DNA from: a virus
Virus record (IMG/VR): IMGVR_UViG_3300021956_000036
Span: 1-36,109 of that record
Length of the DNA: 36,109 nt
Reading direction: 5' to 3' (one strand)
The notes below the pieces were generated by a model. That model did not search any database. It had not been told where the DNA came from and saw nothing but the letters and a program-made list of their open reading frames with translations. Within the stretch, counting starts at the first letter, position 1. Every line of letters begins with the position of its first letter. Positions 1 through 36,109 of this stretch are shown in pieces. The translations under genes were made by a program, and so were the position numbers.

Positions 1-276
1 AACGTATTTCCACTTCCAATTATAGAAGCTATCTTTTTGAGCAGATATTGTATTGAAAAGAGAATCATAACCTTTGTTTTTAGTCTTTAAGTTTTCTTTT
101 AGTAAACTTATTGTATCGTTATAGTTTTTATAAAGTTTATTTATTACATATCCTTGCTCAACGGTCATAATCAAAACTGAATCCCCTTTGTAATATCTTT
201 TAATGGGAAATTGGGAGTAGCTTAAATGGCACAATAGAATCAGAACTAACACTATCCAGCTTTGCTTTTGTTTCAT
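1..276 (-). CDS. Partial spanin-like secreted/membrane protein (C-terminus cut by window edge)
   Basis: The reading frame opens with ATG at 274-276 and stays open for 92 codons to base 1, so the 3' end is missing. The N-terminus is hydrophobic (about residues 7-20) and ends in SYSQFP, which looks like a signal peptidase I site. A charged, helical stretch follows. It is the counterpart of the complete gene at 34254-34637: both share the motif IMTVEQG, then LYKNY, and near the cut end FYNWKWKY versus VYNWKYKY. As in that copy, its start lies inside the upstream gene (200-493) in another frame. This overlap of two small secreted coiled-coil proteins next to lysis genes recalls spanin pairs, but the spanin role is inference. 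Confidence 0.75.
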   Translation of the reverse strand, partial: MKQKQSWIVLVLILLCHLSYSQFPIKRYYKGDSVLIMTVEQGYVINKLYKNYNDTISLLKENLKTKNKGYDSLFNTISAQKDSFYNWKWKYV

Positions 277-493
277 TTAACTCCTCTTTTAATTCCTTTA
301 TTGTTGATGCAGTTTTGGTTATTATTTGTTTTTGCTTTTTGTCGGCCTTGTCTTGAACTTTAATAGTCAATTCAATGTTTTGATTAATCTTTCCTAATAA
401 GTTTTCAATTTCTTTGTCTTCTTTTAGGGTTTCGCTAGGACTTTGAGCCGTAACACCACACCCCATTAAAAAGACTAATAAAAGCCACCTCAT
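200..493 (-). CDS. Small lipoprotein-like coiled-coil protein, spanin-like (97 aa)
   Basis: The protein starts with a short hydrophobic leader whose LMGC at residues 9-12 resembles a lipobox, so it may be a lipoprotein. The rest (about 20-85) is rich in K, E and Q with heptad-like spacing and is probably a coiled coil. It ends in KLLPISH, like LLPISKN in the homologue at 34558-34890. Its 3' end overlaps the next gene (1-276) by 77 bases out of frame. Its ATG touches the stop of the gene at 493-759. A role in outer-membrane disruption at lysis (o-spanin type) is suggested by size, overlap and neighbours, not by a recognised family. Confidence 0.7.
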   Translation of the reverse strand: MRWLLLVFLMGCGVTAQSPSETLKEDKEIENLLGKINQNIELTIKVQDKADKKQKQIITKTASTIKELKEELNETKAKLDSVSSDSIVPFKLLPISH

Positions 494-759
494 TACTTTA
501 AACCTTTAATTGCTCCTAATTCAGCCAAAGTAGAAAGTTTAGTCGTAGAAACCGCACTTAAACTATCAGACTTTCTTAAAGCATCACTTACCACATCAAC
601 TCTATGCTCTAACTTCTCAATGCGTAAATCTTGGCCTTTTGCTTGGTCTTGGAAAGTAGAACGAATATCTACATACAAAGCACCTATCGCACCCATCACA
701 ATGAATAAAGTTCCCACAATGGGATTTTTAGCAAACTCCTTAAATTTTATTGGTAGCAT
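493..759 (-). CDS. Single-pass membrane protein with C-terminal coiled coil (88 aa)
   Basis: One membrane segment is visible at about residues 14-30 (after FKEFAKNPIVGTLF), followed by YVDIRS and a charged helical tail of about 50 residues. The homologue at 34890-35195 keeps FAKNPIVGTLF and ALYVDIRS almost unchanged while the remainder has diverged. The N-in, membrane, helical periplasmic tail topology is that of an inner-membrane spanin (Rz-like) or a holin accessory protein. The family was not recognised. It is packed tightly between its neighbours, which implies cotranslation. Confidence 0.75.
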   Translation of the reverse strand: MLPIKFKEFAKNPIVGTLFIVMGAIGALYVDIRSTFQDQAKGQDLRIEKLEHRVDVVSDALRKSDSLSAVSTTKLSTLAELGAIKGLK

Positions 760-760
760 A

Positions 761-1297
761 TTAAAACTTTTTATAATAACCTAAACTATATTGATTTGTC
801 GTTGCGTTTAACAAAAATAAGCCTTTTTTTGGGGTGTAATATCCAATCCCTACTCCTAACCCTACTTTATTGTCAAATGCCCTTAAATCGGTTAAAAAGC
901 CTAAATAAATGGCATTCTTATCCTTTTTGGTTATAGTTGTTGTGTTATAAATCGTTTTATAGGCAATTTCAGCCTTAAATGCTCTATTTAGAATTTTGTT
1001 CTTGAAAATAGAATCTTGTATATAGAAAGTATTTGAATCTTGCCTTATCGTATCTGAATACACATATTTAAGGCTATAATCGGATATTATCTGAACTGTG
1101 TCGTGTATCGTATCTTCTAAAACTCGGTAAATCTCAAAAGGGATGTCTTTACCTTTTTTGTATCTTACTAAAGTGTCTTTACTATAAACTGTATCAACCT
1201 TAGTTACTATTATTGGCTTGTCGCCTATGTACTTTGATTTATCAAAGATGAAAAATATTAAAACGGCTATTAAAAGAGTTATAATAACCGATTTCAT
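761..1297 (-). CDS. Membrane-anchored protein with beta-rich C-terminus (178 aa)
   Basis: An N-terminal membrane segment (about residues 4-19) is followed by a polar region with several DT motifs (VDTVYSKDT, IHDTVQ, YSDTIRQDSN). The C-terminal 50 residues alternate glycine and hydrophobics (GLGVGIGYY) like an amphipathic beta structure. The homologue at 35199-35798 shares RYKKGKDI/RYKQGKDI, the HDT and DTI.QDSN motifs and KNKIL.R.FKA, but overall identity by eye is only around 40 percent. Proteins with such DT-rich segments are common in Bacteroidota phages. The function is unknown. Position in the lysis-side cassette suggests an envelope role. Confidence 0.75.
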   Translation of the reverse strand: MKSVIITLLIAVLIFFIFDKSKYIGDKPIIVTKVDTVYSKDTLVRYKKGKDIPFEIYRVLEDTIHDTVQIISDYSLKYVYSDTIRQDSNTFYIQDSIFKNKILNRAFKAEIAYKTIYNTTTITKKDKNAIYLGFLTDLRAFDNKVGLGVGIGYYTPKKGLFLLNATTNQYSLGYYKKF

Positions 1298-1464
1298 TAT
1301 TTTTTCTTTTTAAGTTGCTTATTCAAAGCTATAACACCCGACACTATACCAATCAATCCAGCAGTTACTTGAACCAATGGTACAAAGTTTCCTATACTTA
1401 TTAAAGCACCAGAAATACTTAATAATACGCTTAAAATCGGTTGGTTAGTGTCGTGATGATGCAT
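1297..1464 (-). CDS. Small two-helix membrane protein with His-rich start (55 aa)
   Basis: The ORF starts at ATG 1462-1464 and its stop shares one base with the ATG of the next gene. After MHHHD the protein is almost entirely hydrophobic from residue 10 to 47, with a possible glycine turn (IGNFVPLV), and ends in a run of lysines. This topology resembles a small holin or pinholin. There is no counterpart in the second copy of this locus (35798-35941 is followed directly by the DT-rich protein gene), so it is a variable insert. A holin function is inference from topology only. Confidence 0.6.
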   Translation of the reverse strand: MHHHDTNQPILSVLLSISGALISIGNFVPLVQVTAGLIGIVSGVIALNKQLKKKK

Positions 1465-1465
1465 C

Positions 1466-1606
1466 TTAATCTTCTTTTACTTCTTGCGGAACTTGCTCCT
1501 TAACAATATTTGCTAAATAACCCAAAATAGGATTAGCAAACTTTGCTGGGATTTCCATTAAATAAGTTTCAATGTCTTTTAATTGTTGCTCGTTCAATTG
1601 TATCAT
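1466..1606 (-). CDS. Small conserved protein (46 aa)
   Basis: ATG at 1604-1606, stop at 1466-1468. The sequence is amphipathic (QQLKDIETYLMEIP, then FANPILGYLAN) with an acidic tail. It corresponds to the 47-aa product at 35798-35941, which has QQLEAILLETP and YAQPILQIL at the same positions. Conservation of the pattern despite many changes argues that it is a real gene. A TAAATTTG promoter-like box lies 14 bases upstream. No function recognised. Confidence 0.65.
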   Translation of the reverse strand: MIQLNEQQLKDIETYLMEIPAKFANPILGYLANIVKEQVPQEVKED

Positions 1607-1620
1607 ATGATTATTTTTTA

Positions 1621-1628
1621 CAAATTTA
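1621..1628 (-). promoter_or_regulatory. Putative Bacteroidota -7 promoter box
   Basis: The minus strand reads TAAATTTGTA, matching the Bacteroidota -7 consensus TAnnTTTG, 14 bases before the ATG at 1606. The same sequence occurs in the second copy at 35956-35963. No clear -33 TTG was seen. Together with similar boxes at 12585, 13940, 18963 and 32759 it forms a recurring pattern ending in TTTG and usually TA. Confidence 0.4.
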
Positions 1629-1640
1629 AGTTATTTTTTA

Positions 1641-1880
1641 TTATAGGTTTTCAATCTCTTGTTTTACTTCTTGCCAATAATCAATAGCTTCATCAACCAT
1701 ATCTGAATATAATTCTATATATCCTCCTTTTAATGGATTAGTTGGCGATGCTTTTATTATCTCATCTACTGCTATTAATGCACATTGTTTAGCTTTTATA
1801 GTTGGCAAATAATCGCCAAATGATAAAAATTGTATTTCATATTTTTTTACTAATTCTTGTGCTTTTTCTTTTGGTGTCAT
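1641..1880 (-). CDS. Small conserved phage protein (79 aa)
   Basis: A compact helical protein containing QELVKKYEIQF, AKQCALIAVDEIIKASP and YWQEVKQEIENL. Proteins with this pattern (KYEIQF, then A..CAL.AVDEI, then YW.EVK.EI) are frequent in Bacteroidota phages, where they remain uncharacterised. A second, truncated copy lies at the right edge (35976-36109). The two differ at one base in the shared part, which changes the penultimate residue from N to K. The 127 bases after that difference are identical. Confidence 0.75.
   Translation of the reverse strand: MTPKEKAQELVKKYEIQFLSFGDYLPTIKAKQCALIAVDEIIKASPTNPLKGGYIELYSDMVDEAIDYWQEVKQEIENL
1648..1774. repeat. 127-bp exact direct repeat, left copy
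   Basis: Identical base for base to 35983-36109, which is the very end of the window. The identity begins directly after a mismatch (g1647 versus c35982). A further 43 bases to the left (1604-1646) also match, before the sequences diverge. An exact repeat of 127 bases ending at a contig end equals the largest k-mer used by common de Bruijn assemblers, which suggests that the contig end closes onto this internal position. Confidence 0.9.
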
Positions 1881-1910
1881 ATTATAGTTTTTGCCAAAGC
1901 TACTAACTAT

Positions 1911-2237
1911 TTATGGATTTTGGAATGGTAGAGGCAATGTAACTACTGGTGGATTAATTAAGTTTTCTAATTGAACATCTAAATTAGCGTCAATTTCATC
2001 TTTAGGGAGACCCAAATCCAACCAGCCACATACTTGCTCATAGGTCAAGTCTGGGTACGCAGTAAAGTCTGTTGAACTTGGAGTTTGACAAGCCATTGCT
2101 CCGTAAACATCTGTGTAATACTCTTTTTCATCTACAATAGTTGTAGCTGACCTTCTCCAATTTACACAACAAACGACATCTAATAATCCTTTAGTTTGAG
2201 GGATTGTTTGCATTGAACTTATAACCCATTGTTTCAT
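1911..2237 (-). CDS. Tail-fibre-associated small protein (108 aa), DUF7936-like
   Basis: Starts with KQWVISSM and contains CVNWRRSATT, a YxxVYGAMACQ segment, YPDLTYEQVCGWL and a C-terminal LENLINPPVVTLPLPF. This architecture (Met-Lys-x-Trp start, LTxEQVxGWL, xxINPPxxxxPLPW/F end) matches my memory of small conserved proteins encoded beside tail fibre genes in many tailed phages (DUF7936). That family name is from recall and not checked. It starts one base away from the stop of the fibre gene, so it is likely translated from the same message and may assist fibre assembly or be virion-associated. Confidence 0.7.
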   Translation of the reverse strand: MKQWVISSMQTIPQTKGLLDVVCCVNWRRSATTIVDEKEYYTDVYGAMACQTPSSTDFTAYPDLTYEQVCGWLDLGLPKDEIDANLDVQLENLINPPVVTLPLPFQNP

Positions 2238-2238
2238 A

Positions 2239-5200
2239 TTAATTTATTTTAGCTTTTAATTCGTCTAATTCTTTTTCTAAAGTTTCAATTTTAGCCATTG
2301 CCTCTTGTAGTACTTTAATTGTAGCGTGATGCAAGTCAGCAGTGTAAACTGATTTTAAAGGAACTCCATCTTCTGGTGTTTCTCCCCATCCGTCAACATC
2401 AATAAACTCTGGTGCTACTTCTTCTACTTGTTGAGCAATTACACCAATATTAAAATCATCGTGAGTTTGGTCTTTATACTTAAACTTAACAATTTCAATA
2501 GCTTTAAACTTATTCCAATAAGATTCTAAAGGAATTATGTCTTTTTTAGTTCGTTTATCAGATAAGTTTGCATTATTTGATTGATAGTTTGCTATACCAC
2601 CATTTGAATAAACTATAAATCTTGCAGCGACATTATCATCACCATAAAATAAATAGCTTGATGAATTATTAGGTGATTGATTTTGTATAGTTGATAAAAT
2701 ACCATAACATTGACCACTTGATGGTGTTATTCTCGATATTATAGCCCATGTAGCAGCAGATGATTGAGCTAATTCAAATTTACCACCTCCTGATGTTAAA
2801 CCTAAAAATAAATTACCCCCACTTGTAATACGCATTCTTTCTGTATTGTTCACAGTAAAGGTCATTGGATTTGCACTACCATTACATATGTCTAATGTTC
2901 CAACAGAATATAATTGAGAATATGATGAGCCACTTGTATAAAGTGCAGCACCTAACACATCTGAAGCAGCTAAGTTTACTATTGAACTACTTGTACCATT
3001 AACTGTTAATACTGTTCTATTGGTTGCAGTTTGTAATGGCGATGTAGTTCCTATACCTACATTGCCAGTAGAACCTTTAATGAATAATCTTGTAGTACCA
3101 GCGTTATCAGTATCAAATAATAAATCTTTATCATTACCACTTGCTCCAAATGTTCTAATCCTTGATTGGTTATCTTGTACCACACATTCAAAAGTATTTC
3201 CTGTTCTTATTAATTTTAAAGAAGTATTTGTTGCTCCAACTGTTGAAGTTATATTTCCAGCAGTATCTAAAGTGCTTGAGAATGTAGCTGCACCAGCACT
3301 TGCTAATGTTAATGCACCATTTACTAAACCAGTATTGAATATTAAAGCACCATTATTATTTGTAAATCTTAATGATGAATCTGAATTTATATAACTAATG
3401 CCACTAACATTAAATCCAGTTTGTAAGAATCTTAATGTTACATTACCAGTAGTGTTTGATTCAATAGCTAATATTGGAGCAGTACCAAATACATGAAGTC
3501 TATAAGAACTATTTGCTATACCTCCAATACCTAAGTTACCATTTGTATCCAAACGCATCTTTTCGGTAGAGTTATATGCCCATATTGTAGCACCAGTTTG
3601 GTTATTGATAACAAAGTCTCCAGCTACCGAACCAGTAACAAACTGATTGTTTGCAGTTGCTAAACCAAACTTAGCTTGATAAATAGAACCAGTAATAGCT
3701 TCTCCCATTGAAACCGATGGAGCAGCACCACTCAATCTTAAATGTGTATCAGCAGTTGCAGAATACACCTCTAATGCTCTTTGTGGGTTTGTTAAACCAA
3801 CTCCCAATCTTGAGTTAGTATTATCCCAATATAAATTAGTATTACTTGATAAAGATGATGAACCATCCCAAAATGCAACTCTTGTTGCAGTTCCACTACC
3901 AGTTACAGTTCCAACACTCCAAGACCTATTCGCACTCAAATCTTGTGTCGTTCCGTTGATAGTAATTGTTCTTGATGTTGGCACATAGCTACTCAAAGCA
4001 GATGGTGCAACATAATCAGTACCAGCAACCGCAGCAGTTAAAACACCGCTTACAGTCTTTAACATAGCATCTGATATATTAGATTGCCATATAGTTCCGT
4101 TACTTGAATTAACTCTAAAATTCTCTGTTGAGTTTGTTACAACACTAAAGTCGCCTAATGAAGAAACTCCAATTGGACCTTCAAGGTTTCTAATTGTAAA
4201 ATTGCTATTGTTTAGTAAGTATAAATATGCTCCGTTTGTGTTTCCAGTTCCACTTGCCGTATTATGAAAACCTAAACCAGCAGCAGATGCACCACCAAAA
4301 ATATCGATACCAACCGAACCTACACCGCTTGGACTTGCCGTTGGTGTTAAGATGTTAAATCCAAAGTTACCAGCCTCCGTTAAAGTAGCATAACCAGTTT
4401 GATTGAACAAGGTTAAGTTACGAGCAGATGCCGTTCCAACCTTAACAGTTTCAATTGTGTTTCCGTATGTAGAGTTGATGCCGAATCCTAAACCATTGTA
4501 GTTTGTTTCAGAGTTCTTTAATAACAAAGAATAACCGCTATCAATTCCAGCATTAGCACCTATTGTCGCATTTGGACTTGTAGTATTAACACCTAATCTT
4601 TTATTAGTTGAACTATAATAAAAAACAGAATCGTATGTCAAGTTACTTGAACTATTCCAAAATGCAACGCTATCAGCAGAGCCAGAGCCAGTTGTTGTAC
4701 CAACAGACCAGCTTCTATTTGCACTTAAGTCGTATGTTGTACCATTTATAGTTAATGTTCTACTTGTAGGAACATATCCGCTTAAAGCACTTGGAGCTAC
4801 ATAGTCTGTTCCTGCTACTGCGGCAGTAAGCACACCACTAACTGTTTTTAATAAAGCGTTTGGTATGTTTGATTGCCAAATTGTACCATCAACAGAGTTT
4901 ACTCTAAAGTTTTCAGTTGAATTAGTTACAACGCTAAAATCTCCCAAAGAAGATGCACCGATTCCACCTTCAAGATTTCTTAAAGTGAATGTGCCAGTAT
5001 TTGTTAAATATAAATAAGCACCATTGGTATTACCAGTGCCACTTGCTATATTATGGAATCCAATAGATGCAGCTTGTGAATCTCCGTAAATATCAATCCC
5101 TTTTGAACCAATTCCACTCGGACTTGCAATCGGACTTAAAATATTAATACCAAGATTGCCACCTTCAGTTAAGCTAATATATCCGCTTTGGTTTAATAAA

Positions 5201-6519
5201 GTCAAGTTTCTTGCAGCAGCAGTACCTAACTTTTGTGTTTCAAATGTATTCCCATAAGTCGTATTGATACCAAAACCAATTCCGTTATAGTTAGCGTCTG
5301 CGTTTTTAAGTAATAATGAATACCCACTATCAATAGAAGCGTTTGCTCCAATAGTAGCATTAGGCACAGTTGTATTTACACCAAATCTATTTGTTGATGA
5401 ATCATACATAAATCCATTTTCATTGCCTAAAGTGTAAGTTCCAGTATAATAAGGGATATTACCAGCCGTTCCACCACCGCTTAAAGGAGTATATCCTAAA
5501 GCTGTTGGGATTGACTTAGCTTCCCATAAAGAGTTTGAGCTATTATAAAATAAACCATCGTTATTAGATGGTGTTTGAGCAGATACATTGTGTAACTCAT
5601 CTAATTCATATCCGTTTTGAATTTTAACCTCAACAACTCCTTGCGTCGGATGGCTTCTTACCACAATACCTACATAAACCAAGTGAGCAGGTGCGTATTG
5701 CTTTGTTGAAGTCCAAGCACCAGCCGTTGTAGAACTTAAATACAATTGAGTTCCTTCAGTGTATGCTTGAGTATCTATGTCTTGCAATCTACCAGCTACA
5801 ACAACATAACCATTATTCATATTAGTTATGTCCGCTTGTACAACTCCATAAGTTTGAGCCGAAGTTGCATCGCTTGTAGCCAATGCCTTAGTAATACTTG
5901 GTAAGTTACCTTGACCTCCGTTAATATAAACAACAGTTCCCTTTGTTAAGGTAGCACCACTTTTATTGTAAACTTCAGTTACTAAGTTTTGTGCTTGAGA
6001 AATAATAGAAGGAAAAGTAGCTAATGTACCATCTCCTTTAACATATTGAGCACCTGTACCAGCAAAACCTATATTGATAGTTCCTGATGTCGTAATTGGT
6101 GATCCAGTGATTGTTAAGGCATCTCCACTCTCTGTAACAGCAACTGAAGTAACGCTACCACTTGAGCCACTTGCTCTTTGCCATATAGTTCCACTATATA
6201 ATACTTGGTCACCTACATAAAAGGTAATAGGACCAGCACCGAAGTTAACTGTTCCTGCCACATTACAAACATAAACATCACCAGCATTACCAGTTCCGTT
6301 AGCTAAAGTAGGAGTGTTAGTAGAAGCATCCCAAGTACCCTTGTACTCCATTACAGAGTTAGGTAACTGAGACACTAAAATCTTACCACTGCCATCTAAT
6401 TGTGGAATACCATCTGGAACATTTATGCCTAAAGAAGAAACTACACCACTTGTACCTGTTAACACACCTTCTAAGTTCCTTACTTTGGCACCGCCAGTTA
6501 TTTGTATTTGATTCGACAT
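2239..6519 (-). CDS. Tail fibre / receptor-binding protein with S74 intramolecular chaperone (1426 aa)
   Basis: The largest gene of the window. The N-terminal region (1-250) is glycine/threonine-rich beta structure (SVTSVAVTESGDALTI type repeats). Two long near-repeats of about 245 residues follow, each beginning GVNTT.PNATIGANA and ending near NRSWSVGT and VAFW. Further short repeats of the RLGVGLTNPQ, GNLGIGG and GNVGIGTTSP kind are typical of phage fibres. The C-terminus from Ser1320 (SDKRTKKDI, then IGVIAQQVEEVAPE) is a Peptidase_S74 chaperone domain, which trimerises the fibre and cuts itself off immediately before that serine. It should mediate host adsorption. The duplicated shaft probably extends its length and offers sites for recombination. 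Confidence 0.93.
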   Translation of the reverse strand: MSNQIQITGGAKVRNLEGVLTGTSGVVSSLGINVPDGIPQLDGSGKILVSQLPNSVMEYKGTWDASTNTPTLANGTGNAGDVYVCNVAGTVNFGAGPITFYVGDQVLYSGTIWQRASGSSGSVTSVAVTESGDALTITGSPITTSGTINIGFAGTGAQYVKGDGTLATFPSIISQAQNLVTEVYNKSGATLTKGTVVYINGGQGNLPSITKALATSDATSAQTYGVVQADITNMNNGYVVVAGRLQDIDTQAYTEGTQLYLSSTTAGAWTSTKQYAPAHLVYVGIVVRSHPTQGVVEVKIQNGYELDELHNVSAQTPSNNDGLFYNSSNSLWEAKSIPTALGYTPLSGGGTAGNIPYYTGTYTLGNENGFMYDSSTNRFGVNTTVPNATIGANASIDSGYSLLLKNADANYNGIGFGINTTYGNTFETQKLGTAAARNLTLLNQSGYISLTEGGNLGINILSPIASPSGIGSKGIDIYGDSQAASIGFHNIASGTGNTNGAYLYLTNTGTFTLRNLEGGIGASSLGDFSVVTNSTENFRVNSVDGTIWQSNIPNALLKTVSGVLTAAVAGTDYVAPSALSGYVPTSRTLTINGTTYDLSANRSWSVGTTTGSGSADSVAFWNSSSNLTYDSVFYYSSTNKRLGVNTTSPNATIGANAGIDSGYSLLLKNSETNYNGLGFGINSTYGNTIETVKVGTASARNLTLFNQTGYATLTEAGNFGFNILTPTASPSGVGSVGIDIFGGASAAGLGFHNTASGTGNTNGAYLYLLNNSNFTIRNLEGPIGVSSLGDFSVVTNSTENFRVNSSNGTIWQSNISDAMLKTVSGVLTAAVAGTDYVAPSALSSYVPTSRTITINGTTQDLSANRSWSVGTVTGSGTATRVAFWDGSSSLSSNTNLYWDNTNSRLGVGLTNPQRALEVYSATADTHLRLSGAAPSVSMGEAITGSIYQAKFGLATANNQFVTGSVAGDFVINNQTGATIWAYNSTEKMRLDTNGNLGIGGIANSSYRLHVFGTAPILAIESNTTGNVTLRFLQTGFNVSGISYINSDSSLRFTNNNGALIFNTGLVNGALTLASAGAATFSSTLDTAGNITSTVGATNTSLKLIRTGNTFECVVQDNQSRIRTFGASGNDKDLLFDTDNAGTTRLFIKGSTGNVGIGTTSPLQTATNRTVLTVNGTSSSIVNLAASDVLGAALYTSGSSYSQLYSVGTLDICNGSANPMTFTVNNTERMRITSGGNLFLGLTSGGGKFELAQSSAATWAIISRITPSSGQCYGILSTIQNQSPNNSSSYLFYGDDNVAARFIVYSNGGIANYQSNNANLSDKRTKKDIIPLESYWNKFKAIEIVKFKYKDQTHDDFNIGVIAQQVEEVAPEFIDVDGWGETPEDGVPLKSVYTADLHHATIKVLQEAMAKIETLEKELDELKAKIN
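3862..4597 (-). repeat. Tail fibre internal repeat, unit B
   Basis: Approximate limits of the downstream of two tandem coding repeats in the fibre gene. It encodes a segment from GVNTTSPNATIGANAG to VAFWDG. Its partner is unit A at about 4651-5391. The proteins are very similar but the DNA differs at many third positions, so the duplication is not recent or the copies are kept apart at the DNA level. Confidence 0.75.
4651..5391 (-). repeat. Tail fibre internal repeat, unit A
   Basis: Approximate limits of the upstream coding repeat (GVNTTVPNATIGANAS to VAFWNS), about 245 codons, directly followed by unit B. Shared landmarks in both units are IDSGYSLLLKN, ASGTGNTNGAYLYL, SSLGDFSVVTNSTENFRVNS and LTAAVAGTDYVAPSAL. 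Codon choices differ strongly between the two units. Confidence 0.75.
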
Positions 6520-6534
6520 CCTATATTAAGTTAA

Positions 6535-7245
6535 TTATTTAAATAATCCACGAACAAACTCATCAGCTTCAAGTGGTCTTGCTGTTGCAAAGGTAAGAAC
6601 TCCTGTAGAAGAGTTAAAGGTCACATTCTCTCCTGTAGGCGTTCCACTTGATGCAATTGCTCTAACCTCAATACCACCTCTAGTTACAGTTACGCAACTA
6701 AGACCGATAGCACCAACCCATGTGATTGAAGTCTCTCCACCTGTAGCTGTATAGTCGAACATAACCACATTTGATCCTACTACCACTACACCACCTGGAT
6801 CAACCTGAGTTCCACTAATTGTAAAAGATCCTGTGCCTTGTAAAGACACACTATAAGTAGACGCACTTTCTACTGGTCCACTAAGACTTAAAGAAGTCAA
6901 ATTAGCTGAACCATTAAATACCGTATATCCTAAATCACCACTTCCATCACCATTATCGTTGTTTATTTGAAACTTAATTAGGATAGATTCTTTACTTAAT
7001 AAAAGATTAGATAAAAATAGATAAGAATAATCACTTAAAGCAATAAATCCATCGCAACTAATATTCCATGACGTTTGAGCACTAGTATATTGTTTAAATC
7101 CATTAGAATCTCCATTTGTTATTTCTAATTGATCTATAGATGCGTCAAATGTGCAATTTGTTGATGATCCAAATGGTATCCCTTCCATTGTTATTGGATC
7201 GTAGTAATATAATACTATGTTTGTTCCATTTATTACAGATGCCAT
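6535..7245 (-). CDS. Tail-tube-like protein with extra C-terminal domain (236 aa)
   Basis: Residues 1-145 show the pattern of the major tail protein at 11692-12129: NGTN.VLY at the start, SSTNCTFDASID with TSWNISCDGF (compare ATSCSLNFSVDL with KSWSLTTDGL), and SLSGPVESASTYSVSLQGTGSFT (compare ITADMESPVTYSVSFTGTGALT). This supports a tail-tube fold. About 90 further residues (VVVGSNVVMFDYTATGGET to the end) form a second beta-rich domain absent from the true tube protein. Its place between distal tail protein and fibre suggests a tail-tip tube ring or fibre-attachment protein. Homology to the tube is my reading; the exact role is inferred. Confidence 0.7.
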   Translation of the reverse strand: MASVINGTNIVLYYYDPITMEGIPFGSSTNCTFDASIDQLEITNGDSNGFKQYTSAQTSWNISCDGFIALSDYSYLFLSNLLLSKESILIKFQINNDNGDGSGDLGYTVFNGSANLTSLSLSGPVESASTYSVSLQGTGSFTISGTQVDPGGVVVVGSNVVMFDYTATGGETSITWVGAIGLSCVTVTRGGIEVRAIASSGTPTGENVTFNSSTGVLTFATARPLEADEFVRGLFK

Positions 7246-7248
7246 ATA

Positions 7249-9264
7249 TTATGAATTATAATTTAAATATTTAATTGGTGATATAGTAGGATTTGTAGTT
7301 ATTAGGTCTATAGAATATAAATTCGCATTCATTGTTGCTTGTTTTAAACTCCAACTATAATCCATGCAAATATATTTTTTTGTACCAATGCCTATCATAT
7401 TGTAAGAAAACCAATTATTGAAAGGTGGTGTCGTAGTTAAAAAATCACCATCTATTACAACAAAATTCTGCATTACATTTTTAGCCATATTATTTAACAC
7501 CCATATATAAAGATAGTTAGGTGAAACAGAGTTATCGTAATACCAATTATCATTCAATACATTATAATACTGGTCAGACATGTAACCTATAAAAGCAGTT
7601 GTATTATCAATCAAGTCTTGCTCATTATTAATATAGTCATGAGGTAAGACAAGATAGTCGTAATTGTAGAATGTATTTTCATATTCCATCCCAACTGATG
7701 TAAATGTTGTATTTGAATTACCTTTTTCTACTATAGAAATTACATTGTTTTTACCTGCTGGATCATCGCCACTATCAGCTCCACCATATACTTGAATCTT
7801 CATAAACTCAAAATATGTTATATCTGCAGGGTTTGTAGGTTGAAATATTCTTACATAAATCTTTCCTGGAGTTGGTATTCTAACTACTTTATCTATACCT
7901 GATAACGCAGCTGTAGATTCATTAAATTTATTAGGAGCAGATTCAAATACAGTATCCCCTGATAAATCTATTTGTAAATGATATGTTAATCCTGAATCAG
8001 CAGCTAATATAATATCAATTTCAGTATCATAACCAGCTAACAATGTGTTTTGTGACCAATCTATAGCAAGGTTATCTCCAGCTTTAACTGTAGTTTGATT
8101 AGAAACTAAATAAGCCGTACTACTTGTAGCCCCATTTATCTGTAAGGCATATCTACCTGTGCCTAAAGTATATCTTTCATAGTCAACAAGACTTCCTGGA
8201 TTAACCCAGCTATATATTGTTGTAGAATCAATCCAAGCTTGAAACTCGTCATTTTTGATAGCGTTTCTTACAAACTTTTTAAGGTTAGTATTAAATTGAA
8301 TATAGTTCTTTGGCAATCCTAGTCTGTTTATTTGGCTTTGTCCTAATTGTCTAAAGTCGGTACCATTTACAGTAATTGTGTTAAATGTAGTAGTTCCTGA
8401 GCTTAAATAATTGCCATTTACATCATAGTTTACAACTCTTGGTGCGGTTGTCCCATTGGTCATCTCTTTATAGTCCATGATAAACCACTTGCCTTTAGCT
8501 TGATAACAAACTAATCCAAACCTTATTAGTATAAATTCTAATATTTCATAATAATTATAATAAGTTCCTGCGTCTTTAACTAAGCCATTTTTATAAACAT
8601 ATATTTCTTCTAGTTGTCTTTTTGATCCTGTATGAGCAATGTCCTCGTTTTCAAAAAAGAACGATACAGAAAAATTAAATCCTAAATTTGACTTTTCTAG
8701 CGATTTTGTAATTAATTCATGAAGAGATACTCTATCATTTGCTCCAAAGCCTAAAAATTGACCAGTTAGTCCTAAATAGTATGGACTATTTTTCATAAAA
8801 TGAGTCCCATCTGAAAAAACCATTTTAAATTCATAAGGTCCAACATCTGGTATGGATACTTCTGTAATCGGCAAATAAAATCCTTTATAAACTATATCTC
8901 CCCATGTATAAGTTGATGATACATATACCCCACCTGAATAAGTATCAGTTCTAGTTCCAGCTTGAACTAATAAATAATAATCAGTACCTGTACAAGTCAT
9001 AAATTGACCTAAGTCAAAAGACTGGTCAATAATCATAGTAAAAGTAGCCTTAGTTCCAATAATAGGTTTATAACCTATTTCACTGTTTCTAGATGTTTCA
9101 ATTTTAACTGGATCGCTATTACCTATAACATCTGTTACAGATCCTGTAAAACCATCTTGATAAATAGATGCTTTAAAAATAGCAGATGTTGAAGATGTAT
9201 TATTATTTTTTGTTTTAGAAATAATAGTATCAAAAATTAATTTATATTTTTCTCCGTATGCCAT
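7249..9264 (-). CDS. Distal tail / tail-tip protein (671 aa), by synteny
   Basis: A large aromatic- and threonine-rich protein without a motif that I can name. The N-terminal part (YKLIFDTIISKTKNN, then PVKIETSRNSEIGYKPIIGT) and the central part (YNYYEILEFILIRFGLVCYQAKGKWFIMDY) look like mixed alpha/beta tail-hub domains. The middle and C-terminal regions are beta-rich. It follows the tape measure gene with ATG and TAA sharing one base (9264) and precedes the fibre genes, the usual location of distal tail, hub or Tal-like proteins in siphoviruses. It probably connects tube to fibre and may contact the host surface. Confidence 0.7.
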   Translation of the reverse strand: MAYGEKYKLIFDTIISKTKNNNTSSTSAIFKASIYQDGFTGSVTDVIGNSDPVKIETSRNSEIGYKPIIGTKATFTMIIDQSFDLGQFMTCTGTDYYLLVQAGTRTDTYSGGVYVSSTYTWGDIVYKGFYLPITEVSIPDVGPYEFKMVFSDGTHFMKNSPYYLGLTGQFLGFGANDRVSLHELITKSLEKSNLGFNFSVSFFFENEDIAHTGSKRQLEEIYVYKNGLVKDAGTYYNYYEILEFILIRFGLVCYQAKGKWFIMDYKEMTNGTTAPRVVNYDVNGNYLSSGTTTFNTITVNGTDFRQLGQSQINRLGLPKNYIQFNTNLKKFVRNAIKNDEFQAWIDSTTIYSWVNPGSLVDYERYTLGTGRYALQINGATSSTAYLVSNQTTVKAGDNLAIDWSQNTLLAGYDTEIDIILAADSGLTYHLQIDLSGDTVFESAPNKFNESTAALSGIDKVVRIPTPGKIYVRIFQPTNPADITYFEFMKIQVYGGADSGDDPAGKNNVISIVEKGNSNTTFTSVGMEYENTFYNYDYLVLPHDYINNEQDLIDNTTAFIGYMSDQYYNVLNDNWYYDNSVSPNYLYIWVLNNMAKNVMQNFVVIDGDFLTTTPPFNNWFSYNMIGIGTKKYICMDYSWSLKQATMNANLYSIDLITTNPTISPIKYLNYNS

Positions 9265-10991
9265 TAGAATGTTACATTATTATTTGAAGTTGCTCTAGCA
9301 TTAGCCAAAGCTATATCATTACCTGATATTTTACCAGATACATTTACATTTATACCTTGATTAGGATTAATGCTATTAGACACACTTGCAGCAGTTCCTG
9401 TAGCTGTTGCACCAGCTGTTGATCCAAATAAATTTGATCCTAATCCCATTCCTTGACCTATTAAATTTCCAAATGTAGCTAATGCTTTTCCTGGTTGTAT
9501 CAAACCTGGTATTAAAGACATTATTGCTACTGCGATTGCTGCAGCTATAGCTACTTTTGCAAGTTTTTTTATAATGTCAGAAAATGCTCTACTAAGAACA
9601 TCACCTAATGAAGCACTTTTTTCTAAAAGCATATCTAATGATGGACCAAGTGCACTCATAATACCAATACCTATTTTAAGCACATTTTTCATTGCTTCAT
9701 CGGTAATAGCCTTATTATTGTCTACCCATTTTTTATATACATCAGAAAATATATCACCAACATCACCAGCATACATTCCAAATGTTTCATAGAAATAAAT
9801 TAAATCTTGCATCTGTTGTTCAAGGATAGCTTTTTGAGCTTCTCTATCACCTGCAGCTAATTGTAATTTATTTGCATAATATCCCTTAAAATCTGAAATG
9901 CTTTGATTGTACCCATCTATTTCTTTCTTTCTTTTTTCAGCTGCAGCATCATCTAAAGCTTTTTGTGAATCTTTTAAGAATTTTGATTCCCATTGCTGTA
10001 AATATAATGTAGCTTTCTTTTGTCTCTCTAGTTCTTTATCAATTTCTTTTTGAGTAGTATCTTTTTTAGGTTTAGGTGGCTTTTTATCACTTAATACTGC
10101 AGCATCATTATTTAATATTTGCTCTTCTGTATTTGCTTTTAATGCTTCATTATATAATTTCAAAGCATTAATTACAGTAGATATTTTACTTCCTTGTTCT
10201 CCAAAAGCATCAGTAGCTAACATAGAAGATGCAGCAAATCCATCCATACCGCCCTTAACTAAAGCTAAGACAGTTTTCATAAATCCAAGATTTTTAACTA
10301 CTTCCTCTCCTTTTTGACTTTGTAATTCAAGTAGTTTTGCTTCTTCTTTAGCAATCAATTCAGCAAATGCTTGTGCTTTTGCTTTTCTTATTAAAGCTGC
10401 AGATATTTTATTTAATATTTCTATTAATTTAGTACCATCATTAATATCTGTTTTTTGAAGTTCTAAGTTACCTTCGTATTGAGATTTTAATTGAGTTAAT
10501 GCCGTCTCTCTTTCTTTTGTAGACTTATTTAAATTATTAATGATTGATAATAATGCTTGATCTGATGCTATTTGTGCCTTAGCTTCGCCAACATTATTAG
10601 CAATGCTTTTATTCATTGCTATAGTAGCCCTATCTAAATCATTTATTCCATAAATAAGTTGAACAATCTCTTTTTCGTATGCTGTTGTAATAGCAATTAT
10701 TGCTGAAAAAGCAACATATATTGCACCAGTTGCACCTGCTATCCCACCAACTAATGCTGGTAAGTTATTCTGAATAGCCCTAAATCCATAAGGTAAATCT
10801 TGTAAAACTAAAGCAAAATTAGTCCATTGCTGATTTGACTTTTTTATTGCATCTCCAGCACTCTTTATTTTACCTTGAGTAATATCGGCTTCTTTACCAA
10901 TACCTGCTAATGCTTTTTCTACGGCTGCAGAAACTATCTTAAATTGTTCAGCATCAGCCTGTATCCTAATTTTAATTTGTTCTTCAGCCAT
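9264..10991 (-). CDS. Tail tape measure protein (575 aa)
   Basis: The N-terminus (KIRIQADAEQFKIVSAAVEKAL) and the long charged helical regions are typical of tape measure proteins. Hydrophobic, glycine/alanine-rich segments occur at about residues 80-108 (LVGGIAGATGAIYVAFSAI) and 470-495 (KLAKVAIAAAIAVAIM). Lysine-rich coiled coils separate them (around 300-345). The C-terminus is low-complexity Gly/Ala/Asn. Tape measures set tail length at about 0.15 nm per residue, so 575 residues would suggest a tail of roughly 85 nm. It follows the frameshifted chaperone genes as expected. Confidence 0.88.
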   Translation of the reverse strand: MAEEQIKIRIQADAEQFKIVSAAVEKALAGIGKEADITQGKIKSAGDAIKKSNQQWTNFALVLQDLPYGFRAIQNNLPALVGGIAGATGAIYVAFSAIIAITTAYEKEIVQLIYGINDLDRATIAMNKSIANNVGEAKAQIASDQALLSIINNLNKSTKERETALTQLKSQYEGNLELQKTDINDGTKLIEILNKISAALIRKAKAQAFAELIAKEEAKLLELQSQKGEEVVKNLGFMKTVLALVKGGMDGFAASSMLATDAFGEQGSKISTVINALKLYNEALKANTEEQILNNDAAVLSDKKPPKPKKDTTQKEIDKELERQKKATLYLQQWESKFLKDSQKALDDAAAEKRKKEIDGYNQSISDFKGYYANKLQLAAGDREAQKAILEQQMQDLIYFYETFGMYAGDVGDIFSDVYKKWVDNNKAITDEAMKNVLKIGIGIMSALGPSLDMLLEKSASLGDVLSRAFSDIIKKLAKVAIAAAIAVAIMSLIPGLIQPGKALATFGNLIGQGMGLGSNLFGSTAGATATGTAASVSNSINPNQGINVNVSGKISGNDIALANARATSNNNVTF

Positions 10992-11278
10992 TATCCTTTT
11001 GGTTTAGCGTTTTCGTATTTTTTCAATACTTCATTTAATTCTTCAGGTGTCATTACCTTTTGTTTCACAAAGTTACGATTATCTATGTCTAACGGAAGTA
11101 TGTCTTGTGGCTTTACTTTTTTCCCTTTTGGAAGCTGCAAATTAATCAATAAAGTTGTTTGCCATCTCCATTTAACCCAATCTTGCTCCTCTTTATGCCT
11201 ATGACCATACCATATAAAATCTAACTCAGCCATCGTCATATCCCAAAACAAATGGGGAAGCACTTGGCACTCCCCCAT
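10991..11278 (-). CDS. Tail assembly chaperone, downstream (T) part, expressed by -1 frameshift
   Basis: The 95-residue ATG-initiated frame contains FWDMTMAELDFIWYGHRHKEEQ and KWRWQTTLL, a signature of the second half of tail assembly chaperones (lambda gpT-like). The same frame is open upstream of this ATG and continues (LEWIDIERFS) to the A9 slippery run at 11309-11317 inside the end of the preceding gene, so the natural product is probably a 226-residue fusion. Such proteins bind the tape measure during tail assembly, and its start codon overlaps the stop of this gene. Independent initiation at 11278 is possible but less likely. Confidence 0.8.
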   Translation of the reverse strand: MGECQVLPHLFWDMTMAELDFIWYGHRHKEEQDWVKWRWQTTLLINLQLPKGKKVKPQDILPLDIDNRNFVKQKVMTPEELNEVLKKYENAKPKG

Positions 11279-11304
11279 TGAAAATCTCTCTATATCAATC
11301 CACT

Positions 11305-11670
11305 CTAATTTTTTTTTACTCCATCTTTTTTAGACTTTGTAGGTTGCTCTAAACCGCTATTCATACTATCGGCTAAAGCAGTCATTACTTCTTGAAACTT
11401 TTTACCAGCTATACCACCCATATCATCTATCCAATCACAAACATCTATATCACTAAAATTAGGTGTTATACCTTCTTTATACAATGGATATTCAGCAGCA
11501 GCTTTTAATAAATTAGTAATTGCTCCTAATGAATCATTGCCTGATATTGCTTCTCCTATTTCAGAAGGTCCGATACCCTGTAACTGACAAAATCTTTTTA
11601 AAGACCATGTACAGAAACGCATTGGTATGCTTTTACCATCCGAAAGTTTTAATTCGTAATGTCCTCTCAT
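11305..11670 (-). CDS. Tail assembly chaperone, upstream (G) part (121 aa)
   Basis: A small helical protein (RGHYELKLSDGKSIPMRFCTWSLKRFCQLQ, split here for length; then LLKAAAEYPLYKEG and VCDWIDDMGG) with the size and content of gpG-type tail assembly chaperones. The motif pattern MRFCTWSLKRFCQ at residues 17-29 is common in Bacteroidota phages. The last codons GTA AAA AAA AAT TAG contain a canonical A AAA AAA slippery heptamer. A -1 slip there bypasses the stop and joins the downstream frame. It sits between tail tube and tape measure, the conserved place for this pair. Confidence 0.82.
   Translation of the reverse strand: MRGHYELKLSDGKSIPMRFCTWSLKRFCQLQGIGPSEIGEAISGNDSLGAITNLLKAAAEYPLYKEGITPNFSDIDVCDWIDDMGGIAGKKFQEVMTALADSMNSGLEQPTKSKKDGVKKN
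11309..11317 (-). promoter_or_regulatory. Programmed -1 ribosomal frameshift site (A9 run)
   Basis: On the minus strand the end of the G-like gene reads GTA AAA AAA AAT TAG. The heptamer A AAA AAA lies in the right register for -1 slippage. After the slip, reading continues AAA TTA GAG TGG ATT without a stop into the T-like frame. The position, two codons before the stop, and the gene pair are exactly as in lambda-type G/GT systems. Confidence 0.8.
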
Positions 11671-11691
11671 ATATGTTGTTGTTTTTGGTTA

Positions 11692-12129
11692 TTAGTTAGT
11701 TGCTTGAGTCAAAGCACCTGTTCCAGTAAAAGATACTGAATAAGTTACTGGAGACTCCATGTCAGCAGTAATATCCATACTTTCAATGAAAGCAGAACCA
11801 GACCAAATCAAGTCACCTGTTACTGGAGTTGTTCCACTAACTGTAGTAAACTTAAGTGTTACAGCAGTTCTATTTGCGATTGCAGTCATTAACTCACCTG
11901 TAGTATAGTAAGATGCTGTTGCAGCAGGATCAACTGTAGCTAAACCATCAGTAGTCAAAGACCAAGACTTAGCTCCACCTAAATGCTCAACCCATCCACC
12001 ACTTTGTTTATCTGTAGTTTCTGGTAAGTCTACTGAAAAGTTTAAAGAACAAGATGTAGCGTGTGCCACTACTTCTGATCCAATTAATACAACCAATGAG
12101 GTTCCGTTAAATACACCTGTTGTTGCCAT
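11692..12129 (-). CDS. Major tail (tube) protein (145 aa)
   Basis: A short beta-rich protein: NGTSLVVLIGSEVVAHATSC, a tryptophan motif KSWSLTTDGLATVDP, LMTAIANRTAVTLKF and a C-terminal SPVTYSVSFTGTGALT. This is the pattern of tail tube proteins of the TP901-1 type (Phage_tail_2-like). It is located between tail terminator and chaperone genes, as expected. In the virion it should form stacked hexameric rings around the tape measure. The protein at 6535-7245 appears to be a paralogue with an added domain. Confidence 0.85.
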   Translation of the reverse strand: MATTGVFNGTSLVVLIGSEVVAHATSCSLNFSVDLPETTDKQSGGWVEHLGGAKSWSLTTDGLATVDPAATASYYTTGELMTAIANRTAVTLKFTTVSGTTPVTGDLIWSGSAFIESMDITADMESPVTYSVSFTGTGALTQATN

Positions 12130-12150
12130 TTTATTTTATTTTACTTTTTT

Positions 12151-12579
12151 TTATAATGTTTGAGTCACAAAATGTTCAAATACAATTACTCTTCTAAAAA
12201 TATAAGCCTGGTCAGTATAATCAAACATAGCTTGATTTGAGCCTATCTTTCTAGTTACAATTCTAAAGTCAGGACCAGCATCAGGGTAATCTTCGGGATA
12301 AACTCCAATGATTTCTAATAACTCGTTTGCGTAATCGTCAACTGTTTTTTGACCTACCTCTCCTACCTTAGAACTTTTGAATACTATATCAAACTGAATA
12401 GTAACATCTTGATGGTAACTCATTTTGTCACTATTCTCTGCTGATGTCTGACTACTGATGATCAAGAAAGGAGGATTTACTGTGTCAGGAGCTATGGTAT
12501 CATAAATCCCTAAAGAGTAAGACTCCTCAGTTAGCTTATCAAAATAAGCCTTTCTTATAGCTAATCCGCAGTCTTTCAT
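12151..12579 (-). CDS. Tail terminator / completion protein, DUF3168-like (142 aa)
   Basis: Features are an N-terminal helix with IRKAYFDKLTE, then PPFLIISSQTSAENSDK, a beta strand HQDVTIQFDIVF and DYANELLEIIG. This is the layout of gpU/DUF3168-like tail terminator proteins, which cap the tube and join it to the head. Gene order (HK97 gp10-like protein upstream, tube downstream) agrees. A TAAATTTG box lies directly before the start. The assignment rests on order and general pattern. Confidence 0.72.
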   Translation of the reverse strand: MKDCGLAIRKAYFDKLTEESYSLGIYDTIAPDTVNPPFLIISSQTSAENSDKMSYHQDVTIQFDIVFKSSKVGEVGQKTVDDYANELLEIIGVYPEDYPDAGPDFRIVTRKIGSNQAMFDYTDQAYIFRRVIVFEHFVTQTL

Positions 12580-12584
12580 TTACA

Positions 12585-12592
12585 CAAATTTA
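12585..12592 (-). promoter_or_regulatory. Putative Bacteroidota -7 promoter box
   Basis: The minus strand reads TAAATTTGTGTAAATG, with TAAATTTG matching TAnnTTTG five bases before the ATG at 12579. If used, transcription would begin at or near the start codon. It could increase expression of tail genes relative to neck genes. Confidence 0.35.
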
Positions 12593-12603
12593 GTCAAATT
12601 TAT

Positions 12604-13059
12604 TTATATCTTGATATCCTTGATTCTCTTAATCATATTGCTATAAACCTCATAATATGCTAAGAACATATATGGTCTATGTGGCAAATTGACCTGTTTC
12701 TTTGGATTACTCTTTTTAAATGTAAAAGCATAAGCTTCTAATTCTGACATATTTATGTTTGGATATACAGGTATTTGAAACTTGCTACCTGTACCAAACT
12801 CAACATAACCAGCATATCTTACGCTAGTTTTATTACCAGCCATTAATAAGGCACCAGTCTTAAAATTAAATGCTCTATGAGTTATGCTTGATTGTAATTT
12901 TGATGTTTTTACAGGTACATGGCGTTTAGCCCTATTTTGCATCTCTATTACAGATTGATCTATAATCTTTTTTATTTGAGTTTCTACAACATTTGGAGCT
13001 TGTTTAAACCTATTTTTAAGTTCAGTTATACCTGTAGTAGTAAGCTTAAAATTAGCCAT
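12604..13059 (-). CDS. HK97 gp10-like head-tail connector protein (151 aa)
   Basis: The sequence has TGITELKNRFKQAPNVVETQIKK, AKRHVPVKTSKLQSSITHRAF, VRYAGYVEFGTGSKFQIP and a late LPHRPYMFLAYYE. The motif RHVPVKTSKLQSSI followed by YAGYVEFGTG is diagnostic of the HK97 gp10 family of neck proteins. ATG at 13057-13059 (MANFKL) is preferred because it shares one base with the stop of the upstream gene. The longer frame back to 13077 begins with TTG. It probably takes part in head completion. Confidence 0.85.
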   Translation of the reverse strand: MANFKLTTTGITELKNRFKQAPNVVETQIKKIIDQSVIEMQNRAKRHVPVKTSKLQSSITHRAFNFKTGALLMAGNKTSVRYAGYVEFGTGSKFQIPVYPNINMSELEAYAFTFKKSNPKKQVNLPHRPYMFLAYYEVYSNMIKRIKDIKI

Positions 13060-13379
13060 TATAACAATGTTGCACAACCAACTAAGAAATACTTGTTTTC
13101 GTCTCCTTCGTTGATTACTGAGTTAATCATATATCTTTTACTTTTAAAATCTATAACTAGATTATTATCAAATGTTTTTGATGTTGTATATCTGATTCTA
13201 AAAGTAATATTATCGTCTAGGTTGTCCTTTGAGGCTATATTGTCTTTGTTCTCATTTTCACGCACAATCTGAGCCCAACAAGTATAGTAGGTAGATTCTG
13301 TATTAACATAACCACCAGCTCCGTCAGAAGTCCCTGAAAGGCTTTTAAAAGTAATTCTATTATGTAGTTTACCTATCAT
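13059..13379 (-). CDS. Head closure / head-tail joining protein (106 aa)
   Basis: Begins IGKLHNRITFKSLSGTSDGAGGYV and continues with YTCWAQIVRENEN, DNITFRIRYTTSKTFDNNLVIDFKSKRY in pieces. This is the Phage_H_T_join (SPP1 gp16 / DUF3599) pattern, with the RITF start, a CWAxI core and a strand-rich second half. The protein seals the connector after packaging and provides the surface for tail attachment. Start and stop codons touch those of both neighbours. Confidence 0.82.
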   Translation of the reverse strand: MIGKLHNRITFKSLSGTSDGAGGYVNTESTYYTCWAQIVRENENKDNIASKDNLDDNITFRIRYTTSKTFDNNLVIDFKSKRYMINSVINEGDENKYFLVGCATLL

Positions 13380-13924
13380 TATAATATGTAATTAATACGC
13401 TTATAAGGCTTCATAAGCTCGTAAGCAGTAGTTATATTTTCACTTGGTTTAGATGCTTCAACACTTGATTCTCTGTACTCATAAAGGTCAGCAACGTACT
13501 TTAAAAGGGCTGTTTTCATGCCTTTAGGAGTTGTAGCATAACCACAAGTGTAAGTAAATCTATATTCCATAGCATTGTTAGCTACCATGTAAATCTTCTT
13601 AGTTGTATCACCCAAAACATTATAATCCCCAATAGGCATTACTACCCAATTTTCATTGTTCCAGTATTCTACAACACTTATTGTACCTGTAGGCACATAA
13701 GGAAGTTCTATAAACTCATCAACATAAGCTACAACCTTCAATGTTCTTGGAGTCATAGCAACACCTGCATATTGCTCAAGTCTTGTTTGTGCAGTATCTA
13801 TTAAAGCATCGATTAAATCATCATCTTCAGGATAATCTACTCTTAGGTAGTTCTTGGCTTCAACTAAAGTAACAACATCTGCTGTAGGGGCTACTGTTGT
13901 TGTAATATCTCTTACAATTTGCAT
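13379..13924 (-). CDS. Head-tail connector, HK97 gp6-like (181 aa)
   Basis: Contains VTLVEAKNYLRVDYPEDDDLIDALI and TAQTRLEQYAGVAMTPRTL, the classic gp6-like/Phage_connect_1 signature (LxEAKxxLRVD..DDDxLI..LI..A...E.Y.G). The middle is beta (FIELPYVPTGTISVVEYWNN) and the C-terminus helical. It forms the adaptor ring under the portal. It is the first gene after the capsid terminator, with a promoter-like box in the 91-bp gap. Confidence 0.88.
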   Translation of the reverse strand: MQIVRDITTTVAPTADVVTLVEAKNYLRVDYPEDDDLIDALIDTAQTRLEQYAGVAMTPRTLKVVAYVDEFIELPYVPTGTISVVEYWNNENWVVMPIGDYNVLGDTTKKIYMVANNAMEYRFTYTCGYATTPKGMKTALLKYVADLYEYRESSVEASKPSENITTAYELMKPYKRINYIL

Positions 13925-13939
13925 CCTATATGTTTTTTA

Positions 13940-13947
13940 CAAAAATA
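13940..13947 (-). promoter_or_regulatory. Putative -7 promoter box upstream of connector genes
   Basis: The minus strand reads GACTATTTTTGTAAAA, where TATTTTTG fits TAnnTTTG, 16 bases before the ATG at 13924. It lies between the capsid terminator and the connector gene, where a promoter would be needed if termination is efficient. No good -33 TTG is visible. Confidence 0.4.
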
Positions 13948-13965
13948 GTCAAAATTTAACGCATT

Positions 13966-13994
13966 AAAAAAGGGGTAGTTTTTGGCTACCCCTT
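13966..13994 (-). terminator. Intrinsic terminator after the major capsid gene
   Basis: A nine-base perfect stem AAGGGGTAG / CTACCCCTT (13970-13978 with 13986-13994) with a 7-base loop is followed on the minus strand by TTTTTT. It lies 22 bases after the capsid stop codon. Partial termination here would give a high ratio of capsid transcripts to connector transcripts, a common device in phage late operons. Confidence 0.85.
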
Positions 13995-14015
13995 ATATTT
14001 TAGATTAATCTAAGA

Positions 14016-15182
14016 TTAAGCTACATTACCGAAATCTCCGTAGCAGAATGCACCTGCGTAGTAGATTGGGAATGCGATACGAGCTTCAACTCTTACAGTA
14101 ATCATGTTCTCTACGAAGTTGTTACCATCGAACTCAGAGAAACGCACAGAGATACCATCTCTTTGCATGATTTGAGCACCCATAGACCAGTCACCAACTA
14201 AAAACTTGTCAGCAGCGATTGCTGTAGAAGTATAAACTGGGATACCAGCGATAGATAATTGACCGTTAGTAGTAACTACTGTAGAACCTGGTAAAGAGTA
14301 AGCAGCGTTAGTAGGCTTAGTATTTACGATGTTAGCCCAATCAGTTGGGTTAATCAAGATACCAGTAGCACTATAGTTAGAAGCTTCGATTTGTGCGATA
14401 GCTTGTACTAATTGCTCTACGTCTACAGTTGCAGCACCAGCGAATGCAGAAGCAACACCAGTAATACCTTGTAAGTTAGGAGCAGTACCGTTACCACTTA
14501 ATAATTGAGCATCTTCAGCAACTAAATATTTTTCTAACAATCTTTGTTGTAAGAAAGAAGTCATTGCTGGGATATCGTCTAACATTTGACGAGAAATCTT
14601 AACATAACCAGCGATAACTTGTGCAGGAGCATTAGTCATAGTGATATCGAAATCAACTTGAGCTTTAGTGCTACCTTGAGTTTGAGCTGCTGGAGCACCT
14701 TCACCACCTGTTTCAAGAGGGAAAGTAAATAAACCTTGAGAAATTGAACCTACTGGTAACAAACTTCTAACGTGTACTTTACGAGAAGGTAAACCATAAA
14801 CTTGGTTAGCGTAAGCACGAGGAATATCACCTGTTAAGTTAGCAGCTTCAGTCATGTTGCCAACTGTTTTTGTGTCCATTACAAATGCGTGGTTCTTAAT
14901 TTCACCAGCACCTAATTTGCCTAATACATCGGCATTCTTTTCAATTGCTTCAGCTAAAGCACCATTGAAACCTTTTACTTCGTTTTGATTCATTTTAATA
15001 CGATTTGATTTTGCCTCTAATTTGTCTGCAGCATCTTTAACTACAGCAACTTGAGATTTTAATTCTTCTAATTCAGATTTAACTGCATCTACAGCAGTTG
15101 CGTTTTCAGCTTTCACAGCTTCAAATTCACCTTTAATTTCGGTTTTGATGCCTTCGAAAGCACTTTTAATTTCTTCTACCAT
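14016..15182 (-). CDS. Major capsid protein, HK97 fold (388 aa)
   Basis: The N-terminal 65 residues are a charged coiled coil (VEEIKSAFEGIKTEIKGEF and so on), corresponding to the delta/scaffold domain that is normally removed by the prohead protease. The mature part has HK97-family features: VHVRSLLPVGSISQGLF, VIAGYVKISRQMLDDIPAM, a long domain with LLSGNGTAPNLQGI, INPTDWANIVNTK and a C-terminal ITVRVEARIAFPIYYAGAF. The length fits Phage_capsid. The gene is directly downstream of the protease, and a strong terminator follows. Confidence 0.95.
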   Translation of the reverse strand: MVEEIKSAFEGIKTEIKGEFEAVKAENATAVDAVKSELEELKSQVAVVKDAADKLEAKSNRIKMNQNEVKGFNGALAEAIEKNADVLGKLGAGEIKNHAFVMDTKTVGNMTEAANLTGDIPRAYANQVYGLPSRKVHVRSLLPVGSISQGLFTFPLETGGEGAPAAQTQGSTKAQVDFDITMTNAPAQVIAGYVKISRQMLDDIPAMTSFLQQRLLEKYLVAEDAQLLSGNGTAPNLQGITGVASAFAGAATVDVEQLVQAIAQIEASNYSATGILINPTDWANIVNTKPTNAAYSLPGSTVVTTNGQLSIAGIPVYTSTAIAADKFLVGDWSMGAQIMQRDGISVRFSEFDGNNFVENMITVRVEARIAFPIYYAGAFCYGDFGNVA

Positions 15183-15955
15183 TAGTTGAAAATTTTAAAT
15201 GATTGTAAATATTTGTTTACCTCGATTTCAATAGAAATAGTCGGATCTTCTTCTTCTTCCAATGCATCTTCTGCTTGATCCTCTGGATTATCTAGTTCAC
15301 CAGGAAAATCTGTCTGCGGTTGGTCCTCTGAAGGGATTGACTGTTCATCTTCCATCTCTGCGAGATATTGTTGCAATTGTTTCAACTTCAACTCCAATAG
15401 TCCGAAAGTCTCATCAGTATAAAAGCCATTTCTTAAAGACTTGATAGTTTTAGCTATCTCATCAATAACTGTAGCCTTAATTTCTGATTTAACACTTACT
15501 GTTGGTGTATTAGCATTAGCTCCCCATAAAACTGAAGAGCCTTCAAACAATTGAATTTCTGTGATTTCATTAGCCATTTGCTTAGCTTGAGACTTAATAG
15601 TCTTAAATCCAATGCTATGCTCGGTAATGTGACCATCCTTGTACAACTCATAAGTATCTCTACCTAAAGTTGTATTTGGCATTTTAACTCTTGCTAATAA
15701 ACCAAAAGAATCTTCTTTTAATTCAAATGGCTTAGAAACAGGTTTGTCTGTAGAGTGGTTAAACAAATGCCATATTCTATTCTTAGCACCTGGTCCGTTC
15801 TCTTTTATTGATTTAGTGAAAGCACCTGGCATAATAATATCGCCATCGCTATCTACATTTCCGAAAGCAGAATAGTAAACTGTAATAGTTCTTGAGTCAT
15901 CAGCCATATCAACTGGTGCTCCACTTACTGCCTTTTTGTTATAAAAATTACTCAT
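15182..15955 (-). CDS. Prohead serine protease, HK97 family, with acidic C-terminal extension (257 aa)
   Basis: The start at ATG 15953-15955 (MSNFYNKK) is chosen over an upstream TTG at 15973. The core has TITVYYSAFGNVDSDGDIIMPGAF, WHLFNHS (candidate catalytic His63 or His67) and ITEHSIGFK with Ser114, the usual HK97 prohead protease order. From about residue 195 the protein becomes strongly acidic (EMEDEQ, DNPEDQAEDALEEEED), which is not part of the protease and looks like a scaffold-like tail. The enzyme should cleave the N-terminal domain of the capsid protein during maturation. Confidence 0.9.
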   Translation of the reverse strand: MSNFYNKKAVSGAPVDMADDSRTITVYYSAFGNVDSDGDIIMPGAFTKSIKENGPGAKNRIWHLFNHSTDKPVSKPFELKEDSFGLLARVKMPNTTLGRDTYELYKDGHITEHSIGFKTIKSQAKQMANEITEIQLFEGSSVLWGANANTPTVSVKSEIKATVIDEIAKTIKSLRNGFYTDETFGLLELKLKQLQQYLAEMEDEQSIPSEDQPQTDFPGELDNPEDQAEDALEEEEDPTISIEIEVNKYLQSFKIFN

Positions 15956-15965
15956 ATTTATTTGT

Positions 15966-16796
15966 TTACGCAATATACACTGTACAGCATCTGCAGTTGC
16001 AGTTATTTATAGCACCGCCTGAAGCGTCATGTGCGTATTGCATTTGTATCACCCCTAAGTTTGGTGTGTTTACCATAAATGGTTGATTCACCAATATTCT
16101 CGTTCCTTGCGTGTCAGGGTTAGTTTGTCTATCCAAATCTAAATGCCACAATCTAGGAGAACCCATATACTCTGAGTGTACCCACTGCTTTAACAATGGC
16201 ACCACTGAATATTGAGTTGCACCAAATGCACCTGTGCTTAAAGCTTGATGCGATTCAGTACGAGCAATCAATAGACTTCTTGAAGTATTAATCTTACCAT
16301 CTCTAAGTGACTTTATAGCCAACTCATTGATTTGCCTTTCAGTAAGGTTATTCTCTTGTCCGTATCGTATAGCGTTATTAATCAACCTAGCAATTTCTGT
16401 TTCGGTTGTATTCTCTATACCATACATCTTAGTACCACTAATAGCTGTCCAATAAGACAACATAAACGCCAACCATTCGTCAGCGATATTTAGAGGATCA
16501 AAGTCTATAGACTCTTCTTTTTTAAACTTGTCAAATATCTTTTGATAACGCATTGCAGTATAACCGCCCACGTTCTCATACAAATTTCGTAAAATATTAT
16601 TAATTGACTTTGAGTCAAATAATGATTGTCTATTGTTTACTGTTTGCTGTGCTCCCATCTGAGCAACTAAGTCGGCAGCTTTATCAAAATCCTTCTGTAA
16701 TACTTTCTTGATTTGAGGCTGGTATTCTCTGATTGATTTCCTTGCAATCTTTTGTTGCAAAGCGAATTGTTGTGAAGGATAAAGTATTTTAGCCAT
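15966..16796 (-). CDS. Mu gpF-like minor head protein (276 aa)
   Basis: The N-terminal half is helical. The second half has TERQINELAIKSLRD, LIARTESHQALSTGAFGATQYS and a C-terminal HDASGGAINNCNCRCC. The ARTE.....S.GA motif together with the cysteine cluster NCNCRC is characteristic of Phage_Mu_F / SPP1 gp7-like head morphogenesis proteins. It is usually a minor capsid component linked to the portal and perhaps ejected with the DNA. Stop and start codons overlap with the upstream gene at 16796. Confidence 0.88.
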   Translation of the reverse strand: MAKILYPSQQFALQQKIARKSIREYQPQIKKVLQKDFDKAADLVAQMGAQQTVNNRQSLFDSKSINNILRNLYENVGGYTAMRYQKIFDKFKKEESIDFDPLNIADEWLAFMLSYWTAISGTKMYGIENTTETEIARLINNAIRYGQENNLTERQINELAIKSLRDGKINTSRSLLIARTESHQALSTGAFGATQYSVVPLLKQWVHSEYMGSPRLWHLDLDRQTNPDTQGTRILVNQPFMVNTPNLGVIQMQYAHDASGGAINNCNCRCCTVYIA

Positions 16797-17197
16797 TACT
16801 TCTTAGCGTCAATCTTTTCTATCATCTTACCTGCTGCTGCAAATATTGCTGTCATTCCGTTTTGAGCTGCTCTTTGTCTAATGGCTCTTAAACCTTGTCT
16901 ATCTACAGTTTTAAAGTCTGAAGTATAGATGTAGCCATAGTGAGCTTTAGTCTTAGGATCAGCAGAACTATCTACTCCTAAATACCACTTAGAAAACTCA
17001 TCCCATCCGTTTGCTTCTAAATATGCAGTTTCTTCTGCAGGTGTTGGATGCTCCCAAGAAGATGGTTCTTTAACATCACCACTTTCAATCAAAGAATTAG
17101 CATGAGCAATTCCTTTAGGATTTGTTTTGTTAATAGCCTTTTGACTTTCTAAAGCTTCTAAAGCCTTAATTAAGTTGTCGAATGATTTTAATTCCAT
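16796..17197 (-). CDS. Conserved phage head-region protein (133 aa)
   Basis: Family not recognised. The sequence includes GIAHANSLIESGDVKEPSSWEHP, a central WDEFSKWYLGVDSSADPKTKAHYGYIYTSDFK region (given in two halves of a contiguous stretch) and a C-terminal RQRAAQNGMTAIFAAAGKMIEKID. The SxADPKTKxHYxYPYT-like segment resembles pieces that occur in phage portal-adjacent or Mu-like proteins. It sits between portal and Mu-F-like protein, so a structural or assembly role is likely. Confidence 0.65.
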   Translation of the reverse strand: MELKSFDNLIKALEALESQKAINKTNPKGIAHANSLIESGDVKEPSSWEHPTPAEETAYLEANGWDEFSKWYLGVDSSADPKTKAHYGYIYTSDFKTVDRQGLRAIRQRAAQNGMTAIFAAAGKMIEKIDAKK

Positions 17198-17202
17198 AGT
17201 AT

Positions 17203-18945
17203 TTATTTTGAGGGATCGTAAGCCCAGTTTTTTAATGATATATCTCTTTTAGAAGGACATCCTTCTGCTGCTGGTTCACCTTGCTCTGCACCTTTCATTC
17301 TACTCACAAAGCTAATCGTTCTATTAGCATCTTCTATATCGTTAGCAGTCCACTCTTCTTTTTTCTTAGAAAGCAATCTTAGATTTCTAGTGATAGGACT
17401 TCTATCTAAAGATGCCTTCTTTGAACATTCTGTATTTGACCAAGCTTCCAATTCAGAGTAACTCATGTTAGTTACTTCCTTGTATTTAGCATAAACCTCA
17501 TCTAACTTTTCACTCTTGCTCAAAAAAAAACCTTCGTTTTTAACAGGAGGTCTGTTATAATCGCTTTGTTGTTGTGCGTTGCGTGGATCTTGTAACATAG
17601 TCAACTCGTCAATAGGCAAGTAACCTGCAGGAATAAAGATTTCATTCATCACCTCATCTTCCATAATATCATAACGCATTGCTTGTCTCTTCTCGTTTGG
17701 AGTAATCCACCAAGATTGAGAAAGTATTGAACTTAACTCTTTCATGTCCTCTTGTAATTCAGGGAACACTGTTAAGTCAAAGTCGATATAGGTATCTGTA
17801 CCCATTTCGTTACCAAAAAATCTATTCATTGCATCACGAATAGCTACTAACTCAGGAAGTACAACTTGCGTTAACATTTCCTTTTTAGCTTCCTTCATGT
17901 TGTTGTAGGTCTTGTTATCAGGATCGTTAAACAACGCTGAGTTTACTCCGTACACATTACAAAGTTCTCTAAGAGTGATTTTCTCAGATTCTAACAATTG
18001 TAAATCTACAGGAGACAATCCCATGTTCAACCAACCTAACTCTGCACCTGCTATTAATATTCTACCAGCGTTTTGAACAATACCGCCTTGTGTTTTAGTT
18101 CCGTACTGATTGTAGAAATCTTCTTTTAATTTACCTGCTGCCTCTGGCCCAAAATCATTGTTGCCTTCTTTAGCATATAAGATACCTTTAGGACCTTGAT
18201 TCTGCAACATACCAATTGATGTATCCTTAGAGTCATTAGAACGCTGTACTGTTCTAAATGCTGCTTGTAAAGGTGATAATCCGTATAGTTGTTGTCCGTT
18301 AGTATCAAAGTAAGGGTTGAAGTATTTTAGATGTATCACATCCTTTGCTGGTAAATTATCCCATCCAACCAAAGTAAATGTATACCCTTCAACCCCATTA
18401 ATAGTGCCATCAGAGATGATAGCCATATATTGGGATGGGAGACATACTAATTCTTGAACCTTACCGTTAGACAATCTGTTCGCCCAAACATATGTGTTAC
18501 CAGTAATCAATTTGTAGCCAATCATGTTCTCGATTAATTCAGAGAAAGATTGGTATTCGTTAGGTTGTTGTAACAAATCATTTAATGGAGAATCAGCTAC
18601 CTCTTCTATTGCCTTAACTCTAACAAGTTCTGCTTTTGCTAAGTCAGCAGTAGAGGAAGCGTTAGCAATCATAGATTTATATTGATTAAACGCTTTTTTG
18701 TTTTTAACGCTGTACACATAGAATGGAACAGTTGATACTGTCTTAGCTATTCTTTTAACAACAGCATATACTTCACTATTGTTACAATAATCGTTTACGA
18801 ACTTCTTGTCGTTGATATCAGGGTAAAGAACTCTTCCCTTGATTAAACCAGCGAAGTCTGCTAGTGGATTAGACGGAAAGCCAATATTAGTAACACCCTT
18901 TTTCTTGAAAGGATTTAAGTTACCTACAAATTCAGTAAATTTCAC
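17203..18945 (-). CDS. Portal protein with C-terminal extension (about 580 aa)
   Basis: The core contains VYAVVKRIAKTVSTVPFYVY, SPLNDLLQQPNEYQS, LITGNTYVWANRL, IHLKYFNPYFD with YGLSPLQAAFRTVQ, and LLESEKITLRELCNVYGV, all HK97-type portal features (Phage_portal). The C-terminal 115 residues form a separate part with MSYSELEAWSNTECSKKASL, RNLRLLSKKKEEW and ISFVSRMKGAEQG, ending in CPSKRDISLKNWAYDP, which is not part of the standard portal. No ATG lies near the N-terminus. GTG at 18943-18945 (VKFTEFVGNLNPF) is my choice; TTG at 18975 is the alternative. It forms the dodecameric DNA channel and docks terminase. Confidence 0.88.
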   Translation of the reverse strand: MKFTEFVGNLNPFKKKGVTNIGFPSNPLADFAGLIKGRVLYPDINDKKFVNDYCNNSEVYAVVKRIAKTVSTVPFYVYSVKNKKAFNQYKSMIANASSTADLAKAELVRVKAIEEVADSPLNDLLQQPNEYQSFSELIENMIGYKLITGNTYVWANRLSNGKVQELVCLPSQYMAIISDGTINGVEGYTFTLVGWDNLPAKDVIHLKYFNPYFDTNGQQLYGLSPLQAAFRTVQRSNDSKDTSIGMLQNQGPKGILYAKEGNNDFGPEAAGKLKEDFYNQYGTKTQGGIVQNAGRILIAGAELGWLNMGLSPVDLQLLESEKITLRELCNVYGVNSALFNDPDNKTYNNMKEAKKEMLTQVVLPELVAIRDAMNRFFGNEMGTDTYIDFDLTVFPELQEDMKELSSILSQSWWITPNEKRQAMRYDIMEDEVMNEIFIPAGYLPIDELTMLQDPRNAQQQSDYNRPPVKNEGFFLSKSEKLDEVYAKYKEVTNMSYSELEAWSNTECSKKASLDRSPITRNLRLLSKKKEEWTANDIEDANRTISFVSRMKGAEQGEPAAEGCPSKRDISLKNWAYDPSK

Positions 18946-18962
18946 GCTATAAGATGTTTTTA

Positions 18963-18970
18963 CAAAAGTA
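18963..18970 (-). promoter_or_regulatory. Putative -7 promoter box before portal gene
   Basis: The minus strand reads TTTACTTTTGTAAAA, where TACTTTTG matches TAnnTTTG, between the terminase stop (18984) and the preferred portal GTG (18945). It overlaps the alternative TTG start, which is one reason to prefer the GTG. Confidence 0.35.
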
Positions 18971-18983
18971 AACAATTTTTAAC

Positions 18984-20120
18984 CTATACAACCCATCCTC
19001 TTTTCGGTTTAGCAAATTTTGTGTATATGGCATACCTCATTGCATCCATTAAGTGGTCTCGATATTTCACAGGCTCATCTAATTTGTTGCCATCAGGATC
19101 AGTTTTCCATTTGTAGTTTTTAATCTCATCAAGTAAGTCTAACGAATCACTCTTCACTACTAACGGAAATGATTTTACTTTATTTATTCCTGCAAACACA
19201 TCCTTTACTGCACTCTTCAAATTAAACCCTGCTTTGTTTACTTCCGATATTGTTTTCGGTTCCGCAGGATCGGCATATATCTCCGATGTCCTATCAAGCC
19301 CCAATGCCTTCATTCGGTCAATTAAAAGGGCTGTTGACATTTTAGTGTCGTAAATGAGCTGGTCCACATACATTTCGTTATCGTAGAATTTGACACGAAC
19401 GAGTGCTGTCTGATTGTTAAAGCCAAAGTCCAAACCATAAAATATATCCCCTCCTTCTGGGAAGTTTCGTCTGCGTTTCCAATGAGTATAAATAGTCGCT
19501 TCAGAGATGGCTCTTTCTCCTAAACCATAAACACGCCAATATTGATGGTCGGCATCTTTAAGCCTTTCGATTTCATCTATGATAGCTTTTTCTAAAAAGG
19601 GGTTGTCCTTATATGTTGTGATGGTAAAATCCACATCTTCACGAGGAATTACCTTTTCATATATCCAAGAGTAGTAATCCGATGGGTTATAGTCAATAAC
19701 AATCTTTTCGGTTGTACGAAGGGCTAACTGCATCCAAGATTCGTAGTTGACCTCATTCGCCTCGTTGATGAAAAGATAGTTACGCTTACGACCTCTGATT
19801 TTTTGAGGCTGGTCGGTAGACACGAACTCTACGGTGTTTCCACCTAGAAAGTATAAACTTTCTGATTTGTTGTGTTTGTCCTCTGAGTAAAGCCCATACT
19901 TCGAAAGTATCTCTATGAAGTCTCTCATTACAGAACCCTTGATAGACGGTAGCGAGGAACGGCAGATAGTCAGTGTCTTTCCCTTTTCTTGGAGTAGTTT
20001 GACGATAAACCATGTCAAGATATTGTATGTCTTGCCACTTCTTGTTCCTCCTTGCATAACTGAAATCTTTTTTTGACTTTCTTGCAAGATTTGGAATACT
20101 TTGTTGGTTGTTACATTCAT
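18984..20120 (-). CDS. terL: Terminase large subunit (378 aa)
   Basis: Packaging ATPase and nuclease. Walker A is GGTRSGKT (residues 24-31), Walker B is YLFINEA (115-121) with the catalytic Glu120. The nuclease domain has acidic residues in GLDFGF (Asp231), YADPAEP (Asp284) and RDHLMDAMRYA near the C-terminus. This is the Terminase_3/6-type arrangement and the protein is slightly short for the family. It starts at ATG 20118-20120. A 164-base gap with inverted repeats separates it from the small subunit gene. Confidence 0.95.
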   Translation of the reverse strand: MNVTTNKVFQILQESQKKISVMQGGTRSGKTYNILTWFIVKLLQEKGKTLTICRSSLPSIKGSVMRDFIEILSKYGLYSEDKHNKSESLYFLGGNTVEFVSTDQPQKIRGRKRNYLFINEANEVNYESWMQLALRTTEKIVIDYNPSDYYSWIYEKVIPREDVDFTITTYKDNPFLEKAIIDEIERLKDADHQYWRVYGLGERAISEATIYTHWKRRRNFPEGGDIFYGLDFGFNNQTALVRVKFYDNEMYVDQLIYDTKMSTALLIDRMKALGLDRTSEIYADPAEPKTISEVNKAGFNLKSAVKDVFAGINKVKSFPLVVKSDSLDLLDEIKNYKWKTDPDGNKLDEPVKYRDHLMDAMRYAIYTKFAKPKRGWVV

Positions 20121-20284
20121 TCATGTTGGTTTTTGGTTGTTCTGCATGAATTTTTGGAAAATTTCATGCAACTGCTTATTTTAAGGCATTTTAAGCCATT
20201 AAATTTATTTTTTGGTATTATGGTACTATTTTATACTAAAAGTGTCTTAAATCGTCTCTAAATAGCCTTTAAATTGATTTTAGA
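20121..20284. other. Inter-terminase gap with inverted repeats, candidate packaging or control site
   Basis: An 8-base perfect inverted repeat TGCATGAA / TTCATGCA (20143-20150 with 20163-20170) surrounds a 12-base AT-rich loop. It is followed by two near-direct repeats TTTTAAGGCA and TTTTAAGCCA (about 20180-20199), which also form a GGC/GCC stem. The gap is unusually long for this tightly packed operon. It could hold a terminase recognition (cos or pac) site or a regulatory hairpin. The sequence alone does not decide. Confidence 0.4.
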
Positions 20285-20842
20285 CTACTCTTCATACTCA
20301 TCTTGGTCATTTAAGTCTAAATATTCGCCTTTATCATGGTCATACAATGGAATTTCATCGATTTCTCCTGCCTTACTAGCTGGAATCACCATTCCTGGTT
20401 CAGTCTGAGTATCGAAATTGATAATCTCACCTTCAGGTAATCCTTTATGCTCGTCACCATCTAATTGCTTTTGGATATTAGGAAGCTCCTCTGGTCGAAC
20501 GATATTCACTGTAATCTGCTTCACTACATCTCCTTCGTGAGCAACCTCTTGTTTTTCGATATATCCTCTACGCTTCCCTTTGGTCTTTAGTAGGAACATA
20601 GTAGCTAAGGTATCTCCCCTAGCAATCCTCTCCATTAACTTCTGCTCTCCGAAGTCTAACATAATCTCTTCAGGTTCTATTTCAGCTAGTCGCTTACGGA
20701 ACTCAGGATCATTATCACACCAGGATTTATACATCCCTCTAGAAACTCCTGCTGCTTCACAGCTAATAGTGATATTGCCAAAGTTCTCCTTATAGGCTAT
20801 TATGAAAGCCTCTTTTGCTATCTCTTTAAATTCTGCATTCAT
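20285..20842 (-). CDS. terS: Terminase small subunit (185 aa)
   Basis: The N-terminal part carries a helix-turn-helix (ITISCEAAGVSRGMYKSWC, about residues 24-42) followed by DPEFRKRLAEIEPE and KLMERIARGDTLATMFLLKTKGKRRGY in sequence. This is the phBC6A51/gp1-type small terminase pattern, in which the helix-turn-helix binds DNA at the packaging site and the central helices oligomerise. The C-terminus is acidic and disordered. It is the first large gene of the late operon. Confidence 0.87.
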   Translation of the reverse strand: MNAEFKEIAKEAFIIAYKENFGNITISCEAAGVSRGMYKSWCDNDPEFRKRLAEIEPEEIMLDFGEQKLMERIARGDTLATMFLLKTKGKRRGYIEKQEVAHEGDVVKQITVNIVRPEELPNIQKQLDGDEHKGLPEGEIINFDTQTEPGMVIPASKAGEIDEIPLYDHDKGEYLDLNDQDEYEE

Positions 20843-20843
20843 A

Positions 20844-20975
20844 TTATGGTTGTTGGTTAAATTTATTTATCATCATAACATTTCTAATTTTAGATGGTTT
20901 ATATGTGTAATAACCTCTAAGCATAGTATATGGACCAAATCGATGAAGTTTATGGTTTCTCTTTATCTTAAACAT
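20844..20975 (-). CDS. Small basic protein (43 aa), hypothetical
   Basis: An ATG frame upstream of the small terminase, ending a few bases before it. The product is rich in K, R, H, Y and N (begins FKIKRNHKLHRFGPYT), which would suit a nucleic-acid binding peptide. It has no recognised homologue. Support is the tight spacing, orientation and composition only. Confidence 0.45.
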   Translation of the reverse strand: MFKIKRNHKLHRFGPYTMLRGYYTYKPSKIRNVMMINKFNQQP

Positions 20976-21478
20976 ATTATATTTATTTTTAATGTGTCTA
21001 TTACAAAATAAAAAAAATCAAAATACAAAAAAGTTAAAACAATTGTTTGGTATCAGAATTTTAGGGGGCACAAGCCACTCCCCTATTCTTTTACACGAAC
21101 AAAAAGGGTAGGGGGTGCATACCATTTAGCTTATAGATAATATTATGTTAAATAGCCTCTCTCCCACCCTCTTCACTTAGGGCAAAGCTAATGATTAATT
21201 TTATGACTTGCAACTTACTCAAATGCGACAACTAACCCACAATAGACCTAATATAGTTATAATACACTAATACACTATATCTATATTGTATATAGTTTAT
21301 ATACATTGTATATCTACTATATAGAATATACAATATATATTTTATAAGGTATATGATACAATACATTGTACAATACAATCCATATATACTATATATCATA
21401 TATCCTGTACAGATAAAATACTTTTAAACTTTTTTATACTTTTTTATAATTATTTAAACTAATTGTATTAATTTAGCC
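20976..21478. other. Divergent control region, AT-rich, no gene
   Basis: This 500-base gap separates the leftward late operon from the rightward early genes. The left part contains a hairpin (TAGGGG 21062-21067 with CCCCTA 21080-21085, inner GGC/GCC) and further G-runs. From about 21236 to 21420 it becomes extremely AT-rich with repeated ATTGTATA-type words in both orientations. The right end (21421-21478) is a T-rich stretch leading to TTAATTTAG just before the first early ORF. Divergent promoters are expected here, and an origin is possible. Confidence 0.6.
21282..21380. repeat. Cluster of ATTGTATA-type inverted repeats
   Basis: Visible copies: ATTGTATA near 21285 and 21304, the inverted TATACAAT near 21328, forming ATTGTATAT / ATATACAAT around a 12-base loop, and the 10-base palindrome ATTGTACAAT near 21364. 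GTATATA/TATATAC is another inverted pair near 21288. The density is well above what AT content alone would suggest to the eye. Such clusters serve as operator arrays or origin iterons. Confidence 0.5.
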
Positions 21479-21625
21479 ATGTCAACAAATATAAAAATAA
21501 TCAATGTTCAAACATCAATTATGCAAAATCTATCTACAATCATCCAAATCACAGGAGCAATTTTATACTTTGTTTTTTGTGTCAATGTCATCAAATTAAT
21601 CATTAATCAATTCAAAAATCATTAA
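21479..21625 (+). CDS. Small membrane peptide (48 aa), first gene of accessory cassette
   Basis: ATG at 21479, TAA at 21623-21625. One hydrophobic helix spans about residues 20-42 (IIQITGAILYFVFCVNVIKLII) flanked by polar ends, the last being NQFKNH. Codons for isoleucine are mainly ATC and for serine TCA, as in the following three genes and unlike most of the genome. No known family. It may anchor or regulate the cassette products or act at the membrane by itself. Confidence 0.55.
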   Translation: MSTNIKIINVQTSIMQNLSTIIQITGAILYFVFCVNVIKLIINQFKNH

Positions 21626-21627
21626 TC

Positions 21628-21741
21628 ATGGGAACTACAATCACACTAGCAGAATTAATCGCAATCCTTGTCATCACTCTTCCTGTGTATGCATTAGGAA
21701 AGACAATCATTGAGTCAATCAAAGAAAAAAATAACCATTAA
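21628..21741 (+). CDS. Small membrane peptide (37 aa), second gene of accessory cassette
   Basis: Starts two bases after the stop of the preceding ORF. A single hydrophobic segment at residues 4-23 (TITLAELIAILVITLPVYAL) is followed by a charged tail KEKNNH. ATC-rich codon use matches the neighbours. Not recognised. The close pairing of two membrane micro-peptides ahead of two larger genes suggests one transcription unit. Confidence 0.55.
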   Translation: MGTTITLAELIAILVITLPVYALGKTIIESIKEKNNH

Positions 21742-21761
21742 TCAAATCAAAATCAAATCAC

Positions 21762-23372
21762 ATGAGAACTATCAAAGAGTGGTATGAATTGCTACCACAA
21801 TCAATCAAAGAAAAAGCAATAGACAATATTGTAATTCAAAAAAATGTTGAGTACCTTAATGGATATCATACAGAGACTTTAAAAGATGCTGTAAATTGTT
21901 TCACATGGTCAAATACTACTCAAGGTCAAGAGTATTGGAGTATGGTATATGAGGATTGTAAATTTGATGTTTATTCTCCATCCATTGTGTACTCTTCATC
22001 TTTTTTAAGGATGTTGAGAACTATTTGTGAGACTAGTCAAGTTGCACAGATATTAAAAATGAAGCAATACTCTACTCACACAGATTTTGCGAACTACATT
22101 ACCATGAGAGGTGAGATGGGTAGTTACTTGCCTAATGGTAGACAGCACAAAATCACAGATGAGGGAAAGTGGAGTAGAGATGGTAGACAAGAGATGAAGA
22201 TTGCCAAATTGGCTAGAAAGTTGATAAAGCAATCATACCTTGATGATTTGACGGATGCAGATTTTGAAAAATTCACTAATTGTGTTAAGTCATACATATC
22301 AATGATAGGTGATGAGGATGGCAATGGTAAAAAAATTGAATTGAGACTAATTAATGGCACAAAAATATATGATGCATATGATGAGGATAATTACAGCAGG
22401 ATTTTAGGAGTTGAGACAAATTTGTGGGGGAGTTGCATGAGACATGAGAGCTGTCAAAATTATCTTGACATCTATGTTGACAATACAGATGTATGTCAAT
22501 TATTGATTGCAGAGGATAAAGAGGGATTGATTTTAGGTAGAGCATTAGTGTGGAAGCTAGATGATGGCAGAGTTGCAATGGATACAATCTATGCACATGA
22601 GTCAATCAAAGAGTCATTTGTTAACTATGCTATTGAGCATGGATGGTATTACAAATCATCACAATCATGTCATCATCATTCATTTGATAGATTTGAGGGC
22701 AAGTTTAATGAGGATGCAAGTAGAAAGGAGGCAAGAGTTACTCTTAAACATTTTAGATATAGTGAATTTCCATACATGGATAGTTTATACAATTTGAGTG
22801 AGTCAGGAGTATTGAGCAATCATGAGTTCAAGTGCAATTATAAGATTTTGAGAGACACAGGAGGAGGATATGAGGATGGAGGTATGATTGAGTGTGAGTG
22901 GACAGGAAGATGGATTTGTGAAGATGATAGTACCTATATTGAGTATGAGAGACCTAATGGTCAACACTTTGAGGGAAGAGTGAGTGATGATGAGGTAGTA
23001 TACACAGCAGATGAGCAATATGTACTTAGTGTTGATGCAGTTGAAGAGTATAGTACAGGCAGTTGGTATTTGAGAAATAGTGATGAAATATGCTCTGTAC
23101 CATCAAGAGACGAATATAGATTTGTTGATGATTGTGTGTATAGTGATTATTTGCATGAGTGGATATTGAGTGAGGAAGCAGTTGAGACAGGTGATGGCAA
23201 AATCATGCATGAGGATAGTGTATTTGAGTGCTGTGTTGATGGTAAGATGTATGATGATGATGAACACATGACAGAGGAAATAGATGGTATTTTATATAGA
23301 TTTTATCAAGGAAATCAGGAGCAATTTTATAATCAATTTAAATTAGAAAGCAATGAGACAGGAGTTAATTAA
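21762..23372 (+). CDS. Modular phage protein of unknown function (536 aa)
   Basis: The N-terminal 60 residues (IKEWYELLPQSIKEKAIDNI, then TLKDAVNCFTWSNTTQGQEYW) resemble a domain that I recall from the N-termini of many phage ORFs (AF.W..T.QG..FW). The middle (about 225-310) has GSCMRHESCQNYLDIYVDN, LILGRALVWKLDDGRVAMDTIY and YAIEHGWYYKSSQSC. The C-terminal 150 residues contain repeated acidic beta modules (WICEDDSTYI, VVYTADEQYVL, WILSEEAVETGDGKIMHEDSV). No catalytic motif was identified. Glutamate is mostly GAG here while neighbours mostly use GAA, suggesting acquisition. Its end overlaps the peptidase start by 20 bases. Confidence 0.85.
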   Translation: MRTIKEWYELLPQSIKEKAIDNIVIQKNVEYLNGYHTETLKDAVNCFTWSNTTQGQEYWSMVYEDCKFDVYSPSIVYSSSFLRMLRTICETSQVAQILKMKQYSTHTDFANYITMRGEMGSYLPNGRQHKITDEGKWSRDGRQEMKIAKLARKLIKQSYLDDLTDADFEKFTNCVKSYISMIGDEDGNGKKIELRLINGTKIYDAYDEDNYSRILGVETNLWGSCMRHESCQNYLDIYVDNTDVCQLLIAEDKEGLILGRALVWKLDDGRVAMDTIYAHESIKESFVNYAIEHGWYYKSSQSCHHHSFDRFEGKFNEDASRKEARVTLKHFRYSEFPYMDSLYNLSESGVLSNHEFKCNYKILRDTGGGYEDGGMIECEWTGRWICEDDSTYIEYERPNGQHFEGRVSDDEVVYTADEQYVLSVDAVEEYSTGSWYLRNSDEICSVPSRDEYRFVDDCVYSDYLHEWILSEEAVETGDGKIMHEDSVFECCVDGKMYDDDEHMTEEIDGILYRFYQGNQEQFYNQFKLESNETGVN

Positions 23373-24303
23373 TGTACTGAGTGTACAGAGTGAGTCATAT
23401 GATAGTACAATGATGGAGCAATATATAGTTGAGCAGATTGAGTCATACGGATTGACTCCAATACATGACAAAGGAAATATCTATTGTGTTAAGGGTATTG
23501 CAGATGCATACCCATGTATTGTGTCTCACATGGATAGTGTACACAAAATCATCCCAAATGACCACTACAAAATCATGCATGATGATAACTATGCAATGGG
23601 ATTGAATACAGCTACCATGAAGCCTACAGGATGTGGAGGTGATGACAAAGTGGGTATCTATGCTTGTTTAAGATTATTGCAAGAGTATGAGTGTATCAAA
23701 GTAGCTTTTTTTAGAGATGAAGAGGTGGGATGTGATGGTAGCTATGATGCAGATGTTGAATTTTTTAAGGATGTAAGATTTGTGTTGCAATGTGATAGAA
23801 GAGGTAATGAGGATTTTGTGAGTGAGATATATGGCACTCAATTACAGAATAAAAAATTTAAAAAGCAAGTATCACCACTATTGAGAAATCATGGCTACAA
23901 ATTTAGTTCAGGGATGTTGACAGATGTATATGCACTAACACAAATTGGAGTGAGTGTATCAGTTGCAAATATTTCCTGTGGATATTACAATCCTCACATG
24001 GATGATGAGATTGTTGTATTTGAGGATGTTGAAAATTGTGTTGAGCTGTGCAGAGAAATATTTGATACCATGCAAGAAACTTATCCTGTACAGAGACACA
24101 AATCATACAAAAAGTCATCAAAACATCAATACAGCAAGTATTCATACCAATGGGATGATATTGACACAGGATGGGGAGTAGGTGATTATAAGAGCATGGA
24201 AATCTGTGAGGGATGTAATGAGTGGAAATACCTCAAGGATATTAAGTATGTGGACAGGTATAGTACATATATGTGTAAGGATTGTGTTGAGGTATATATG
24301 TAA
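23353..24303 (+). CDS. Clan-MH zinc peptidase (M20/M28/M42-like) with C-terminal zinc ribbon (316 aa)
   Basis: The complete set of metal and catalytic residues of co-catalytic zinc exopeptidases can be seen: SHMDS (His59, Asp61), GGDDKVG (Asp97/98), DEEVG (Glu123/124), CDRRG (Asp148) and NPHMDDE (His215). Motifs are closest to PepT (GADDK) and M42 (DEEVG). Only about 66 residues separate Asp148 from His215, so the lid/dimerisation domain of M20 enzymes is absent or tiny. Residues 285-311 add CEGC...CKDC, a probable zinc ribbon, after a basic YKKSSKHQY linker. It likely hydrolyses a peptide or peptide-like amide bond in the cytoplasm; no signal peptide. Translationally coupled to the 536-aa gene and followed by a terminator. 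Confidence 0.85.
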   Translation: MRQELINVLSVQSESYDSTMMEQYIVEQIESYGLTPIHDKGNIYCVKGIADAYPCIVSHMDSVHKIIPNDHYKIMHDDNYAMGLNTATMKPTGCGGDDKVGIYACLRLLQEYECIKVAFFRDEEVGCDGSYDADVEFFKDVRFVLQCDRRGNEDFVSEIYGTQLQNKKFKKQVSPLLRNHGYKFSSGMLTDVYALTQIGVSVSVANISCGYYNPHMDDEIVVFEDVENCVELCREIFDTMQETYPVQRHKSYKKSSKHQYSKYSYQWDDIDTGWGVGDYKSMEICEGCNEWKYLKDIKYVDRYSTYMCKDCVEVYM

Positions 24304-24328
24304 GTCAAAATCCATACAATAATTGACA

Positions 24329-24356
24329 GGGGTGCATCAAAAGTGCATCCCTTTTT
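24329..24356 (+). terminator. Intrinsic terminator after accessory cassette
   Basis: Stem GGGGTGCA / TGCATCCC (24329-24336 with 24344-24351, one G-T pair), 7-base loop, then TTTTT. It lies 26 bases after the peptidase stop and closes the cassette as a separate transcription unit. Confidence 0.8.
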
Positions 24357-24759
24357 GGGTACAGGACATACCTAATAATCAAAAAAGCTATTTTAAGCCA
24401 AAATAAGACAAGAAAAAAATAAATTAATACAATGATAACACAATAAAAAGATAAGTCAAATATGAGTCTAAAAATAGGCAATAGATTGATTTTAGTATCA
24501 ATATCGCAATGTCATGCAATCAACTGATTATTGTGTACAATGTGCACATACGATTGTTAGTTGATATGCGAACTATTGCAACTACAAATTAGTCGCAAAA
24601 ACCTGCCAAAAACCCTATGCAAAAACTCCCCAAAAACTTCCCAAAAACCCCACAAAAATCCAGCAGACAAAAACCTAACAAAAACTTTTTTAAAAATTAT
24701 TTGACAAAAACTTCAAAATATTCCAAAAACTTTCTAATTTTACCAAAAACTTTAAAACT
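24357..24759. other. Gene-free region before replication genes
   Basis: No coding frame is supported. The left half (24357-24590) is AT-rich with scattered palindromes, such as GTGTACAATGTGCAC near 24534-24548. The right half holds the phased A-tract array annotated separately. A promoter for the rightward replication genes must lie here or upstream, and it is the best place for a replication origin given the DnaA-like gene that follows. Confidence 0.55.
24596..24750. repeat. Array of CAAAAAC repeats, helically phased A5 tracts
   Basis: CAAAAAC or close variants begin at 24596, 24607, 24620, 24631, 24642, 24653 (CAAAAAT), 24668, 24679, 24705, 24724 and 24744. The first six steps are 11, 13, 11, 11 and 11 bases, close to one helical turn. 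A5 tracts repeated in phase with the helix are known to bend DNA. The array could be a curved promoter element, an iteron set or an origin. The words between tracts are variable and pyrimidine-rich (CCTGC, CCCTATG, CTCCC). Confidence 0.75.
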
Positions 24760-24960
24760 ATGAAGAAATTTGAATTTATCTGCAAGACAGATTTAGTAAC
24801 TGGAGACAAAGTATACCTAACAAGAGAAGATGGTATTTATGTGCCATCTAGCCTACGCCTCAACAAGGATCAAGCATATGACATATTCATAAAGCTAACT
24901 AACCAGGAGCCTATGGAAATGTTTGAAGTACTAGAGACAAAAACTTCCCCCAACGAATAA
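24760..24960 (+). CDS. Hypothetical protein (66 aa), first gene of replication block
   Basis: Begins KKFEFICKTDLVTGDKVYLT and contains VPSSLRLNKDQAYDIFIKL. It is a small mixed alpha/beta protein of unknown family. The last codons continue the CAAAAAC theme of the upstream array (GAGACAAAAACTTCC). Position directly after the A-tract region makes it the first translated gene of this operon. Confidence 0.65.
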   Translation: MKKFEFICKTDLVTGDKVYLTREDGIYVPSSLRLNKDQAYDIFIKLTNQEPMEMFEVLETKTSPNE

Positions 24961-24982
24961 AACAAAAAACCCCTAAAAACCC

Positions 24983-25210
24983 ATGAACAAGATTACTCAA
25001 GACTTAAAAAGAAAAGGAGTCAAAGAAGAACTAACCTATGTAAATTCCAATGGTAAAATTTCAAAGCGTTTTACCTATAAAGGAATGATTATTAAATGGG
25101 ATAATTTCATCCTAAATGGCAAGTTCTACTATTGGAGAGCCTCTTTCTATGCGAGTCTTGAGGCTTGTATCAGTGGAATCGACAGACACATTAACCATTT
25201 TAAAAAGTAA
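24983..25210 (+). CDS. Hypothetical protein (75 aa)
   Basis: Contains KRKGVKEELTYVNSNGKISK, FTYKGMIIKWDNFILNGKFY and a helical SLEACISGIDRHINHFKK end. It is basic, with a strand-rich middle, and was not recognised. It precedes the helix-turn-helix-like 65-aa gene by three bases. Confidence 0.65.
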   Translation: MNKITQDLKRKGVKEELTYVNSNGKISKRFTYKGMIIKWDNFILNGKFYYWRASFYASLEACISGIDRHINHFKK

Positions 25211-25213
25211 ACT

Positions 25214-25411
25214 ATGATTGAGGTAAAGGATTATAGATCCATGATAAGACATGGAGACATCAAAAAACTCATGCAACTAACAGGCTTGAGTAGGTATTTA
25301 ATTGAGACAAGAATTGAGAAAGGCGATTGGGAAATGCACGAAATCCTAAAAACCTATTTTGAGAAGAGATTAGAGACATTAAAAAACCAATTATGGGAAA
25401 ATCAACATTAA
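25214..25411 (+). CDS. Small helix-turn-helix-like protein (65 aa)
   Basis: The segment IKKLMQLTGLSRYLIETRIEKG (about residues 17-38, two pieces) has the spacing of a helix-turn-helix, and the C-terminus is a charged helix. It overlaps the DnaA-like gene by 19 bases. It may be a transcription factor of the early region or an accessory factor of replication initiation. This is inferred from the helix pattern only. Confidence 0.6.
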   Translation: MIEVKDYRSMIRHGDIKKLMQLTGLSRYLIETRIEKGDWEMHEILKTYFEKRLETLKNQLWENQH

Positions 25412-25752
25412 CATATTACGTTATTCCAGGCTTAAAGCTTAAAAAGGTAAGGTTTCAGCGTGTTATTATGGCTGTAGCTGAATCTTTTGATATAAGTCCT
25501 AGATTAATGATGAGCAAGAGCAGACAAAGAGAATTAGTATTGGCAAGAAATATGTGTATGTACGTTATGAAAACATACTTTAACATGACACTAAAAGAAG
25601 TAGGATTAGCGTTTAACAGAGACCACACGACAGCAATCCATGCCATTAGAATGTTTAAACAAGATAGAGAGGTAAATGAGCACTACCAAAAAATCTATGA
25701 TGAACTTAAACAAAAATTAGAACTTAGAAAAGGAATTGAACTTATTAAATAA
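25393..25752 (+). CDS. Stand-alone DnaA domain IV-like DNA-binding protein (119 aa)
   Basis: Residues about 30-95 match the DNA-binding C-terminal domain of DnaA (Bac_DnaA_C): SKSRQRELVLARNMCMYVMK, then MTLKEVGLAFNRDHTTAIHA. The DHTTAIHA segment (77-84) is the signature helix-turn-helix loop that reads DnaA boxes. There is no AAA+ ATPase part. Such solo domains occur in phages of Bacteroidota and may bind the origin, recruit helicase loaders, or compete with host DnaA. The gene is in the replication operon close to the A-tract array. Confidence 0.88.
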   Translation: MGKSTLTYYVIPGLKLKKVRFQRVIMAVAESFDISPRLMMSKSRQRELVLARNMCMYVMKTYFNMTLKEVGLAFNRDHTTAIHAIRMFKQDREVNEHYQKIYDELKQKLELRKGIELIK

Positions 25753-25770
25753 ACCATAAACCAACACAAT

Positions 25771-25965
25771 ATGTTATCAAATTTCCACCTTATGTCAGAC
25801 AATGACAAAAAACTTCTAGTTGCAAAAATTTTGCACGAGATTAACTATTCACAAGCTTCGTTTGATTTAATCACTTCATTGATTAAAGTTTGGGAACAAT
25901 ACCCAACAAGAGAAGCACATTTCTTTAACACTCAAAACACATACAATGGAATTACAAAAAACTAA
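25771..25965 (+). CDS. Hypothetical protein (64 aa)
   Basis: A helical protein (SDNDKKLLVAKILHEINYSQ, then FDLITSLIKVWEQYP) with no family recognised. Its end overlaps the start of the next gene by 20 bases, which supports cotranslation. Confidence 0.6.
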   Translation: MLSNFHLMSDNDKKLLVAKILHEINYSQASFDLITSLIKVWEQYPTREAHFFNTQNTYNGITKN

Positions 25966-26614
25966 CCCAAGCTACGAGTTAATCAATAAAGACTCTATGC
26001 TTCAATTATCTAACGAGCTTTCTAAACTTATCAAAGAAAAAGGATTAAGCTCAAACATTCAAGGTAAACAATTCGTAAACGTAGAAGGATGGCAGTTTGC
26101 TGGTGCTTCTTTAGGATTGATGCCTATTATAACAAACACTCAAGACTTATCAAATGAGACTACTATTAAATACATGGCTACTTGTGAAGTCCGTAATATT
26201 AATACTGGCAATGTTGTTGCTACTGGTATTGCCCTATGTTCCAATGCCGAAAAAACTAAAAGGTACTTTGACGAGTATGCTATTTTATCTATGGCACAAA
26301 CTAGAGCAATCGGTAAGGCGTATCGTAATCTCTTGGCTTGGTTAATGAAGGCTGCTGGATTTGAAGCTACTCCTGCTGAAGAAATGGATTTTGCAGTAGA
26401 AGAGCCTAAAAAACCTTCTAAGCCAGTAGTTGAAGTAGTTGCTGAAATTGTTGAAGAAGGACCAAGTAAAGAAGAATTAATGATGGAAGTTGCTAAATGT
26501 ACCAAAGTTAAACAGCTTACTGATTTATACTTTCAATACAAACAATCTTTTGATGCTGACCAAACATTAATGGCAGTATTAAAAGCTAAAAAAGATAATA
26601 TAACCCAAAAATAA
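25946..26614 (+). CDS. Putative recombination / single-strand annealing-type protein (222 aa)
   Basis: Core residues 40-146 contain VNVEGWQFAGASLGLMPII, YMATCEVRNINTGNVVATGIA in the middle, and SMAQTRAIGKAYRNLLAWLM with AAGFEATPAEEM. The pattern of a short beta meander followed by a SMAQTRA.GKA.R helix and a TPAEEM end is shared by phage proteins found in recombination or replication loci and looks distantly Erf/Rad52-like. I am not certain of the family. A Pro/Val/Glu-rich linker (151-173) leads to a helical C-terminal domain. Confidence 0.55.
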   Translation: MELQKTNPSYELINKDSMLQLSNELSKLIKEKGLSSNIQGKQFVNVEGWQFAGASLGLMPIITNTQDLSNETTIKYMATCEVRNINTGNVVATGIALCSNAEKTKRYFDEYAILSMAQTRAIGKAYRNLLAWLMKAAGFEATPAEEMDFAVEEPKKPSKPVVEVVAEIVEEGPSKEELMMEVAKCTKVKQLTDLYFQYKQSFDADQTLMAVLKAKKDNITQK

Positions 26615-26619
26615 AAATT

Positions 26620-26835
26620 ATGTTTCAAACTAGTGGTACATATACAACTTATCCAGCTTCAACATCTTTTGTTGAAATGCCTTTTACTAATATTTTAATT
26701 ATTGAAATTCCATTTGAATTTAATACAGAATACATAAATAAAATTAAGCAAGATATATTAAATCCTTATATAATATTTATAGTTAACCCTAATTTAAAGG
26801 AAACTAAAACTACATTAATAACAAAAAACAAATAA
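26620..26835 (+). CDS. Hypothetical protein (71 aa)
   Basis: Contains FVEMPFTNILIIEIPFEFN and IKQDILNPYIIFIVNPN. It is strand-rich and hydrophobic, without a clear transmembrane segment. It lies in a tight row between the putative annealing protein and the 154-aa gene. Not recognised. Confidence 0.6.
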   Translation: MFQTSGTYTTYPASTSFVEMPFTNILIIEIPFEFNTEYINKIKQDILNPYIIFIVNPNLKETKTTLITKNK

Positions 26836-26836
26836 C

Positions 26837-27301
26837 ATGAGTTTAGAATTATTACCAAAAATAGAATTAAGTTCTATAGAACCGAACAAGTTTAATATAG
26901 AATTATTAAAGCAAACAATAGTTGCTCACTTTAGAGAGTCTGGTGAATCACCTTTAGAGATGCTAGTAAAGTCAGAAGCTTTACAACAGCTTTTAGATGG
27001 CATTAGAGCCGAATTAAAAGAAGATGTAATCGCTGAGCTTGATAAATATCCTCAAGGTAAAGCAGATGTATTAGGAGCTGAACTTGCCAAAATGGAGTCA
27101 GGTGTTAAGTATGCTTATGATGGCGATTACACATGGCAAAAACTTAACCAAGAAGTGGAAGCTGTTAAGTACAAGCTAAAGGAAAGAGAAGCATTGCTAA
27201 AAGCTATTAAAGAGCCATTGGTTGATCCTGAAACTGGTGAGATGATTTATCCTGCACCAAAATATAGCACAACAACATTTAAAATTAGTTTAAAGAAATA
27301 A
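26837..27301 (+). CDS. Conserved helical phage protein (154 aa)
   Basis: Mostly alpha-helical with a long coiled coil (SPLEMLVKSEALQQLLDGIR, then WQKLNQEVEAVKYKLKEREALL). The C-terminus DPETGEMIYPAPKYSTTTFKIS (split at 20 residues: ends STTTFKISLKK) is a motif recurring in Bacteroidota phage proteins next to recombination genes. The function is unknown. It may partner with the protein at 25946-26614. Confidence 0.65.
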   Translation: MSLELLPKIELSSIEPNKFNIELLKQTIVAHFRESGESPLEMLVKSEALQQLLDGIRAELKEDVIAELDKYPQGKADVLGAELAKMESGVKYAYDGDYTWQKLNQEVEAVKYKLKEREALLKAIKEPLVDPETGEMIYPAPKYSTTTFKISLKK

Positions 27302-27303
27302 CT

Positions 27304-27501
27304 ATGCGTTTAGGCACATATACCGACACACTTGAACTAGAGAATGAAATGCTCAGAGATAAGGTCAAAAAACTTCAAGAGCAATTAGACTCATACTTAG
27401 AAGCTGAAAGAAAGGTTAAAACCCTTATGGATGATTCTTATAAGTTAGATCAAGGCATCGTAAACATGATGAATACATTTAGAAGGAAACAATCTTATTA
27501 A
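27304..27501 (+). CDS. Small coiled-coil protein (65 aa)
   Basis: Nearly the whole sequence is a coiled coil (TLELENEMLRDKVKKLQEQL, then YLEAERKVKTLMDD). No family recognised. It begins two bases after the preceding stop. It is followed by a hairpin-containing gap. Confidence 0.6.
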   Translation: MRLGTYTDTLELENEMLRDKVKKLQEQLDSYLEAERKVKTLMDDSYKLDQGIVNMMNTFRRKQSY

Positions 27502-27502
27502 A

Positions 27503-27567
27503 TTAATAGCCCCCTACATTTATTTTTAACTTAGTGGTGTTAGTTATGTCAAATCATGGGGGCTTAA
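27503..27567 (+). promoter_or_regulatory. Hairpin with G/C-rich stem between small genes
   Basis: AGCCCCC (27508-27514) can pair with GGGGGCT (27558-27564) around a 43-base loop that itself contains a TAACT/AGTTA stem. The run after the stem (TAATTTTACTTT) is only weakly U-rich. It may be a leaky terminator, an RNA processing signal or a leader for the membrane peptide that follows 10 bases later. Confidence 0.5.
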
Positions 27568-27576
27568 TTTTACTTT

Positions 27577-27702
27577 ATGAAAATATTAGAATTTCTTAAA
27601 TTTTTCTTTATATCAGTTCCATTAGCTTGTTTGCTATTTGTTACAGCCAACATTTACTTTGAATTAAAAAGATTATATAATGGGTTTAGAACTAGAGCCT
27701 AA
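27577..27702 (+). CDS. Small membrane peptide (41 aa)
   Basis: ATG at 27577-27579, TAA at 27700-27702. A single transmembrane helix covers about residues 6-27 (LKFFFISVPLACLLFVTANI) and is followed by a basic tail LKRLYNGFRTRA. The end overlaps the next gene by 23 bases in another frame. No function recognised. Confidence 0.55.
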   Translation: MKILEFLKFFFISVPLACLLFVTANIYFELKRLYNGFRTRA

Positions 27703-27895
27703 TGGATTTGAAAACAATATTAAAGTACGCATGATATTTACAGACGATAAAACTGAAATATGGTTTCAATCTATAGCGGCAGCGAGTAGGAAAACAGGAA
27801 TTAATGCCAAGTCAATAAGGGATGGCTTGAATCCAATAGCTAGAAAAAAGTTTAGCTACGATCAAAGACCTATAGTCTTTAGAATTAAGAAATAA
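27680..27895 (+). CDS. NUMOD1-like stand-alone DNA-binding protein (71 aa)
   Basis: Residues about 30-55 (QSIAAASRKTGINAKSIRDG, then LNPIARKKF) match the NUMOD1/helix-turn-helix module that homing endonucleases (GIY-YIG, HNH) use for DNA binding (S..AA...TGI....I...L). Here the module stands alone with a short beta N-terminus, without any nuclease. It may be a remnant of a homing endonuclease or a small regulator. Confidence 0.65.
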   Translation: MGLELEPNGFENNIKVRMIFTDDKTEIWFQSIAAASRKTGINAKSIRDGLNPIARKKFSYDQRPIVFRIKK

Positions 27896-27896
27896 T

Positions 27897-27904
27897 TATA
27901 TTTG
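27897..27904 (+). promoter_or_regulatory. Putative -7 promoter box upstream of replisome organiser
   Basis: TATATTTG fits TAnnTTTG two bases after the stop of the preceding gene. Transcription would start around 27911, exactly at the left arm of the hairpin GTTGCAGA, so the transcript would begin with the structured leader annotated at 27913-27995. Confidence 0.45.
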
Positions 27905-27912
27905 TAGTGAGT

Positions 27913-27995
27913 GTTGCAGACTCATTAGTAACTTATTGCCCTTGACTAGAACCCCTATCTGCAACGTAGGGGGGAAATGATAGGGCTCTTTTTTT
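27913..27995 (+). promoter_or_regulatory. Structured leader with terminator/anti-terminator alternatives (attenuator candidate)
   Basis: Three pairings compete for the same bases. GTTGCAGA (27913-27920) pairs with TCTGCAAC (27958-27965). CCCCTA (27952-27957) pairs with TAGGGG (27967-27972). CCCTATC (27953-27959) pairs with GATAGGG (27979-27985), and this last stem is followed by CTC and seven T, ending one base before the ATG at 27996. The last combination is an intrinsic terminator placed directly in front of the gene. The others would prevent it. It resembles no riboswitch that I can name. Confidence 0.6.
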
Positions 27996-28610
27996 ATGAA
28001 TCATAATTGGTACGCAGTATTACCTGCAAAAATTCTATTAAGCAAAGAACTTACGGACAAACAAAAATTGCTTATTGCTTTGGTTTCTAATCTTTCAAAC
28101 GAAAGAGGTTATTGCTTTGCATCTAATCGTTATTTAGGTGAATGTTTAGATTGTTCTGAATCAACCATCAAAGACCATTTAAAAAAACTTGAAGGATTAG
28201 GTCTGTTAGGTAGAATTGTTAAACTGAAACAAAATGGAGAAGTAGAGTTTAGATCATTGGTTATAAATATTGATATACACCAGCCAGAAAATACTACTAC
28301 CCCAGCCGAAAAACTAACCCACCCCCCAGCCGAAAAACTGGCTCATAATAACAAAGAATATAATAACAAAGTTAATAAGATATATAATGGTAAAGATGCC
28401 TTTGTTGGTAGGGTTAATGAGTTTAGAGATAAACTTGGTAATCAATATGAATCATTTATTAGTTATTGGACCGAAGAAGATTCAAAAGGTAAAATGAGAT
28501 TTCAGGATCAAAAATTCTTTGACATTAGCAGAAGGATATCTACATGGGTAAAGAACTCAAAAAACTTTCAGCCAATAAATCAAGAAATACCTAAAATAAA
28601 GCTTAAATGA
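27996..28610 (+). CDS. Replisome organiser / helicase loader-like protein with N-terminal HTH (204 aa)
   Basis: Residues 1-80 form an HTH_36-type winged helix (NWYAVLPAKILLSKELTDKQ, FASNRYLGECLDCSESTIKD and HLKKLEGLGLLGR). A proline/threonine-rich linker contains a tandem PAEKLTH/PAEKLAH repeat. The C-terminal part FISYWTEEDSKGKMRFQDQK with FDISRRISTWVKN is a motif at the ends of phage DnaD/lambda O-like replication proteins that load helicase. DnaB is encoded shortly downstream. The start codon follows a T-run, so expression may be controlled by transcription attenuation. Confidence 0.8.
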   Translation: MNHNWYAVLPAKILLSKELTDKQKLLIALVSNLSNERGYCFASNRYLGECLDCSESTIKDHLKKLEGLGLLGRIVKLKQNGEVEFRSLVINIDIHQPENTTTPAEKLTHPPAEKLAHNNKEYNNKVNKIYNGKDAFVGRVNEFRDKLGNQYESFISYWTEEDSKGKMRFQDQKFFDISRRISTWVKNSKNFQPINQEIPKIKLK

Positions 28611-28810
28611 TTCACGAACTTAGAAATACTATTGACGTAGAAACTCCACTTGGCTATGGTAAGGCTATAGCCTGGATTGACTATGGATCACAAGTAAACA
28701 CCGTATGGAAGGTTGTGCTTTACGCAGATGGTAGAGTTCGTAATTTTTACGATGATGATATATTAGTTTACCCTAATAAAATGGATGGAGGTGATATTCA
28801 TACAAGCTAA
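28607..28810 (+). CDS. Hypothetical small beta protein (67 aa)
   Basis: Overlaps the preceding gene by ATGA. The sequence (TPLGYGKAIAWIDYGSQVNT, then VWKVVLYADGRVRNFYDDDI) looks like a small SH3-like beta barrel, as often found near phage replication genes. The function is unknown. Confidence 0.65.
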   Translation: MIHELRNTIDVETPLGYGKAIAWIDYGSQVNTVWKVVLYADGRVRNFYDDDILVYPNKMDGGDIHTS

Positions 28811-28928
28811 AACAATAAAATCAAGTAAGTTTCCTATTGAAACACAAGGTGGATGCCATGTTAAAAACATAAAAGGGATTTACTATTTGATTAAAACAAT
28901 CACAATTCAACTAAACTACCCAAGATGA
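28791..28928 (+). CDS. Small basic protein overlapping DnaB start (45 aa)
   Basis: The frame runs from GTG 28791 and stops with TGA overlapping the DnaB ATG (ATGA at 28925-28928), a typical coupling arrangement. The product is basic and strand-prone (IFIQAKTIKSSKFPIETQ, VKNIKGIYYLIKTITIQ). It fills the otherwise empty 114 bases before dnaB. The start codon is uncertain, and a sequence GGAGG lies immediately before the GTG. Confidence 0.5.
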   Translation: MIFIQAKTIKSSKFPIETQGGCHVKNIKGIYYLIKTITIQLNYPR

Positions 28929-30265
28929 TAGAAGCTACTAACCTACCTAAAAATACAGAACTAGAAAAAAATATACTTGGATCATTATTAATAGATAAGA
29001 ATGCTTTACCATTAGTAATAGGATTGCTTAATGAAGATGTTTTCTATGACCTTAAACATAAGAAGATATTTTCTACTATTAAATCCATGTTTGACAAGCA
29101 TATTTCTATAGACATTACTACTATAGCCCAAAAATTACAAGGTGATAAAGCTATGGATGAGGTTGGTGGTGCTTATTACCTAACAAAGCTTACAGACAAT
29201 ATCGTACACACTAACCACCTTAATACGCATATTGAGATGGTAGTTGAGTTGTATAAGAAGCGTCAGGCGTATTTAATCCTGATTCAAAAATCTAGTGAGT
29301 TCTTAAATCCTGATACTGAATCACTTGACTCAATAAGTTCACTAATTAGTAAACTTTTAGGTTTACAAGAGTTTGGTAATATCTACGAACAGACTATAGA
29401 CCAAATAGTTATGCAGGTAATAACTAAGCGTGACATGGCTAATAAAGGTGAGTTATTAGGGTTTGATACAGGATTTTCTGAGCTAAACTCTACTATTGGT
29501 GGATGGTGTGCTCCTGACATGGTTGTAGTAGCTGCTAGACCAGGTGCAGGTAAGACTGCCTTCATGCTTTCTTCGGTTTATCACTTAGCAATAAAGAAAA
29601 GGGTTCCTACGGCTATTTTTAGCCTAGAAATGAGCTCCGAACAGCTAGTTGAAAGGTTAGAGTCAATAACGAGTCAGGTGCCCTTAAAACGCCTTAGAAT
29701 GAATATTTTGAATGACTACGAAAAAAACACTGTAATGGAAGCTGATGACATCATTTTGACCACCCCATTATACATAGACGATACTGGTGGTTTAAATATC
29801 AGTCAGTTAAGGGCTAAAGCTAATATTTTGAAGCAAAAATATGGAATTAAGGTGATTTTTATAGACTATTTACAACTCATGTCAGGTCAAGGAAAGTCTA
29901 ATCAAAATAGAGAGCAAGAGGTTAGCACAATAAGTAGGAACATTAAGGCGTTAGCTAAGGAGTTAGGCGTTCCAATTATTGCTTTGTCACAGTTAAGTAG
30001 AAGAGTTGAGGAAAGGGCTGATAAAATACCACAGCTTTCTGATTTGAGAGAGTCAGGATCAATTGAGCAAGACGCTGACATTGTAATAATGCTTATGCGA
30101 CCTGAATATTATGAGATGCAAGAATCAGTAGAGATTAAGGGTAAAGAATACCATCCTAATGGGCTTGTCATCTGTAAGGTAGAAAAGAATAGACATGGCA
30201 TCACGACAAACATTCCTTTAAGATTTATAGGAGAAACAATAACCATACAAAACCATAACGAATGA
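28925..30265 (+). CDS. dnaB: Replicative DNA helicase DnaB (446 aa)
   Basis: The N-terminal DnaB domain (NTELEKNILGSLLIDKNAL to about 105) and a RecA-like helicase domain are both present. Walker A is ARPGAGKT (204-211), followed by FSLEMSSEQLVERL, IDDTGGLNISQLRAKA, the Walker B region VIFIDYLQLM, IIALSQLSR and the SDLRESGSIEQDADIV motif. The length is standard. It unwinds the fork as a hexamer and is presumably loaded by the organiser at 27996-28610. Confidence 0.96.
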   Translation: MIEATNLPKNTELEKNILGSLLIDKNALPLVIGLLNEDVFYDLKHKKIFSTIKSMFDKHISIDITTIAQKLQGDKAMDEVGGAYYLTKLTDNIVHTNHLNTHIEMVVELYKKRQAYLILIQKSSEFLNPDTESLDSISSLISKLLGLQEFGNIYEQTIDQIVMQVITKRDMANKGELLGFDTGFSELNSTIGGWCAPDMVVVAARPGAGKTAFMLSSVYHLAIKKRVPTAIFSLEMSSEQLVERLESITSQVPLKRLRMNILNDYEKNTVMEADDIILTTPLYIDDTGGLNISQLRAKANILKQKYGIKVIFIDYLQLMSGQGKSNQNREQEVSTISRNIKALAKELGVPIIALSQLSRRVEERADKIPQLSDLRESGSIEQDADIVIMLMRPEYYEMQESVEIKGKEYHPNGLVICKVEKNRHGITTNIPLRFIGETITIQNHNE

Positions 30266-30456
30266 GAGAACAGTACATTGAAATACACGATGCTATAGTT
30301 ACCATCAAACTAAGAGCAGACATGAATGACATTGAATTAAAAAGATTTACTGAGCAATTGTCCAGTATTTTATCTAAAAAACAAGACAATGGAGAAACCG
30401 AATCCAAGAAACTACCGAAACAAAAGAAAGTTCGAGATAGACCTAGCAAAATATGA
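30262..30456 (+). CDS. Hypothetical protein (64 aa)
   Basis: Overlaps the end of dnaB by ATGA. The N-terminal half is (REQYIEIHDAIVTIKLRADM) beta-alpha, the C-terminal half lysine-rich and disordered (KKLPKQKKVRDRPSKI). The last 68 bases also encode the beginning of the next gene in another frame, an unusually long overlap. Confidence 0.55.
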   Translation: MREQYIEIHDAIVTIKLRADMNDIELKRFTEQLSSILSKKQDNGETESKKLPKQKKVRDRPSKI

Positions 30457-30766
30457 GGATGGTACATACAATGCTCTAAGGCTATTTGCTAAGAATACTA
30501 AGATAATGGTCATAACTGACCTAAAAGCCTTACAAAGAGGTTATATATGGCTTGAGTATGAAAGGGATGGTAAACCATCAGGAATAGCAGATACAAGGGT
30601 AGAGTTCTTTGCAATAAACTTAGATATTCGTGATAGAATTTACTTTATGAGAGCAGAAATGTTACGTCAAAAAGCTCGTAGATACTTTAAATTAAGCAGG
30701 TTAAAGTACAAGGATAAGGTTCGATATGTGAAGATGCAAATGACTGAGTTCATACGTTGGGATTAA
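30389..30766 (+). CDS. Basic helical protein (125 aa), hypothetical
   Basis: Begins EKPNPRNYRNKRKFEIDLAK and contains NALRLFAKNTKIMVITDLKA, then IYFMRAEMLRQKARRYFKLS. It is strongly basic and helical, perhaps nucleic-acid binding. Not recognised. The ATG at 30389 is 68 bases inside the previous gene. Confidence 0.65.
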   Translation: MEKPNPRNYRNKRKFEIDLAKYEDGTYNALRLFAKNTKIMVITDLKALQRGYIWLEYERDGKPSGIADTRVEFFAINLDIRDRIYFMRAEMLRQKARRYFKLSRLKYKDKVRYVKMQMTEFIRWD

Positions 30767-30785
30767 TATATTTAAATATATTGTA

Positions 30786-30793
30786 TAACTTTG
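30786..30793 (+). promoter_or_regulatory. Putative -7 promoter box before VRR-NUC gene
   Basis: TAACTTTG fits TAnnTTTG four bases before the ATG at 30798, in a short AT-rich gap (ATATATTTAAATATATT is a near-palindrome directly upstream). It may start a near-leaderless transcript. Confidence 0.35.
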
Positions 30794-30797
30794 AGCT

Positions 30798-31172
30798 ATG
30801 GCATACATGACAGCAAGTGATTTAACCAAGATGATGCTAGAATTTTTGAAGAGTAGGGGTAATGACGTTTGGAGAAATAATAACCTAGCAGTTAAAGGTA
30901 GATCATTCATTGGTAGAAAAGGAGTTCCTGATGTAATTGGTTACTCAAAAAAATATGGTCAGTTTATAGCTTGTGAAGTAAAAGCTATAGGAGACAGAGT
31001 AAGCCCTGAACAAATGAGTTTTCTTATCAACCTGGCAATAGCTGGAGGAATATCAATGATATGTCAACAAATTAGAGACGAATCAATAATAGTTAAAATA
31101 TTTAATAACGATGGCGAAAGCAAAGACTACGAGTTCCAACAAGGTGAGCTTCGGCAAAAGAAAAATGGGTAA
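30798..31172 (+). CDS. VRR-NUC type nuclease (124 aa)
   Basis: A PD-(D/E)xK nuclease of the VRR-NUC family: GRKGVPDVIGYS (Pro44-Asp45), then QFIACEVKAIGD (Glu60-x-Lys62), then SPEQMSFLINLAIAGG. All catalytic positions are intact. Phage members are small single-domain endonucleases, likely structure-specific (Holliday junction or flap). They probably resolve replication or recombination intermediates before packaging. Confidence 0.85.
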   Translation: MAYMTASDLTKMMLEFLKSRGNDVWRNNNLAVKGRSFIGRKGVPDVIGYSKKYGQFIACEVKAIGDRVSPEQMSFLINLAIAGGISMICQQIRDESIIVKIFNNDGESKDYEFQQGELRQKKNG

Positions 31173-31236
31173 AGCAAAAAAATCTTATAACAAACATTCC
31201 CCTAAACCAAAAGATTATAGAGGTCAGGGAAGATAA
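31111..31236 (+). CDS. Very basic 41-aa protein
   Basis: ATG at 31111, TAA at 31234-31236. The product is AKAKTTSSNKVSFGKRKMGK followed by AKKSYNKHSPKPKDYRGQGR, with many Lys/Arg/Gly and no acidic stretch. I recall closely similar short ORFs in other Bacteroidota phages, but cannot check this. It probably binds nucleic acid. It overlaps the end of the nuclease gene by 62 bases in a different frame. Confidence 0.65.
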   Translation: MAKAKTTSSNKVSFGKRKMGKAKKSYNKHSPKPKDYRGQGR

Positions 31237-31246
31237 AACAAATAAT

Positions 31247-31429
31247 ATGGAAAAGACAGAAATAGAAAACAAAGAATTAAAGGCACCTAAAGTAACTAAA
31301 AAGCAAAAAGAGTTTGTTTCAGAAGAAACTATTGCTACATTTGAGGAAATCCTAAAAGACTATGCTATTGATTTAAAGTATAGACCTTTTATCAAACAAA
31401 TAGTTAACGAATATAGAAAGAATGGATAA
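31247..31429 (+). CDS. Hypothetical helical protein (60 aa)
   Basis: Lys/Glu-rich N-terminus, then ETIATFEEILKDYAIDLKYR and PFIKQIVNEYRKNG. Helical. Not recognised. It overlaps the next gene by eight bases. Confidence 0.6.
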   Translation: MEKTEIENKELKAPKVTKKQKEFVSEETIATFEEILKDYAIDLKYRPFIKQIVNEYRKNG

Positions 31430-31622
31430 TTTAGATTCAGTAGTTTCATCAGTAATTGAGAAGTATAAGGATAGAGCAAACTTAGGCTTTACTAAATACG
31501 GAACAAACCTAGATAGAAACGATTTAAATACTAAGGATTGGGTAGAGCATTTACAACAGGAGCTAATGGATGCAGTCCTATATTTAGAGAAGCTAAAGCA
31601 AGAATTAAAGAAAAGTATTTAA
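31422..31622 (+). CDS. MazG-like small protein (66 aa)
   Basis: Contains IEKYKDRANLGFTKYGTNLD and VEHLQQELMDAVLYLEKLKQ. The ELMDAVLYL segment resembles the Exx(D/E) metal-binding helices of MazG/all-alpha NTP pyrophosphohydrolases, and such truncated versions are common in phages. Only one of the two usual motifs is visible, so activity is doubtful. Confidence 0.6.
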   Translation: MDNLDSVVSSVIEKYKDRANLGFTKYGTNLDRNDLNTKDWVEHLQQELMDAVLYLEKLKQELKKSI

Positions 31623-31638
31623 TCATAAAACAAATAAC

Positions 31639-31893
31639 ATGGCAACAACAAAAAATGAAGATTTCTTAGGCAGATGCCAAACAATGAAATCAGCTTATGG
31701 TTCTTTTAAGAAAGTATCATTCGGACCAGATGACTTAAAGAAAATGAACGATTGGGCTAAAGACAACAAAGGATGGGTAAACATCCTAATTAAAACTAAA
31801 AAGACAACATCTCCAGATCAATCAGATTTCTATGTAACTATGGACACATGGAAACCAGATGGGGGTAATTATAAAAAAGACTTACCATTCTAA
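31639..31893 (+). CDS. Conserved phage protein (84 aa)
   Basis: Begins ATTKNEDFLGRCQTMKSAYG and has VSFGPDDLKKMNDWAKDNKG, VNILIKTKKT and YVTMDTWKPDGG. It appears to be a small conserved alpha/beta protein of Bacteroidota phages. The role is unknown. It is spaced like a normal operon gene with its own A-rich upstream site. Confidence 0.7.
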   Translation: MATTKNEDFLGRCQTMKSAYGSFKKVSFGPDDLKKMNDWAKDNKGWVNILIKTKKTTSPDQSDFYVTMDTWKPDGGNYKKDLPF

Positions 31894-31894
31894 T

Positions 31895-32077
31895 ATGAAA
31901 CTAATTTTACAAATGTTCTTAAACGTAATTGCATTATTTGTAATATTGTATTTACCATTCGCATTCATAGTAAACGAATGGAATCCAACTTTATGGAACG
32001 TTTATATTAGAGCATTATATGTTTTATGTTATATAGCTGTTATTACTTATGGCTTAGAACAATACAAGAAGAAATAA
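31895..32077 (+). CDS. Two-helix membrane protein (60 aa)
   Basis: The ATG at 31895 is preferred, because the frame upstream lies within the previous gene. Two membrane helices are seen at about residues 3-22 (LILQMFLNVIALFVILYLPF) and 34-54 (WNVYIRALYVLCYIAVITYG), with a lysine tail. It could be a second holin-like or superinfection-exclusion protein. Last gene of the rightward block, followed by a terminator. Confidence 0.65.
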   Translation: MKLILQMFLNVIALFVILYLPFAFIVNEWNPTLWNVYIRALYVLCYIAVITYGLEQYKKK

Positions 32078-32111
32078 TTTGTGTTTTGTAGTTTATAGTT
32101 TAAAGTGAAAG

Positions 32112-32135
32112 GGTAGTAGAAATACTACCTTTTTT
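32112..32135 (+). terminator. Intrinsic terminator of the rightward block
   Basis: Perfect stem GGTAGTA / TACTACC (32112-32118 with 32123-32129), tetraloop GAAA, then six T. It ends the early/replication operon 35 bases after the last large ORF. The T-run is directly followed by ATGAATCA, as at the attenuator at 27996. Confidence 0.88.
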
Positions 32136-32309
32136 ATGAATCAAACTTGAGCCGTTTATCAATCATATTCGGCTCATAATTGAACTATAAATGAGCCTTT
32201 TATGAACGAAAGAAAGCCCTATAGAAATAGGGCTCGTAAAATCAAAGTCAAATTCAAGAAAACTATGTATGCGATGTAAAATTAAATAGGCTATTTGAAC
32301 CCACCAAAT
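32136..32309. other. Gap with two further hairpins
   Basis: TGAGCCG / CGGCTCA can pair in the segment 32149-32177. AGCCCTAT / ATAGGGCT (about 32215-32234) is a perfect 8-base stem with loop AGAA, but it lies within the small ORF at 32202-32279. Neither has a downstream T-run on the plus strand. A small RNA is conceivable. Nothing else is visible. Confidence 0.45.
32202..32279 (+). CDS. Possible 25-aa basic peptide
   Basis: ATG at 32202, TAA at 32277-32279. The product NERKPYRNRARKIKVKFKKT is highly basic. It lies after the main terminator and contains a perfect hairpin, so it may not be translated. Listed with low confidence. Confidence 0.25.
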   Translation: MNERKPYRNRARKIKVKFKKTMYAM

Positions 32310-32335
32310 AAAAATGCTCCTTTTTTAAGGGAGCA
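32310..32335 (-). terminator. Intrinsic terminator for leftward small genes
   Basis: On the minus strand TGCTCC pairs with GGAGCA (32315-32320 with 32330-32335), followed by TTTTT. It lies 35 bases after the stop of the 88-aa gene. The plus-strand terminator at 32112-32135 faces it, so this is the convergent end of the two transcription blocks. Confidence 0.8.
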
Positions 32336-32369
32336 CTTTAACCATAATCCAACACAACATGAGAGCATC

Positions 32370-32636
32370 TTATTGACTACGATTGGTTTTATCGTAGAAC
32401 TTAGTTAATACTGATCCGTAGAGAACTGCCTGGAGCCTAGATATAAAGCTATCCATAGACTCATCAAGATGAAAGAAATCCTGAGATTGCATATAGATAA
32501 AACATCTATTTGCATCTTCATCGTCAGGCACCACACTCTCTACTAGATGAACATTGATATACGAGTCTACTGGTTCGTAGTTTTCCTCGTACTCATAACT
32601 GTCATCCTCCGTAAGTTGTGTTATGTGCATTAACAT
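32370..32636 (-). CDS. Acidic hypothetical protein (88 aa)
   Basis: Strongly acidic (LTEDDSYEYEENYEPVDSYI, then VVPDDEDANRCF) with a C-terminal helix SMDSFISRLQAVLYGSVLTK. Small acidic phage proteins sometimes imitate DNA or bind regulators, but no family is recognised. ATG 32636 or the third codon ATG could be the start. It overlaps the 51-aa gene by 35 bases. Confidence 0.6.
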   Translation of the reverse strand: MLMHITQLTEDDSYEYEENYEPVDSYINVHLVESVVPDDEDANRCFIYMQSQDFFHLDESMDSFISRLQAVLYGSVLTKFYDKTNRSQ

Positions 32637-32757
32637 TTAGTACACTATTTTTAAGTACAGTTAATCTTAGCTCCCTAATAATCAATTGCAATTTTGCTTC
32701 CAAATACTGCTTCTCTTTCATCAATTCGGCAATCTTAACATCTGCTTCTCTACTCAT
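32602..32757 (-). CDS. Small helical protein (51 aa)
   Basis: ATG 32755-32757, stop TGA 32602-32604. The product (SREADVKIAELMKEKQYLEA, KLQLIIRELRLTVLKN) is a coiled-coil helix. A promoter box is found immediately upstream and the stop overlaps the following gene, so both are likely one small operon. Function unknown. Confidence 0.55.
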   Translation of the reverse strand: MSREADVKIAELMKEKQYLEAKLQLIIRELRLTVLKNSVLNVNAHNTTYGG

Positions 32758-32758
32758 A

Positions 32759-32766
32759 CAAATTTA
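32759..32766 (-). promoter_or_regulatory. Putative -7 promoter box for the two small leftward genes
   Basis: The minus strand reads GTAAATTTGTATGAG. TAAATTTG matches TAnnTTTG one base before the ATG, so a transcript from it would start at or inside the start codon (leaderless) or use a later ATG. It lies just after the terminator of the metallophosphoesterase gene, where a new promoter is needed. Confidence 0.4.
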
Positions 32767-32784
32767 CGTTTTAATTATTTTAGA

Positions 32785-32827
32785 TAAAAAAGTGCATACC
32801 TAATTGATTATCAATTAAATACGCACT
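32785..32827 (-). terminator. Long-stem terminator after metallophosphoesterase gene
   Basis: AGTGC (32791-32795) pairs with GCACT (32823-32827), and inside it TAATTGAT/ATCAATTA forms a perfect 8-base stem, with mismatches between. The minus strand then reads TTTTTT. It ends the lysis-side part of the late operon, 22 bases after the metallophosphoesterase stop. Confidence 0.75.
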
Positions 32828-32848
32828 CTAGTTTTTAGAACTACTGCC

Positions 32849-33556
32849 TTATTTCGTCTTGGGGAGTCTTATTATTTTACTTCCTAAAGGCATCGGCACA
32901 AATATAGCAATTCTACCTCCATCTAAAACAACACCACATCCTAATGTTGGTCGTTTGGGGAAAGGTTTAGAATACTCCATTGCATAGGCGTTTATATCAA
33001 TTCCACAGCCTACATTCATGCCAAAAATCATGTCTTTATCTGAACTACTATATAGCACCCCTCCAAAGCTATGTATATGACCTATTACTGTAGATTGTCT
33101 AGCATCTCTTGCTCTATTGATAGCACCTGCCTGTCCTGAACTACCTGTACCATGAGTGTACAAAACACCATCTATTTCCCATTCTAAAGCCCATTTCCAG
33201 CCTTTTGGTGCATCCCAAGCATCTTCATAGGATTTAATAAATCGGTTCGGTAATCCAGTCGTTTGAGCCTTTCTTTTATGTAAGGCAGAATGGTTCCCTA
33301 TGCATACTTTTACATTAGGGAACCTCTTATACCAGATATTTAATTGTTTTTGAGCTTCTTCTGATTCTTTAGAAGCTGAATGTCCATTAGGATTGGACTC
33401 ATGATAGCTGATAGCGTGGTTATCTACTTCGTCACCAATGTGTATTATTTCAGAACATTGGAACTTATTAAATACCTCGTAACAGAATTGTAGATACTGT
33501 GTGTGGCAAAATGGGAAATGTGTATCTCCTATGATGCCTACATTTTTTTTGCTCAT
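32849..33556 (-). CDS. Calcineurin-like metallophosphoesterase (235 aa)
   Basis: All five metal-binding motifs are present: GDTHFP (Asp11, His13), GDEVDNH (41-47), GNHS (87-90), YTHG (His135) and GHIHS (His160, His162). This is a complete Metallophos active site, with two metal ions for phosphodiester or phosphomonoester hydrolysis. No signal peptide, so probably cytoplasmic. It is the last gene of the lysis-side operon. The substrate cannot be told. Phage members have been suggested to process nucleic acid ends, nucleotides or signalling nucleotides. Confidence 0.88.
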   Translation of the reverse strand: MSKKNVGIIGDTHFPFCHTQYLQFCYEVFNKFQCSEIIHIGDEVDNHAISYHESNPNGHSASKESEEAQKQLNIWYKRFPNVKVCIGNHSALHKRKAQTTGLPNRFIKSYEDAWDAPKGWKWALEWEIDGVLYTHGTGSSGQAGAINRARDARQSTVIGHIHSFGGVLYSSSDKDMIFGMNVGCGIDINAYAMEYSKPFPKRPTLGCGVVLDGGRIAIFVPMPLGSKIIRLPKTK

Positions 33557-33576
33557 TATGTTGGTTGTTGGTTAGA

Positions 33577-34038
33577 TTACTTATATGGTGCGTAAGCTGT
33601 TCTTCCGTTTGTTTTGATTGCTCTTAATATCTGCTTTCTATTCTTTCCTGCATTATAAGAAACGTGAACCCAGTCAGGTTTATTGTTGTCACCAAACTCC
33701 CATATCAACTGGTCAAACTCTAAATGGTCTTTAATATAGTTAAAGATTTCAGTGTTAGACTTGCCACTCATGCCATCCATATCTATGTCTGCAGCCTTAC
33801 CTTCACAATGTTGTGAACTTAATGATCCGCCAATAAAGTGATTTAGGTTTTTGCTTCTATATCCTGAAGAGATATTCAAAGGACCTTCATTAAAAATTCT
33901 AACAGGCTCAAGCACTTTCTCACAAAGCACTTTAAGGTTGTCTTGATGTTCAGGAGTTGGATCATTTGATACTCCATGTCTTTTAGCAGATTCACTTCTT
34001 GTAAACTCAGCTAAATCAAAGTGTGCACTAAGCTTCAT
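33577..34038 (-). CDS. Endolysin, M15 peptidase (153 aa)
   Basis: A single-domain Peptidase_M15_3-type (D-alanyl-D-alanine carboxypeptidase/endopeptidase-like) enzyme. Key elements are SSGYRS (Arg61), SSQHCEGKAADID with zinc ligands His77 and Asp84, and DWVHVSY with His125. It should cut peptide crosslinks of peptidoglycan. There is no signal peptide, so it depends on a holin. The gene overlaps the holin-like gene by 11 bases. Confidence 0.92.
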   Translation of the reverse strand: MKLSAHFDLAEFTRSESAKRHGVSNDPTPEHQDNLKVLCEKVLEPVRIFNEGPLNISSGYRSKNLNHFIGGSLSSQHCEGKAADIDMDGMSGKSNTEIFNYIKDHLEFDQLIWEFGDNNKPDWVHVSYNAGKNRKQILRAIKTNGRTAYAPYK

Positions 34039-34252
34039 TATTATCTTTTTTAAATATTTTCTCTACTGATGTTAAGCCTAAACAGCCAAACGCTAACAAA
34101 GCTACTGATTCTACTAGAACTGGACTTGGGGCTGTATGTTCATCACTAAAACTATTGTTGTACATAGTTACGCAAAGTGCTATAGTGCATAATAAACCAC
34201 AGATTCTTTTCATGCTTAATTGACCTGATTCGTCACAGAAAAATTGTTTCAT
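34028..34252 (-). CDS. Holin-like protein (74 aa)
   Basis: Two hydrophobic segments, residues 16-32 (RICGLLCTIALCVTMY) and 45-63 (VLVESVALLAFGCLGLTSV), are joined by a polar loop. The end KIFKKDNNEA is charged. Size, topology and overlap with the endolysin gene indicate a class II-like holin. No family was recognised with certainty. Confidence 0.75.
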   Translation of the reverse strand: MKQFFCDESGQLSMKRICGLLCTIALCVTMYNNSFSDEHTAPSPVLVESVALLAFGCLGLTSVEKIFKKDNNEA

Positions 34253-34253
34253 A

Positions 34254-34637
34254 TTAATGTAATTGACTAAATTGTAAAATGATTATAAACATCAGCATTA
34301 GTTTACTTGCTGCGTGTATCTTGTCTAGTTTCCTTTGATTTTCTTCCCAATCTTCGTATAAAGATTTGTTAAGTGAGTATTTATATTTCCAATTATAGAC
34401 GCTATCTTTTTCAATAGTTCTAACGCTGAGTAAAGAGTCATTTGTTTTTAATTTTAATTGTAAATTATTGATAGAGTCATGATAGTTCTTGTAAAGCGTG
34501 TTGATGTAATCTCCTTGCTCTACAGTCATAATCACCACTGAATCTTGTCCTATCTTCTTAGTTCTTGGATATTGGCAGTAACTCGAACGAACGCCCAGTA
34601 TCAACACTAACACTATCAAGCTTAATCTTAACTTCAT
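34254..34637 (-). CDS. Spanin-like protein with signal peptide and C-terminal membrane segment (127 aa)
   Basis: An N-terminal signal-like helix (LSLIVLVLILGVRSSYC) is followed by a charged coiled coil (about 45-110: YHDSINNLQLKLKTNDSLL and so on) and a hydrophobic end (LMLMFIIILQF, about 113-124). A periplasmic coiled coil tied to a membrane is the spanin layout. The first 80 bases overlap the upstream gene out of frame, another spanin habit. The truncated homologue is at 1-276. Assignment by topology and neighbours only. Confidence 0.72.
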   Translation of the reverse strand: MKLRLSLIVLVLILGVRSSYCQYPRTKKIGQDSVVIMTVEQGDYINTLYKNYHDSINNLQLKLKTNDSLLSVRTIEKDSVYNWKYKYSLNKSLYEDWEENQRKLDKIHAASKLMLMFIIILQFSQLH

Positions 34638-34890
34638 TTAATTCTGTTTTTAGGGCTATAGTCTCTTGTTTCAGTTCAGTAACTTTACTTATGGTTTGCG
34701 TTACTATCGCTTCCTTAGCTTTATCAGCTTTCACTTGCACTTGCTTATTCTTGGATAAGGTTTGATGGAATTCATTCATCAATTGCTGAAACTCTTTGTC
34801 CTCTTTAGGGGATAATTCTGGCTTGTCGGTTACCTTGTGACCTACTACTAAAACACCAGATAATAATAAAATTAAGAAGGTAGCTTTCAT
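34558..34890 (-). CDS. Secreted coiled-coil protein, spanin-like partner (110 aa)
   Basis: A leader peptide (residues 3-17, FLILLLSGVLVVGHK) is followed by KEDKEFQQLMNEFHQTLSKN and a long coiled coil up to about 95 (VTELKQETIALKTELNEVK). The end is ELLPISKN. The homologue at 200-493 has a lipobox-like cysteine, which this copy lacks, so the anchoring differs between the alleles. It shares 80 bases with the next gene in another frame. Confidence 0.7.
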   Translation of the reverse strand: MKATFLILLLSGVLVVGHKVTDKPELSPKEDKEFQQLMNEFHQTLSKNKQVQVKADKAKEAIVTQTISKVTELKQETIALKTELNEVKIKLDSVSVDTGRSFELLPISKN

Positions 34891-35195
34891 TATTTGACTG
34901 ATTTTTTAATTGCCCCCATAGCATCTAAAGTCTCTAGCTTAGTTGTAGTAGATGAAAGGGCTGTTTTACACTCTATTAGGGCTTGAGTCTTTAGGCTGTC
35001 CTTAAACTCAAGATTATTGATACGCTGTTCTTGATTGTCAATTCTGCTATTGAAATTACTCCTAATATCTACATATAATGCAGAGATTCCTACAATAACT
35101 AGGAATAGGGTTCCCACAATGGGATTTTTAGCGAAGTCTTTAAAGCTAATCGGAAGAGGATTAGCACTCACATTTAAGCCTTTTTTCGGAGCCAT
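34890..35195 (-). CDS. Single-pass membrane protein with coiled-coil tail (101 aa)
   Basis: The core FKDFAKNPIVGTLFLVIVGI with ALYVDIRSNF gives one membrane helix (about residues 24-42), then a coiled coil (RIDNQEQRINNLEFKDSLKT). It is homologous to 493-759, with the membrane part nearly identical and the tail diverged. Topology suits an i-spanin-like or a holin accessory role. ATG touches the stop of the preceding gene in the operon order closely. Confidence 0.75.
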   Translation of the reverse strand: MAPKKGLNVSANPLPISFKDFAKNPIVGTLFLVIVGISALYVDIRSNFNSRIDNQEQRINNLEFKDSLKTQALIECKTALSSTTTKLETLDAMGAIKKSVK

Positions 35196-35198
35196 CTT

Positions 35199-35798
35199 TT
35201 ATTTTTTACCAATTTTGAAGTATAAGCTACCAGAGTAGCCAATACCGTAGTTTTTATATAAATCTAAACTAAGACCAATTAGAGCCTTATTTTTGGCATT
35301 TAGCATCAAGGAAGGACTTACTACTTGTAAGCCATTAGATGGTCTAAAATCGCCTCTAAAGCCACAATAAAGGGTATTCTTAGGTTTCTCTACATAAAGT
35401 TGCTTGGTAATGATGGTTTTTTCAGTCAAATTAGCCTTAAAAGACCTAGAAAGTATCTTATTTTGGCTTATAGTATCTGTAATCACAAAGTTATTACTAT
35501 CCTGATAAATAGTGTCGTTATATGCATATTTACGCATATAATCGGATAAAACCTCTATTGTATCATGTATTTCTACCTTCTCGGTATCGGTTAAAATGAT
35601 ATACGATTGTATATCTTTTCCTTGTTTGTATCTGGTCAAAGTTTTTTCCTGGAAAACTGTGTCATGAACTTCTACCAGTTTTCGGTAGTTACGCATATCA
35701 CTAAAGTCTGCCTTACCTACATACTTGGCATCTCTAAAAAAAAGTAGCCACAATACGAATACTATGGCTACCAATAAAATGTCCTTAATTCGGATCAT
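35199..35798 (-). CDS. Membrane-anchored DT-rich protein, second allele (199 aa)
   Basis: An N-terminal membrane segment (ILLVAIVFVLWLLFF) is followed by DT-type motifs (VHDTVFQEKT, IHDTIEVLSD, YNDTIYQDSN, TDTISQNKIL). The C-terminal part is beta-like with glycine (LIGLSLDLYKNYGIGYSGSL). It is the counterpart of 761-1297, with local identity at RYK.GKDI and QDSN.F but an otherwise different sequence. The 55-aa His-rich ORF next to the other allele is absent here. Function unknown. Confidence 0.75.
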   Translation of the reverse strand: MIRIKDILLVAIVFVLWLLFFRDAKYVGKADFSDMRNYRKLVEVHDTVFQEKTLTRYKQGKDIQSYIILTDTEKVEIHDTIEVLSDYMRKYAYNDTIYQDSNNFVITDTISQNKILSRSFKANLTEKTIITKQLYVEKPKNTLYCGFRGDFRPSNGLQVVSPSLMLNAKNKALIGLSLDLYKNYGIGYSGSLYFKIGKK

Positions 35799-35941
35799 TA
35801 TGCTTCTTCTTTAGGTTGTTCAGTTGCTGCTTGCTCTTGAGCTGCCTTTTGTAAGATTTGCAAAATAGGTTGTGCGTAACGAAATGGCGTCTCAAGGAGT
35901 ATCGCTTCTAATTGCTGTAATTGTTCTGTTGTTAATGTCAT
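35798..35941 (-). CDS. Small conserved protein, second allele (47 aa)
   Basis: ATG 35939-35941. Its stop shares one base with the ATG of the next gene. It has TTEQLQQLEAILLETPFRYA and QPILQILQKAAQEQ, similar in pattern to the 46-aa product at 1466-1606. The upstream sequence containing the promoter-like box is identical in both copies, while the coding parts have diverged, so the allele boundary lies close to this start codon. Confidence 0.65.
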   Translation of the reverse strand: MTLTTEQLQQLEAILLETPFRYAQPILQILQKAAQEQAATEQPKEEA

Positions 35942-35955
35942 ATGATTATTTTTTA

Positions 35956-35963
35956 CAAATTTA
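35956..35963 (-). promoter_or_regulatory. Putative -7 promoter box, second copy
   Basis: Same TAAATTTGTA as at 1621-1628 on the minus strand, 14 bases before the ATG at 35941. It lies within the shared sequence that joins the variable cassette to the constant gene. Confidence 0.4.
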
Positions 35964-35975
35964 AGTTATTTTTTA

Positions 35976-36109
35976 TTATAGCTTTTCAATCTCTTGTTTT
36001 ACTTCTTGCCAATAATCAATAGCTTCATCAACCATATCTGAATATAATTCTATATATCCTCCTTTTAATGGATTAGTTGGCGATGCTTTTATTATCTCAT
36101 CTACTGCTA
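35976..36109 (-). CDS. Small conserved protein, partial second copy (N-terminus outside window)
   Basis: This is the C-terminal part of the 79-aa protein encoded at 1641-1880, with one difference (EIEKL instead of EIENL at the end). The frame is cut by the window edge. Because the cut coincides with the end of a 127-base exact repeat, it is more likely an assembly end than a real gene fragment. Confidence 0.7.
   Translation of the reverse strand, partial: AVDEIIKASPTNPLKGGYIELYSDMVDEAIDYWQEVKQEIEKL
35983..36109. repeat. 127-bp exact direct repeat, right copy at window end
   Basis: Identical to 1648-1774. It runs exactly to the last base of the window. See the left copy for the interpretation as a k-mer length overlap that closes the molecule into a circle of about 34,335 bases. 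Confidence 0.9.

Follow-up and report, generated by a model that had tools for sequence, protein, structure and literature searches.

Described systems offer several parallels to the locus analysed here. In the NAGGN osmoprotectant system an M42 peptidase is found beside an amide-forming synthetase that in part contains a GNAT, and phage DNA hypermodification employs transferases of related folds. Rac, a GNAT of the phiKMV-like type, causes the alpha subunit of RNA polymerase to be cleaved (PMC7552054).

The window (the whole stretch of DNA analysed, a 36-kb virus record of 36,109 nucleotides) carries terminase, portal and major head protein genes among its leftward genes, while its rightward genes include those for a replication-initiation protein and a DnaB-like helicase. 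Two of the rightward genes encode a larger protein with a predicted GNAT-like core and a di-zinc peptidase. Members of these two families are found together, as a rule coupled, both on Bacteroidales conjugative elements and in phages that span several bacterial phyla.

The rightward genes of the window

A reading made from the sequence alone had described four closely spaced rightward genes followed by a terminator, inserted between a divergent control region and the replication block. The four genes and the terminator were recovered, and they lie between the leftward genes for packaging and head and the rightward replication genes. The four ORFs encode 48, 37, 536 and 316 aa, with successive gaps of +2, +20 and -20 bp. 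The features of the region are as follows.

21220..21478, no strand assigned: AT-rich leader (20% GC, computed) 5' of the rightward genes
21423-21450: promoter-like site within the leader, matching at 10 of 12 positions
21479..21625, + strand: 48-aa single-TM micro-peptide (ORF and hydrophobic stretch)
21628..21741, + strand: 37-aa single-TM micro-peptide (ORF and hydrophobic stretch)
21762..23372, + strand: 536-aa 'SCM' protein with N-terminal helical domain, GNAT-like core and C-terminal beta modules
21762..21971, + strand: residues 1-70 of this protein, small helical domain, PHROG_25460 (E 6e-7)
22329..22835, + strand: GNAT-like core, residues 190-358 (Foldseek and VIA-align)
22431..22439, + strand: invariant Ser224-Cys225-Met226 motif (alignment of 75 sequences)
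22869..23306, + strand: repeated acidic beta-hairpin modules, residues 370-515 (secondary structure of the model)
23353..24303, + strand: M20/M42-type di-zinc peptidase of 316 aa, PHROG_4191, without lid domain
23353..23372, + strand: 20-bp overlap of the two large genes, of the same length in close relatives
24196..24300, + strand: C-terminal zinc ribbon C285, C288, C308, C311 (at least 90% conserved in 43 sequences)
24328..24352, + strand: intrinsic terminator-like hairpin of 10 pairs followed by a T run

Promoter matches in the region were not above chance (23 versus 26.9 in shuffles), and the promoter-like site is therefore no evidence by itself. Terminator-like hairpins in the region numbered 2 against 1.6 expected by chance; the position of the listed one fits. 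The genes of the two TM peptides and the gene pair, together with the terminator, probably make up a single transcription unit in front of the replication genes.

Both micro-peptides are of membrane type, as had been read from the sequence, and each contains a single stretch of 19 residues that is strongly hydrophobic (Kyte-Doolittle 2.25 and 2.26). The 48-aa peptide matched no PHROG family and no Pfam family above its cut-off. A small TM peptide occupies its position only in the close relatives L001-L003, L007, L105-L107 and L111, and the 37-aa peptide is similar by eye to the 30-aa MNTHITIIELALLF... peptide of L001, L002, L003 and L007; in distant carriers of the pair, other genes stand in the micro-peptide position. 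The description of the four genes as a self-contained cassette was thus too strong, as relatives conserve the two large genes and only close relatives keep the micro-peptides, which may share the transcript of the pair without belonging to its conserved function. A membrane-peptide exclusion system was rejected because the micro-peptides are not conserved together with the pair.

Codon use had been said to set the region apart through GAG for Glu and ATC for Ile. The GAG bias stood, at 75% of Glu codons in the 536-aa gene and 73% in the peptidase gene, against shares of 0.15-0.5 in most longer genes elsewhere in the window (short exceptions reach 0.75). The dominance of ATC did not hold for the two large genes, where its share of Ile codons is 0.21 and 0.35 and ATT leads. 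By eye, ATC is frequent only in the two micro-peptide genes. A second bias, absent from the sequence-only reading, is seen in TTG, which makes up 0.47 and 0.40 of Leu codons in the two large genes. The supposed difference in composition from the neighbours likewise survived for GAG and failed for ATC; GC content (0.35) is like the rest, and other genes of this phage deviate as much overall, with codon distances of z 10.3 and 5.0 for the two large genes and scores of 10-19 for terminase, major head and tail genes. The codon deviation of the large pair is genuine, though shared with other genes of the window.

The two large proteins

The AlphaFold2 model of the 536-aa protein is confident, with a mean pLDDT of 92.0 and a pTM of 0.61. 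No named family was found for this protein in family profile searches including PHROG and Pfam. The small domain at residues 1-70 occurs as a separate gene just 3' of the peptidase gene in L010-L012, L038, L039 and L124, and further downstream in L150, L159 and L160, a sign from fusion or fission that it is a member of the same system.

For the core (residues 190-358), nearly all PDB rows of the Foldseek search were GNAT acetyltransferases, FemX included (best E 1.9e-3). VIA-align of model residues 190-358 against a GNAT gave Z 6.9 (rmsd 3.5, 113 aligned), a weak match on the program's own scale, where a Z below 8 may reflect a mere common arrangement. The R/Q-x-x-G-x-G/A loop between beta4 and alpha3 that binds the acetyl-CoA pyrophosphate is absent from the family; columns 273-290 conserve M-D-(R/T)-(I/V)-Y..(D/E)..F..A with no glycine motif. 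With modest scores and no conservation of the canonical acetyl-CoA loop, we term the protein GNAT-like rather than a GNAT. Besides the SCM motif, Y206, L221, R260, W264, D274, Y277, P337 and D340 are invariant in the 75 sequences, and SCM together with an Arg-Ala (or Arg-Gly) step is retained in Klebsiella, Vibrio, Pectobacterium, Bradyrhizobium and Thermus members. On the strength of the model, the larger protein appears to have a GNAT-like core carrying an invariant SCM/R/W/D/Y constellation.

The modules at residues 370-515 align with the C-terminal part of Klebsiella-type and Enterococcus proteins. Enterococcus H1_1 has the C-terminal region in common and an SCM, yet its core failed to align with the family profile. 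A zinc ribbon common to these modules and the peptidase C terminus looked similar by eye; it was rejected and is not claimed, since the ribbon profile gave no match to the larger family at a domain E below 1.

The peptidase matches the PHROG_4191 profile with E 5.7e-55 over residues 2-271 of 316, and its Pfam matches all fall below their cut-offs. Its model (pLDDT 91.2) superimposes on PepT 3gb0 with Z 27.5 (rmsd 2.3, 231 aligned), on tripeptidases with Z 27.0, and on LysK 5xoy and M42 TET proteins with Z 24. Residues H59, D61, D97, E123, E124, D148 and H215 are invariant in 43 peptidase sequences and correspond to the M20/M42 pattern of metal ligands and catalytic acid, H-x-D, D, E-E, D, H; a complete di-zinc exopeptidase active site is retained. 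The lid/dimerisation domain typical of M20 enzymes is absent, with model residues 1-243 aligning across chains of about 370 residues without the extra domain. A CxxC..CxxC arrangement near the C terminus is present in 105 of 133 peptidases.

Pairing across phages and conjugative elements

Profiles of both families were run over 177 loci. The two large genes had been taken to belong to one system, and in relatives they are mainly adjacent rather than apart, the partner lying no more than 60 bp away in the same orientation in 59 of 81 peptidase-anchored metagenomic virus loci (54 in the window order, 5 in the opposite order, 28 overlapping). The remaining 22 loci come largely from a single group whose neighbours differ. 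Of these non-adjacent records, seven are at least 20 kb long and all seven have the partner at another position, while every record without a partner is shorter than 20 kb.

The co-occurrence proposed for other phages was borne out, as the pair recurs across cultured phages, huge phages and metagenomic records, and both gene orders were found. The genes are adjacent in Cellulophaga phi38:1 and Calle_3 (order swapped), Klebsiella KP34 (gp10/gp11) and RCIP0104, Vibrio NS8, Pectobacterium PPWS1 and Gaspode, and Bradyrhizobium BDU-MI-1. Profile comparison ties the Klebsiella-type protein to the window family (probability 93.6, E 2e-7), as do the SCM core common to both and a fold search against viral models, which reached Klebsiella KpV48 (E 2e-11) and Vibrio DE17 (E 8e-12). 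Thermus P74-26 gp1 is a clear member of the larger family (probability 97.9, E 5e-13), and here the pair is unlinked, with the peptidase gp54 about 29 kb from gp1; 10 Thermus records were matched by each protein search.

Counts of phage-collection records per host name were close for the two families (Klebsiella 230/231, Vibrio 42/42, Escherichia 10/10, Shigella 4/4, Cellulophaga 7/7), and their distance matrices over 60 non-redundant pairs correlated with r 0.78, a value reached in 0 of 2000 permutations; neither the tallies nor the correlation are phylogenetically independent. The correlation shows that the genes travel together, which is not by itself a functional link. Three observations argue against an obligate pair. 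Huge phages carry the larger family in many copies; 17 of 32 records with that family have no detectable peptidase (fragments included; some of 117-204 kb); and the partner is lacking in Bacillus, Brevibacillus and Lactococcus phages that encode distant PepT-like peptidases.

The pair was also found as neighbours at ten Bacteroidales loci, with gaps of 1-12 bp or an overlap. Two are on plasmids, one from Parabacteroides and one from Phocaeicola, and eight are chromosomal, in seven other genomes. At all ten, a member of the larger family (409-479 aa; probability 99.4, E 3e-21) is directly followed by an M42-like peptidase (Pfam E 3e-8). On the Parabacteroides plasmid, genes for DUF4120, DUF4121 and an N-6 DNA methylase lie upstream of the pair and a DUF3872 gene lies beyond it, surroundings that we take to be a conjugative-element setting. 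Scanning chromosome contigs with the phage-type alignment gave no match, whereas a scan with the conjugative-element protein found the loci. This type occurs in only 2 of 393 Bacteroidales genomes, and is therefore not a housekeeping function in that order.

Evidence on expression comes from Klebsiella fHe-Kpn01, where both homologues were detected by LC-MS/MS of purified particles (PMC7291057) and are annotated as virion-associated (record MN380459). Also on the particle list are the RNA polymerase of the phage, its exonuclease, endonuclease VII, scaffold, maturases and endolysin. As RNA polymerase, nucleases and scaffold are listed, it probably includes carried-over cell proteins, and the data show expression better than location. 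The toxicity screen of fHe-Kpn01 genes excluded virion-detected unknowns and genes of predicted function, and hence both homologues (PMC7291057). In Pectobacterium phages the pair lies in the early region (PMC6115819).

Proposed function and comparison with described systems

Two families that travel together through very different phages and gene-transfer elements probably have one undescribed joint job. We tentatively favour, while stopping short of calling it probable, a reading in which mobile elements carry the core as a two-gene module, with transferase-like and hydrolase enzymes used early on one substrate. A transferase-like protein combined with a hydrolase that breaks amide bonds suggests that an acyl or aminoacyl group is added and removed, or added and trimmed, on that substrate. 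The larger protein, as an enzyme resembling N-acyl- or aminoacyl-transferases, would modify an amine of a peptide or protein, and the peptidase, acting on the same substrate, would remove or trim its product. Expressed early, the pair may in this way alter a protein of the host (or of an incoming element) while the element becomes established. A role at the element-host interface is at most plausible: phages and conjugative elements, two kinds of invader, both carry the pair, and the early position in Pectobacterium phages and the detection in fHe-Kpn01 point the same way.

A narrower proposal, possible but speculative, is that phages and conjugative elements have in common a previously undescribed system for counter-defence or host modification. 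Its GNAT-like transferase, which contains a Cys, would attach a group to a protein or peptide of the host, and a dedicated di-zinc peptidase without a lid would take that group off or process it. Known anti-phage defence families in PADLOC gave 0 matches to six proteins at E 0.1.

Amino-acid or peptide salvage is a rather unlikely alternative. Here the peptidase, whose nearest solved folds are PepT and the tripeptidases, would free amino acids from host peptides for phage protein synthesis while the larger protein regulates or scaffolds, and unrelated Bacillus and Brevibacillus phages do have PepT-like peptidases without a partner. A scavenging enzyme, however, needs no partner with an invariant SCM/R/W/D/Y core conserved from Thermus phages to conjugative elements, and the latter would presumably gain little from salvage.

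We doubt that the pair modifies DNA or nucleotides, with the GNAT-like enzyme putting an aminoacyl or acyl group on a modified base and the hydrolase trimming it. The related folds of hypermodification transferases, the N-6 DNA methylase gene adjoining the pair on conjugative elements and the closeness of the pair to replication genes, in Autographiviridae as in the window, are in keeping with such a role, but base-hypermodification genes were not found among the window genes checked, and fHe-Kpn01 DNA is cut by at least eight endonucleases (PMC7291057). Similarly doubtful is that the two are virion-associated or injected proteins acting on entry. The virion annotation in fHe-Kpn01 speaks for it, and carriage by phages as well as by conjugative elements is in line with entry alongside DNA; against this, carry-over of cell proteins probably explains part of that particle list, and the genes are located in the early and not the late region.

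It is very improbable that the pair acts as Rac does, by acetylating host RNA polymerase and so leading to its cleavage, here by the phage's own peptidase. The precedent itself (PMC7552054) and the placement of Drulisvirus, Maculvirus and Phimunavirus in the same virus family as the Rac phage speak for it. Rac has an acetyl-CoA pocket, which is not evident in the 536-aa family; its gene stands beside the late block, it depends on host proteases, and an internal cut is not expected of an exopeptidase. Identity of Rac (LUZ19 gp28) with the 536-aa family was rejected, as hhalign found no sequence relation between them (probability 0.1). That the two are unrelated accessory genes, neighbours by chance in the window phage, is scarcely credible: their codon bias is unlike the flanking genes and phage accessory regions are often shuffled, but adjacency and co-retention across phyla and element types refute this as a general account.

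The predicted folds of the favoured two-gene module are those of known enzymes; its pairing and setting are undescribed in the open literature searched, where no work on the pair was found beyond catalogue-type mentions, though published work may exist elsewhere. In hundreds of phage genomes, those of Klebsiella phages under study for therapy among them, it is annotated as a 'hypothetical protein' and a 'peptidase'. Linkage across phages of several phyla and on gut Bacteroidales conjugative elements joins these separate annotations in one system that can be tested, with a defined signature and with Thermus phage P23-45 and Cellulophaga phage phi38:1 as harmless models.

Among described gene sets, NAGGN and other amidoligase/peptidase sets share with the pair an M42 peptidase beside an amide-forming synthetase. 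They differ in that no ATP-grasp or amidotransferase partner was found in the annotated neighbourhoods of the pair that were read. The conjugative-element peptidase has a weak NCBIfam match to TIGR03106 (E 3e-4). A LysW/LysK-like carrier system, brought to attention by a 'LysW' note on a Vibrio record and weak LysK-type matches, is kept as an analogy only because no carrier protein or ATP-grasp ligase was identified. Rac is alike as a phage GNAT acting on the host, in the virus family of the Klebsiella carriers, and differs in sequence and, in the part of its description available, in having no phage peptidase partner (PMC7552054).

PHROG_4191 (phage 'peptidase', category other) includes the window peptidase and the Klebsiella KP34 gp11-type proteins, and its library entry gives no partner or function. 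PHROG_6980 and PHROG_13313 (unknown function; KP34 gp10 type, for example) resemble the larger protein in standing beside PHROG_4191 and in their SCM core and C-terminal region, but have long, different N-terminal regions and are only remotely similar to the window protein. GNAT-fold transferases, FemX included, have a fold that the model of residues 190-358 resembles at modest scores; where they have the R/Q-x-x-G-x-G/A loop, the window family has instead its invariant SCM, R, W, D and Y. The M20/M42-type exopeptidases PepT, TET, LysK and DapE are like the window peptidase in fold and at all seven metal and catalytic positions, whereas the window enzyme dispenses with their lid/dimerisation domain and carries an extra C-terminal zinc ribbon.

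Codon use along the window

Within the window, codon use deviates strongly in the major head gene (14016-15182, z 18.6) and in the large terminase gene (18984-20120, z 12.6), and in both the deviation is at least as large as that of the genes for the 536-aa protein and its neighbouring peptidase. Further along, positions 25393-25752 encode a 119-aa product that matches PHROG_16091, a family labelled as of unknown function; judged by eye from its sequence, this product resembles the C-terminal DNA-binding domain of DnaA.

Multiple and divided copies of the 536-aa family

By tblastn, the 536-aa family was found at up to 14 places in a single huge-phage record. In a 636-kb phage (LR756504; L018 4478-39252), five paralogues lie within 40 kb, and the same stretch carries two M20-type peptidases. 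The chromosome of Phocaeicola vulgatus ATCC 8482 holds the 536-aa and peptidase gene pair twice (L190 and L193), consistent with two integrated elements. On a Phocaeicola plasmid (L189), the family gene is flanked on both sides by M42-like peptidase genes (48-929 and 4336-5265), which differ from each other.

The N-terminal 70-residue domain of the 536-aa protein corresponds to PHROG_25460, which also occurs as a stand-alone gene adjoining or close to the peptidase gene:

L010 5989-6315, stand-alone PHROG_25460-type gene
L038 5126-5377, stand-alone PHROG_25460-type gene
L159 4242-4631, stand-alone PHROG_25460-type gene

At another locus (L044 4665-6682) the 536-aa homologue is in pieces, as two ORFs with a gap between them, which may reflect a frameshift or a mistake in assembly, or a gene that is naturally divided.

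A reportedly toxic neighbour in fHe-Kpn01

In the Klebsiella phage fHe-Kpn01, a small early gene lies two genes upstream of the pair:

L198 2710-2919, gp10

This gene is reported to be toxic in E. coli, in a screen that excluded the pair (PMC7291057).
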